This document shows positions 1-40,162 of a stretch of 40,162 bases of DNA, in pieces; the first letter of the stretch is position 1, and every line of letters starts with the position of its first letter. Location: positions 1 through 40,162 of the IMG/VR virus record IMGVR_UViG_3300042923_001169, one strand, 5' to 3'. Source of the stretch: a virus. A program made the position numbers and the translations under genes. The notes beneath the pieces are model-generated. The model did no database searches, was not told where the DNA came from, and was given only the letters and a program-made list of their open reading frames with translations.

Positions 1-8
1 TTGTCCAC
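1..8. repeat. Left copy of terminal 8-bp direct repeat
   Basis: The window starts with TTGTCCAC and the same 8 bases end it (40155-40162). Together with the gene layout this suggests a circular or circularly permuted molecule cut at an arbitrary point. The repeat is not next to the integrase or the terminase, so neither an att core nor a cos end fits well. Confidence 0.5.
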
Positions 9-52
9 CTATCCTTTATATGGTAGAATCTCCATGGAAGGAGTTGTTATAT

Positions 53-832
53 TTGGATACAACAGATTTATTAAAGACAAAAGCCTTTGAGAAAGCTCTT
101 GAAAAACCAGCTATAACTTTTGGAACTGCTATTAACGGCTTATTACTTACTGTTTTTGCTCCACTTATTAAATACAACATTAAAAAGGAAACTGAGATTG
201 AAGCATATAAAGAATCAATTTTAAGCCAAGTCTCAAAAATACCAAAAGAAAAATTTATCGAACCTCCACTAAATATAATTGGTCCCGCAATTGAAGCATC
301 TAAGTTTTATATTGATTGTGCTAATTTAAAATCAATGTTTTCTAAACTTATAGCATCCTCAATGAACATAGATACAGTTGAACTTACGCATCCATCTTTT
401 ATCGATGTTATTAAGCAGCTATCACCCTTTGATGCAATTGTTTTAAATGAATTATCTAATTCTTTAACTCATCCAATAATTTCTTATAGACTGGATGAAA
501 CTGTTTCTACATCATTTGGTATTATTGGATTCACTATAATTAAAAACTTGGTAAAAATTGATTGCATAAATTCTACAAACTTTAGTTCTTTGCCTAAGAG
601 CATCGATAATTTAATACGATTAGGCTTAATTGATGTTAGTTATGATTCTGAACTTTCACCTTTTGCTTTATATAAAAGTGTTACGGAACACTTTTATAAT
701 CTTGTAAATCCAATTGTTGAAAAAGACTTTTTAACAAAAGATGAATTTAAGGATCGAACTCTAAAAGTTATCCATGGCGCCTTAGATTTTACAAATTATG
801 GTCAAGACTTTATAAATACATGTATTAGTTAA
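53..832 (+). CDS. DUF4393 / Abi-alpha-like abortive infection protein
   Basis: Resembles the Abi_alpha (DUF4393) family, which is linked to phage-exclusion functions; the molecular activity is not known to me. The N-terminal part carries the family-like pattern of a Lys-Pro-Ala stretch followed by a Gly/Ala-rich hydrophobic helix and a basic segment, and the rest is mostly helical. I chose the TTG at 53 because AAGGAG lies 9 bases upstream (38-43). An ATG at 20 is in frame but has no ribosome binding site, and the frame stays open to the window edge, so a longer N-terminus cannot be excluded. It is the only + strand gene in an otherwise leftward early region and overlaps the end of the next gene by 4 bases, which suggests an inserted accessory gene. 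Family assignment is moderately sure; the role in superinfection exclusion is inferred. Confidence 0.65.
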   Translation: MDTTDLLKTKAFEKALEKPAITFGTAINGLLLTVFAPLIKYNIKKETEIEAYKESILSQVSKIPKEKFIEPPLNIIGPAIEASKFYIDCANLKSMFSKLIASSMNIDTVELTHPSFIDVIKQLSPFDAIVLNELSNSLTHPIISYRLDETVSTSFGIIGFTIIKNLVKIDCINSTNFSSLPKSIDNLIRLGLIDVSYDSELSPFALYKSVTEHFYNLVNPIVEKDFLTKDEFKDRTLKVIHGALDFTNYGQDFINTCIS

Positions 833-1002
833 CTATTTTTCACTGCACTTAAAGTTAATAATTTTACTTGTTCTATAAAAGTTGAAGTTTGGATATCAAC
901 TCTCCTTATAAATATCTTTATTACATATAAATTCACTATAAAGACTGTAATAGTTGATATAGTTGTACTTGCTATTACAGTCCCCCAATTTATTTCTTCC
1001 AC
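829..1002 (-). CDS. Small single-span membrane protein
   Basis: A 57-residue protein with one clear hydrophobic segment (about residues 6-30) followed by a basic, then polar tail, so probably a small integral membrane protein. Start is GTG at 1002, 6 bases after AGGAGG; a TTG further upstream lies on the ribosome binding site itself. It is the last leftward gene before the opposing DUF4393 gene and their 3' ends overlap. Its leader is a duplicate of the one before the gene at 1885. I do not recognise a family. Confidence 0.55.
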   Translation of the reverse strand: MEEINWGTVIASTTISTITVFIVNLYVIKIFIRRVDIQTSTFIEQVKLLTLSAVKNS

Positions 1003-1009
1003 CTCTTTT

Positions 1010-1046
1010 CCTCCTCTCAACGGTTAATTAAAGTTGTTAACTGTCT
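1010..1046 (-). repeat. Duplicated 37-bp leader, copy B
   Basis: On the - strand this stretch matches 1892-1928 at 30 of 37 positions, including TTAACA, TTAACC and a shared GAGAGGAGG ribosome binding site. Each copy sits directly in front of a small early gene. It may be a copied translation or regulator-binding leader. Confidence 0.6.
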
Positions 1047-1053
1047 ATTTATT

Positions 1054-1236
1054 CTACTGTACCCTGTCCCGCTCTCTTACTCTGCAGTTAATTTTAAAGC
1101 AATTCTCACAACCATTTCTGCATATTTTAAAATAGTTTCTATAGCTCATATATAATTTGTTAATAAAGTCTTTACTCTTATATAAGAGACTTTCTATTCC
1201 AAGGTAATAGCATAAAAAACTCAATATATATTTCAT
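1054..1236 (-). CDS. Small early protein with Cys-rich tail
   Basis: A 60-residue protein preceded by GGAAAGGGGATAAGTA and an ATG, a good ribosome binding site. The N-terminal 20 residues are hydrophobic and aromatic. The C-terminal third is basic with Cys residues in CRNGCENC and NC, which could bind a metal or form disulphides. It lies in the leftward early operon. No family is recognised. Confidence 0.55.
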   Translation of the reverse strand: MKYILSFLCYYLGIESLLYKSKDFINKLYMSYRNYFKICRNGCENCFKINCRVRERDRVQ

Positions 1237-1280
1237 TACTTATCCCCTTTCCATACTTAAATATCTCCTCAAATTCAAAG

Positions 1281-1481
1281 CTAACGTTTTTTCTTATCAA
1301 GACCATAATTAAATTTTTTTAAAATACTATTTAGTCCTTTAACAGTCCTTACAAGGCTCTCATCAGTCCCGTATATTGAGTATCCGCAATTGGTATCAAG
1401 TTCTAGTTGTATAAACTCTTTTGCTTTTCTTATGCAGCCTAAATTCTGTTTTGATAATGTTATCTGATTATTGCTTAGCAT
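1281..1481 (-). CDS. Hypothetical early protein, 66 aa
   Basis: A soluble, basic 66-residue protein with ATAGGAGGATTAT directly upstream of the ATG, a near-ideal ribosome binding site. It has two likely helices and ends in a short run of Lys/Arg (DKKKR). It is in line with its leftward neighbours and is separated from the gene before it by only about 26 bases. No family is recognised; phage early genes of this size are often regulators or host-takeover proteins, but nothing here shows which. Confidence 0.6.
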   Translation of the reverse strand: MLSNNQITLSKQNLGCIRKAKEFIQLELDTNCGYSIYGTDESLVRTVKGLNSILKKFNYGLDKKKR

Positions 1482-1507
1482 ATAATCCTCCTATTTTGAA
1501 TTGTTAA

Positions 1508-1885
1508 TTAAAGATAGCCTAACTCTCTGGCTCTTAATATAATCTTTTCTTGACCTTCTTTGGTATACCCCCAATGACTACAATACAATCCTCCATATCC
1601 GTTATGACCATTTCTATATCTTCCTTGCATAATAAACTCTCTCATATCAAGCACTAATCCCCAAAGAGTTCCACCCTTTTCAAATTTATCTACATCAACG
1701 TTATAAGGTCTTATTCTATTTTGGCAACGTGCTTGCTTGAACCACAATTTGTTGTTTATTAATTCAAACTCTGATATTTTATCTTTATATGCAAAGAAAC
1801 ATCTATCAGTTATAGCAATAAGTTTTATAATTTCATTAACTATTTCAACTCTCTCTTGTTTTGTCATACTTGCTATAGTTTTCAT
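1508..1885 (-). CDS. Hypothetical early protein, 125 aa
   Basis: The ATG at 1885 follows GAGGAGGGATTTG, so it is preferred to the TTG one codon earlier. The first 30 residues form an amphipathic helix (MTKQERVEIVNEIIKL). The middle is rich in Lys and aromatic residues. The C-terminus is a Gly/Tyr/His/Cys-rich stretch (NGYGGLYCSHWGYT) followed by a helix, which looks like a small conserved fold. It carries leader copy A in front of it and is the first gene after the Cro-like regulator. I do not recognise the family. Confidence 0.6.
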   Translation of the reverse strand: MKTIASMTKQERVEIVNEIIKLIAITDRCFFAYKDKISEFELINNKLWFKQARCQNRIRPYNVDVDKFEKGGTLWGLVLDMREFIMQGRYRNGHNGYGGLYCSHWGYTKEGQEKIILRARELGYL

Positions 1886-1891
1886 CAAATC

Positions 1892-1928
1892 CCTCCTCTC
1901 ACTGGTTAAATAATGGTGTTAATTGTCC
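1892..1928 (-). repeat. Duplicated 37-bp leader, copy A
   Basis: Partner of 1010-1046, identical at 30 of 37 positions on the - strand and also ending in GAGAGGAGG before a start codon. GTTAA/TTAAC half-sites recur inside and just outside it. Confidence 0.6.
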
Positions 1929-1950
1929 GTTAACTTTATGCTTCGAAAAT

Positions 1951-2166
1951 TTAACTACGTTTTGTAGTACCCAATGGCAAAAAAATATCCGGAAACAATT
2001 CTAACATACTTATCCCATAATATTGTTGAATTTTTTTCATCAATTCAATACTTGGATTTCGAAAGCCACGTTCAATAGCACTTAAAGTCTTTTGAGAAAT
2101 TCCAAGTGTCATTGCAACATTTTCCTGAGATTTTTCCCCTCTTAACTGAACCAATTTTTCTCTCAT
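1951..2166 (-). CDS. Cro-like XRE-family repressor
   Basis: A 71-residue DNA-binding protein made almost only of an HTH_XRE (HTH_3) domain. Residues about 3-55 hold the helix-turn-helix, with SQENVAMTLGISQKTLSAIE as the core and an RNPS turn typical of the family. It is transcribed divergently from the LexA-like repressor at 2319, the classic Cro position, and opens the leftward early operon. Its consensus promoter (2208-2237) holds an operator between the -35 and -10 boxes and another near the start point, so it is probably repressed by the CI-like protein and itself. One further copy of the operator lies in its own last codons (1954-1968). Function by position and fold is fairly sure. Confidence 0.85.
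   Translation of the reverse strand: MREKLVQLRGEKSQENVAMTLGISQKTLSAIERGFRNPSIELMKKIQQYYGISMLELFPDIFLPLGTTKRS
1954..1968. promoter_or_regulatory. Distal operator copy inside the Cro-like gene
   Basis: ACTACGTTTTGTAGT, exactly the same 15 bases as the operator at 2181-2195 and palindromic in ACTAC/GTAGT. It overlaps the last codons of the Cro-like gene, about 230 bases from the main operators, a spacing that would allow DNA looping. Confidence 0.6.
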
Positions 2167-2180
2167 CTATCCACCGCCTT

Positions 2181-2295
2181 ACTACGTTTTGTAGTGATTA
2201 CATTTTTAGTATACTACTACAATTTGTAGTATGTCAATAGTATTTTTAAAAAACCTACTACAAAATATTGTAACACTTTCACTACTTTCAGTAGT
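2181..2295. promoter_or_regulatory. Divergent operator region, ACTAC-N5-GTAGT sites
   Basis: Three perfect 15-bp palindromes of the form ACTAC-N5-GTAGT lie at 2181-2195, 2216-2230 and 2281-2295. A degenerate half-site lies at 2257-2272. They cover the space between the divergent Cro-like and CI-like genes. The site at 2216-2230 extends to a 17-bp palindrome and sits between the promoter boxes of the leftward promoter. The site at 2281-2295 lies just before the CI-like gene's ribosome binding site, as expected for autoregulation. These are the likely binding sites of one or both HTH proteins. Confidence 0.8.
2208..2237 (-). promoter_or_regulatory. Early leftward promoter (PR-like)
   Basis: On the - strand TTGACA (2232-2237) is followed after 18 bases by TATACT (2208-2213), a near-consensus sigma-A promoter. 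An operator fills most of the spacer. It would drive the Cro-like gene and the early operon. Confidence 0.75.
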
Positions 2296-2318
2296 AAAAT
2301 TATTAATGAGGTGTTTTT

Positions 2319-3044
2319 ATGAATCGGATTAAGGAATTAAGAAATAAAAGAGACATAAGCCAACAAGATTTAGCAGACTTTTTTAATATATCTCAACAAA
2401 CAATAAGTGCTTATGAAAATGGTTCTCGTGAGCCTGACCTTGATACACTAAAAAAAATGTCTGAATATTTCAATGTTACTATTGACTATCTTCTAGGTTT
2501 ACCAGATAAAATGATAAAAATAATCCCTATCCTCGGCAAGATAAGAGCTGGTTTACCGCTTCTGGCTTCTGAAAATTGGGAAGCTGAAGTCGAAGTTGCT
2601 GCTGATATTAATGCGGATTTTGCTCTAAGGATTATAGGAGACTCCATGTCCTGGGTAGGTATACATGATGGCGACTTAGCAATTTTAAGACAAGCAAGCA
2701 CAGCCTACAATGGTGATATAATTGCCTGTGGAGTACAAGATGGTGATTGGTGCGCTACACTAAAATACTTTATAAAAGAAAATGGTACGCCAGTCCTTAG
2801 AGCTGCTAATCCAAACTATGCTGATATGCCTATTACTCCAAGCCACAGAATTATAGGCACCTTAGTCAGCATACAAAAGGAAGCACCTTCTATTAATACA
2901 TATAAAAACTTTCTAAATGCCAAAGAGCTCTCAGACGAGCATTGGAATAATGTTATTGAAAAGGCAGTGCAAATTGGATTGGATGATAAGCAAGTAATTA
3001 AGTTAATGGAATTGTTTTCTGATATGGTTAAGAATATTAAGTAA
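2319..3044 (+). CDS. LexA/CI-like self-cleaving phage repressor (XRE + S24)
   Basis: Lysogeny repressor that should bind the operators next to it and be inactivated by RecA-stimulated self-cleavage. Residues about 4-60 form an XRE helix-turn-helix (ISQQDLADFFNISQQTISAY). Residues about 70-175 form a peptidase S24 domain with an Ala77-Gly78 cleavage site (IRAGLP), catalytic Ser109 in GDSM, the GIHDGDL motif, and Lys149 (ATLKYF). A tail of about 60 helical residues follows. All residues needed for cleavage are present, so the prophage should be inducible by DNA damage. GAGGTG precedes the ATG, and a strong terminator follows. It heads the rightward lysogeny arm. Confidence 0.92.
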   Translation: MNRIKELRNKRDISQQDLADFFNISQQTISAYENGSREPDLDTLKKMSEYFNVTIDYLLGLPDKMIKIIPILGKIRAGLPLLASENWEAEVEVAADINADFALRIIGDSMSWVGIHDGDLAILRQASTAYNGDIIACGVQDGDWCATLKYFIKENGTPVLRAANPNYADMPITPSHRIIGTLVSIQKEAPSINTYKNFLNAKELSDEHWNNVIEKAVQIGLDDKQVIKLMELFSDMVKNIK

Positions 3045-3077
3045 ACTCAAATTGCTTATGCAATTTGAGTATTTTTT
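3045..3077 (+). terminator. Rho-independent terminator after the repressor
   Basis: Perfect 11-bp stem ACTCAAATTGC / GCAATTTGAGT with loop TTAT, followed by ATTTTTTC. It separates repressor transcription from the ABC-3C genes, which must use their own promoter in the AT-rich gap 3078-3268. I saw no consensus promoter there. Confidence 0.85.
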
Positions 3078-3268
3078 CAACTTTGTTAGTAAAAAATTTG
3101 TAAAAATATAATATGTTGTAATTTGCATTTATGTGTCGAAATTTAATATTGAAGTTTATGTTTTCAAAAATACTGTCTTATTACAAAAGTTATTATCATA
3201 AAAATATTTTAATAAAGTAATTAATATCTTGTTAAACATATAAATTTCTAGGGGGATGAATATAACAA

Positions 3269-4507
3269 ATGATTGGAATCGATTTTGTACACCGGAAAGA
3301 AAATAAAAATCTAATTATTTTCGTCCATGGTTTTACAGGGAGTAAAGAAACATGGAAGAACTCTAAAGATGAATACTTTTCGGAAATGCTTCTAAAAAAT
3401 ACTGAAATAGAAAAAAACTATGATATTGCATATTTTAACTATTATACTAGGTTTATTGAAATGTTTAATAATAAATTTGGTAATTTAGTTTTTAAAGCGT
3501 TGTTTAAAAGAGGAGCTAAAAAGCCCAGAAAAAACTTAGATATAAATGAATTGGCAGAGTTTATGGGTTCCATCATAAGATATAACTGTTCCAACTATGA
3601 TAATATTATTATCATAGCCCACAGCATGGGTGGCTTAATATCAAAGTCCTATATACTAAATGAAATTAAAGAAAATGGTAATACGCAAGTTAAGCTTTTC
3701 CTTTCTCTTGCTGTGCCGCACTCAGGCACGAACCTTGCTACTCTGGCACAACTTATAAATATTAAAAATATTCAAGTATCAGATTTAGCTCCATTGACTG
3801 ATACTACATCGAAGCTCACAAGAGATTGGATAAATTCAGAACATCCTAAAACTATATACTTTATAGGTCAGTATGATGAAGTTGTAGAAAAAGTTAGTGC
3901 CATCGCCTTTGATGCAAACAAGCCTGACATTGTAAACTGCGATGAAAGCCATACATCTATCTCTAAGCCTGAATCGACAACTGACTTAGTTTATGTTTCT
4001 ACACAAAAGATTCTGCTAGAATTTCTTGAACAGCAGAACTTATTTAAAAATATGACAGTAAAAAAGTACAATGACGATGGCAGGTATAATGAAGAACTTT
4101 TTGTTGTAAAGCTTATAGTAGCCGACATAGATAAAACTTTAATAAATGGTGCTAAACAGCAGTTTTTTAATGCAGAATACGTTACCAAGATATTAAACAA
4201 GAAACAGGCTGACTGCTTAGAAGAGCTCTATGCTAAGATTAAGGACTTGTATTTCCTTTATTACGGAAAGTATATAAGTAATAAAATAGAAGGCAGTAAT
4301 GCACTTATTACAAGTATCCACGAAAAAATTCGTGAAGATACTCAGCTCAATATTAGCAGCGAAGAATATAAGAAGCTTTTTTCTAAACTTGATTATATGC
4401 ATAAGACTGGTATGCTGCACCAATTAGCTAATCAAGAGAAGGAAGAAATTTTCTGGAAGAAGGACTGTTCTGATGATATTAAAAAATATGTTACGGAGAG
4501 AGAGTAA
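3269..4507 (+). CDS. Alpha/beta hydrolase fused to an ABC-3C-type C-terminal domain (predicted effector)
   Basis: The first about 245 residues are an alpha/beta hydrolase of the lipase/DUF676 type. The oxyanion loop is FVHGFTGS (about 18-25), the nucleophile elbow AHSMGG has Ser119, and Asp203 (GQYDEVV) and His228 (ESHTSISKP) have the right spacing for the rest of the triad. The last about 160 residues are charged and helical with no hydrolase features and match the idea of the shared C-terminal module of ABC-three-component effectors. The stop overlaps the next ATG (TAATG), so the three genes are translationally coupled. The substrate, perhaps a lipid ester or acylated protein, is not shown. 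The start at ATG 3269 is the only good one; AGGGGG lies 12-13 bases upstream. Hydrolase fold is sure, the effector role is inferred from context. Confidence 0.8.
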   Translation: MIGIDFVHRKENKNLIIFVHGFTGSKETWKNSKDEYFSEMLLKNTEIEKNYDIAYFNYYTRFIEMFNNKFGNLVFKALFKRGAKKPRKNLDINELAEFMGSIIRYNCSNYDNIIIIAHSMGGLISKSYILNEIKENGNTQVKLFLSLAVPHSGTNLATLAQLINIKNIQVSDLAPLTDTTSKLTRDWINSEHPKTIYFIGQYDEVVEKVSAIAFDANKPDIVNCDESHTSISKPESTTDLVYVSTQKILLEFLEQQNLFKNMTVKKYNDDGRYNEELFVVKLIVADIDKTLINGAKQQFFNAEYVTKILNKKQADCLEELYAKIKDLYFLYYGKYISNKIEGSNALITSIHEKIREDTQLNISSEEYKKLFSKLDYMHKTGMLHQLANQEKEEIFWKKDCSDDIKKYVTERE

Positions 4508-5022
4508 TGAGTAAGCTGCCTTTTATTATTGTTGAAAATGACATTGATATTCGACTTACTAGGTTGTTAATTTTAATTAGTGAATTATCATACTCTTCTA
4601 AAAAGAACCCTATATTAACTATTGATAAAATTGCAGTCTATGACTTTCTATTAAGATATCCTACTATTTTATATAGAATTACTAAAATAGAAAATTTTAA
4701 AAAAAGTTTTGATCTTGAGGACTATGAATTTAATAATATAGAATCAAATTATCCAGATTTAAGTATTCTCTATGATTACACAGTTCTCACTAAGCTACTG
4801 CAGATTCTTATATGTTATGGATATGTTTCAACAACCGTTAGTAAAGAAGCCTTTTATATAATCACGGATGCTGGCAATGAATTTTTAAGTTCTTTAACTT
4901 CCGAATATATAAAAAGACTTAAAGAGCTTGTAGTTATACTTCTACAAATGAGAACTTTAAATTTTCAAAAATTAAATAAATCTATTAATCTTGCTATAGA
5001 TGGAGGAAATATTTATGAGTAA
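4507..5022 (+). CDS. ABC-3C middle component (predicted)
   Basis: A 171-residue helical protein between an effector-like gene and a zinc-hook ATPase, with one base of overlap on its left and 8 on its right. This is the size and place of the middle component of ABC-three-component systems. The centre (about residues 85-135) has a likely winged-helix pattern, with a helix LTKLLQILICYGYVSTT followed by a beta wing and an ITDAG turn. In this class the middle component is thought to bridge ATPase and effector. Identification rests mainly on context. Confidence 0.65.
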   Translation: MSKLPFIIVENDIDIRLTRLLILISELSYSSKKNPILTIDKIAVYDFLLRYPTILYRITKIENFKKSFDLEDYEFNNIESNYPDLSILYDYTVLTKLLQILICYGYVSTTVSKEAFYIITDAGNEFLSSLTSEYIKRLKELVVILLQMRTLNFQKLNKSINLAIDGGNIYE

Positions 5023-7009
5023 TTCTCCTAGTTTAATAATAAATAAATTAGTACTTGTAGGCCGCAGAAAAAATTATACTATCCCTTTTCACAAAGGCCT
5101 TAATGTTATATACGGTGACTCAGACACCGGTAAGTCCAGTATACTAAACTTAGTAGACTATAGCCTTGGCAGCGCCAAAGTTGATATGTATGATGAAATC
5201 GAATATAGTGGGAAATACTGTTTAATGGAAGTTCAACTTAACGGTAAGACCTATACTATAAAAAGGGATATATTTGATAGTGAAGATTTTATTCAAGTAT
5301 ATCCCAGCAGCATTGAAGAGATGGATTCCATATTTCCCTATGAATATGGACCTCATTATAATAAAGAAGGTGCTGCAGGTTTTTTCTCTGATTTTTTACT
5401 TCAATCATTAAATATCCCATTGGTTAAAGTAAAGAGAGCGCCAACTCAGGCCGTCTCTGAACCAGTACGAGTTGGCTTTCGAGATATATTTAAATTCTGC
5501 AACATGAATCAAGATGAAGTAGGGAGTAAATTTATATTAGATGCTAAAAATGGTCCCGTATTTACCAAAAACAAGGAGACATTTAAGTTTATTCATAATG
5601 TTTTAGATAGCCAAATAACTGAACTTCAAAACGATCAGTCCGCTAAAGTGAAAGAGAAAAATAAATTAGAAAATAAATTAGATATAATATCAAGCTTTCT
5701 TAGAGAAACTCAACTAAAGCCAATTGATATATTAGCAAATGAATTAAATATTCTAGATGAACAATATAATTCTATTGAACTAGAAATTAAAGAATTAAAT
5801 ACTAATATGTCCTCAAATACAAAATACAATAATGAACTAAGAGAAATTATTCAAAATAAGAAACTCCAATTAAATGAAATAGATACTAACAAAGAAGCAT
5901 TAGAAGCCAATTTAGAGCAAAATATAAGATTAAAAAAAGAATATGATAAGGATATAACAAAACTTCAATCTGTTATTGAAGTTAAAACCAAAATGCCAAT
6001 TTCTGTCTCCAAAGAAGCTGATTGTCCTGTATGCCATAGGCAAATGAAAATTGAAGACTTAAAGCAATGTCTAGGTCAAAATAATGCTGTATTTCTTAAA
6101 GAAGAAATACAGGCCCTTAAGCGCCGTAAGCAAAATTTAATTAGCTTAATTGATAAACAGTTTGATGATCTTAGTAAGTTAGATAGACAGCGTGAAATTC
6201 TTATTGAGGAGTTAAACAAAGCTGAAATACTTTTAGACTCTAATACTAAAACTTTTATTTCACCATATATTTCTCAAAGAGATGGATTAATAGCTCAAAG
6301 AGCTGCTACCAATGAACAAAAAAGCAAAATATCATATTTGTTGAAATTAAGAAAGCAACTTGGTCTTATCAGTAAAGATATTGAAACTACTCAAAAACAA
6401 ATAGATGATCTTATTATAAAAATTGATGAACTCAAAAAGAATGCACCTTCCACCGAAACTATAGTTTCTGATTTAGGTGATTACTTAAAGAATTTCTTGG
6501 ATTATGTAAGAATCAAAAATCCAATTAATATAGGTATAAATGATAAATCATTTTTACCTATAGTTAGAGGTAAAAACTATTTAGATCTTACTTCTGGAGG
6601 ACTTAGGACAATAACTTCGGTTGGATACTTTGTGAGTTTATTAAGAAATAGCTTAGCTAATAACACAAATCTTCCAAAGTTCTTAATGATTGATACTATT
6701 GGTAAATATCTAGGTAAAACAGATGAAAAATCTAAAGCTGACACTAACCCTAAGGAAGATGCATTAGAGGGTATTAGCGATCCTCATAAGTATTTAAATA
6801 TGTATAAATATTTAATTAACCTATGTGAAACTAAGGATAAAACTGAGGAAGGCATCGACTTCCAAATATTAATTGTAGATAATGAAATTCCTGTTGAGAT
6901 TGAAAAGATAGTTGCTCAATATGTTATAAAACGCTTTAGTACTGAGCATCGTGAAGGATTTGATATAGGATTTATTGATGATGCAGACAGTAATAGTAGT
7001 ATTCTATAA
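5015..7009 (+). CDS. ABC-3C ATPase, DUF3732-like, Rad50/SMC-type with zinc hook
   Basis: A 664-residue SMC/RecN-like ATPase and probable sensor or regulator of the system. Walker A is GDSDTGKSS (about residues 34-42). Long coiled coils (about 200-330 and 355-460) flank a CPVC zinc-hook motif (Cys337, Cys340). The signature is LTSGG (about 525-529), and the Walker B strand is FLMIDTIG with Asp560. The usual catalytic Glu after the Asp is a Thr, as is common in DUF3732-like ATPases (they read DS or DT), so hydrolysis may be slow. ATG at 5015 follows GGAGG by 8 bases and is preferred to the ATG at 5000. A hairpin at 7037-7070 follows. Fold is sure, subfamily fairly sure. Confidence 0.8.
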   Translation: MSNSPSLIINKLVLVGRRKNYTIPFHKGLNVIYGDSDTGKSSILNLVDYSLGSAKVDMYDEIEYSGKYCLMEVQLNGKTYTIKRDIFDSEDFIQVYPSSIEEMDSIFPYEYGPHYNKEGAAGFFSDFLLQSLNIPLVKVKRAPTQAVSEPVRVGFRDIFKFCNMNQDEVGSKFILDAKNGPVFTKNKETFKFIHNVLDSQITELQNDQSAKVKEKNKLENKLDIISSFLRETQLKPIDILANELNILDEQYNSIELEIKELNTNMSSNTKYNNELREIIQNKKLQLNEIDTNKEALEANLEQNIRLKKEYDKDITKLQSVIEVKTKMPISVSKEADCPVCHRQMKIEDLKQCLGQNNAVFLKEEIQALKRRKQNLISLIDKQFDDLSKLDRQREILIEELNKAEILLDSNTKTFISPYISQRDGLIAQRAATNEQKSKISYLLKLRKQLGLISKDIETTQKQIDDLIIKIDELKKNAPSTETIVSDLGDYLKNFLDYVRIKNPINIGINDKSFLPIVRGKNYLDLTSGGLRTITSVGYFVSLLRNSLANNTNLPKFLMIDTIGKYLGKTDEKSKADTNPKEDALEGISDPHKYLNMYKYLINLCETKDKTEEGIDFQILIVDNEIPVEIEKIVAQYVIKRFSTEHREGFDIGFIDDADSNSSIL

Positions 7010-7036
7010 ATTAGTCTTATAATGCCTTGATTTGTA

Positions 7037-7070
7037 CCAAAGGATTGCTTTTATACACTCAATCCTTTGG
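7037..7070 (+). terminator. Hairpin after the ABC-3C genes
   Basis: Perfect 11-bp stem CCAAAGGATTG / CAATCCTTTGG with a 12-base loop. No T-run follows, so it may act as an mRNA 3' end or stability hairpin rather than a strong terminator. Confidence 0.5.
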
Positions 7071-7109
7071 AATAATAACAGTTTTGAAAAATATAATTGA
7101 GGTGACGCA

Positions 7110-7919
7110 TTGGAAATATTTAAACTTTTAGATCAAATAACTACTGCGGTTAAAGATGGAAAGTATAATTATCTCGTTTATGGATTATGCCTACTTCTTA
7201 TGACTTGGCTGTACAAGCATTTTAAAACTTATATGTCGGAACAAGATAAGGAAAATTTAAAAAGATTAGATACAGCATTAGAAGTTTATGGAAATATCTA
7301 TGTACAATTAGATAATATAATATTGGGTAAAGGTGATATAGAAAGTTTCAAGTGTGCCCTATCTAAAAGCTATATCTATTTACCCAAGGAAACACTAAAA
7401 CAAGCCTTGGACTTAGATTTAGATTTCAGCAATAATAAAGCTCTTAAAGAATTTAAGACTTTAGTTAAAAATGAAATTCTTCAGCTAAAGTCTCAACAGC
7501 TTGATTCAGTTACCTACCGTATAAGTAACAATATATATGAGAATATGGAATATTATATTAACAAGAGTAAATTTAAGCTACTATATACCCCATTTGTTTA
7601 TTCTTTGTTTGCTTTTATAGGAATATTTTTTGCTGTATCTCTCATTACAGTATTTTCAGCTACTAATTGGTTAAATAGACTTATACTTATCGTAGCTTTG
7701 TTCTATTTTATATTATTCTTTTTTGTTGCAGCTGGAATATTTCAGTCGATAGTTAACAAAAACTTCAATTTCCAATATAAAAACATTGCTTTAATTTTGG
7801 CTTTAGTTATAGCTCCTTTTATTGGAACAATTTATTTATCCAAATATATTTTATTTATGGCATTTATTTGTTTGATTACTTATACAAAATTTCACTTTAG
7901 GTCTACAATTAAAAAATAA
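7110..7919 (+). CDS. Multi-pass membrane protein with helical cytoplasmic domain
   Basis: A TTG start follows GAGGTG by 6 bases. Residues about 20-36 are one membrane span. Residues 40-155 are a charged, helical soluble domain. From about 160 to 262 come three or four strongly hydrophobic spans with a short basic end. No family is recognised. It lies straight behind the ABC-3C genes, before the integrase, in the lysogenic arm. It could therefore be a further part of the conflict system, a superinfection-exclusion protein or an unrelated accessory gene; the intervening hairpin argues for separate expression. Confidence 0.6.
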   Translation: MEIFKLLDQITTAVKDGKYNYLVYGLCLLLMTWLYKHFKTYMSEQDKENLKRLDTALEVYGNIYVQLDNIILGKGDIESFKCALSKSYIYLPKETLKQALDLDLDFSNNKALKEFKTLVKNEILQLKSQQLDSVTYRISNNIYENMEYYINKSKFKLLYTPFVYSLFAFIGIFFAVSLITVFSATNWLNRLILIVALFYFILFFFVAAGIFQSIVNKNFNFQYKNIALILALVIAPFIGTIYLSKYILFMAFICLITYTKFHFRSTIKK

Positions 7920-7969
7920 TAAAAACACTAATTATATTATTTAATTGTAGATTTAAGTTCTTTATTATG

Positions 7970-7998
7970 TTTTAATTATTAAAAATAAATAGTATAAT
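7970..7998 (+). promoter_or_regulatory. Possible promoter before the coiled-coil gene
   Basis: A perfect -10 box TATAAT lies at 7993-7998 in a very AT-rich gap. The best -35 at 17 bases is only TTTTAA. It would serve the gene at 8031 and perhaps the integrase. Confidence 0.3.
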
Positions 7999-8030
7999 AT
8001 ATTTATCATTTACCCGAAAGGATGAAAATA

Positions 8031-8300
8031 ATGAATAACGAAGATAAAATATTAAATATACTACAGCAAATACAAAATGATATTAAGGATTTAAAATCTG
8101 ATGTTAAAGATTTAAAGGAAGGTCAAACAAGGATAGAATCTTTAGTTACAGAACTTGACCCTAAAAATGCCTCTAGACATGTTGAATTAAACAACAGCAT
8201 TGATGAGCTTCATAAAGATGTTAAATTCATTAAACATAAGCTTCATGTAAATGAAGAAGAAATATTTGATATTAAAGACAAGCTTAGACTAGTTAAATAA
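8031..8300 (+). CDS. Small coiled-coil protein
   Basis: An 89-residue, charged protein with heptad patterns over most of its length (about 5-40 and 50-85), broken near DPKNAS. AAAGG lies 9 bases before the ATG at 8031; the ATG at 8022 lies on the ribosome binding site and is rejected. It stands directly before the serine integrase, separated by a terminator hairpin. Small proteins beside serine integrases sometimes act as recombination directionality factors, but nothing in the sequence proves this. It might equally be a partner of the membrane protein upstream. Confidence 0.55.
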   Translation: MNNEDKILNILQQIQNDIKDLKSDVKDLKEGQTRIESLVTELDPKNASRHVELNNSIDELHKDVKFIKHKLHVNEEEIFDIKDKLRLVK

Positions 8301-8325
8301 ACTCACGTAAGTGGGTTTTATTTTT
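8300..8325 (+). terminator. Terminator between coiled-coil gene and integrase
   Basis: Stem AACTCAC / GTGGGTT (one G-T pair) with loop GTAA, followed by TTATTTTTT. The integrase ribosome binding site begins 2 bases later, so integrase would be made by read-through. Confidence 0.7.
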
Positions 8326-8338
8326 TAGGAGGGATACA

Positions 8339-9928
8339 GTGAAGGCAGCTATATATAGCAGAAAATCTATTTTTACAGGTAAAGGCGAATCCATTGAGAA
8401 CCAAGTACATCTATGCAAAGAGTACGCATTAAAATTAGGAATATCAGACTTCTTGGTTTATGAGGATGAAGGCTTCAGCGGTAAGAGTACTGAAAGGCCA
8501 GAATATCAGAAAATGCTTAAGGATGCTAAAGCTAAAAAGTTTGATTATATTATATGTTATAGACTAGACCGCATCAGTCGTAATATAGCTGACTTTTCTA
8601 TTCTTATACAAGAGCTTCAAAATCTGGATATTAGCTTTATATCAATTAGAGAGCAGTTTGATACGAGCACACCTCTAGGGCGTGCCATGATGTATATAGC
8701 CTCAGTATTTGCTCAATTAGAGCGTGAAACCATCGCAGAGCGTGTTAGCGATAATATGATGCAGCTAGCAAAGAGTGGTCGTTGGTTAGGAGGTAAACCT
8801 CCTTACGGTTTTGTAATAGAGCCTATAGTATATAAAGATAACGACATGAAAGAAAGAAAAATGTTTAAGCTTGCCCCTAACTCTGAAGAAATTGAAATAG
8901 TAAAGCTTATTTATGATAAATATATTGAATTTAATTCTATATTTAAGGTTGCTAAGTATTTAGAACTGCAAAACATAAAGCTAAAAAATTATAAAAAAAT
9001 CAATCCCGCTTTTCTTGGAGATATTTTGAGAAATCCAGTGTATGCTACAGCTTCTGAAGAAACAATGAATTATTTTTCAAAGCTTGGTGTAAGTATAGAA
9101 GGAAATATTGATAATAAACAGGGTTTAATGGCTTACAATAGAACTGACGGAAAGAAGAATAAAAAAGATATTTCTGAATGGATAATTTCCGTTTCAAAGC
9201 ATCTTGGAGTTATACCAGGTGCGCAATGGGTTGCTGCTCAGGATATGAAAGAAAAGAATAGTCAAACTCCTCCGAATTTAGGCAAGTGTAATATTGTATC
9301 ACTTCCTGGACTTCTTCGTTGCTCAAAATGCGACTCTCCTATGAATGTACTTTATGGCAATAAAAGAACTGATGGAAGTAGGGATTTCTATTATAAATGT
9401 TCTAATCGTATATTAAATGTTAATAATTGCGATAATCCTAATATTAGAGCTGAGGTAATCGAGGAAATTGTTATTAATAAACTTAAGAAAATGTCTGGCA
9501 GTAGAAAAACAATTTTAAAAGAGCTTAATAAAAACAAAAGGCTTACTGATAATACAGAACTAATAATTGAAATAGATAATATTAATAAAACTATAATTAA
9601 AAATGAAGCTGCAATAAATAATCTTGTAGAACAAATGTCACTTTTAAGTCTCGAAGCCTCTAAATTCCATTTTAACAAGATTGAAGAATTAACTAAAAAA
9701 AATAGAGATTTAAAAAATCGGCTTATGGAGCTAGAAGAGAAAAAACATATTTCTGATGTTACTGAAACTAACTCAGAAATCTTAATTCAATCGTTACTAA
9801 ATTTTAACTCCGCCATAGATAATTGTGAAACTCCTGAGGAAAGAAAAAATTTGTTTAACAGGATTATAGAGATAGTGACATATGATGGTATAAAAAAAGA
9901 CGTGAAGATAAAATTATTAAAGGTATAA
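8339..9928 (+). CDS. int: Large serine recombinase (phage integrase)
   Basis: Catalyses phage integration by serine recombination. Residues 1-145 form the resolvase-type catalytic domain with YSRKS (nucleophile Ser10), DRISRN and ERETIAERV. Residues about 155-300 match the recombinase domain that contacts att DNA. A zinc ribbon has Cys328, Cys331, Cys354 and Cys364. A coiled coil (about 390-450) follows, as in other large serine integrases, and the length of 529 is typical. The start is GTG with AGGAGGG 5 bases upstream. A 48-bp palindromic site begins 13 bases after the stop, the usual place for attP. Confidence 0.95.
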   Translation: MKAAIYSRKSIFTGKGESIENQVHLCKEYALKLGISDFLVYEDEGFSGKSTERPEYQKMLKDAKAKKFDYIICYRLDRISRNIADFSILIQELQNLDISFISIREQFDTSTPLGRAMMYIASVFAQLERETIAERVSDNMMQLAKSGRWLGGKPPYGFVIEPIVYKDNDMKERKMFKLAPNSEEIEIVKLIYDKYIEFNSIFKVAKYLELQNIKLKNYKKINPAFLGDILRNPVYATASEETMNYFSKLGVSIEGNIDNKQGLMAYNRTDGKKNKKDISEWIISVSKHLGVIPGAQWVAAQDMKEKNSQTPPNLGKCNIVSLPGLLRCSKCDSPMNVLYGNKRTDGSRDFYYKCSNRILNVNNCDNPNIRAEVIEEIVINKLKKMSGSRKTILKELNKNKRLTDNTELIIEIDNINKTIIKNEAAINNLVEQMSLLSLEASKFHFNKIEELTKKNRDLKNRLMELEEKKHISDVTETNSEILIQSLLNFNSAIDNCETPEERKNLFNRIIEIVTYDGIKKDVKIKLLKV

Positions 9929-9941
9929 TTTTATCTTTTCC

Positions 9942-9989
9942 GTTGCAGTTTAATACGGTTACCTAATGGTATGAATATTAAACTGCAAC
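9942..9989. other. Candidate phage attachment site (attP)
   Basis: Perfect 14-bp inverted arms GTTGCAGTTTAATA (9942-9955) and TATTAAACTGCAAC (9976-9989) flank a 20-bp centre. The centre has inner TACC/GGTA symmetry around TAAT, so the crossover dinucleotide would be near 9965-9966 (AA). Size, symmetry and position behind the integrase fit a serine-integrase attP. There is no T-run, so a terminator is less likely. An intact site implies an unintegrated form. Confidence 0.65.
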
Positions 9990-10186
9990 AAAACACAATA
10001 TGCAAAATAATAATGGTAGAAAGTTTTTTCGCTACTGTAAAATTGATAGTTACAGAGAGTAATAAAAAACAAATTAGACTTATAATAATGTAGCTCATGG
10101 CACTAAAAGCTATAGATGAAGATACTGCAGATTCAATTCTACTTGGAACTCATTGTTTTAAATATGCAAAAATAAAAAAGAGGTAG
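9971..10186 (+). pseudogene. Small reading frame broken by one in-frame TAG
   Basis: From ATG 9971 or ATG 10013 an open frame runs to TAG at 10091-10093. It continues in the same frame with LMALKAIDEDTADSILLGTH and further residues to a second TAG at 10184. The two halves read like one protein of about 58-71 residues with a CAG-to-TAG change. There is no ribosome binding site at either start. It may be a decayed gene. The rest of the 451-base gap (to 10379) holds attP upstream and an AT-rich promoter region downstream, with nothing else seen. Confidence 0.35.
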
Positions 10187-10329
10187 CCCCGACTTAACAA
10201 GACTATCTATTGTAATTCACCATAAAAGAATATTCTTCACTAAACATATACTATTATAATCCATATATTTTCAGTTAATATAGATATAAACTGATATTTT
10301 AATCACAAATCCAATAAAGATAATGATAT

Positions 10330-10358
10330 TTGTAACAATGGGGATACTAACATAAATT
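10330..10358 (+). promoter_or_regulatory. Possible promoter of the secreted DUF3888 gene
   Basis: TTGTAA (10330-10335), 17 bases, TAAATT (10353-10358), 22 bases before the start codon with GGGAGGTG between. Moderate match to a sigma-A promoter. Confidence 0.4.
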
Positions 10359-10379
10359 AAACATGGGAGGTGTACCGTT

Positions 10380-10820
10380 TTGAAAAGAAGAATTTCAATA
10401 ATTTGCCTAACATTAATTTTATCAATTTCATTTTTTCAAGTACCAGTAAAAGGCATTGAAAAAATACCAGATGCAAGATTAGGCTTACCTTATGAATATA
10501 CTCCCGAAGAGGGGTCAATAGAGGAATTGTACAAAGATATAATTACCACACTCATACAACCTTATGTATCTAGAGAAATAGAAAAATACTACGGAAGACA
10601 ATATCTGTATGATTTATGGAATATGAAGTTTTTACGAATTGATAGACCAATGGGGTACCGCAGTTTTGCCTTTACTATTAGAGTTGAAGTAAAACCATTT
10701 ATTGGGGCACATAATACTATAGGTATAGATGAGATGACTATCAGAATAGAAGGAGGAAATCCTACAGTAGAAAATTTCAAACATATAAAGAGTTTTCCAA
10801 TACCAAAGTACCTACAATGA
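10380..10820 (+). CDS. Secreted DUF3888-like protein
   Basis: A 146-residue exported protein. Residues 1-25 are a signal peptide: KRR, a hydrophobic core ISIICLTLILSISFF, then PVKG. The mature part (ELYKDIITTLIQPYVSREIE onward, then a beta-rich half) resembles DUF3888, a family of secreted proteins of unknown role in spore-forming Firmicutes. The start is TTG with GGGAGGTG 8 bases before it. It lies between attP and the end of the lysis operon, the usual place for lysogenic-conversion genes, and has its own promoter-like sequence and a terminator. The effect on the host is unknown. Confidence 0.65.
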   Translation: MKRRISIICLTLILSISFFQVPVKGIEKIPDARLGLPYEYTPEEGSIEELYKDIITTLIQPYVSREIEKYYGRQYLYDLWNMKFLRIDRPMGYRSFAFTIRVEVKPFIGAHNTIGIDEMTIRIEGGNPTVENFKHIKSFPIPKYLQ

Positions 10821-10829
10821 AGTCGTTGC

Positions 10830-10869
10830 AAAGTAAAATAGCAAGTCGCTATCCTTGCTATTTCACTTT
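10830..10869 (+). terminator. Terminator after the DUF3888 gene
   Basis: A 16-base stem, 10830-10845 with 10854-10869, pairs with one mismatch around an 8-base loop. The T-run is weak, and the hairpin could stop transcription on either strand. It overlaps the start of an open frame at 10817 that is rejected as a gene. Confidence 0.65.
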
Positions 10870-11003
10870 ATTAATCATAAGTTTTAAAAATCTGTTATAT
10901 ATTTTTTGTTTCGCCATAAATTACAATTCTGTGCTATTTATTCTTAATTCTCCAATTGTTTTATTTATCCTTCTTCTGGCAACAATTTCATTGAGGTGAT
11001 TTT

Positions 11004-11165
11004 ATGAACCAAGATAAAATTGAAATGTTGGTTAAATTCCGGATATCTGTATCAAATAAATATAGAGTAGAAAGATTAATACAAGAGCTATTTGCTAATA
11101 GTGTGATCAGCCTTGAAGATTATGACTTTGCTTTAAATGCTGTTGAGTGCTTAAAATTAGTTTAA
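11004..11165 (+). CDS. Small hypothetical protein, 53 aa
   Basis: A 53-residue frame with TTGAGGTGATTTT before its ATG, a strong ribosome binding site. It starts MNQDKIEMLVKF and ends LNAVECLKLV; it is acidic and helical, with two likely helices. It has the size of Spo0E-like phosphatases but lacks their SQ-LD motif, so that identity is not claimed. A hairpin terminator follows. It belongs to the accessory cluster beside attP. Confidence 0.6.
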   Translation: MNQDKIEMLVKFRISVSNKYRVERLIQELFANSVISLEDYDFALNAVECLKLV

Positions 11166-11173
11166 ATAAAAAA

Positions 11174-11212
11174 AGAGGTAGCTCCCCCCCCCAATTAATG
11201 AAACTACCTTTT
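11174..11212 (+). terminator. Hairpin terminator with a C9 loop tract
   Basis: Stem AGAGGTAG (11174-11181) pairs with CTACCTTT (11204-11211), one G-T pair. The large loop holds nine C in a row (11184-11192). It ends the transcript of the 53-residue gene. Confidence 0.55.
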
Positions 11213-11300
11213 AACTCTTTATATGAATATTGCATTATTAACTTGGAAAAACTGTTAACAATAAATGCAACTAATTTGATGAAAATGGATGTGAGAGATA

Positions 11301-11603
11301 ATGATAACTAAAATTTTGCATTTTCTACAGGTGTTAGAGATACTAGGTAAGTGGCTTTCTAAGGCAGCAAAGAACTACCATATAACCGCAGGGTTTATTT
11401 TTATTACTAGAATTGCAACAATATCACCAAATCGCCGCTTTGCTTCATTTTATATTGATTTAATTCTTGTCTCTATAATGATATTTGGCTATCTACAGAA
11501 AGATACTAATTCAAAATCTAAAAAATCGGGTTTTAGCATAAATATTAGTAATAAAAATATTAACATTAATAAAAACAAACCTGAAAAACAAAAAAAGACC
11601 TAG
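11301..11603 (+). CDS. Small membrane-associated protein
   Basis: A 100-residue protein with two hydrophobic stretches (about 23-40, HITAGFIFITRIATIS, and 48-64, FYIDLILVSIMIFGYL), then a very polar Lys/Asn-rich tail. The ribosome binding site is weak (GAGAGATA before ATG). Its stop codon lies inside the terminator stem shared with the late operon. It may be an accessory membrane protein; no family is recognised. Reality as a gene is likely but not certain. Confidence 0.45.
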   Translation: MITKILHFLQVLEILGKWLSKAAKNYHITAGFIFITRIATISPNRRFASFYIDLILVSIMIFGYLQKDTNSKSKKSGFSINISNKNININKNKPEKQKKT

Positions 11604-11627
11604 AAGGAATTACCCCTCTAGGTCTTT
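11590..11627. terminator. Bidirectional terminator between + accessory arm and - late operon
   Basis: Perfect 11-bp stem AAAGACCTAGA (11594-11604) with TCTAGGTCTTT (11617-11627). On the - strand it is followed by a long T-rich run, so it ends the late operon just after the holin gene. Confidence 0.85.
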
Positions 11628-11628
11628 G

Positions 11629-11952
11629 CTATTTTCTAAATTCTGTAACTTCTCCATCTGACTTTATTTCCTGAGGCAGATCTGGCTGATTAAATACTTT
11701 TAAAATCCCTTCAGGAGTTTGCTTGAAAAATTGATTCGCAAATACTGAAGCTCCAGCCACAAGTATTCCCTGCATAATTGCTTGTACAGTAAAGCCTCCT
11801 ATGGCTATACTGAAGCCTATGGCAACTACAAGTAGTATCAAAGGTATTATCTCATCAGGAACCTTATTAACCGCTTTTAGGACCATTCCTATCACATATA
11901 TCACCGCTATAACTATTAAGTAATTTTCATTTATATATTTTAATATTTCCAT
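11629..11952 (-). CDS. Phage holin
   Basis: A 107-residue protein with three hydrophobic stretches (about 12-26, 36-54 and 57-75) and a polar C-terminal tail. It is the last gene of the late operon, right after the amidase, and so is the likely pore former that releases the endolysin. GGGAGGAAATAGAA precedes the ATG. It looks like the Clostridium/Bacillus Hol44-type holins, though the exact family was not checked. Confidence 0.75.
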   Translation of the reverse strand: MEILKYINENYLIVIAVIYVIGMVLKAVNKVPDEIIPLILLVVAIGFSIAIGGFTVQAIMQGILVAGASVFANQFFKQTPEGILKVFNQPDLPQEIKSDGEVTEFRK

Positions 11953-11971
11953 TTCTATTTCCTCCCTTATT

Positions 11972-12811
11972 TTAACCTAATAATTTTGACCAGGTAATTG
12001 CTCCAATCACCCCATCAGAAACAATAAAATTATCTTTTTGGAATTGAATCATTGTAGCCTGGGTTTCAGCACCAAAGTCTCCATCTGCCCCATATAAAGG
12101 TAATTTATAACCTTTTTCAAGAAGTACCCTTTGTACTAGTTTTATGAACCATTTGTGCTTAGAGCTACAGCCTTTATAGAGAACTGGTACAGCACTTTGT
12201 GTCTTAGTTCCCCATAATCCATCTACTTTGAGCACGCTGCCATTAATATCACGCAATCCATTTTCATTACAGAGCTCCTGGAGCTGTCTTATATATTCAT
12301 GACCATCAAATACCACTACTGGATTTGGAGCCTTTCCAAAAGCTTTAATTTCGCTTATATAGTCCTCTTTTATTATGCTAGTGCCTGGACATGTCTTTGC
12401 AGCATTTTCCCTGTGAAATCTAATATATTTGCTCTTGTCATAGAAATACTTCCCTAGCCTTAGGAGTGATGTTTTTTGTTCTCCGGTTAAAGAGTCATTT
12501 CCAATATCAAAATTCCCTAGAGTTTCGCAACAAAAGCCTCCGGTATTGTATCCAAGTATTGATGCTGGTGTCCAGCTGAAGTCCCTACCCGTTACGAATA
12601 AACCATTTGGAAGTAGTGTTACATGCTGACCTATGTCGGACCATCCGTTTGTGTTAACATGATAATTTTTCATAGCTTCCTGAAGCGCAATTCCATTGTT
12701 GCCTGTAAAGCTTGATTTGCTTGGTAGCCATGTGTGATGCACATGCAGCTCCTTATGCTTGTACCCATCTAGCTTTTTTAATAATTCATCAATGGTGATA
12801 ATTTGAAACAT
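11972..12811 (-). CDS. Endolysin: N-acetylmuramoyl-L-alanine amidase with peptidoglycan-binding repeats
   Basis: Cleaves the bond between N-acetylmuramic acid and the peptide stem at lysis. Residues about 15-155 are an Amidase_2/PGRP domain with zinc ligands His25 (HVHHTW), His133 and Cys141 (FHRENAAKTCPG). Residues about 165-279 are two PG_binding_1-like repeats (GLWGTKTQSAV and GDFGAETQATM). There is no signal peptide, as expected with a holin downstream. The ribosome binding site (GGGAGGAAACAGAAG) closely resembles that of the holin. Confidence 0.92.
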   Translation of the reverse strand: MFQIITIDELLKKLDGYKHKELHVHHTWLPSKSSFTGNNGIALQEAMKNYHVNTNGWSDIGQHVTLLPNGLFVTGRDFSWTPASILGYNTGGFCCETLGNFDIGNDSLTGEQKTSLLRLGKYFYDKSKYIRFHRENAAKTCPGTSIIKEDYISEIKAFGKAPNPVVVFDGHEYIRQLQELCNENGLRDINGSVLKVDGLWGTKTQSAVPVLYKGCSSKHKWFIKLVQRVLLEKGYKLPLYGADGDFGAETQATMIQFQKDNFIVSDGVIGAITWSKLLG

Positions 12812-12826
12812 CTTCTGTTTCCTCCC

Positions 12827-13144
12827 TTATTTAAATTTAAATATTAAGCCCAGCATTACTCCGATTATTCCAGAGCACACTGAGCTTATAATAGCTATTT
12901 TAATTGATTGAGCTTGCTTGCCTGGTTCTTCTCTCATCTGAAGCATAACCTTCGAGATATCTCCTATTGAGTCTTTAATCTCATTCAGGATCTTAAATAT
13001 CATTTTGATTTGCTCTCCACCGGAAGCTTTGAACATTTCTACTTCACCAAGTCTCTCATATATGTCCTTAATATCGTTTTTAAGACTGGTTACATCCTCT
13101 TTAAGGTTTTGTATCCATGCGCAATCATTACAGTTCTCATTCAT
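12827..13144 (-). CDS. xhlA: XhlA-like lysis-associated protein
   Basis: A 105-residue protein with a coiled-coil body (about 10-75) and one C-terminal membrane span (IAIISSVCSGIIGVMLGLIF), the layout of the hemolysin XhlA family encoded before the lysis genes of PBSX-like phages. I chose ATG 13144 with GGAGGCAGGGC upstream; the frame extends 11 codons further but over the ribosome binding site. It may sit in the inner membrane and help holin or endolysin action. Confidence 0.75.
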   Translation of the reverse strand: MNENCNDCAWIQNLKEDVTSLKNDIKDIYERLGEVEMFKASGGEQIKMIFKILNEIKDSIGDISKVMLQMREEPGKQAQSIKIAIISSVCSGIIGVMLGLIFKFK

Positions 13145-13180
13145 GCCCTGCCTCCATAAATAGTGATTTAAAGGCAAAAG

Positions 13181-13201
13181 AAAAAGACCTTATTAAGATC
13201 T
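13181..13201 (-). terminator. Terminator between tail and lysis genes
   Basis: On the - strand AGATCT, loop TAATA, AGGTCT, then TTTTTC. It is nested in a wider 11-bp stem (13169-13179 with 13206-13216). It lies between the XkdX-like gene and the lysis cassette, so lysis genes would be expressed by partial read-through. Confidence 0.65.
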
Positions 13202-13229
13202 CGTATTTTGCCTTTAGTTTATTTATTTT

Positions 13230-13379
13230 TTAAACTGTTTTATCTATTGTCAAATTCTTTTCTGCGATATAAGCATCAATCTTAGTTTTTAAATCAGGTC
13301 TTGCTGTTATTACTTCTTGATAAGTTAAAGCTCCTAGAACAATTTGATTAACTAAATATATAACTGTCCAACTGTACAT
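13230..13379 (-). CDS. xkdX: XkdX-like small tail protein
   Basis: A 49-residue protein starting MYSWTVIYLVNQIVLGALTY and ending IDKTV. The pattern of an aromatic start, a hydrophobic helix, G-x-L-T-Y-Q-E and a short tail matches the XkdX family found after tail fibre genes in PBSX-like phages. GGAGGTGTTTAAT precedes the ATG. It is immediately downstream of the gene at 13710. The role in the tail is unknown. Confidence 0.65.
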   Translation of the reverse strand: MYSWTVIYLVNQIVLGALTYQEVITARPDLKTKIDAYIAEKNLTIDKTV

Positions 13380-13380
13380 A

Positions 13381-13710
13381 TTAAACACCTCCTCCCAATA
13401 GCATTTCATTTATAACACCCATAATCATATCCTGATTTTCTTTGAGTGTTTTATTTTCAGCTTTAAGCATTGCTATTTCATCGCTAGGGGATATAGCAGG
13501 AATTTCATATTCATACCATACCTCTTCAGTAGCTGGATTATAATATAATACTTCATCTTTTCCCTCTATTCTCTCCATTATAGGGAGCTCTTCTATAATA
13601 AAGCCAGTTGCTTTAATTTCATTTGATAAAGTATCTGGGGATTTATGCTGCAAACCTACATGATATTTGTTATCTGCAACTTTTGTTAATTCACCTAAAA
13701 ATATTGACAT
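13381..13710 (-). CDS. Tail-associated protein, XkdW-like position
   Basis: A 109-residue acidic protein with an N-terminal beta-rich part, a central YYNPATEEVWYEYE segment and a C-terminal coiled coil (about 78-100, DEIAMLKAENKTLKENQD). This architecture is common in small proteins encoded between tail fibre and XkdX genes (XkdW type). AAAGGAGGAAATATAA precedes the ATG. A fibre-associated or chaperone role is inferred only from position. Confidence 0.55.
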   Translation of the reverse strand: MSIFLGELTKVADNKYHVGLQHKSPDTLSNEIKATGFIIEELPIMERIEGKDEVLYYNPATEEVWYEYEIPAISPSDEIAMLKAENKTLKENQDMIMGVINEMLLGGGV

Positions 13711-13728
13711 TTATATTTCCTCCTTTTA

Positions 13729-15126
13729 TTACCACATTATTGGATTAGCTGCATATTTGCATGGAGTAGTTGCCATGGCATTTGCTCTTTTTGTAGTATC
13801 TGCTCCTAAAACTCTTTGCCAAACCAATGTTCCATTTGAAGTTAATTTTACAAATTTATTATTTGTTGTAGCAACATATACATACCCATCTTTATCGACA
13901 GTTACCATAACAGCATAACCCCCTGTCAAAGCATATACATCATATGACCAAGCAAGAGCAAAAGTATTTATATCCAACTTTTGAACTAGCTTAGAAGGGG
14001 CTCCGCTCCCAAATATCCAAGCAACAAAATATAAATAATCTTTATCTCTAACCATGCAAGCATCATTCAAATCTGTTGCTGTAGTTGCAACAAACGGTGT
14101 AGTCTTTGTAAGTCCATCAGCACTGAATTTATATATAGTATTTTTATACCCATTGTAAGCTAGCACACTCCCATCCTCTGTGTTAGGCACAATTGAATAT
14201 GTTGCATTTCCATTGAGGGACGTGCTAGTGCTGTATAGAGTTTTAATCCATATATTTGTTCCATCTGCACTAAATTTTCCTAACTGTCCGCTATCAATTG
14301 CGCAATACATTTGTCCATCTTTGTCCAAAGCAAGTGAGCCACCCGTAGCAAGAGTATTTGTGAAAATTACAATGCCCTCTGGAGATAATTTGAATACCTT
14401 ATTATAGTTATTATTACTAACATAGATATTTCCATCTTTATCTAATTGTAAGTCTTGTAATAGAATACTACCAGTTGGAACGCAATTCCATATTTCAGCA
14501 CCGGCAGGTGAATACTTAAATATTTTATTGCTGGTATTAAAATAAACATTTCCTTGTGGGTCTGTATCTATACCATAAATAGTTGATGCTCCTGCATAAA
14601 ATACAGTAACTTCACCTGTTGGAGATATTTTATACACGTTACAATCAGCATCGGCAACATAAGTATACCAATCAGCTTGTGAGAAGTTCGTCCATGAAGC
14701 TCCATTCCAATAATAAGCAATTAAAAATACCCATTTAGTGCCATCCCAATATCTTACTGAACCTAGCACGGAATATAGAGACATTGCAGCAGATTTCCAA
14801 AACTCCACATTAGGAGCTGAAGGAATTTGTGCTAATACATCAGCTGAATTGATTACTACATTTATCTCTATTTCACTTCTACCTATGAATTTCATAGCAT
14901 CTTTAATATTAAATTTGGACTTAATATTACCTATGTTAATCCATATGTCGCCTAATGCTTTGGAGCTTGGCTCTATTTCTTGGAAAATTGTTTTTCCTAT
15001 AACGTTTGTAGTTTTAAGCCACACATCGCCATATTTAGATGCTACAGGCGCTGCTGACGAAGCAATAACATTTATATTTCTTTGTCCAGCTAAGGAGCCA
15101 CCAACATTTACTCTTCCTACAGCCAT
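13729..15126 (-). CDS. Tail fibre / receptor-binding protein with beta-propeller
   Basis: A 465-residue probable host-recognition protein. Residues 1-165 are a fibre-like region rich in V/I/A/N. Residues about 165-460 hold about six repeats of the kind DKDGNIYVS...KVFKLSPEG, DKDGQMYCA...GKFSADG and DKDGYVYVA...KFVKLTSNG, which is the NHL/PQQ-like beta-propeller blade pattern. Such a head would bind carbohydrate or protein on the cell surface. GGCGGTGGTATAG precedes the ATG, and the gene abuts its neighbour. Propeller fold is fairly sure; receptor role is inferred. Confidence 0.75.
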   Translation of the reverse strand: MAVGRVNVGGSLAGQRNINVIASSAAPVASKYGDVWLKTTNVIGKTIFQEIEPSSKALGDIWINIGNIKSKFNIKDAMKFIGRSEIEINVVINSADVLAQIPSAPNVEFWKSAAMSLYSVLGSVRYWDGTKWVFLIAYYWNGASWTNFSQADWYTYVADADCNVYKISPTGEVTVFYAGASTIYGIDTDPQGNVYFNTSNKIFKYSPAGAEIWNCVPTGSILLQDLQLDKDGNIYVSNNNYNKVFKLSPEGIVIFTNTLATGGSLALDKDGQMYCAIDSGQLGKFSADGTNIWIKTLYSTSTSLNGNATYSIVPNTEDGSVLAYNGYKNTIYKFSADGLTKTTPFVATTATDLNDACMVRDKDYLYFVAWIFGSGAPSKLVQKLDINTFALAWSYDVYALTGGYAVMVTVDKDGYVYVATTNNKFVKLTSNGTLVWQRVLGADTTKRANAMATTPCKYAANPIMW

Positions 15127-15549
15127 CTATACCACCGCCCTATTAAGTTTCAAGTATGCAATTAGATTACTCTCTGGCTTAGAGCTAGCATATAATCGCA
15201 CACTACCGTTTGAGCTTAGATTAGCAGATTTTAAATTGCTAGCCTTCTCTAAGTCCTCTACCCTAATGTTGATATCCACAACTGTAGAGACTGTTATATC
15301 TGCATCATTATGGTCATAAGTCCAGAAGCCTAGTGAGCTTGTATTATCTACCCATCCTGTTGAAAGAATGGTTATATTACTTTTTATTTTTACAATATCA
15401 GCCAATTGCGTTTCAGCTGAAGTCTTAAAGTCCTCAGCTTCTTTTAATTTTTCATCTATAACATCCCAATTGGGATTAATTACTGTTATGTCTGGTGGAC
15501 TATCAGATAACTCAATTTTCTTTAAAGCATAATTCGTTGTTTGCTTCAT
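15127..15549 (-). CDS. Tail fibre adaptor-like protein
   Basis: A 140-residue protein. The N-terminus (TTNYALKKIELSDSPPDI, then NPNWDVIDEKL) is the motif seen at the start of many Firmicutes phage tail fibre proteins. A short coiled coil (about 33-55) and a beta-rich C-terminus follow. It directly precedes the propeller gene with no gap, so the two probably form one fibre, the first as base and the second as tip. Confidence 0.6.
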   Translation of the reverse strand: MKQTTNYALKKIELSDSPPDITVINPNWDVIDEKLKEAEDFKTSAETQLADIVKIKSNITILSTGWVDNTSSLGFWTYDHNDADITVSTVVDINIRVEDLEKASNLKSANLSSNGSVRLYASSKPESNLIAYLKLNRAVV

Positions 15550-15565
15550 TATTCAATCACTCTCC

Positions 15566-16495
15566 TTAATCTGTAACTTCTACAGTTATTACATAACTTT
15601 GTCCAACATTTACAGGGTTAGGTGCTATTGTTATACTTGCAACTGTTGGTGCTACTGTGTCTAATATAACTGTTCTAGTTACTGTGCTTACTTTTCCAGC
15701 TAAATCAGTAGCTGTAACCACTATAGTATTTGAACCTTCCACCAATGTTAATGGTTTGCTAAAATTACCACTTCCATCTACCGTTACTGCACCCTGGTCT
15801 GCACCATTTAAATTAATAGCTATAATTACAGAACTACTTGTTGCATCATTTGTGGTTCCTACAACAGCCAATGTTGGTGCATTTTTATAACTTGTAGATT
15901 CTGCTGGAGTATTGATGTTTAATACAGGTGGCACCGTATCTACAATAAAGCTTCTTGAAGCTGATATAGCAGCATTACCATCATTATCTTGTATATCTAC
16001 AAGAATACTGTGATTACCATCTGATAAAGCTGTTTGAGGTGTATAAGTAATGTTATATCCACCTGTTACAACGGTTACTGCTACGCCTGGACTTGTATTA
16101 GTTAGTGTTGCTCCACCATCTACTTTTATAGATAAAGTACTAATCTTAACACCTGAACCATTAGCTTCATCTCTGAGCTGGAATGATATTGGTGGAGTAT
16201 TGCTTGATAAATAAGCCCCACTTGCTGGAGCTGTAAAAGTAATTGTGGGTTTAGTAACTTCTTTTACAAATAATTTTAGCTGACTTCCTAAAGTAGCATG
16301 AGCATCATTAACTGTCGTCACATTCCCTGCAAGGTCGGTTGCTTCAGCTGTAACGGGATAATAATGAGATCCATTAACATTGTAGCTTGTTATATTTGGA
16401 GCTGCTATTGTGCCTTCATATTTCCCCGTTGTAACATTCTTGGTTAGTGTTACCCAGACTCCATTTACTTGCACTCGAACTGTATTTACTGCCAT
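15566..16495 (-). CDS. Tail protein with tandem Ig-like domains
   Basis: A 309-residue protein of three to four Ig-like beta-sandwich domains. Repeated signatures are VTAEATDLAGNVTTV, VVTATDLAGKVSTVTRTVILD and FIVDTVPPVLNI, with the D-x-x-P-P/P-T-x linkers typical of bacterial Ig-like (Big) repeats. Such domains in phage tails give weak adhesion to the cell surface. AAAGGAGGTCAAAAG precedes the ATG. The final segment (PNPVNVGQSYVITVEV) resembles the start of the neighbouring 58-residue protein, suggesting shared modules. Confidence 0.75.
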   Translation of the reverse strand: MAVNTVRVQVNGVWVTLTKNVTTGKYEGTIAAPNITSYNVNGSHYYPVTAEATDLAGNVTTVNDAHATLGSQLKLFVKEVTKPTITFTAPASGAYLSSNTPPISFQLRDEANGSGVKISTLSIKVDGGATLTNTSPGVAVTVVTGGYNITYTPQTALSDGNHSILVDIQDNDGNAAISASRSFIVDTVPPVLNINTPAESTSYKNAPTLAVVGTTNDATSSSVIIAINLNGADQGAVTVDGSGNFSKPLTLVEGSNTIVVTATDLAGKVSTVTRTVILDTVAPTVASITIAPNPVNVGQSYVITVEVTD

Positions 16496-16510
16496 CTTTT
16501 GACCTCCTTT

Positions 16511-16687
16511 TTAAATATTATAAATATCTTGCCATGTTAACAATCCATCTTTTACATCTTGCCATGTTGCATAATCAGCTATAACTGATTCCCATGTGTT
16601 CTCACCTACCTTGATTTCCACAAGTACCGAGTGACCTACAGTTGTAGTTTGAGGTGTTAATTTTACATCTGTTATTTTAATTGCCAT
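16511..16687 (-). CDS. Small Ig-like/Trp-motif tail protein, 58 aa
   Basis: A 58-residue protein preceded by AAGGGGGGAT. The first half (KLTPQTTTVGHSVLVEIKV) reads like the first strands of an Ig-like domain. The second half is ATWQDVKDGLLTWQDIYN. A similar double-Trp motif, ADWNSVATMADWSAIKNY, ends the neighbouring DUF2313 protein. It is tightly placed between two tail genes. It may be a split-off module of one of them; its function is unknown. Confidence 0.6.
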   Translation of the reverse strand: MAIKITDVKLTPQTTTVGHSVLVEIKVGENTWESVIADYATWQDVKDGLLTWQDIYNI

Positions 16688-16699
16688 CCATATCCCCCC

Positions 16700-17491
16700 T
16701 TATTGTGGAGGTAAGTAATTTTTAATCGCTGACCAATCTGCCATAGTTGCAACCGAATTCCAATCTGCATAATTTAGTCTAATGTCATCCCACAGAGAAA
16801 AATATTTTATTATAATTAGTTTTATATGTGATGGCACTAAGTTTTTTAAGGCTCTTTGTATATCATCATATCTATAATCTTTTTTGTTATCAGGACTAAG
16901 GACTTGTATTTTTAATACACCATATCCCGGATTTGGATTGTCATGCTCATCTGCACTAAAAAAGGTTACTATACAATCAGCACCAGCAATTATATTTGTA
17001 ACCTCTTTGATAGTTTTTTCATTTAGTTTTTTACCCCTTTGCTTAAGTGATAAAAGATAACTTCTTCTTTGATCTAGTGTTCCTATCCCTTTTATTCTGA
17101 GAAATGATTCGAGCCTTGTTATTTGTTCAATACTAGCTGTCCTGATAAAAACATCAAGCGAAGCCTTTCTTATATTGTCATATAAAAGGTCTATCTCTGC
17201 ATTCTCGGCATCAAATAGGGCTTTAAATACTACAGAGTTTTGCATGAAGTTAGGAATATACTTTATTAAGTCTACTTTTCTTTCTATCTCCTCAATAACT
17301 TCTAAGTAAAAATTATATCTTGAATCAGAGCTATCAATATATGTTTTTATATCATCTTCTCCAATTTCAAGTAACAGAGTATATATACCCGCAACAGATG
17401 GAGCATTAAGTGGTGTACTCCATGTGCCATCTCCATTATTTATTAAGCTGTATGACTTGTTATCAATTGTATATCTAATATAATCTATCAT
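16700..17491 (-). CDS. xkdU: DUF2313 (XkdU/YmfQ-like) baseplate protein with N-terminal extension
   Basis: Residues about 75-250 match the DUF2313 pattern: a helical part around IPNFMQNSVVFKALFDAENA, then a SYLLSLKQRGKKLNEKTIKE helix and a beta-rich end. This protein follows the baseplate J protein in PBSX-like phages and joins wedge and fibre. Unusually, residues 1-75 form an extra beta-rich Ig-like segment (INNGDGTWSTPLNAPSVAGI), and the C-terminus ends in a double-Trp motif shared with the next gene. Its start overlaps the stop of the gene before it by 1 base. Confidence 0.75.
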   Translation of the reverse strand: MIDYIRYTIDNKSYSLINNGDGTWSTPLNAPSVAGIYTLLLEIGEDDIKTYIDSSDSRYNFYLEVIEEIERKVDLIKYIPNFMQNSVVFKALFDAENAEIDLLYDNIRKASLDVFIRTASIEQITRLESFLRIKGIGTLDQRRSYLLSLKQRGKKLNEKTIKEVTNIIAGADCIVTFFSADEHDNPNPGYGVLKIQVLSPDNKKDYRYDDIQRALKNLVPSHIKLIIIKYFSLWDDIRLNYADWNSVATMADWSAIKNYLPPQ

Positions 17492-18525
17492 CAGCTCACC
17501 ACCAAATTTATGCTATTAAGTGTTGGTATTTCTTCACCTTCTAAAAGAATGTCGGTAGTGCTCCCATTGATTGTAAAGTTATTTAAGTCTACAATACTTG
17601 GTGCATCTATAATAGCAACAGCTGTTCTCATGTAACTAACGCTATTTTTATTGTAAGTTATACTGGCTAGATAACTACTTACTGCCGCAGCTATTCCTTC
17701 AGGTTCGGTATAACCTTCAGCTAGTATTATGTTACCAGATACATTAATGTCCTTTCTTAGCCCTCCTGATACAGTAACTTTAGCACCTATTGGGGCAAAA
17801 CCATTGCCTAAACCCTGACTTTCTGGGTCAAGGTATTCTTGAAATGCATTTACTAAAGTAGAATCTGCAACTTGAAAAAGCCTGTTAGTAATTGCCACCT
17901 TAACTGTATTGCCTCCGTTCCACAAAGGGAATACTTTAATTACTCCTATGTCATCAAAAGACTCCGCCCATTTTTTATATTGTGCTATATTTCCATCTTG
18001 AGGTGGATCATTCAACTTTTGCTTATACCTTTCTCTTAATTGGTCATCTGTTTCTTCTCCTACACCATAAGTAATTACATCAGTTAAACTCGCACTGGTT
18101 AGCCCTTCGATATATTCAATAGATGTTATAGGGCCTACATATATATTCCCTATTTCTCCTGATTCCTGGCACTCTAATTTGTATTCAAAATCAGTAATCT
18201 TCTCTAGGACAACATATATATTTCCATCTGTTGCACTGAATCTTGAGTCTATTGAAATCTCAATATTAAATATACCTTTTCTGATAGCCTTAGTAGCTCC
18301 CTTTCTGAATGTGCCATTTTCATAGCATAGTTCAGTTAAATCTTCTTCGACAGCAGTATCAATTGACCTAGCATCCTTGATTGAATCAATGGATTTATAT
18401 GCATTTTCTAGTTCTATTGATACTGGTTTAGTAGCATCATAGAAAAAGGAACCTATTGACTTGTCATATTCACTAGATATACTAGATAATAGTCTTTCTT
18501 GAATTACTTGCTTATCATCTGCCAT
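17491..18525 (-). CDS. xkdT: Baseplate J-like protein (XkdT-like)
   Basis: A 344-residue baseplate wedge component of contractile tails (gpJ/XkdT family). The N-terminus (ERLLSSISSEYDKSIGSFFYD), a central GVGEETDDQLRERYKQKL motif and VKVFPLWNGGNTVKVAIT are characteristic of Baseplate_J. The length is normal. It overlaps its neighbours by one base at each end, and AGGAGGTGAAATTTTA precedes the ATG. This gene shows that the tail is contractile. Confidence 0.9.
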   Translation of the reverse strand: MADDKQVIQERLLSSISSEYDKSIGSFFYDATKPVSIELENAYKSIDSIKDARSIDTAVEEDLTELCYENGTFRKGATKAIRKGIFNIEISIDSRFSATDGNIYVVLEKITDFEYKLECQESGEIGNIYVGPITSIEYIEGLTSASLTDVITYGVGEETDDQLRERYKQKLNDPPQDGNIAQYKKWAESFDDIGVIKVFPLWNGGNTVKVAITNRLFQVADSTLVNAFQEYLDPESQGLGNGFAPIGAKVTVSGGLRKDINVSGNIILAEGYTEPEGIAAAVSSYLASITYNKNSVSYMRTAVAIIDAPSIVDLNNFTINGSTTDILLEGEEIPTLNSINLVVS

Positions 18526-18956
18526 TAAAATTTCACCTCCTGTTCGACGGTTCCATAAATACTATTAACATTAAAGTGTGCTATTAAAGTTCTTTTTTCT
18601 CTTGTAAAACTAAAGTTATTTACAGCTAATATTTCTGGATTTCTATCTAATGCTTCAGCAATTTCCCTTTGAATTTCAGCTTGTATAAAAGCATGTGGAT
18701 ATCCACTATTAACAAGCTCTAAAAGTGTTACTCCATATTCATTTATTTCTCCAGTTTCATAAACTTTAAATTTAAACTTTTCAGTTTTAAGTATTTTCTG
18801 TATCCATACTTTAAGAGCTTCAATTCCCTCAATCGCTTGTAATTTGCCATTCTTAAGAATAAAATCTCCTGTATTTACGTCAAATAAAAAAGACTTACCT
18901 AAAGTAGTCCTAATGTCATCATTATTTAACTGTAATGCTTCAAATTGTGGAAACAA
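18525..18956 (-). CDS. xkdS: DUF2634 / gp25-like baseplate wedge protein (XkdS-like)
   Basis: A 143-residue protein with the DUF2634 pattern: an FLFDVNTGDFILKNGKL beta segment, then EALKVWIQKILKTEKFKFKV, and an IQREIAEAL helix. It matches the XkdS position directly before baseplate J. The start is TTG at 18956 with AAGGTGGTG upstream. It forms the conserved wedge core with the J protein. Confidence 0.85.
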   Translation of the reverse strand: MFPQFEALQLNNDDIRTTLGKSFLFDVNTGDFILKNGKLQAIEGIEALKVWIQKILKTEKFKFKVYETGEINEYGVTLLELVNSGYPHAFIQAEIQREIAEALDRNPEILAVNNFSFTREKRTLIAHFNVNSIYGTVEQEVKF

Positions 18957-18959
18957 CTA

Positions 18960-19208
18960 TCACACCACCTTATCTATTATAAAAAATGTTTGTCCATCCG
19001 AAGTTGGTAAGCACAGAACCTTATCCCCTATATTGGCTCCTAATACTGCAGTACATGTATAACTATTTCTATTATCTAAAATAGCTTTATTTCCTAGTAT
19101 AGCTATTTTAAGAGGAATAGAACATATAACCTCACCTAGTAATGGTCCTGTAGCTATTTTATTATTTCTTGCTTTAAATTGCTTTGCTATTTCTACATCC
19201 CAACGCAT
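18960..19208 (-). CDS. xkdR: DUF2577-like baseplate protein (XkdR-like)
   Basis: An 82-residue beta-rich, OB-like protein (LLGEVICSIPLKIAILGNKA, then GDKVLCLPTSDGQTFFIIDK). I chose ATG 19208 with GGAGTGG upstream; the longer frame runs 27 codons into the gene before it and is rejected. Size and place between hub and DUF2634 genes match XkdR/DUF2577, a small baseplate component. Confidence 0.75.
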   Translation of the reverse strand: MRWDVEIAKQFKARNNKIATGPLLGEVICSIPLKIAILGNKAILDNRNSYTCTAVLGANIGDKVLCLPTSDGQTFFIIDKVV

Positions 19209-19209
19209 A

Positions 19210-20109
19210 CTACCACTCCAAACTAATGCTAACAGTATGTTTATTATTACTAAGACTGTGGCTTGCTGATTTAATTTTGTACCAGCCACTTAGTTTATTA
19301 GCAATATTTATTTCTATAAGTCTATTAGCCTTAATAGTTTCAGCATCTTTAATTCCTAGTAAGTTTAATGAAGTATCTTTAAATATTTTATTCTTAGCAA
19401 TTAAGAGATTCTTAGCTATGTTTTTAGCCTGTCCTAGATCCTTTTCATCTACACTTTCTATTTCTTGTAATAATCCAAATTGATTTTGATTGCTTCTATC
19501 CTCTGCTACTGCCTGAATAGAATTATTACCTTCACCATTACTTACTACTAAAATTTTATTTTTCATTTCTTCGATAGAACTGTTAATAGTAATATCTTTT
19601 CCGATTAATATTTTAGGAGTTATTTTCATATCTGTAAGTTTTTTTATAACCACAGTATCAACTTGCATTTCCTTAAAATATTTAATGCCTTGTTCACTCT
19701 CAGCTTGCTCCAAAATATCATCTATAATAGCTGCTATGCCCTCATCCTTATATATTTTTTCAATCTTAATAGGAATACTAACTATGCTGCTTTTTATCTT
19801 GTATTCGCTTAATAAAGATGATATAGCATTACTAGCACTGGTATTAAACTGCTTTATAACTTCATTTTTAAGATAAAAGCTATAATCAAAACAAGTGTAG
19901 CTATAGCTGAATTTACCTTCACTTTTTTTTATTACAATAGTTCTTATATACTCTTTATTATTTACATAAAGACTTACTATCGTACCTTCAATAAGGTTAT
20001 AAAGACTGCCAAAGCTTAATTCAATTCCTAAAGCATCTTCATCACTAGCCCAGCTTAAATTATTAGAATATGGAAGAATATCAATGCCATTTGCTATTAA
20101 CTTATGCAT
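19210..20109 (-). CDS. xkdQ: Baseplate hub protein (XkdQ/gpD-like)
   Basis: A 299-residue protein of the XkdQ/YqbQ late-control-D-like class that forms the tail hub. The N-terminal half is beta-rich (LSWASDEDALGIELSFGSLY), and the centre has ISSLLSEYKIKSS. Toward the end are AKNLLIAKNKIFKDTSLNLL and IANKLSGWYKIKSASHSLSN, the usual hub C-terminal pattern. AATGGAGGGATTACA precedes the ATG, and it overlaps the gene before it by 8 bases. No lytic domain is visible. Confidence 0.8.
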   Translation of the reverse strand: MHKLIANGIDILPYSNNLSWASDEDALGIELSFGSLYNLIEGTIVSLYVNNKEYIRTIVIKKSEGKFSYSYTCFDYSFYLKNEVIKQFNTSASNAISSLLSEYKIKSSIVSIPIKIEKIYKDEGIAAIIDDILEQAESEQGIKYFKEMQVDTVVIKKLTDMKITPKILIGKDITINSSIEEMKNKILVVSNGEGNNSIQAVAEDRSNQNQFGLLQEIESVDEKDLGQAKNIAKNLLIAKNKIFKDTSLNLLGIKDAETIKANRLIEINIANKLSGWYKIKSASHSLSNNKHTVSISLEW

Positions 20110-20530
20110 TGTAATCCCTCCATTGTTTGAAGCTTATAGAGTATTCATAATCACAAACTTTGTCTTCATGCCACTCAAAACTTTCTACAGAAAAAGTTGT
20201 GTTATTTATTAAGGTTCCATCACCACGGACTATTACAACTCTCAAAGGTTTTTTATTAAGCATTGCTGCATCAATTAATTGTACATAATCATCTGGATTA
20301 ATATTTTTCACCCTTTGAAAGCTATAATTCTTTCCCTTGCCTGGGAGCCAACAATCTAAATTGAATTCAATTAATCCAACATCACCAATTAAATTATATT
20401 TTCCATTGTTGTATGTTTCAAACTCTTCATTAGCACTAGCTTTAGACATAGGAGGCATCTCTTCAGGCAATATAGGTAATTGAAGTACTGTTTTTCGCTC
20501 ATAATCACTTAAATATATATCATACTCCAT
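20102..20530 (-). CDS. XkdP-like hub/tail protein without LysM domain
   Basis: A 142-residue protein matching the N-terminal part of XkdP/YqbP: LQLPILPEEMPPMSKASANE, a GDVGLIEFNLDCWLPGK segment, then beta strands. In PBSX the same protein ends in a LysM domain, and here that part is absent. The gene lies between tape measure and hub, as in the family. GGGAGGTATTTT precedes the ATG. Confidence 0.75.
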   Translation of the reverse strand: MEYDIYLSDYERKTVLQLPILPEEMPPMSKASANEEFETYNNGKYNLIGDVGLIEFNLDCWLPGKGKNYSFQRVKNINPDDYVQLIDAAMLNKKPLRVVIVRGDGTLINNTTFSVESFEWHEDKVCDYEYSISFKQWRDYNA

Positions 20531-20541
20531 AAAATACCTCC

Positions 20542-22161
20542 CTACATGTTAGCTAAAGCTAGTTTAACTTTATTTACTATTATATTTCCCACATAATCTG
20601 CATACTCTTCATTTCCTATAACATTGCCCTGTATAGTTACATAAACTGAAATATTACCTCCAACCCCAAGGGCATTAGCAGTTTGCTTTAAAAGTCCTAT
20701 AGATCTTGGAGTTTTCTTTAATGGTATTGCAGCCTCAGGACCTGCTTCAGCAAATATTGAAGGCTTGTTTGCTATACCACCATCTGCATACGTATCTAGG
20801 TTTTGAGATTTTTGAACTGCTAGACTATACTTTTTATTATCTTCGCTAGTTCTATAGCCAACTTCAGCAATTAAAGGAATATTTACGCCAGGTATTTTAT
20901 TCATTTTTTCAATTAACCAGTTTAATTTTTGTATTACCCAGTTAACCCCTGAAGAAAATCCAGCTTTTATTACATCCCATGCCTTTACTAATGCTGCAGA
21001 AACCTTATCCCAATTTCTCCACAAAGCATATCCTGCAGCAATTAAAGCTGTAATTCCTATAACTACCCAACCAAGTGGAGTTAATGCTAAAGTACCATTA
21101 AATAAAGCCCAAACTATTTGAAGCCCTACCATTGCTGTTTTAATTGCAGTTGCTACCTTAACTGCAATCATAAAGCCAGCTATAGTTACTGCTAAAGTTT
21201 CAAAGGTTTTTTGATGCTCTAAGATGAAATTTACAACTGTTGAAATAATATTATACATTTTTGTAAAACCATCAGTAAAAGCTTGCGAAGCTCTCTGTAT
21301 AGTTCCATCCTGCTGCCACTTTGAAAATCTATCAGCTAATTGTGTTACTTTTTCTTTTAATTTATCTAATAAACTACCTTGTTTTATAGTTCCGTCAGAT
21401 GTCATTCCTACCATTTCTGCTAAAGAAGATTTAGTTACACCTGTTACCGTACTCCATACGCCTTTAACGGTACTAGATTGCTTTTCCATGCCACCAGTAA
21501 AGCGTTCTTCCATCACTTTAACCATAGCAGCATTAAACTTTTCAAAATCTACTATCTGACCTTTGTTATTAATTACTTGTTTTCCAGCAAACATTTTATT
21601 AGCTTTTTCAGCTATCTTTGCTTTTGTAACTCCAAACTCTTTAAGTCTTTCTAATTCTCCAGTTTGACTATCTATAAAAGCTTCAATAGCTTGGTCAAAA
21701 GGTTTATTAGTTGCGGCAGCAATATCACCAATTAAAGGCAGCCATTTTTGAGCACTTAGTCCCATCGCTTCAAGCTTGGATGCACCTTGAACTAATTCAC
21801 CACCTTCAAAAGGTGTTTTATTAGCAAGATCAATAGCGTACTTCATTATTTCTCCAGCTTTTTTAGTATCCTTTGTTGCAGTTTCAAGCTGTAATCTATA
21901 GCCTTCTAAATCTAAAGCTTCACCTATTCCAGTTTTTATTCCTAGCGCTGCACCCAAGCCAGCAAAAGTTGCTCCAAGTTTTGAGGCTTTACTGGACATT
22001 TCATCTGCTTTCTTTTTAATATTATTAGCCATATTAGCAACTTGTTTATTTGCTCTCTGAGCTTCTTTGCTCATACCTTTTACTTTATTGGATACTCCAA
22101 CAATTCCGCCACTCATTTTATCTTTTAAATTAAGAATAGTATTAATAGTTTTACTTGCCAT
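20542..22161 (-). CDS. Tail tape measure protein
   Basis: A 539-residue protein that sets tail length. A Lys/Ala-rich coiled coil covers about 1-60. A TMP-typical region follows (GLGAALGIKTGIGEALDLEG; TPFEGGELVQGASKLEAMGL). About residues 320-385 hold hydrophobic helices, and the end has the GGIANKPSIFAEAGPEAAIP motif common in Firmicutes tape measures. It is short, which at about 0.15 nm per residue implies a tail of roughly 80 nm. AAAGGAGGTGTAGAGC precedes the ATG, and it follows the chaperone frameshift extension. Confidence 0.88.
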   Translation of the reverse strand: MASKTINTILNLKDKMSGGIVGVSNKVKGMSKEAQRANKQVANMANNIKKKADEMSSKASKLGATFAGLGAALGIKTGIGEALDLEGYRLQLETATKDTKKAGEIMKYAIDLANKTPFEGGELVQGASKLEAMGLSAQKWLPLIGDIAAATNKPFDQAIEAFIDSQTGELERLKEFGVTKAKIAEKANKMFAGKQVINNKGQIVDFEKFNAAMVKVMEERFTGGMEKQSSTVKGVWSTVTGVTKSSLAEMVGMTSDGTIKQGSLLDKLKEKVTQLADRFSKWQQDGTIQRASQAFTDGFTKMYNIISTVVNFILEHQKTFETLAVTIAGFMIAVKVATAIKTAMVGLQIVWALFNGTLALTPLGWVVIGITALIAAGYALWRNWDKVSAALVKAWDVIKAGFSSGVNWVIQKLNWLIEKMNKIPGVNIPLIAEVGYRTSEDNKKYSLAVQKSQNLDTYADGGIANKPSIFAEAGPEAAIPLKKTPRSIGLLKQTANALGVGGNISVYVTIQGNVIGNEEYADYVGNIIVNKVKLALANM

Positions 22162-22175
22162 GCTCTACACCTCCT

Positions 22176-22328
22176 TTATTTATCAGTGTCGAAGGCTTTT
22201 ATATATTCTTCCATGGCATAATGCAGTAGTAATCTTTCATAGTAATCTGTGTTTACTAGATTTTTTATATCATGCCCTTTAAGCACATAGAAGGCAAACA
22301 TACTAAAATCTGCATCATGCCTTATTAG
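22176..22328 (-). CDS. Frameshift extension of the tail assembly chaperone
   Basis: Read in the -1 frame from the slippery site, 50 further codons stay open (HDADFSMFAFYVLKGHDIKN and so on to a TAA at 22176), then the tape measure ribosome binding site follows. It has no start codon or ribosome binding site of its own near the junction. The product is the T half of a G-T chaperone, giving a fusion of about 180 residues. Confidence 0.8.
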   Translation of the reverse strand, partial: LIRHDADFSMFAFYVLKGHDIKNLVNTDYYERLLLHYAMEEYIKAFDTDK

Positions 22329-22717
22329 TTTTTTATTTGCTCAATCTTATCACCGATATTGAGCATGTCCATAAGCTGCTCTCCAATTTCCATAATGTCA
22401 GCTAAATCAAATAGGCTTTCTACAGTGTCAAAAGGATCTACTACATCAATTTCTTTATGCAGCTCAGTGTCCTGAAGCATATCACAGCAAAGATATATTA
22501 ATTTTTTATAAGCACTTGCAATTTTTTTAACATCTTTAGCATCATCAATTTCTTCGATTGCATCAAATATCAAATCATCTTTAGGCTTTTTAAATGTTAA
22601 TGTGGCATCCATAGAGCTTACATAAATATCTTTAGTTCTAAGAGCATCTTCTTCTTTCTTCATTTTCTTGGATATTAAGTCTTTAAATGTAGCTTTTTTA
22701 GCATTTTCTTTACTCAT
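22325..22717 (-). CDS. xkdN: Tail assembly chaperone (XkdN-like)
   Basis: A 130-residue XkdN/YqbN-like protein that coats the tape measure during tail tube assembly. It is acidic and helical, with MDATLTFKKPKDDLIFDAIE near residue 35 and DPFDTVESLFDLADIMEIGE near the end. The last codons contain the frameshift heptamer, so a small fraction of ribosomes should make the longer form. AGGAGGATACCA precedes the ATG. Confidence 0.85.
   Translation of the reverse strand: MSKENAKKATFKDLISKKMKKEEDALRTKDIYVSSMDATLTFKKPKDDLIFDAIEEIDDAKDVKKIASAYKKLIYLCCDMLQDTELHKEIDVVDPFDTVESLFDLADIMEIGEQLMDMLNIGDKIEQIKN
22328..22334 (-). promoter_or_regulatory. -1 ribosomal frameshift slippery site
   Basis: On the - strand A AAA AAC, in phase with the codons ATA AAA AAC and followed at once by the TAA stop. 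It fits the X XXY YYZ rule exactly and joins the two halves of the tail chaperone. Confidence 0.85.
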
Positions 22718-22734
22718 TGGTATCCTCCTAAAAT

Positions 22735-22767
22735 AAAAAGCACCCTTTCGGTTAAAGAGTGCTTTTT
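22735..22767 (-). terminator. Internal terminator between tail tube and chaperone genes
   Basis: Stem AAAAAGCACCCTTT with AAAGAGTGCTTTTT (one mismatch), T-rich on both strands. It should lower transcription after the abundant sheath and tube proteins. Confidence 0.75.
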
Positions 22768-22771
22768 TATA

Positions 22772-23194
22772 TTATGCTATTTTTTCTAATACATCATAGT
22801 TTGAGAACTTAAGTGGCAATTCTTCATCTATTGGAGCTTTAGCTTCAAACTTAGCTAAAATAAATTCAGTAAATACAATATCACTTACTGCTGCTCTTTC
22901 AGATTGTCCTGTAGCTTTATCAGTAAGTTTAGTTATTATTTTTACATCTGGCATAACTCCTGTTTTATATGCATCTGCTAAGAGATTTACTGCAGTACTA
23001 TCACATTTTGCCCAGGTCATAGTACCCTCGCCAGTCCATCCAGTGTATCTGTTATATGTTGCAAAATCGCCACAGAAGTTTACTTCTTCAAAGTTGCCTG
23101 TAACTTTAAGCTCTATAGATTTAATTGTTGCTACCAGCTTTCCATTCATCCATACATTGCCTGTAGAACCGGTTAAAATTCTATTTTTTTGCAT
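22772..23194 (-). CDS. xkdM: Tail tube protein (XkdM-like)
   Basis: A 140-residue core tail tube protein. The pattern NRILTGSTGNVWMNGKLVAT, IELKVTGNFEEVNFCGDFAT, and RYTGWTGEGTMTW is typical of XkdM. The gene directly follows the sheath gene. AGGAGGTGAGAGC precedes the ATG. Confidence 0.9.
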   Translation of the reverse strand: MQKNRILTGSTGNVWMNGKLVATIKSIELKVTGNFEEVNFCGDFATYNRYTGWTGEGTMTWAKCDSTAVNLLADAYKTGVMPDVKIITKLTDKATGQSERAAVSDIVFTEFILAKFEAKAPIDEELPLKFSNYDVLEKIA

Positions 23195-23205
23195 GCTCTC
23201 ACCTC

Positions 23206-24288
23206 CTAGAATAATGAAATATTGAATTTAAGATTTTCCATAGCTCCAAGTATTTTAATATCTCCACCTAAAAATACAGTTCTTTTAAATGCATTATTTT
23301 TTACTTGGGTATCTGTCCATGTTTCAGCTTCAGTTTTACCAACCTCAAGCCAAGCCTTTCTCTGAGCTTCAATATTCACATCTGAAATATTGTTGTGCTC
23401 ATTGTCTAATACAGTTTCATCAGCAAGCTGCCTGAAATAAGTATTCACCGCACTAATAAATAGTACCTGGTTGTCATAGTTATTTTTGTACTTACCTAAA
23501 TATTCATTTTTAAATACTGTAGATATATCATCATTTACGAGATCCATAGCTTCAACTATGTCTATAAACTTCATATCTTCAGTGTTATCATCATCCATAG
23601 TAGTCATAGAGTTAATTCCAAGCGCAACTTTAACCTTATCTACATCATTTATTAGGATGAATTGACCATTCCCCACTGCAGTTTCATTGTCTGCTACTTC
23701 TTTTACTCTTGTTAGGTTAGAACATTCAAAATAGGTACTTCCTCTTTGAATATTGCAAGAAGCTAAGATAGCAATTAAGCTTGGACAATATTTTCCTCCT
23801 GTAACTTCTCCTCTACTATCTTTGAAAGTAACATTATCATTATAGAAATTAACTATATGCTTTGAGTCTGTTACTGCTGCCTTATATGTCACAGCTTTAT
23901 ATGTCTTTCTTTCTATTTCTTTACTCTTTATCCAACTTGCTAATGCAGCAAAATCTTCTGTTGTGCCATCAGCTATTGTAACCCAGCCTGTTTTAATATT
24001 CTTCTCAATCTCTATTAATGCATCTGAAATAGCATCTATTGTATCAATTCTTACTACTGCAACTTTATTAAGAGCAAAATTAAATATGTCTTTAATATAC
24101 TGTAAGTTAGCAGCCGTGTATAAATCATTATCTGCTTCAACTCCAGTAATGCTCTTATATTCCTTATAGCTAAAAGTTTTATTAGTATCGTCTTTAACTA
24201 TAAGAATTGCAATACCTCTAGCACTTCTAGCTATTAATGTACCAGCAAGCTGCTTAAATATTATTTCTATGCTTGGCAAACTAATCAT
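23206..24288 (-). CDS. xkdK: Tail sheath protein (XkdK-like)
   Basis: A 360-residue contractile sheath protein. It starts LPSIEIIFKQLAGTLIARSA. A GKYCPSLIAILASCNIQRG segment lies in the middle. The C-terminal NTYFRQLADETVLDNEHNN and FLGGDIKILGAMENLKFNIS are the conserved assembly region of sheath proteins. It is smaller than PBSX XkdK (about 466), so some outer domain is missing. AAGGAGGTAATAAG precedes the ATG, and it overlaps the tail terminator gene by 4 bases. Confidence 0.9.
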   Translation of the reverse strand: MISLPSIEIIFKQLAGTLIARSARGIAILIVKDDTNKTFSYKEYKSITGVEADNDLYTAANLQYIKDIFNFALNKVAVVRIDTIDAISDALIEIEKNIKTGWVTIADGTTEDFAALASWIKSKEIERKTYKAVTYKAAVTDSKHIVNFYNDNVTFKDSRGEVTGGKYCPSLIAILASCNIQRGSTYFECSNLTRVKEVADNETAVGNGQFILINDVDKVKVALGINSMTTMDDDNTEDMKFIDIVEAMDLVNDDISTVFKNEYLGKYKNNYDNQVLFISAVNTYFRQLADETVLDNEHNNISDVNIEAQRKAWLEVGKTEAETWTDTQVKNNAFKRTVFLGGDIKILGAMENLKFNISLF

Positions 24289-24755
24289 CTTATTACCTCC
24301 TTATATTGTAGCTCTTCCATAGTCTCTATTGCTTCACCTATATCATTTATAGCTGGCTCTGGCATAAGCTCTATGGAATATAAATCAAAACTGCTTATAA
24401 GTACCGTATCACTAACATTACTTTCCACTTCCTCTATAGGGATGTAGAAGTTCTCATTTATTTTTAAATCTTCCAGAAAAGCAGTTTCAATAATATCCTG
24501 CATCTTTGAATTATCTAACTTGTACTTATATCTGTCTTTTGCAAAAAAATAAACCCTACACGTAAGGTTTTTCTCTCTGCAATTAGCATTAAACTTGCCA
24601 TTAGTAGAATTTTCTATGCCTACTTTTATTGAAGGTCTTGTAATAGGCTCTGAAATATCCTCTGCAATCAGTGGCACTGTGCTAAATTCAGTGCCAGTTA
24701 ATGCTTCTTTAATTTTATTATTAATTGCTTTGTTAATATCTATAAGCGTTACCAT
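24285..24755 (-). CDS. Tail terminator protein
   Basis: A 156-residue protein of the size and fold of phage tail terminators (DUF6838-like): DINKAINNKIKEALTG helix, an ISEPITRPSIKVGIENSTN strand, a VYFFAKDR strand and a SSFDLYSIELMPEP end. Placed between the gp10-like gene and the sheath, it should cap the tail and join it to the head. Confidence 0.75.
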   Translation of the reverse strand: MVTLIDINKAINNKIKEALTGTEFSTVPLIAEDISEPITRPSIKVGIENSTNGKFNANCREKNLTCRVYFFAKDRYKYKLDNSKMQDIIETAFLEDLKINENFYIPIEEVESNVSDTVLISSFDLYSIELMPEPAINDIGEAIETMEELQYKEVIR

Positions 24756-24766
24756 ATTTACATCAC

Positions 24767-25195
24767 CTATAGTCCTTTATCTAATATATTGTCCAAGAAA
24801 TCTTGAACATCTGAAAAATATACTTCCCTAAATTTTTTCTCAGCTGACCCAAAAACATCATATCCTTTTATAAAGCCCACTTCCTTACCATCATGTGTAA
24901 CCATTCTATGACCTTCTTCTAATAAATGAGCATGAGGCGCTGTCGCATATACTCTATTAGCCCAGGCTCCATTTCCACTATACTTATATACTTTACCTTG
25001 CTTAATAGAATCATAATAATTATGAGTTTTGTGTTTTATGCCTGAGAAAATAGCCTCTGATTGAGTTTCTTGTAAAAGGCTTTTCCCCTCTTTTTTAAGA
25101 AACTTTTTACTTTCCTTTGGCATTGTATCATTTGCTAGTTTCATAAGATTCTTTTCAAAATTAGTTAATTCTTTCAAATCAAAGCCATCTGCCAT
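24767..25195 (-). CDS. HK97 gp10-like tail completion protein
   Basis: A 142-residue basic protein with an N-terminal helix (TNFEKNLMKLANDTMPKESK) and RVYATAPHAHLLEEGH in the middle, which is the HK97-gp10 hallmark. It is needed for head-tail joining. Its start overlaps the stop of the gene before it by 1 base. Confidence 0.85.
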   Translation of the reverse strand: MADGFDLKELTNFEKNLMKLANDTMPKESKKFLKKEGKSLLQETQSEAIFSGIKHKTHNYYDSIKQGKVYKYSGNGAWANRVYATAPHAHLLEEGHRMVTHDGKEVGFIKGYDVFGSAEKKFREVYFSDVQDFLDNILDKGL

Positions 25196-25533
25196 TATTC
25201 CACCACCAATGAAACCATAATCTCTATTCTGTCTTTGTATTTATAGTTAGGATTAAAATACTTTACATCGTATCTTTGACCTTTATATATAAAATACATA
25301 TCTTTGGTTAACTCTATTGCACTAACTCTTATGGTTATTCTATGAGTTATGTCTGCGTACTCAGTGTGGCCATCTCCATCTTTAACAGATCCACTTAATG
25401 CAGTTATCCTGGACCATATTGATTTTATTTTCTCATATCTATAATCCTTTTCACCTAACTCATTTTTAAATTCAACTTTACCATAGGCAGCTATTCTGTG
25501 AATTAATTGGCTTGCTAGACTTTTGTCTGTCAT
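25195..25533 (-). CDS. Head closure / head-tail adaptor protein
   Basis: A 112-residue beta-rich protein of the phage head-tail joining family: SIWSRITALSGS, ITHRITIRVSAI, MYFIYKGQRYDVKYFNPNYK and IEIMVSLV. This is the stopper that closes the portal channel after packaging. It overlaps its neighbours by a few bases. Confidence 0.82.
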   Translation of the reverse strand: MTDKSLASQLIHRIAAYGKVEFKNELGEKDYRYEKIKSIWSRITALSGSVKDGDGHTEYADITHRITIRVSAIELTKDMYFIYKGQRYDVKYFNPNYKYKDRIEIMVSLVVE

Positions 25534-25853
25534 GATGTAACACCACTTTCTATAAGAGCGGCTTCATAATCAAGCTTTATTTTATAGGATTCAAGTTGCA
25601 CATATAAGCTTATCAGTCCTGGATTAATTTTCTCTGATCCAGTTCTGTTTTCATAAATGTCAGTAATCAATATCTTTTGTGCCAGTTTATAAAGCTCCAG
25701 GATATCGGCATCCTCTGCTTTTATTTTTTCTTTCGTTAAACCGGTTGCTTGTTTTATTATGGCTCTGCTTGAAGCTAAAAGCGAGAACAACGTTGTGTCC
25801 TCACCTTCATCAACTCTAAGCCATTCTTTTAATTCTACCAGGTCCTCATCCAT
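25530..25853 (-). CDS. Head-tail connector (gp6-like)
   Basis: A 107-residue helical protein: LVELKEWLRVDEGEDTTLFS, ASSRAIIKQATG and ILITDIYENRTG, the pattern of Phage_gp6/YqbG connector proteins that form a ring under the portal. AGAAGGTG lies before the ATG, inside the end of the HeH-domain gene. Confidence 0.85.
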   Translation of the reverse strand: MDEDLVELKEWLRVDEGEDTTLFSLLASSRAIIKQATGLTKEKIKAEDADILELYKLAQKILITDIYENRTGSEKINPGLISLYVQLESYKIKLDYEAALIESGVTS

Positions 25854-25856
25854 GGC

Positions 25857-26021
25857 TTATACACCTTCTTGATTAGTTAATATGGCTGCTATTAAATCAG
25901 CCTTCAGTAAACTTGAATATCCTGTCATTCCTCTATCTCTAGCAATTCCCTTGAGCTGCTCAACAGTCATTGCCTGAAGCTCTTCCTGAGTATATATTGT
26001 TTCCTGCTCAGTATAGAGCAT
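25857..26021 (-). CDS. Small HeH/SAP-like domain protein, 54 aa
   Basis: A 54-residue protein with a helix-extended loop-helix: LQAMTVEQLKGIARDRGM, then GYSSLLKADLIAAILTN. This HeH/Rho-N-like fold is common in small proteins encoded behind phage capsid genes and may bind DNA. Its ribosome binding site GAAGGGG lies in the 3' arm of a hairpin right after the capsid gene. Confidence 0.7.
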   Translation of the reverse strand: MLYTEQETIYTQEELQAMTVEQLKGIARDRGMTGYSSLLKADLIAAILTNQEGV

Positions 26022-26022
26022 T

Positions 26023-26048
26023 GAATCCCCTTCTATTGAAAGGGATTC
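26023..26048 (-). terminator. Hairpin behind the capsid gene covering the next ribosome binding site
   Basis: Stem GAATCCCTTTC / GAAGGGGATTC (- strand, one mismatch) with loop AATA. It begins right after the capsid stop, and its second arm holds the GAAGGGG of the HeH gene. No T-run, so it may restrict translation or protect the capsid mRNA 3' end. Confidence 0.6.
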
Positions 26049-26049
26049 A

Positions 26050-27174
26050 CTAGGGAGTCACCTTTGCGATTCTGAATGCAGACTTAAGCTTTATCTTATG
26101 GTCAATCCAAGCTGTTAAAACAAAGCACCATACTCCTGTTTTAACATCCTTATCTTTTTCATAAGTCATTTCTCCATCATAGTTGAAGTGTGAATACTGG
26201 AAGTCACCAACAATAGGATCTACTGCGCTGTCGCAGAACTTTGCAGGTACTCCAAGGATGCTTTCTGGAGGTGCAGTATATAAAGTTGCATTTCCATTTG
26301 CCAGTACTTCAACTATTTCTAAGTAATCAGCGTATCTCATTGTAACCGTAGCATTTTCTCTGTAATCTTCATGAAGATCTGCTACTGCTGCCTTAATAGC
26401 TTTTAAAAGAGTAGTTCCAGTTACTTCAGCAATACCATTTTGTGTTGAGTAGAAGCTCATTGTCTCTTCACCAACTTTTGGAGCTGTAGCAAATGCAACC
26501 TTCTTTTCTTTTGCAGCAAGACCACTTTCTAGTGCTCTTTCTACAGTATCTACAAGGTTTTTATTGCTTCCTCTTATAATTGTTTCAGAAACTGGAGCAA
26601 ATACTTTAAATTTCTTTCTTCCAAACTGAACAACATCGCCATCAACCTCAAGTTCTTTTGCAGTTGCAGTATCAGCTGTGAAATCATCATCATCTAATGT
26701 GAATGTAACCTTTGGAACTTCTAGATTAGTCTCATTAGTAAATACTGATATCTCTCTTAATGGATTTTTTACAAATGGCTCGTGTAAGATCTCATCTGAC
26801 ATAGTTTTTGGAAGTAGTTTTTCTCCACCTGTGGAGTTGTTATCTCCAAGGGCTGCCTTTACTTCTACGCTTAATGGATTATTTGTCATTGTTGCTCTTA
26901 TAAGTTCTGCCTTTGCATTAATTATCTTGTCTTTTTCGGTGTCTCCTGCAACAGCTTTATTCTTAAGCTTTGCTTCTGCTTGTCTGTCCATTTCTTCTAT
27001 CTGAGCCTTAATTCCAGCATATCTTTCATCTAGGTCCTTAACGGAGTCCTTTTGCTCATTTCTAGCTTGTAGAGTTGTTTTTGCATCTGCATACATAGTG
27101 GTTAATTTTTCATTTGCCACCTTTAGTTCTTGTCCTATTCCTGCTAACATTTGTTCTAATTGATATCTATTCAT
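26050..27174 (-). CDS. Major capsid protein (HK97 fold)
   Basis: A 374-residue HK97-type capsid protein. Residues 1-85 are a coiled-coil scaffold (delta) domain, probably removed by the protease. The shell domain starts near residue 100, with PKTMSDEILHEPFVKNPLRE, LEVPKVTFTLDDDDF and FGRKKFKVFAPVSETIIRGS. I chose ATG 27174 after GAGGAGG, overlapping the protease gene by 8 bases. Confidence 0.92.
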   Translation of the reverse strand: MNRYQLEQMLAGIGQELKVANEKLTTMYADAKTTLQARNEQKDSVKDLDERYAGIKAQIEEMDRQAEAKLKNKAVAGDTEKDKIINAKAELIRATMTNNPLSVEVKAALGDNNSTGGEKLLPKTMSDEILHEPFVKNPLREISVFTNETNLEVPKVTFTLDDDDFTADTATAKELEVDGDVVQFGRKKFKVFAPVSETIIRGSNKNLVDTVERALESGLAAKEKKVAFATAPKVGEETMSFYSTQNGIAEVTGTTLLKAIKAAVADLHEDYRENATVTMRYADYLEIVEVLANGNATLYTAPPESILGVPAKFCDSAVDPIVGDFQYSHFNYDGEMTYEKDKDVKTGVWCFVLTAWIDHKIKLKSAFRIAKVTP

Positions 27175-27916
27175 ATTGTTTTGCCTCCTCAAATTTAATA
27201 ATATTATTTACTCTGCTTATGAGAGCTTCTATTTCTTCATCTTTTTCTGGTACTTCTGTCTTATTCACCTTAGTTGCATTGAGTAATTCTTTGGGAAGAT
27301 TCTTATAACTGTTTAATAACTCACCATCCCATTTTGCAGCTATCTGTACATCATCTTCTAGTACATCGCAAAGACCATAGTCAAAGCATTCCTGAGCTGT
27401 AAGCCAAGATTCCTTATCCATAAGAGTCTTAATTGTTTCTTCATCGGTTCTATCTCCTGCATGAAGCAAGTAAGACTGTCTTATGGATTCATTGACCTTG
27501 TCCAGCATATCTGCAACTTCTCTTAGTTCATTTGAATTGCCATAAGTATACGTCCATGCATTATGTATCATCATCATTGAGTTATTTGGCATGTGAATTT
27601 CGTCTGCTGCCATTGCTATAACACTTGCTATAGAAGCTGCTAGACCATCAACATGTACAATTACCTTTGCTTTATGCCTTTTGACCATATTTGCAATGGC
27701 TACTCCCTCGAATACATCGCCACCAGGAGAATTAATATAGACATTTAATGTGTCTATTTCTCCAAGTGCATCAAGCTCTGCTTTAAAGCTCTGTGCTGAA
27801 TGTGCTGCATAACCTGCACCCCATGAAGCAATTTCAATGTACAGATATAGATCCGCTGATGTGGAAGTTTGATTTTTAAACTCCCAATATTTCTTGTTAG
27901 TTGCTTGTTTTGTCAC
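27167..27916 (-). CDS. ClpP-like prohead protease
   Basis: A 249-residue serine protease that matures the capsid. INSPGGDVFEGVAIANMVKR is the ClpP hallmark, with nucleophile Ser95 in DGLAASIASV and His118 in MMMIHNAW. The C-terminal 40 residues are a charged helix. I chose GTG 27916, 8 bases after AAAGGAGG; the gene overlaps the portal end by 20 bases. Confidence 0.92.
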   Translation of the reverse strand: MTKQATNKKYWEFKNQTSTSADLYLYIEIASWGAGYAAHSAQSFKAELDALGEIDTLNVYINSPGGDVFEGVAIANMVKRHKAKVIVHVDGLAASIASVIAMAADEIHMPNNSMMMIHNAWTYTYGNSNELREVADMLDKVNESIRQSYLLHAGDRTDEETIKTLMDKESWLTAQECFDYGLCDVLEDDVQIAAKWDGELLNSYKNLPKELLNATKVNKTEVPEKDEEIEALISRVNNIIKFEEAKQYE

Positions 27917-29090
27917 CTTTACCACCTCCTTTCAGTAGTAATTCAATCTTATCTACAGGACACATGTCCCTAGAAACATAGTAAGTTTCGCCATTTTTAT
28001 AAGGTGGCATATCTTCCAAGGCCCTTATTTCATTGGCATTAAACCAAGCTGAACGAATACCCCTAAAATAAAAATTGCCCCTGGTTTCCATATCACCACG
28101 AGCAAATCCATTTAAGGACATCTTAACTTGTATTCCATCGTCTCTATCAGGCTCTTTTAAACCTTTTTTACTGAATTCCTGTTCATACATCCTAACGATT
28201 GGTAGGATGCAATCCTTTATATACTCCAAATCAGCCTGTTCTGAACTTGAATAGCTGCTTTTTCCTGCTAAGAGTTTGTTTAATGGAAGATTATAAACTC
28301 TTGAAACTCTTGAAACTGTAATCTCTTCAACCTCAAATACTTTAGGATCTATAAAAGATGAACTCTTCAATTCCTGAAACTCTTTTCCATTGTCTACATA
28401 AAGAACTCCATTTTTTTTGAAACGCTGCATCATCTTATCATACAAATCCAGCATTTCCTCTGTTAGTTTTGATGGCAATTTGATTATTGCATTGGCTTTT
28501 AATCCATTTTCCATCTGATCTAAGGAGAATTCTTTGATTTCTCTGTCATAATCAATTGTATTTCTAAGTACATCAATAGGATTAATTGCTGTATAGCCAT
28601 CTGTACTTATATGGTTTACTGCAAAGATATGTGAGTTGTGGACATACCTATCCTGGTTATCACATCTTATCTTGTAGTAAAGCTCTTTGCTGTCAGTTTC
28701 CATTATTGGCTCTACATAATCTGTATTGAGTACCCAGATAGACTCAATTTCGCCTCTGAAATCATACTCTTTTATGCCATATGCTGCTCCTTTTGTGTTT
28801 CTTAGGACTTCCATGCATCTTATAAACTGGAATGTTGTCATGTATGAATTCGGTCCATACTCCAATAAACGAGCCAGCCTATTCTCCTTTGGCTTCAGCT
28901 TTTTAAAATCTTCTCTAACTGATAAAGGAGCACTAGCCACTGAATTACTTATCATCGTTACTGCAGCAAATATAGTTTCATTGGTTGCTAAATCTCTATT
29001 TGCAAAGGAAAATCGCCTATTACTACCATTAATGTACCTTCTGCTTGGTGTTTTAAAGAAAAAATTCTTTAATGTACTGAATAAACCCAA
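27897..29090 (-). CDS. Portal protein (HK97 family)
   Basis: A 397-residue portal that forms the DNA channel. ATNETIFAAVTMISNSVASA, LLEYGPNSYMTTFQFIRCME, and SRVYNLPLNKLLAGKSSYSS with a GLKANAIIKLPSK segment are typical of Phage_portal. I chose TTG at 29090, 8 bases after AAAGGAGG, which places it just after the terminase stop; the longer frame lies inside the terminase gene. Confidence 0.92.
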   Translation of the reverse strand: MGLFSTLKNFFFKTPSRRYINGSNRRFSFANRDLATNETIFAAVTMISNSVASAPLSVREDFKKLKPKENRLARLLEYGPNSYMTTFQFIRCMEVLRNTKGAAYGIKEYDFRGEIESIWVLNTDYVEPIMETDSKELYYKIRCDNQDRYVHNSHIFAVNHISTDGYTAINPIDVLRNTIDYDREIKEFSLDQMENGLKANAIIKLPSKLTEEMLDLYDKMMQRFKKNGVLYVDNGKEFQELKSSSFIDPKVFEVEEITVSRVSRVYNLPLNKLLAGKSSYSSSEQADLEYIKDCILPIVRMYEQEFSKKGLKEPDRDDGIQVKMSLNGFARGDMETRGNFYFRGIRSAWFNANEIRALEDMPPYKNGETYYVSRDMCPVDKIELLLKGGGKGDKTSN

Positions 29091-29106
29091 GTTTTTCACC
29101 TCCTTT

Positions 29107-30867
29107 CTAGTTTTCAGGACTATAGAATGTTTCCCCACCACCATTTAAAAGTCCGTAAACTCTTACATGGGATATAATTGTTGAAACTGCAGCATCTATT
29201 CTTTCGCTGTCCTTTTTCTCCTTCCAGAGCTTCAGGTTTTCTTTTCTGTCCTTATCTTCTACAGCATTACTAAAACAGTAACTAAGAACTGGATTTCCAT
29301 CCTGCAGCACTTCTCCAGAGTATACTTTTGCCCTAAAATCCTTCGTTGGCTCTGATAAAGATGCATAGGTTTGAGGTATTTCAATTGTTGTTATCCCTTC
29401 ATCCTGAAACTTCTTTGCAATATCTTCACAGTGCCATGGATCATATGCCACTGAGTCAAGAATAAAATTATGCTGCCTTTTAAATTCCAGCACATCTTGA
29501 ACAATGTAATCATCTAGGATTTTTGCACCTGGTATCGATATTATGTGTCCTTCGTTAACCCATAAATCATAAGGCACCTTATCAGATTTCATCTTTGCTT
29601 TTAAAGTATCTGCTGGAATGTAGCTTTGGTTTAAAGTTAAAACATTTTCTCCACCTAGTAAGAACTCATAAGTTACAGATGTTAAGTCTATCTTATCTGA
29701 TTTATCTATTCCAACAACGCAAGTAAGCCCTTCAAGCTTTGGCATCGGCTTCTTCTTAGGATCAACTTTGCACTTCGACCACTTCTCCATGTTCATATAA
29801 GGCTTGTTTTGCTTTTGATTAACCCATATATTACATTGCTTAGTGAAGTATTCAACTCTTTTATCTTCTCTATCCTTTGCAATTTGAAGTTTTTCCATTA
29901 AATTTTCAAGTCCAGTTTTATAAGTACTTACTATTGGATTTGCTTTTACTAAGCTGAGAATATCAAAAGGATCATCTTCTTCCTCAACTTCGCAAATGAT
30001 AACAAACTTCTTATCATCGTAAATTTCTACGTATGGATTAATTATCTTTGAACAATGGTCATATTCTTCTTTACATGGACAGAATATCTTTCTACCTGCA
30101 GTTGTTATAATTGCAATTAAAGGATTGTATCTGGCACCCATACCAGATTCCATAACGTCAACACCTTCGCTCGTATCAAATAAGTGGTACTCATCGATGC
30201 ATGCAAACTGTGGATTGTAGGAGTCACCATTTCTAAGGTCCTCTCTTGTAAATATGGTCATTCTGCAGTTGTTCTTTGGATAAATAATTTCATTTGTTGA
30301 CCTTTTTATCTTAACTTTTCTTCGTAGGACCTTATGACCTTCAAGCATTGTTATGGCTTCATTGAATACAGCCTTTGCTTGCTTACTTATTGGAGCCAGG
30401 CAATAGACTTCAGCACCTGCTACTTTATAAGGAATAAGTTCATAGCTGCCCATGGCTGCTAAAGTTTGAGACTTAGCATTTTTTCTTCCTACCTGCTCAT
30501 ACATTCTCTTAAATCTTCTGTAACCGGTATTTATATTAATCCAGCCATAAATATTTCCTAAAGTAAATTTAGTGAAGATATGAGCTTTTATTTTTGTTCC
30601 TGCCAGTTCTCCCTTTGAGTGCTTGAACTCTTCCATCCAGTTAATAGCTTTTAAAGCTTCAGCTTCATCAAAGTAATACGGAAAGTCTTCTGTTTTCTGC
30701 TTATCTAAATCATTTAATAATCTTTGGCATGCCCATTTATGCTTAGTGCAAGCTATGATTCTTCCATCCAGGATTCTACTGCAGTATTCAATGAGTTGAT
30801 CTGTTAGTGACCCTTGAAAGTTATTTGAGTAATATATATGCTGCTCTAGTCTTTCCTCGACTGTCAT
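29107..30867 (-). CDS. terL: Terminase large subunit
   Basis: A 586-residue packaging motor and nuclease. The ATPase has Walker A VGRKNAKSQ (about 126-134) and Walker B CIDEYHLF (Asp225, Glu226). The nuclease domain begins near GIDKSDKIDLTSV and has later acidic residues in SVAYDPWHCED and SERIDAAVS. The length is normal for the HK97/YmfN-like group. It overlaps the small subunit stop by one base (TAATG). Confidence 0.95.
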   Translation of the reverse strand: MTVEERLEQHIYYSNNFQGSLTDQLIEYCSRILDGRIIACTKHKWACQRLLNDLDKQKTEDFPYYFDEAEALKAINWMEEFKHSKGELAGTKIKAHIFTKFTLGNIYGWININTGYRRFKRMYEQVGRKNAKSQTLAAMGSYELIPYKVAGAEVYCLAPISKQAKAVFNEAITMLEGHKVLRRKVKIKRSTNEIIYPKNNCRMTIFTREDLRNGDSYNPQFACIDEYHLFDTSEGVDVMESGMGARYNPLIAIITTAGRKIFCPCKEEYDHCSKIINPYVEIYDDKKFVIICEVEEEDDPFDILSLVKANPIVSTYKTGLENLMEKLQIAKDREDKRVEYFTKQCNIWVNQKQNKPYMNMEKWSKCKVDPKKKPMPKLEGLTCVVGIDKSDKIDLTSVTYEFLLGGENVLTLNQSYIPADTLKAKMKSDKVPYDLWVNEGHIISIPGAKILDDYIVQDVLEFKRQHNFILDSVAYDPWHCEDIAKKFQDEGITTIEIPQTYASLSEPTKDFRAKVYSGEVLQDGNPVLSYCFSNAVEDKDRKENLKLWKEKKDSERIDAAVSTIISHVRVYGLLNGGGETFYSPEN

Positions 30868-31355
30868 TATATATCGCCATACTTATCCTTCATTTCATTC
30901 TCATCATCATCCACTGGCTCTACGTTTATATCAATGAGTTTCTGTCTGCTCTGTGGAGTCATACCAAACTCAACACAGTATTTTTTAATTATTTCAGCAT
31001 ATCCATTTTGAATTCTGATGTAAGGACTAGGTGCTTCTTTTGTGCTGCCATTCTTATTGGTTTCCATAACAGTCAGTGGTGAAGTATTTAAAGCTATAGT
31101 TGCTTCAATGAATTTATCAAAGGCATCTGATAGAACTGCAAGTGCATAAACATCAAGATTAACTAGCAGCTGCACATTGCTGAGCTCATTCACTATGTCC
31201 TTAAATATTTTCTTGCTACGATTATTTAACCAGGTCGGAGGTTTTATTTTGTCATTGGGTAACTGACTTAAAAACTCTTCCTGCCTTAACCTGATCTCTT
31301 TTTCTTCTTTGGTCAGGTGCTTTTTTAGTGTTTCAATTCTTTGTCTAGGTTTCAT
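30867..31355 (-). CDS. terS: Terminase small subunit (P27 family)
   Basis: A 162-residue DNA-recognition subunit. The segments PPTWLNNRSKKIFKDIVNEL, LDVYALAVLSDAFDKFIEA and GMTPQSRQKL are the P27/Phage_terminase_4 pattern. AAGGAGGTTTAT precedes the ATG. It should bind the cos region just upstream. Confidence 0.9.
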   Translation of the reverse strand: MKPRQRIETLKKHLTKEEKEIRLRQEEFLSQLPNDKIKPPTWLNNRSKKIFKDIVNELSNVQLLVNLDVYALAVLSDAFDKFIEATIALNTSPLTVMETNKNGSTKEAPSPYIRIQNGYAEIIKKYCVEFGMTPQSRQKLIDINVEPVDDDENEMKDKYGDI

Positions 31356-31440
31356 ATAAACCTCCTTATTGATAATTTAATTCAATTGAAATTTTAATTC
31401 CCCCTTTTTGCTCCATATCGGGAATTTCTCGTGTAAAAGG

Positions 31441-31495
31441 GTATGGCTGCGACCTTTTCAGGTCGCTTAAAAATCGCTGGGGAGGGGGGATGTTA
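31441..31495. other. Candidate cos / packaging site
   Basis: The 160-base gap between HNH and small terminase genes holds a 6-bp hairpin GCGACC / GGTCGC (31449-31454 with 31461-31466). A strikingly G-rich stretch, CGCTGGGGAGGGGGG, follows (about 31476-31489). In HK97-like phages with an HNH gene the cos lies exactly here, and its bases are GC-rich. Confidence 0.45.
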
Positions 31496-31516
31496 TACCA
31501 ATGAAGCTATTTATCC

Positions 31517-31960
31517 TTATCCATAAATATTCTCCTTTATCTTATTAAACAAACTTCTTAATATCTGCTGCATTAATGACTTGCCTTGTCCTCTGTACTT
31601 AGCATGAACTTTCTTGTGGCAAGCATCGCAAAGACTTATTAGGTTTTCCTCATCCAGTCCTAGCTCTCTGTTTTCCTTAAGCTCTATAATGTGATGCACC
31701 ATATCTGCTTTGGTTATCTTCTTCTCTCTGTAGCACATTTTACAAAGATATTTATCTCTATCGAGTGCATTATCTCTTGCTCTCTCCCAGTGCTTACTGT
31801 TATAAAACTTTTGTTCCCAATCATCATCCCTGTTCTTCTTGTACCATTTATGTGATTCTTTAATAAAAACTTTCTTTTGTTTCATGTGAGCTTCACAGTA
31901 TTTATCTTCCTTTTTCACTAACTCATTACAGCCAACTTTACCACATATTCGCATTATCAT
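31517..31960 (-). CDS. HNH endonuclease next to the terminase
   Basis: A 147-residue (up to 152) HNH nuclease that probably helps cos cleavage. CysXXCys pairs (CKMCYREK and SLCDACHKK) hold zinc around the MVHHIIELKENRELG core with the catalytic His pair. A second Cys/His cluster lies at the N-terminus. The start is uncertain: ATG 31975 lies directly on the GGAGG, and ATG 31960 is 15 bases after it. In this phage type HNH proteins act together with the terminase. Confidence 0.85.
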   Translation of the reverse strand: MIMRICGKVGCNELVKKEDKYCEAHMKQKKVFIKESHKWYKKNRDDDWEQKFYNSKHWERARDNALDRDKYLCKMCYREKKITKADMVHHIIELKENRELGLDEENLISLCDACHKKVHAKYRGQGKSLMQQILRSLFNKIKENIYG

Positions 31961-31990
31961 TTTGCAAGTTATCATCCTCCGTTCTTGCAG

Positions 31991-32115
31991 TTTGAGTTTA
32001 ACTATATAGGAAATTGTGTTAAACTTGTATATCCTTTATAAATATAGATAAATCAACACTTTTAAATCATTCTCATTTAGCAGTTTATTGTTATCTCGTT
32101 ATGTTAAACTCAAGG
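31991..32115. promoter_or_regulatory. Putative late promoter region with repeated GAGTTTAAC motif
   Basis: Between the recombinase and HNH genes the motif GAGTTTAAC occurs at 31994-32002 (+). Reverse copies are TGTTAAACTTG at 32017-32027 and ATGTTAAACTCAAGG at 32101-32115. Another copy is at 33849-33860. Between them on the - strand are TTGATT and GGATATAC boxes. This is a plausible binding site for the late regulator at 36014 before the packaging genes. Confidence 0.4.
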
Positions 32116-32134
32116 CAAAAAATAAAAGTTTTCA

Positions 32135-32680
32135 CTACAGAAAACTTAATTCTTTAACTGATTTATCTAGTTCATCTTGAATAACACCTATGTATCTTAA
32201 GGTTACTCTTTGGTCGCTATGATTGAATATTTCCATAAGCTGCACTACATCGTGGTTCTCAGTGTAATGCCAATATCCAAAGGTTTTTCTTAACACATGA
32301 CAGGATATATGAATATCAAATAAGTTTCCTATTTCTATAAGGACTTGATAAGCTCTATTCCTTGTTACAGCCTCATTTTCTCCTTCTCTACTGCTTATCA
32401 AAAATTCATAGTGCTCCTTATCTTTGCAGTATTGTCTTAGTTCTAGCTGTAGTTCCTTATTAATTAAAAACTTCTTAGGCTTTTTTGTCTTTTGTTCAAT
32501 AATGTTAATGTGTGTCCTATTTTTAACATCCCTTACTCTAAGCCTTAGAATATCTGATATCCTTAGCCCTGTATGTATACCTAGAAGAAAAAGAATATAA
32601 TTTCTTTCATTATCTCTTTTTAAGTAAAGTAAAATATCTCTTAACTTTTTCTTTGTTCTTATGGGTTCAACGTAGTTCAC
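32135..32680 (-). CDS. Short tyrosine recombinase (XerD-like catalytic domain only)
   Basis: A 181-residue integrase-family protein with the full active site: Arg40 (TGLRISD), a basic Lys66-Lys70 strand, His128 and Arg131 (CHVLRKTFGYW), His154 (NHSDQRVT) and Tyr163 (LRYIGV). The usual N-terminal SAM-like DNA-binding domain is missing. GTG start, overlapping the gene before it by 4 bases (GTGA). As the phage already has a serine integrase, this one more likely acts on phage DNA, such as dimer resolution, or in regulation. Confidence 0.85.
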   Translation of the reverse strand: MNYVEPIRTKKKLRDILLYLKRDNERNYILFLLGIHTGLRISDILRLRVRDVKNRTHINIIEQKTKKPKKFLINKELQLELRQYCKDKEHYEFLISSREGENEAVTRNRAYQVLIEIGNLFDIHISCHVLRKTFGYWHYTENHDVVQLMEIFNHSDQRVTLRYIGVIQDELDKSVKELSFL

Positions 32681-32874
32681 ACACGCCTCACCTGCCTTAT
32701 TGCACCCTTTTCTCTCCTATAAAACCGCTGTTTCATACATTCAGGTAATCCATCGTATTTATCAAATTTAAAATCTAGCTCTTCACAAGTTTTAGCATGG
32801 ATGCACTTATGATTTAAAGCACAAACACACGCTACTTCTCCATTTTCCCATTTTGTTCTAAAAGTACACCTCAT
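32677..32874 (-). CDS. Cys-rich small protein
   Basis: A 65-residue protein. MRCTFRTKWENGEVACVCAL with more Cys residues (HKCIHAKTC, PECMKQ) suggests a zinc-binding fold. I chose ATG 32874 with AAAGGTGATAGC upstream; the longer frame runs into the dam terminator. Translationally coupled to the tyrosine recombinase, so it may assist it, but no family is recognised. Confidence 0.6.
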   Translation of the reverse strand: MRCTFRTKWENGEVACVCALNHKCIHAKTCEELDFKFDKYDGLPECMKQRFYRREKGAIRQVRRV

Positions 32875-32891
32875 GCTATCACCTTTCTTTT

Positions 32892-32928
32892 TCAAAATAA
32901 AATAGCAGCTGGTAAAAACCAACTGCTA
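32892..32928 (-). terminator. Terminator after the dam gene
   Basis: On the - strand TAGCAGTTGGT, loop TTTT, ACCAGCTGCTA (one mismatch), then TTTTATTTTG. Confidence 0.75.
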
Positions 32929-32962
32929 CGAAGGGCGTTAAGGATTAACTTTATTTTATCAT

Positions 32963-33718
32963 TTAATAATTTGTTATAATAAGCTCCTTATACTTCCCCC
33001 TGGCCTTTTCTTCCTTTGAAACTGAGTAATTTACCTCAACTTCTTTAATAGTAAAATCCTTATACCAATCTCTTATTCTTGGATGTTCATTGATAGTTAG
33101 AAGAAACTTTCCTTTGATATTTTTAAGCTTATCTAAAAGAACTAAATGCTCCTTCTCACCAAAGGTACTGCCATAACCTGCAGTGTCTAAGTAAGGTGGA
33201 TCACAAAAGAAAAAAGTATGACTTCTATCATACTTCTCAATAATCTTTTCAAAGCTTAAATTTTCAACATATGTACTTCTAAGCCTTTCTTTTAAATCCG
33301 TTAATACACCCTTATAAAATATCTGTGGCGAAGGATTTTTACTTGTTGCGTAGCCGAAATGATTTCCTTTTCCACCAAAGCTTTGAGTTATAAGATATAG
33401 AAACCTCACAGCTCTATGAATCTCAGTAAGATGCTCCAAAGATATATTCTTATATTCTTCAAAGATATCTCTTCCAGAGAACTCATATTCAAGCATTCTT
33501 TCTATCTCTGGAGCATGATACTTAATCATCCTAAAAAGATTAATAAGCTCCTTATCAACATCATTTATAACCTCAACTTTGCTAGGCTGCTTACCAAAGT
33601 AAACCCATCCAGCTCCAAAGAATACCTCTGCATAACAAGTATGCTCTGGTATCATTTCAATTATAGTTTTTCTTAATTTACTCTTTCCTCCCATTCTTAC
33701 AATCGGCGGCTTTAACAT
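32963..33718 (-). CDS. dam: DNA adenine methyltransferase (Dam-type, D12 class)
   Basis: A 251-residue N6-adenine methylase. Motif I VFFGAGWVYF (about 32-41), the catalytic DPPY (173-176), and the N-terminal RMGGKSKLRK (about 8-17) are the MethyltransfD12 pattern. GATC is the likely target for this class. There is no partner restriction enzyme nearby, so it is an orphan, probably protecting phage DNA from host restriction or timing replication. GAGGAGATGAACAA precedes the ATG. Confidence 0.92.
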   Translation of the reverse strand: MLKPPIVRMGGKSKLRKTIIEMIPEHTCYAEVFFGAGWVYFGKQPSKVEVINDVDKELINLFRMIKYHAPEIERMLEYEFSGRDIFEEYKNISLEHLTEIHRAVRFLYLITQSFGGKGNHFGYATSKNPSPQIFYKGVLTDLKERLRSTYVENLSFEKIIEKYDRSHTFFFCDPPYLDTAGYGSTFGEKEHLVLLDKLKNIKGKFLLTINEHPRIRDWYKDFTIKEVEVNYSVSKEEKARGKYKELIITNY

Positions 33719-33775
33719 TTGTTCATCTCCTCATTAAATTATTAGGTTAATTACTGTACACACCGCTTAGAATAG

Positions 33776-33807
33776 GTAAAATAAAAAGGAACTCAAAAGA
33801 GTTCCTT
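33776..33807 (-). terminator. Terminator between the SEC-C gene and dam
   Basis: On the - strand AAGGAACTC, loop TTTT, GAGTTCCTT, then TTTATTTTACC. Perfect 9-bp stem. Together with the terminator after dam it isolates each of these genes as its own unit. Confidence 0.8.
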
Positions 33808-33903
33808 AATTACTTTTTGTTAAATTCAGTTCATGATAATAGTATAATATGTTAAACTCGCATTTACAGCTATTTTATATAACATTTATATATTATTTTT
33901 TTA

Positions 33904-35289
33904 TTATTTTATTATTCCACAACACTTTTTATACTTTTTTCCACTTCCACATGGACAAAATTCATTACGACCTACCTTACTATTTACTCCAAATACTTTT
34001 GGATTAATAGGTATAAATCCTTTTGAAAGGTAATAGTTCTTTCTAACCTGATAAATCAATTCACTTATATAGAATATACTTTCAAATAAGTCCCAACTTA
34101 ATTCAACAAAATCTAATAGATACATTTCGTTTTTGCTTGATTCTTCCTCTACACCAGTTGGGTAATAAGTAATCATTTGATTTAAACCATCATATTTACA
34201 AGTGTTATGTCCAATAGCATTTCTAATCTTATTTTCTAAGTATGGATATATTAATTCATCGAATTTTTCACTACCATCTATAAATCCAATTCTAATCCCT
34301 TTAGCCTTATTCTGAAAATCATCAATCGTCTGGATATCTTTCCTTTTATTAATCATAGTTTCATAATTGCCACGATACTTTAGGTTGTTAAACGCTACAA
34401 TTAAAGTTGATAACTCTACGGCACTTTCATAACACTCCATATAAAATTGCTTTAAATCATTAAATGTCACAGTTGTTATACTAAAGGTTTCGCTTAAATT
34501 ATTATCTCTTTCTTTATAGAACTTCATGGAGTAAACTGGTATGAAAAATCTAAACAATTTCATAAATTGATCAGTTAAATTAAAAATCTTCTCTTCCCAG
34601 CGTATAATCATATCTTTAGAAGTAACGAAAGTTATTAAATTATTAAATCCAACTATATTACTCTGTAGAAGATTATAAAGCTCATTCCAAATTAAATTTG
34701 TTGTACCATGGAATTTATCCCTATTTAGTATATTAGACATTGCCATTATGTTGATCTGATGAACTCCCCTTAAATATTCCAGTTCATTATTTGCTGGAAA
34801 CTGTTTCTCAGATAATATCTTATTTATTTCCTTACCTAAATAAGCATAGTTTTCAGAAAACCAAAGTTCATTAATTCTTCTAATCTTCGGCCACAATTCT
34901 ATACTCAACGATAAAAATTGTAATGTGTTTTTTTTAAATTGTAAGTATCCTTCGTTACCCATTTCCGACAATGTCTGAAAAAAAGGAGGAGACATCATAG
35001 TTTCTTCTATAGAAACACAACTTCTTATCTTTTCAGTTATGAATTCTCCTGAAGCCTGCATATAATATGATGGTATTATTTCTTCAACCTCTTTTGCATT
35101 GTTAATTATAAATTTTGTTTGTGCTTGTTCAAAATCTACGTAAACATTACCATCCATTAGTATTCCACAATTACCACAATGTACTCTAATAGGATATTCT
35201 TCAAGCCATCCAACTTGAAACCTTAATAAAGTAACTTCGCCGCAAACATCGCACTTCAAATATTCTCTTACATTCGCCAAGTATTTCAT
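33904..35289 (-). CDS. Zinc-ribbon / SEC-C protein with HEPN-like R-x4-H motif
   Basis: A 461-residue protein. The N-terminal zinc ribbon has Cys13, Cys16, Cys38 and Cys41. A long helical middle (about 60-430) contains IRNAIGH with Arg356 and His361, which fits the R-X4-6-H signature of HEPN RNases. The C-terminal SEC-C zinc motif is FCPCGSGKKYKKCC (Cys445, Cys447, Cys456, Cys457). SEC-C motifs occur in many stress and conflict proteins. It sits alone between 314 and 185 bases of AT-rich DNA with its own terminator, like an inserted accessory gene. An RNase or abortive-infection role is inferred; the HEPN assignment is from one motif only. Confidence 0.6.
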   Translation of the reverse strand: MKYLANVREYLKCDVCGEVTLLRFQVGWLEEYPIRVHCGNCGILMDGNVYVDFEQAQTKFIINNAKEVEEIIPSYYMQASGEFITEKIRSCVSIEETMMSPPFFQTLSEMGNEGYLQFKKNTLQFLSLSIELWPKIRRINELWFSENYAYLGKEINKILSEKQFPANNELEYLRGVHQINIMAMSNILNRDKFHGTTNLIWNELYNLLQSNIVGFNNLITFVTSKDMIIRWEEKIFNLTDQFMKLFRFFIPVYSMKFYKERDNNLSETFSITTVTFNDLKQFYMECYESAVELSTLIVAFNNLKYRGNYETMINKRKDIQTIDDFQNKAKGIRIGFIDGSEKFDELIYPYLENKIRNAIGHNTCKYDGLNQMITYYPTGVEEESSKNEMYLLDFVELSWDLFESIFYISELIYQVRKNYYLSKGFIPINPKVFGVNSKVGRNEFCPCGSGKKYKKCCGIIK

Positions 35290-35603
35290 CCCCTATCCTT
35301 ATTTTTAATGAGTATTTTTAATCAACTTTTCAATCCTAAGTTCTTTCTTAATAATGACTAGAAACTTTATATCCTTCATATTAACATCAAGGAAGCTTGA
35401 TCACTCTTCAATAAATAAATCAAATCAAATATTTTTATCACAAAGTGCACCTCTATTTTCAATTCTCAGTAGTTTTTTATGGTTATATTTCTTAATCTGT
35501 TAGATATCCTAGAAGTTATATTTATTATTATTTTTTTAGTAAATATATAGTTAATTATATAATAGATTTACATATCGTTGTACTTATTAAGCCAATCTTT
35601 CTT
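35290..35603. other. Gene-free AT-rich gap before the SEC-C gene
   Basis: This 314-base stretch is extremely AT-rich and probably holds the promoter of the SEC-C gene; I saw no consensus promoter boxes. It has a small inverted repeat (ATCAAG / CTTGAT near 35391-35406). A 24-codon frame (MKDIKFLVIIKKEL) without a ribosome binding site was not called. Confidence 0.5.
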
Positions 35604-36014
35604 TTAAAACAGCATATTAATTCTCGACAATGCATCCTTCTCAATTCTCTTACATTGCTGATAACTCCTATCTAATTTAAAAGTAACCGTATTCCACCTA
35701 TACCCCTTTATATATTTTAACTCCAGAACTTCCTTCTCATTATTATCCAGTATGTTCAAAGCATTCTCAATCCTCTCAACCGCCCTTTCCTTCGCCCTCT
35801 TCTCTCTCTGAAGCTTCTCAATCTTATCCACTAAGCTAATAGCCACATTCTCAGTATAACTATTAAACTTATTAGTCTTCCCTGTCCTCTCTTCATAACT
35901 TATTGGTGCTGTTCCTATATTTTCATCATCTTGCAGTTCTTCAATATCTAGTTCAATTGCTCTAATCTCTACCTTTATTTTTCTATATTCCTTTAACTTT
36001 TCTATTACCGTCAT
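35604..36014 (-). CDS. ArpU/RinA-like late transcription regulator
   Basis: A 136-residue sigma-region-4-like protein. The N-terminal 80 residues are a charged coiled coil (KLKEYRKIKVEIRAIELDIE). The C-terminus (NEKEVLELKYIKGYRWNTVT, then LDRSYQQCKRIEKDALSRI) is the helix-turn-helix of ArpU/RinA-type activators, which turn on packaging and structural genes. I chose ATG 36014, 8 bases after GGGGAGG. It stands last in the early operon, the standard place. Confidence 0.8.
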   Translation of the reverse strand: MTVIEKLKEYRKIKVEIRAIELDIEELQDDENIGTAPISYEERTGKTNKFNSYTENVAISLVDKIEKLQREKRAKERAVERIENALNILDNNEKEVLELKYIKGYRWNTVTFKLDRSYQQCKRIEKDALSRINMLF

Positions 36015-36048
36015 TTTGTTATTCCTCCCCATCCTTTATAAAGAACAA

Positions 36049-36079
36049 AGGCACTATTCCCCCTCTTGGAATAGCGCCT
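36049..36079 (-). terminator. Hairpin between 54-residue gene and late regulator
   Basis: Stem AGGCACTATTCC with GGAATAGCGCCT (one mismatch), loop of 7, followed on the - strand by TTTGTTCTTT. A partial terminator that would limit expression of the late regulator. Confidence 0.55.
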
Positions 36080-36095
36080 CCGTTACTCGGTCAGC

Positions 36096-36260
36096 CTATT
36101 TAACCTTTTCTTTATATGTATTTTCAAGCCTTATGGTTAAGTCTCCATTTACATTTTTAATTCCTATTTCAAAGAAATTTATATTACCTATTTTCTCAAC
36201 TCCATCTATAAGCTCATTGATTTTGCTATTTATTTTTGTTTTTATGTCTTCTTTTTTCAT
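36096..36260 (-). CDS. Small hypothetical protein, 54 aa
   Basis: A 54-residue protein starting MKKEDIKTKINSKINELIDG and ending ENTYKEKVK, with a basic N-terminal helix and a two-strand beta hairpin (FFEIGIKNVNGDLTIRL). GGAGGGACAAG precedes the ATG. It lies between the replication genes and the late regulator. No family is recognised. Confidence 0.65.
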   Translation of the reverse strand: MKKEDIKTKINSKINELIDGVEKIGNINFFEIGIKNVNGDLTIRLENTYKEKVK

Positions 36261-36339
36261 CTTGTCCCTCCATGATTTTAAAACTATTTAACTTCCTCTT
36301 AATTCACCCTCTTTAAGATACCCAAGTTTTAAATGAATA

Positions 36340-36471
36340 TTACTTAATCTCTTTATCTTCAACCTTTATAAGCCTATTAAATACATCAATATCAATATCT
36401 GACTTCTCTATTGCTTCCTTAACACTAAAGCCTTTAAAATACAGTTCAACCACTTGCTCCACTTGCTCCAT
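36340..36471 (-). CDS. Small hypothetical protein, 43 aa
   Basis: A 43-residue protein with AAAGGGGGGACAAAT before its ATG. The sequence EQVVELYFKGFSVKEAIEKS followed by a second helix is a compact helical fold, similar to a half HTH (GFSVKEAIE). It starts 14 bases after the replication protein stop and is probably co-translated with it. Confidence 0.65.
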   Translation of the reverse strand: MEQVEQVVELYFKGFSVKEAIEKSDIDIDVFNRLIKVEDKEIK

Positions 36472-36484
36472 ATTTGTCCCCCCT

Positions 36485-37489
36485 TTATTGATTATCCCAT
36501 CCAAGAAGCTTTCTCTCTAACTCGTCAAAGTTATATTCTCTCTGCTCATAGTTATTAAAAGTGCTTATGGTTCCATTGCTGTTGCGGGTTATATGACTAG
36601 TTTTATTATCATAATTACCCTCTAGGATTTTGATTGAATTACTCTCCTTGATAATCCAATCAAAGTTGCAGTTTTGCCATATTCCATTGCGTCCAGTAAG
36701 AAAATCACTTTTTTGAACCCTTGTAAAGAGAGCTTGTATATCTTTTATGGACTGTAGCCTTCTCCAAAGGTGTTTAATCATTTTGTCTCTCTGCTTGCTC
36801 CTGGCTTTAACCTGAGGTAAAGACTTACAAAAATTATTATAGAGCTCAATGATTTCACTATATGGAGTCTTATCAGTTGACACAATATCAGATGAGACTT
36901 CATCTGATGAAACAGATTCAGTGATGTTCATGGAGTCGCTTTGCTTTATATATATAATATTATTATTTTCTTTTTTGTTTTCTTTTTCTTTTTTGTTTTC
37001 TTTTTGCCCACGATACGCTAACGAATCGTCTGACGTATCGCCAGAAGGACTTTCATCTTTCTGTGTTCCTCCTATAACACTATCAAAAATTATTTTAAGC
37101 TTATCATTGATTATATTCTCTGAAACATAGTGGATTAAAGATTTATCTTCTACCATGTTAAGTTCTTTAGTAATGCAGTCTTCAATAGGCTTACCGCCTT
37201 TATTTAAGTTGTACTTACCCCAATTCTTAATAGCGAGCTCTCTAGTTTCTGCATTATATTTAATAAGCTTATGATGGCTTAAAAATCTATCCATAAGACT
37301 ATTTACCGATTCTATAGAATAACCTAATTCAAAAGCTATAGCTTTCTTTGTAATCTTATATATACCTATTTGTGTGGTATGGCTGTTTGTAAGTAAGTAT
37401 AGATAAAACAACTTATCTTCAGGTGTATAATTTTCTTGCACTTTTGGATCTTCCCAAAAGCTTGTATAAACATATCTATATTGAGCCAT
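36485..37489 (-). CDS. DnaD-like phage replication initiation protein
   Basis: A 334-residue replisome organiser. The N-terminal winged helix (residues 1-100: MAQYRYVYTSFWEDPKVQEN, then KLFYLYLLTNSHTTQIG) recruits replication proteins. A Ser/Asp/Lys-rich linker (about 140-205) holds a KENKKEKENKKE run. The C-terminal part (LTGRNGIWQNCNFDWIIKES) is the DnaD/phage O-type DnaB-binding end. No separate helicase loader is seen, so the host DnaC/DnaI would be used. AACAGGAGGTAGAA precedes the ATG. Confidence 0.85.
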   Translation of the reverse strand: MAQYRYVYTSFWEDPKVQENYTPEDKLFYLYLLTNSHTTQIGIYKITKKAIAFELGYSIESVNSLMDRFLSHHKLIKYNAETRELAIKNWGKYNLNKGGKPIEDCITKELNMVEDKSLIHYVSENIINDKLKIIFDSVIGGTQKDESPSGDTSDDSLAYRGQKENKKEKENKKENNNIIYIKQSDSMNITESVSSDEVSSDIVSTDKTPYSEIIELYNNFCKSLPQVKARSKQRDKMIKHLWRRLQSIKDIQALFTRVQKSDFLTGRNGIWQNCNFDWIIKESNSIKILEGNYDNKTSHITRNSNGTISTFNNYEQREYNFDELERKLLGWDNQ

Positions 37490-37491
37490 TT

Positions 37492-37548
37492 CTACCTCCT
37501 GTTAATTTCATTAACCGTTTCTGATTTAGGATATTTCTTTCTTGCCAT
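37492..37548 (-). CDS. Possible 18-residue leader peptide
   Basis: ATG 37548 follows AAGAGGTTTTAGAA and encodes MARKKYPKSETVNEINRR. Its stop (TAG) lies on the ribosome binding site of the replication gene (AGGAGGTAG), so it could couple translation. Short, so uncertain. Confidence 0.3.
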   Translation of the reverse strand: MARKKYPKSETVNEINRR

Positions 37549-37595
37549 TTCTAAAACCTCTTAATTAATTCGTCTTATCTTCAGATTGAATAACA

Positions 37596-37850
37596 TCAAA
37601 ATTTAATATCCTTCATACCTAAAATTACAAAGCCTTCTTTTACAAAGCGTGTATCATCAAGTTTATAAATTACTAATTTAGGTACCCAATCTCCCGAAAA
37701 CTTTTCAGTGCTTGGATTAAAATCATTTAATATCAATGTGTCTCCAACCTCATAATCTCTATCATTTTTTCTTACTTCAAACTGTTTAGTTCCGCTTTTA
37801 ACAGCTTTAAAGAACGGTGTCCATGTTTTTAAATAGTGCACCTTTGCCAA
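37596..37850 (-). CDS. DUF3850 / ASCH-like domain protein
   Basis: An 84-residue ASCH/PUA-superfamily protein. HYLKTWTPFFKAVKSGTKQF, EVRKNDRDYEVGDTLILND and FVILGMKDI are the DUF3850 pattern, with the basic RKNDRDY loop as the likely RNA or nucleotide contact. The start is TTG with AAGGAG 8 bases before. The role in the phage is unknown; ASCH proteins are thought to bind RNA. Confidence 0.85.
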   Translation of the reverse strand: MAKVHYLKTWTPFFKAVKSGTKQFEVRKNDRDYEVGDTLILNDFNPSTEKFSGDWVPKLVIYKLDDTRFVKEGFVILGMKDIKF

Positions 37851-37898
37851 TATATCAACTCCTTCTTAGTAATTAATTTCTTTAAATTTCGCTCTAGC

Positions 37899-38135
37899 TT
37901 ATCCCTCTTTCACCACTGGCTGAGTAATATGTTTCCTAACTACCTCTACTGCTTTGATAAAAGCTGAATATGAATTTGCTGCATAAACCTGGCTTCTAGT
38001 CATCTCAATAAGCGAACTCAGCACTTGTATTAGCTCTTGCTTCTCCTCCGCCAGCTTAACTTTTTTCTCAGTTTCCTTAACCAGTGAGTTTAAAGCCATT
38101 GTAACCTTAGATTTATTTTCACCTTCCATAGTCAT
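37899..38135 (-). CDS. Hypothetical coiled-coil early protein
   Basis: A 78-residue helical protein (SLVKETEKKVKLAEEKQELI, then LSSLIEMTRSQVYAANSYSA) with AAAGGAGAGTTC before the ATG. It is probably an early regulator or scaffold; no family is recognised. Confidence 0.6.
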   Translation of the reverse strand: MTMEGENKSKVTMALNSLVKETEKKVKLAEEKQELIQVLSSLIEMTRSQVYAANSYSAFIKAVEVVRKHITQPVVKEG

Positions 38136-38165
38136 GAACTCTCCTTTGCTCTTTGTAAAAGTCTA

Positions 38166-38447
38166 TTAATACTTATAATCAGGAACATATAAAACTTGTC
38201 CTGGGTAAATCACTTCATTTACATTGTTTCTGAACTTAATTTCTGCAACCACATTTTCAATTTTTTCAAATCTTTGCACATATTTCTCAGCTATAATGGA
38301 AAGGCAGTCTCCCTCTTTAACAACATATACCCATTCCTTATTTTCATTAGGTTGTACACACTTTACATATGTCCTGCTTATAATAAAAGTAGACAGTGCC
38401 AAGGCTAATGCTCCATAAGTAAAGAAACGTTTATATTTTCTAAGCAT
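38166..38447 (-). CDS. Membrane-anchored LysM protein, YneA-like
   Basis: A 93-residue protein with a basic start (MLRKYKRF), one membrane span (TYGALALALSTFIISRTY) and a C-terminal LysM domain (YVVKEGDCLSIIAEKYVQRF to NVNEVIYPGQVLYVPDY). This is the layout of the SOS division inhibitor YneA of Bacillus. It may stop host division during infection. A start at ATG 38468 would add 7 residues but lacks a ribosome binding site; ATG 38447 has GGGAG 11 bases upstream. A divergent small-RNA promoter overlaps its 5' end. Confidence 0.65.
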   Translation of the reverse strand: MLRKYKRFFTYGALALALSTFIISRTYVKCVQPNENKEWVYVVKEGDCLSIIAEKYVQRFEKIENVVAEIKFRNNVNEVIYPGQVLYVPDYKY

Positions 38448-38476
38448 TGATTCCAAAGCTCCCTTCATGCTATAAT
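38447..38476 (+). promoter_or_regulatory. Promoter of a predicted small RNA
   Basis: TTGATT (38447-38452), 18 bases, then TGC-TATAAT (extended -10, 38471-38476). A strong + strand promoter in a region where all genes are on the - strand. Confidence 0.6.
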
Positions 38477-38482
38477 GGAGCT

Positions 38483-38557
38483 AGAGTATTTCCGACAATA
38501 CTCTAGCAAAAGAATTTTATTCTTCAGATAGACCCTCACTAAAGGGTTTATTTTTTT
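38483..38557 (+). ncRNA. Predicted structured small RNA, antisense to the early operon
   Basis: About 75 nt from the expected start near 38483 to a T-run. It folds into three stems. The first is CTAGAGTATT / AATACTCTAG (38481-38490 with 38497-38506, a perfect 26-bp palindrome counting the loop). The second is AAGAAT / ATTCTT (38510-38515 with 38519-38524). The third is a terminator stem ACCCT / AGGGT (38532-38536 with 38543-38547) followed by TTATTTTTTT. It lies in the gap between two - strand genes and could pair with the leader of the LysM mRNA or act in trans. Read-only evidence. Confidence 0.5.
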
Positions 38558-38984
38558 ACTCAATTTCTATCTCAGTCAGGAATTCGTTTAATGAGATTTT
38601 TGACTCGTCTCCATGAATCCTATAGGTTTCCTGTATCATAGTAAGCACAAAATCATATTTATTCTTAGTTTCTTTATAAAGCTTATTAGCCTGTGGTAGA
38701 GTTACATATTCTATCTTCTGATTACTAAATGTAGGCCACCAAACCTTATTTGAAGTTTTATTAAGCTTAAACCACTCTTCTTTCTTCCACTCAGTTAAAG
38801 TTCTAATTACATCCTTTATTGACTTTAGTTCATTAGCAAGTAATACTAATTCACCTGAAACCTGCAGCATAAATCCATATCCTAACTCATTATTAAATTT
38901 AGCTACTTTTTCAAAATCATCTTCTACTGAATAACCACAATAATCATCGCGAATAGCAAAAATCATTAATTTTTCCTTTTCCAT
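38556..38984 (-). CDS. Hypothetical early protein, 142 aa
   Basis: A 142-residue soluble protein with MIFAIRDDYCGYSVEDDFEK at the start, a GYGFMLQVSGELVLLANEL strand-helix and ETYRIHGDESKISLNEFLTE at the end. GGAAGGGTGATTAC precedes the ATG. It belongs to the early operon behind the XRE regulator. No family is recognised. Confidence 0.6.
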   Translation of the reverse strand: MEKEKLMIFAIRDDYCGYSVEDDFEKVAKFNNELGYGFMLQVSGELVLLANELKSIKDVIRTLTEWKKEEWFKLNKTSNKVWWPTFSNQKIEYVTLPQANKLYKETKNKYDFVLTMIQETYRIHGDESKISLNEFLTEIEIE

Positions 38985-38998
38985 GTAATCACCCTTCC

Positions 38999-39523
38999 TT
39001 ATCTTCTTAAATATCCACGATCTATAAGCTTCTCTCTGTGCTCTGAAAACAGTTCTTTAATACTAAACCCATATTCGTTACACATAACCGCTATATAATG
39101 AGCTATGGCATTATATACGTCTATAGATTCCATAATACTTTTCCTTGCCAAATCCTTTTGTTCTTGTTTGCTAGCCTTTGGATTATCATAAACTCTCACT
39201 TGATTTATAGCTCTCATTGCTTCACTGAGTTCCTCTATAACCTTTTCTTTTACTGAAGCTCTATGTAAATCTGCACATTCACCATCTAGCCAGGATACCC
39301 CAAAAACTCCTCCAGTAACTTCATTTGCTGCTTCCATATAAAGCCTAGGATCATCAAGCTCTTTTGTTATATTGCCAAGAATATCAAAGCTTGCTTGCCT
39401 TTTTCCTCTCTCTATGGCTGAGACTAGTTTCCCAGAGCAAAATCCCATTGAGCCAACGGCTTCCTGTGTAAAGTTCCTATTTAGCCTTGCTCCTTTAATG
39501 GCTAAACCTAAATCAGACATCAT
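38999..39523 (-). CDS. XRE-family transcriptional regulator
   Basis: A 174-residue protein. Residues about 2-60 form an XRE helix-turn-helix (IKGARLNRNFTQEAVGSMGF, then GKLVSAIERGKR). The remainder is a helical domain of about 110 residues (SVKEKVIEELSEAMRAINQV; SIDVYNAIAHYIAVMCNEYG). AAAGGGGGAACAA precedes ATG 39523; the longer frame to 39559 has no ribosome binding site. It may control the early operon from the inverted repeats at 39567-39596 upstream. Confidence 0.8.
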   Translation of the reverse strand: MMSDLGLAIKGARLNRNFTQEAVGSMGFCSGKLVSAIERGKRQASFDILGNITKELDDPRLYMEAANEVTGGVFGVSWLDGECADLHRASVKEKVIEELSEAMRAINQVRVYDNPKASKQEQKDLARKSIMESIDVYNAIAHYIAVMCNEYGFSIKELFSEHREKLIDRGYLRR

Positions 39524-39566
39524 TTGTTCCCCCTTTTGTAGAATATATGTATATTTCAATGTTCAT

Positions 39567-39596
39567 CTGTAGAGTGGACAATCTACCTTTCTACAG
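39567..39596. promoter_or_regulatory. Inverted repeats before the XRE gene
   Basis: CTGTAGA (39567-39573) and TCTACAG (39590-39596) enclose a second GTAGA...TCTAC pair (39569-39573 with 39582-39586). The reverse strand of the inner spacer reads TTGTCCAC, the same 8 bases found at both window ends. Likely operator or mRNA hairpin, about 44 bases before the start codon. Confidence 0.4.
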
Positions 39597-39621
39597 CTAT
39601 AAAATGTATATTATTAGTATG

Positions 39622-39708
39622 TTAATCATATCTTTTGTTCCTTACCTCCCTCATTTGACGATTAATATGCATAGGAGGTTGATTACTTGCAATCTCCTTC
39701 ACCCTCAT
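39622..39708 (-). CDS. Possible 28-residue peptide
   Basis: ATG 39708 lies 2 bases after the stop of the gene before it and gives MRVKEIASNQPPMHINRQ then MREVRNKRYD. There is no separate ribosome binding site, but coupling to the upstream gene is possible. Basic peptide, unknown role. Confidence 0.35.
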   Translation of the reverse strand: MRVKEIASNQPPMHINRQMREVRNKRYD

Positions 39709-39710
39709 GC

Positions 39711-39899
39711 CTAATTTAAAGTGCAGCTTTCATCTAAGCACTCAATTCTCTTTATAACTTCATCTAGCTGCTTTGCACTTAGATTCTTGCAGAATATATT
39801 TACCACTGCTTTAGAAAAGTTAATATTATTTTCTAAAAGCTCTGGATTAACGATAGTACATGTAAAATCTTCTGCTGAGACCCTCCTTTTCTTACTCAT
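39711..39899 (-). CDS. Hypothetical small early protein, 62 aa
   Basis: A 62-residue protein starting MSKKRRVSAEDFTC with an amphipathic helix (INFSKAVVNIFCKNLSAKQL) and a Cys near each end. I chose ATG 39899, just behind GGAGGGGC, over a GTG at 39911 that overlaps the ribosome binding site. It lies in the leftward early operon. No family is recognised. Confidence 0.6.
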   Translation of the reverse strand: MSKKRRVSAEDFTCTIVNPELLENNINFSKAVVNIFCKNLSAKQLDEVIKRIECLDESCTLN

Positions 39900-39964
39900 A
39901 TGCCCCTCCACCTAATGCTTAGAAATATTGCTGTAATCATAATATGAAAATGTTATAAATTCTG

Positions 39965-40128
39965 TTACAAGAAAATCTGCAGTATAACTACTGGACCCTT
40001 ATCTTTTATGCTTACTTTATCAATTATTATTTCATAATCTTCATCTTCTGTGCGCTCAAGATAATGGCTTCACCTCTTGAAGCAATTTCTTTTATTAATG
40101 TGAAAGTAGAAGCATTTATCAAACTCAT
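39965..40128 (-). pseudogene. Small early gene with an apparent frameshift
   Basis: ATG 40128 follows AGGAGGTGCGTTA, a very strong ribosome binding site. The frame gives MSLINASTFTLIKEIASRGE and then stops at 40027. Shifting by one base near 40066 restores a clean protein-like frame (HYLERTEDEDYEIIIDKVSI to ...VILQIF) that ends at 39965. The likely intact product is about 54 residues. A one-base deletion, a sequencing error or programmed shifting could explain it; no slippery heptamer is visible. Confidence 0.5.
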
Positions 40129-40154
40129 TAACGCACCTCCTGATATATTGTTTC

Positions 40155-40162
40155 TTGTCCAC
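40155..40162. repeat. Right copy of terminal 8-bp direct repeat
   Basis: TTGTCCAC, identical to positions 1-8. If the ends are joined on this overlap, the early leftward operon continues from 829 into 40128, with the opposed DUF4393 gene between. Confidence 0.5.

What the first reader, a model, noticed from the sequence alone, without database searches (positions are those of the whole stretch)
38447..38557. Predicted about 75-nt small RNA with extended -10 promoter, three stems and a terminator
A + strand promoter (TTGATT, 18 bases, TGC-TATAAT) leads straight into a perfect 10-bp hairpin, a second 6-bp hairpin and a terminator with T-run. All of this fits in the gap between two leftward genes. 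Nothing else is encoded on this strand here, so the arrangement is hard to explain by chance. It could be an antisense regulator of the LysM/early transcript.
Basis: partly seen in the sequence, partly recalled or inferred. Interest (0 to 1): 0.68.

Follow-up and report, generated by a model that had tools for sequence, protein, structure and literature searches.

The report
Conserved antisense RNA in Firmicutes-type phages
This phage carries a roughly 75-letter RNA gene on the strand opposite to its early genes, and related RNAs with a compensating hairpin sit at the same spot in other phages, which points to a new antisense switch comparable in position to the classic OOP RNA of phage lambda.

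Summary
The predicted small RNA is in the sequence and is supported by comparison; no transcript has been seen. The window is a whole 40-kb temperate phage record from a low-GC, apparently Firmicutes host. At 38447-38557 (+) an extended -10 promoter, a 5'-terminal hairpin and a T-run terminator lie in an intergenic gap. None of 60 simulated windows gave such a unit. The block is 77% conserved in phage L009, although both flanking genes differ there. A gapped DNA pattern found two further families (L022; L023/L024), and a covariance model found a fifth member (G002) in a phage chosen only for its terminase. The 5' hairpin shows changes on both sides at 6 of 10 pairs across five sequences, with 96% of cells paired. 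The middle hairpin is not conserved. In all five phages the RNA lies opposite the early operon, after the early regulator genes and before the replisome organiser, while genes in between change. Best reading: a cis-antisense RNA that limits the early/replication transcript, probably by duplex cleavage. It matches lambda OOP in position and architecture but shows no detectable homology. It is not in Rfam. LysM as the dedicated target is not supported. Mechanism and expression are inferred.

The parts
38447..38452 (+). -35 box TTGATT of the small-RNA promoter
   Evidence: 18-base spacer; L009 has TTGTAC at 17 bases
38468..38476 (+). extended -10 TGC-TATAAT
   Evidence: kept as TGCTATTAT in L009, TGCTATAAT in L022, AGCTATAAT in L023, TATACT in G002
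38483..38557 (+). predicted antisense small RNA, about 75 nt, start predicted at A38483
   Evidence: fold z = -4.8; R2/R3 family models; covariation. Transcript not observed
38481..38506 (+). stem 1: 5'-terminal hairpin, 10 bp in DNA (8 inside the predicted RNA), conserved with compensatory changes
   Evidence: 6 of 10 pairs changed on both sides, 96% of cells paired
38510..38524 (+). middle 6-bp hairpin; not conserved in relatives
38526..38557 (+). intrinsic terminator hairpin with T-run
   Evidence: terminator G-U changes fit only the + strand, 7 cells to 0
38457..38482 (-). mRNA-strand segments AGCTCC (38477-38482) and GGGAGCT (38457-38463, holds the LysM ribosome-binding site) that can pair; similar pairing possible in all five phages
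   Evidence: read from sequence; inference, not in the minimum-energy fold of the window leader
38166..38447 (-). LysM membrane protein gene downstream of the junction, start taken as 38447
   Evidence: PF01476
38556..38984 (-). 142-aa gene upstream of the junction, no known family; its stop codon touches the RNA's 3' end
38999..39559 (-). early helix-turn-helix regulator (PHROG 1124)
   Evidence: 80% identical in L009
36485..37489 (-). DnaD-like replisome organiser
   Evidence: phrog_6251, phrog_1701

Best explanation
A phage-encoded cis-antisense RNA of about 75 nt. Host RNA polymerase starts it at an extended -10 promoter placed just ahead of the next early gene. It folds into a 5'-terminal hairpin, a linker and a terminator hairpin, and stops at the end of the preceding early gene. 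It is fully complementary to the junction in the early (leftward) transcript between the regulator genes and the replication genes. Most likely it pairs with that transcript and causes cleavage or arrest there, so that early/replication expression is limited, either in the lysogen (silencing leaky early mRNA) or once copy number rises. Shown: the promoter, hairpin and terminator; their conservation; covariation of the hairpin; the conserved strand and place. Inferred: that it is transcribed, that it pairs in cis, that RNase III cuts the duplex, and the direction of the effect.
For: Promoter-hairpin-terminator unit unique in the window and absent from 60 simulations. Block kept at 77% in L009 although both neighbouring genes differ. 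Two more families from a pattern that did not specify the hairpin, and an independent fifth member in G002. Covariation: 7 pairs and 13 cells changed on both sides, against at most 4 when slid. Terminator G-U changes fit the + strand only, 7 to 0. Same strand and same slot (early regulators - RNA - replisome organiser) in all five phages. OOP and SR6, antisense RNAs in comparable junctions, act through RNase III.
Against: No expression data. The pairing and cleavage steps are by analogy only. The upstream gene is overlapped only slightly in the window. Several related phages and all named Firmicutes phages scanned lack a credible copy. Only five distinct sequences; three were found with a pattern that fixed the -10 and the terminator end, and the alignment is fitted to the model.
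Confidence: 0.55

Rival explanations
1. The promoter, more than the RNA, is what matters: transcription against the early operon next to the replication genes interferes with early transcription or helps to activate the phage origin, as reported for lambda pO. The RNA is a by-product.
For: Position before the replication genes in all five phages; pO of lambda has such a role while oop RNA itself seems to matter little for replication (PMC3985674).
Against: Compensatory changes in stem 1 are not expected if only the promoter matters. No iterons were evident near the element; the window shows only an 18-nt direct repeat inside the replisome gene.
Confidence: 0.17
2. The conserved structure acts in the early mRNA (minus strand): hairpins in the leader of the next gene control its translation or mark a processing site. 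The + strand promoter and terminator are secondary.
For: Stem 1 is almost strand-neutral (4 to 2 cells). The mRNA segment next to it can pair with the next gene's ribosome-binding site in all five phages, and does so in the predicted fold of L009 and L023.
Against: The terminator stem and T-run make sense only on the + strand (7 to 0), and a -10 box is kept at the same distance from the hairpin. The ribosome-binding-site pairing is not in the predicted fold of the window leader, and any CUCC can pair with such a site.
Confidence: 0.13
3. A type I antitoxin: the RNA neutralises a toxic small protein encoded by the gene before or after it, as SR6 does for yonT and yoyJ in prophage SPbeta.
For: Layout resembles SR6, a 100-nt antisense RNA between two genes of a prophage operon (PMC5848175). 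In G002 the next gene encodes a 31-aa hydrophobic peptide and in the window LysM has a membrane-spanning start.
Against: The neighbours are not homologous between phages, and in L009, L022 and L023 they are not small hydrophobic peptides.
Confidence: 0.08
4. A trans-acting phage RNA against host or other phage mRNAs; its place in the early region is only where it is kept.
For: The block survives exchange of both neighbours.
Against: Loops and linker differ between families, so no common seed is visible; cis complementarity is perfect by construction. Trans targets were not searched.
Confidence: 0.04
5. Chance: a promoter-like and a terminator-like sequence in an AT-rich gap, without a function.
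For: No expression data; many related phages lack it.
Against: Conservation, independent members and covariation.
Confidence: 0.03

Closest known systems
OOP RNA of phage lambda (pO-oop-tO)
   Same: 77 nt from the 5' end at 38675; encoded opposite to the early operon between the regulator cII and the replication gene O; folds into a 5' hairpin and a terminator hairpin; its promoter lies at the start of the next gene.
   Different: No match of the family model in the lambda region. OOP overlaps the end of cII by 52 bases, here the overlap is 2 bases in the window and about 35 in L022. No CII relative was recognised upstream. LexA control was not found.
SR6, antitoxin RNA of yonT/yoyJ in Bacillus prophage SPbeta
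   Same: About 100-nt antisense RNA at the junction of two genes in a prophage operon, acting through RNase III.
   Different: SR6 belongs to small toxin genes; here the neighbours are unrelated genes that change between phages.
Plasmid copy-control antisense RNAs (CopA type, ctRNA type; from general knowledge)
   Same: Short stem-loop antisense RNA encoded opposite the leader of a replication transcript; L023, L009 and G002 have a 26-31-aa ORF at the head of that leader.
   Different: No attenuator with a U-run in the mRNA strand was seen, and the replisome organiser is usually not the first gene after the RNA.

Membership tests
lambda OOP RNA | Short RNA opposite to the early operon, between early regulator and replication genes | tested here: met
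   all five phages; lambda layout
lambda OOP RNA | Two hairpins, the second an intrinsic terminator | tested here: met
   OOP folded the same way
lambda OOP RNA | Extensive overlap with the 3' end of the upstream regulator gene (cII) | tested here: not met
   2 bases in the window; upstream gene has no PHROG or Pfam match
lambda OOP RNA | Sequence/structure homology to OOP | tested here: not met
   R3 gives no hit in the lambda region at E up to 10
lambda OOP RNA | RNase III-dependent decay of the complementary mRNA | not testable with these tools
   needs an experiment
Type I toxin-antitoxin (SR6 type) | Partner gene encodes a small hydrophobic toxin, conserved with the RNA | tested here: not met
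   neighbours differ in every family and are mostly not small hydrophobic peptides
Plasmid-type attenuator antisense RNA | Intrinsic terminator in the mRNA leader | tested here: not met
   no minus-strand terminator at this junction; no U-run in the leaders as read
Any Rfam 15 family | Match at or above the gathering score | tested here: not met

The most novel reading that the evidence does not exclude
A new family of phage antisense RNAs in low-GC (apparently Firmicutes) temperate phages, a likely independent counterpart of lambda OOP, that keeps its place between the regulator and replication modules while the genes around it are exchanged, and that controls entry into replication or the lysis-lysogeny choice, possibly together with a leader hairpin that hides the next gene's ribosome-binding site.
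Probability: 0.4. Interest if true: 0.72.

Novelty: new variant of a known kind. Interest (0 to 1): 0.6.

Why it matters
OOP has been treated as a lambdoid feature. An RNA of the same layout at the same functional junction in unrelated phages of another bacterial phylum would suggest that an antisense RNA at the switch between regulation and replication is a recurrent solution, and it gives a searchable covariance model and a simple genetic test. Such RNAs are missed by protein-based phage annotation.

Tried and rejected
Exact-repeat and exact-core searches in viral contigs found nothing or only L009. Blastn of the element and its relatives against named phages and plasmids found nothing. Protein searches of genome contigs (regulator alignment, terminase) gave no confirmed locus, so hosts are not named and host genomes were not surveyed. 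My last viral scan had a mistyped terminator (GGGTTNTTTT instead of GGGTTNNTTTT); its three hits (L025-L027) are chance matches without the architecture and serve only as a negative contrast. L003, fetched through LysM, is a tail protein, not a syntenic relative. Window 22726-22821 (-) and phiC2 32629-32728 score weakly with R3 but show a terminator without the 5' hairpin; rejected. Thirteen accessions of Clostridium phages were tried from memory; only phiC2 was held. An operator reading of the CTCC...GGAG symmetry over the -10 was dropped: it occurs once in the window, and chance gives about 0.9. Model R1 (sequence only) was not used. Trans targets were not searched.

Full report
The window is a complete 40,162-base virus record. 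It is a temperate phage with tail sheath, tape measure, terminase, serine integrase and S24 repressor genes. Its terminase is 67% identical to that of Terrisporobacter phage TPELB_ph1, and the next matches are Geobacillus, Paenibacillus and Bacillus phages, so the host is probably a Firmicute, perhaps a Clostridium relative. The early genes run leftward from about 39.9 kb: a 66-aa gene, a helix-turn-helix regulator (PHROG 1124), a 142-aa gene of no known family, a small LysM protein, further small genes, and a DnaD-like replisome organiser.

TTGATT, 18 bases, TGC-TATAAT, a perfect 10-bp inverted repeat, a 6-bp hairpin and a T-run terminator lie at 38447-38557 on the + strand. The 75-nt RNA folds with z = -4.8. 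In a simulation of 60 windows of the same dinucleotide make-up none had an extended -10 promoter scoring 10/12 followed by a terminator within 30-130 bases, while the window has exactly one, this one. The LysM start is better placed at 38447, behind GGGAG, than at 38468. Transcription is predicted to start at A38483, and the T-run reaches the stop codon of the upstream gene.

Comparison decides the question of reality. Contig L009 was fetched through the regulator protein (80% identical), not through the element. Blastn aligns the regulator gene and then only 38459-38573, at 77%. In L009 the 142-aa gene is mostly missing and LysM is replaced by other genes, yet the -10, stem 1, terminator and T-run remain. 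All variable pairs but one keep pairing on the + strand.

A gapped pattern (GCTATNATGG, 52-82 bases, AGGGTTTATTTT) in 2.9 million viral contigs returned L009's contig plus three others, L022, L023 and L024, the last two carrying the same element. The pattern did not specify the space between, yet each has a hairpin of different sequence starting a few bases after the -10. Model R2, built from window and L009 only, scores them at 35-39 bits (E 1e-6 to 1e-5). For scale, only 4% of TATNAT-like sites in this material are followed at that distance by a hairpin of at least 7 uninterrupted pairs (L022's stem has one bulge, so this is only a rough yardstick).

Model R3, from these sequences, was run over whole records. 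It found one new member at E 6.5e-5, in G002, the record behind L004, which had been fetched because its terminase is 80% identical to the window's. The element there (L039 1501-1611) has a TATACT -10, a hairpin of new sequence and a terminator, and lies on the strand opposite to the early genes, directly ahead of a 31-aa ORF and the replisome organiser. Its -35 box is weak. The other related phages and named Firmicutes phages that were scanned gave no credible member.

Across five distinct sequences, stem 1 has changes on both sides at 6 of 10 pairs with 96% of cells paired; the whole structure has 7 such pairs and 13 such cells, against at most 4 of each when partners are slid. That alignment was fitted to the model's structure, which favours it somewhat. 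The terminator stem has 7 cells that pair as G-U only on the + strand and none the other way; stem 1 is nearly neutral at 4 against 2 (sign test over both, p 0.02). The middle hairpin is not shared.

Place and strand are constant. In all five phages the element is opposite to the early operon, downstream of the early regulators and upstream of a replisome organiser; in G002 the organiser belongs to different PHROGs. The genes immediately on either side differ in each family. That argues against LysM as the dedicated target and for control of the operon as a whole.

Mechanism. The RNA is by construction complementary to the early transcript over its whole length, at the junction before the replication genes. 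In L022 (about 35 nt) and in L009 it also overlaps the end of the preceding reading frame. The simplest reading is duplex formation followed by cleavage, as described for OOP on cII mRNA (PMC5869508; PMC12197685) and SR6 on yonT mRNA (PMC5848175). This would limit early and replication gene expression in the lysogen or as copies accumulate. None of this is shown here. A promoter-only role, as argued for pO in lambda replication (PMC3985674), and a leader-RNA role (the mRNA segment opposite the -10/start region can pair with the next gene's ribosome-binding site in all five phages, read) remain open.

Relation to the known. Lambda OOP is the closest in place and shape; it was folded here and also gives a 5' hairpin plus terminator. 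It is not matched by R3 and its long overlap with cII is not reproduced, so it is an analogue, not a shown homologue. Nothing in Rfam 15 matches. Literature searches in the open-access library found no description of such an RNA in this position in Clostridium or other Firmicutes phages, though only titles and abstracts of most hits were seen and subscription papers are mostly not held.

Noticed in passing
window 3269-7009 (+): Lamassu-type (ABC-3C) defence cassette carried by the phage: LmuA 3269-4507, LmuC 4507-5022, LmuB 5000-7009, near the serine integrase.
   Followed up: partly
window 20-832 (+): Abi_alpha abortive-infection protein (PF14337, E 3e-44; PADLOC PDC-S47).
   Followed up: partly
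window 38531-38546: The terminator hairpin contains ACCCTCACTAAAGGG, which from memory is the core of the T3 RNA polymerase promoter; L009 has CCCTCTGCAAAGGG there, so it looks like coincidence.
   Followed up: partly
L009 about 5735-5830, L023 about 3410-3490, L039 1382-1480: Tiny ORFs of 26-31 aa beginning MKK directly downstream of the RNA in three phages; not obviously homologous, possible leader peptides.
   Followed up: no
L023 3511-5239: ParA and ParB genes follow the RNA in L023, which suggests that this phage may persist as a plasmid.
   Followed up: no
window 36966-37001: Perfect 18-nt tandem repeat TTTTCTTTTTTGTTTTCT inside the replisome organiser gene; possible origin element or low-complexity linker.
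   Followed up: no
window 1-8 and 40155-40162: The 8-base string TTGTCCAC stands at both ends of the record; possibly an attachment-site core or assembly overlap.
   Followed up: no
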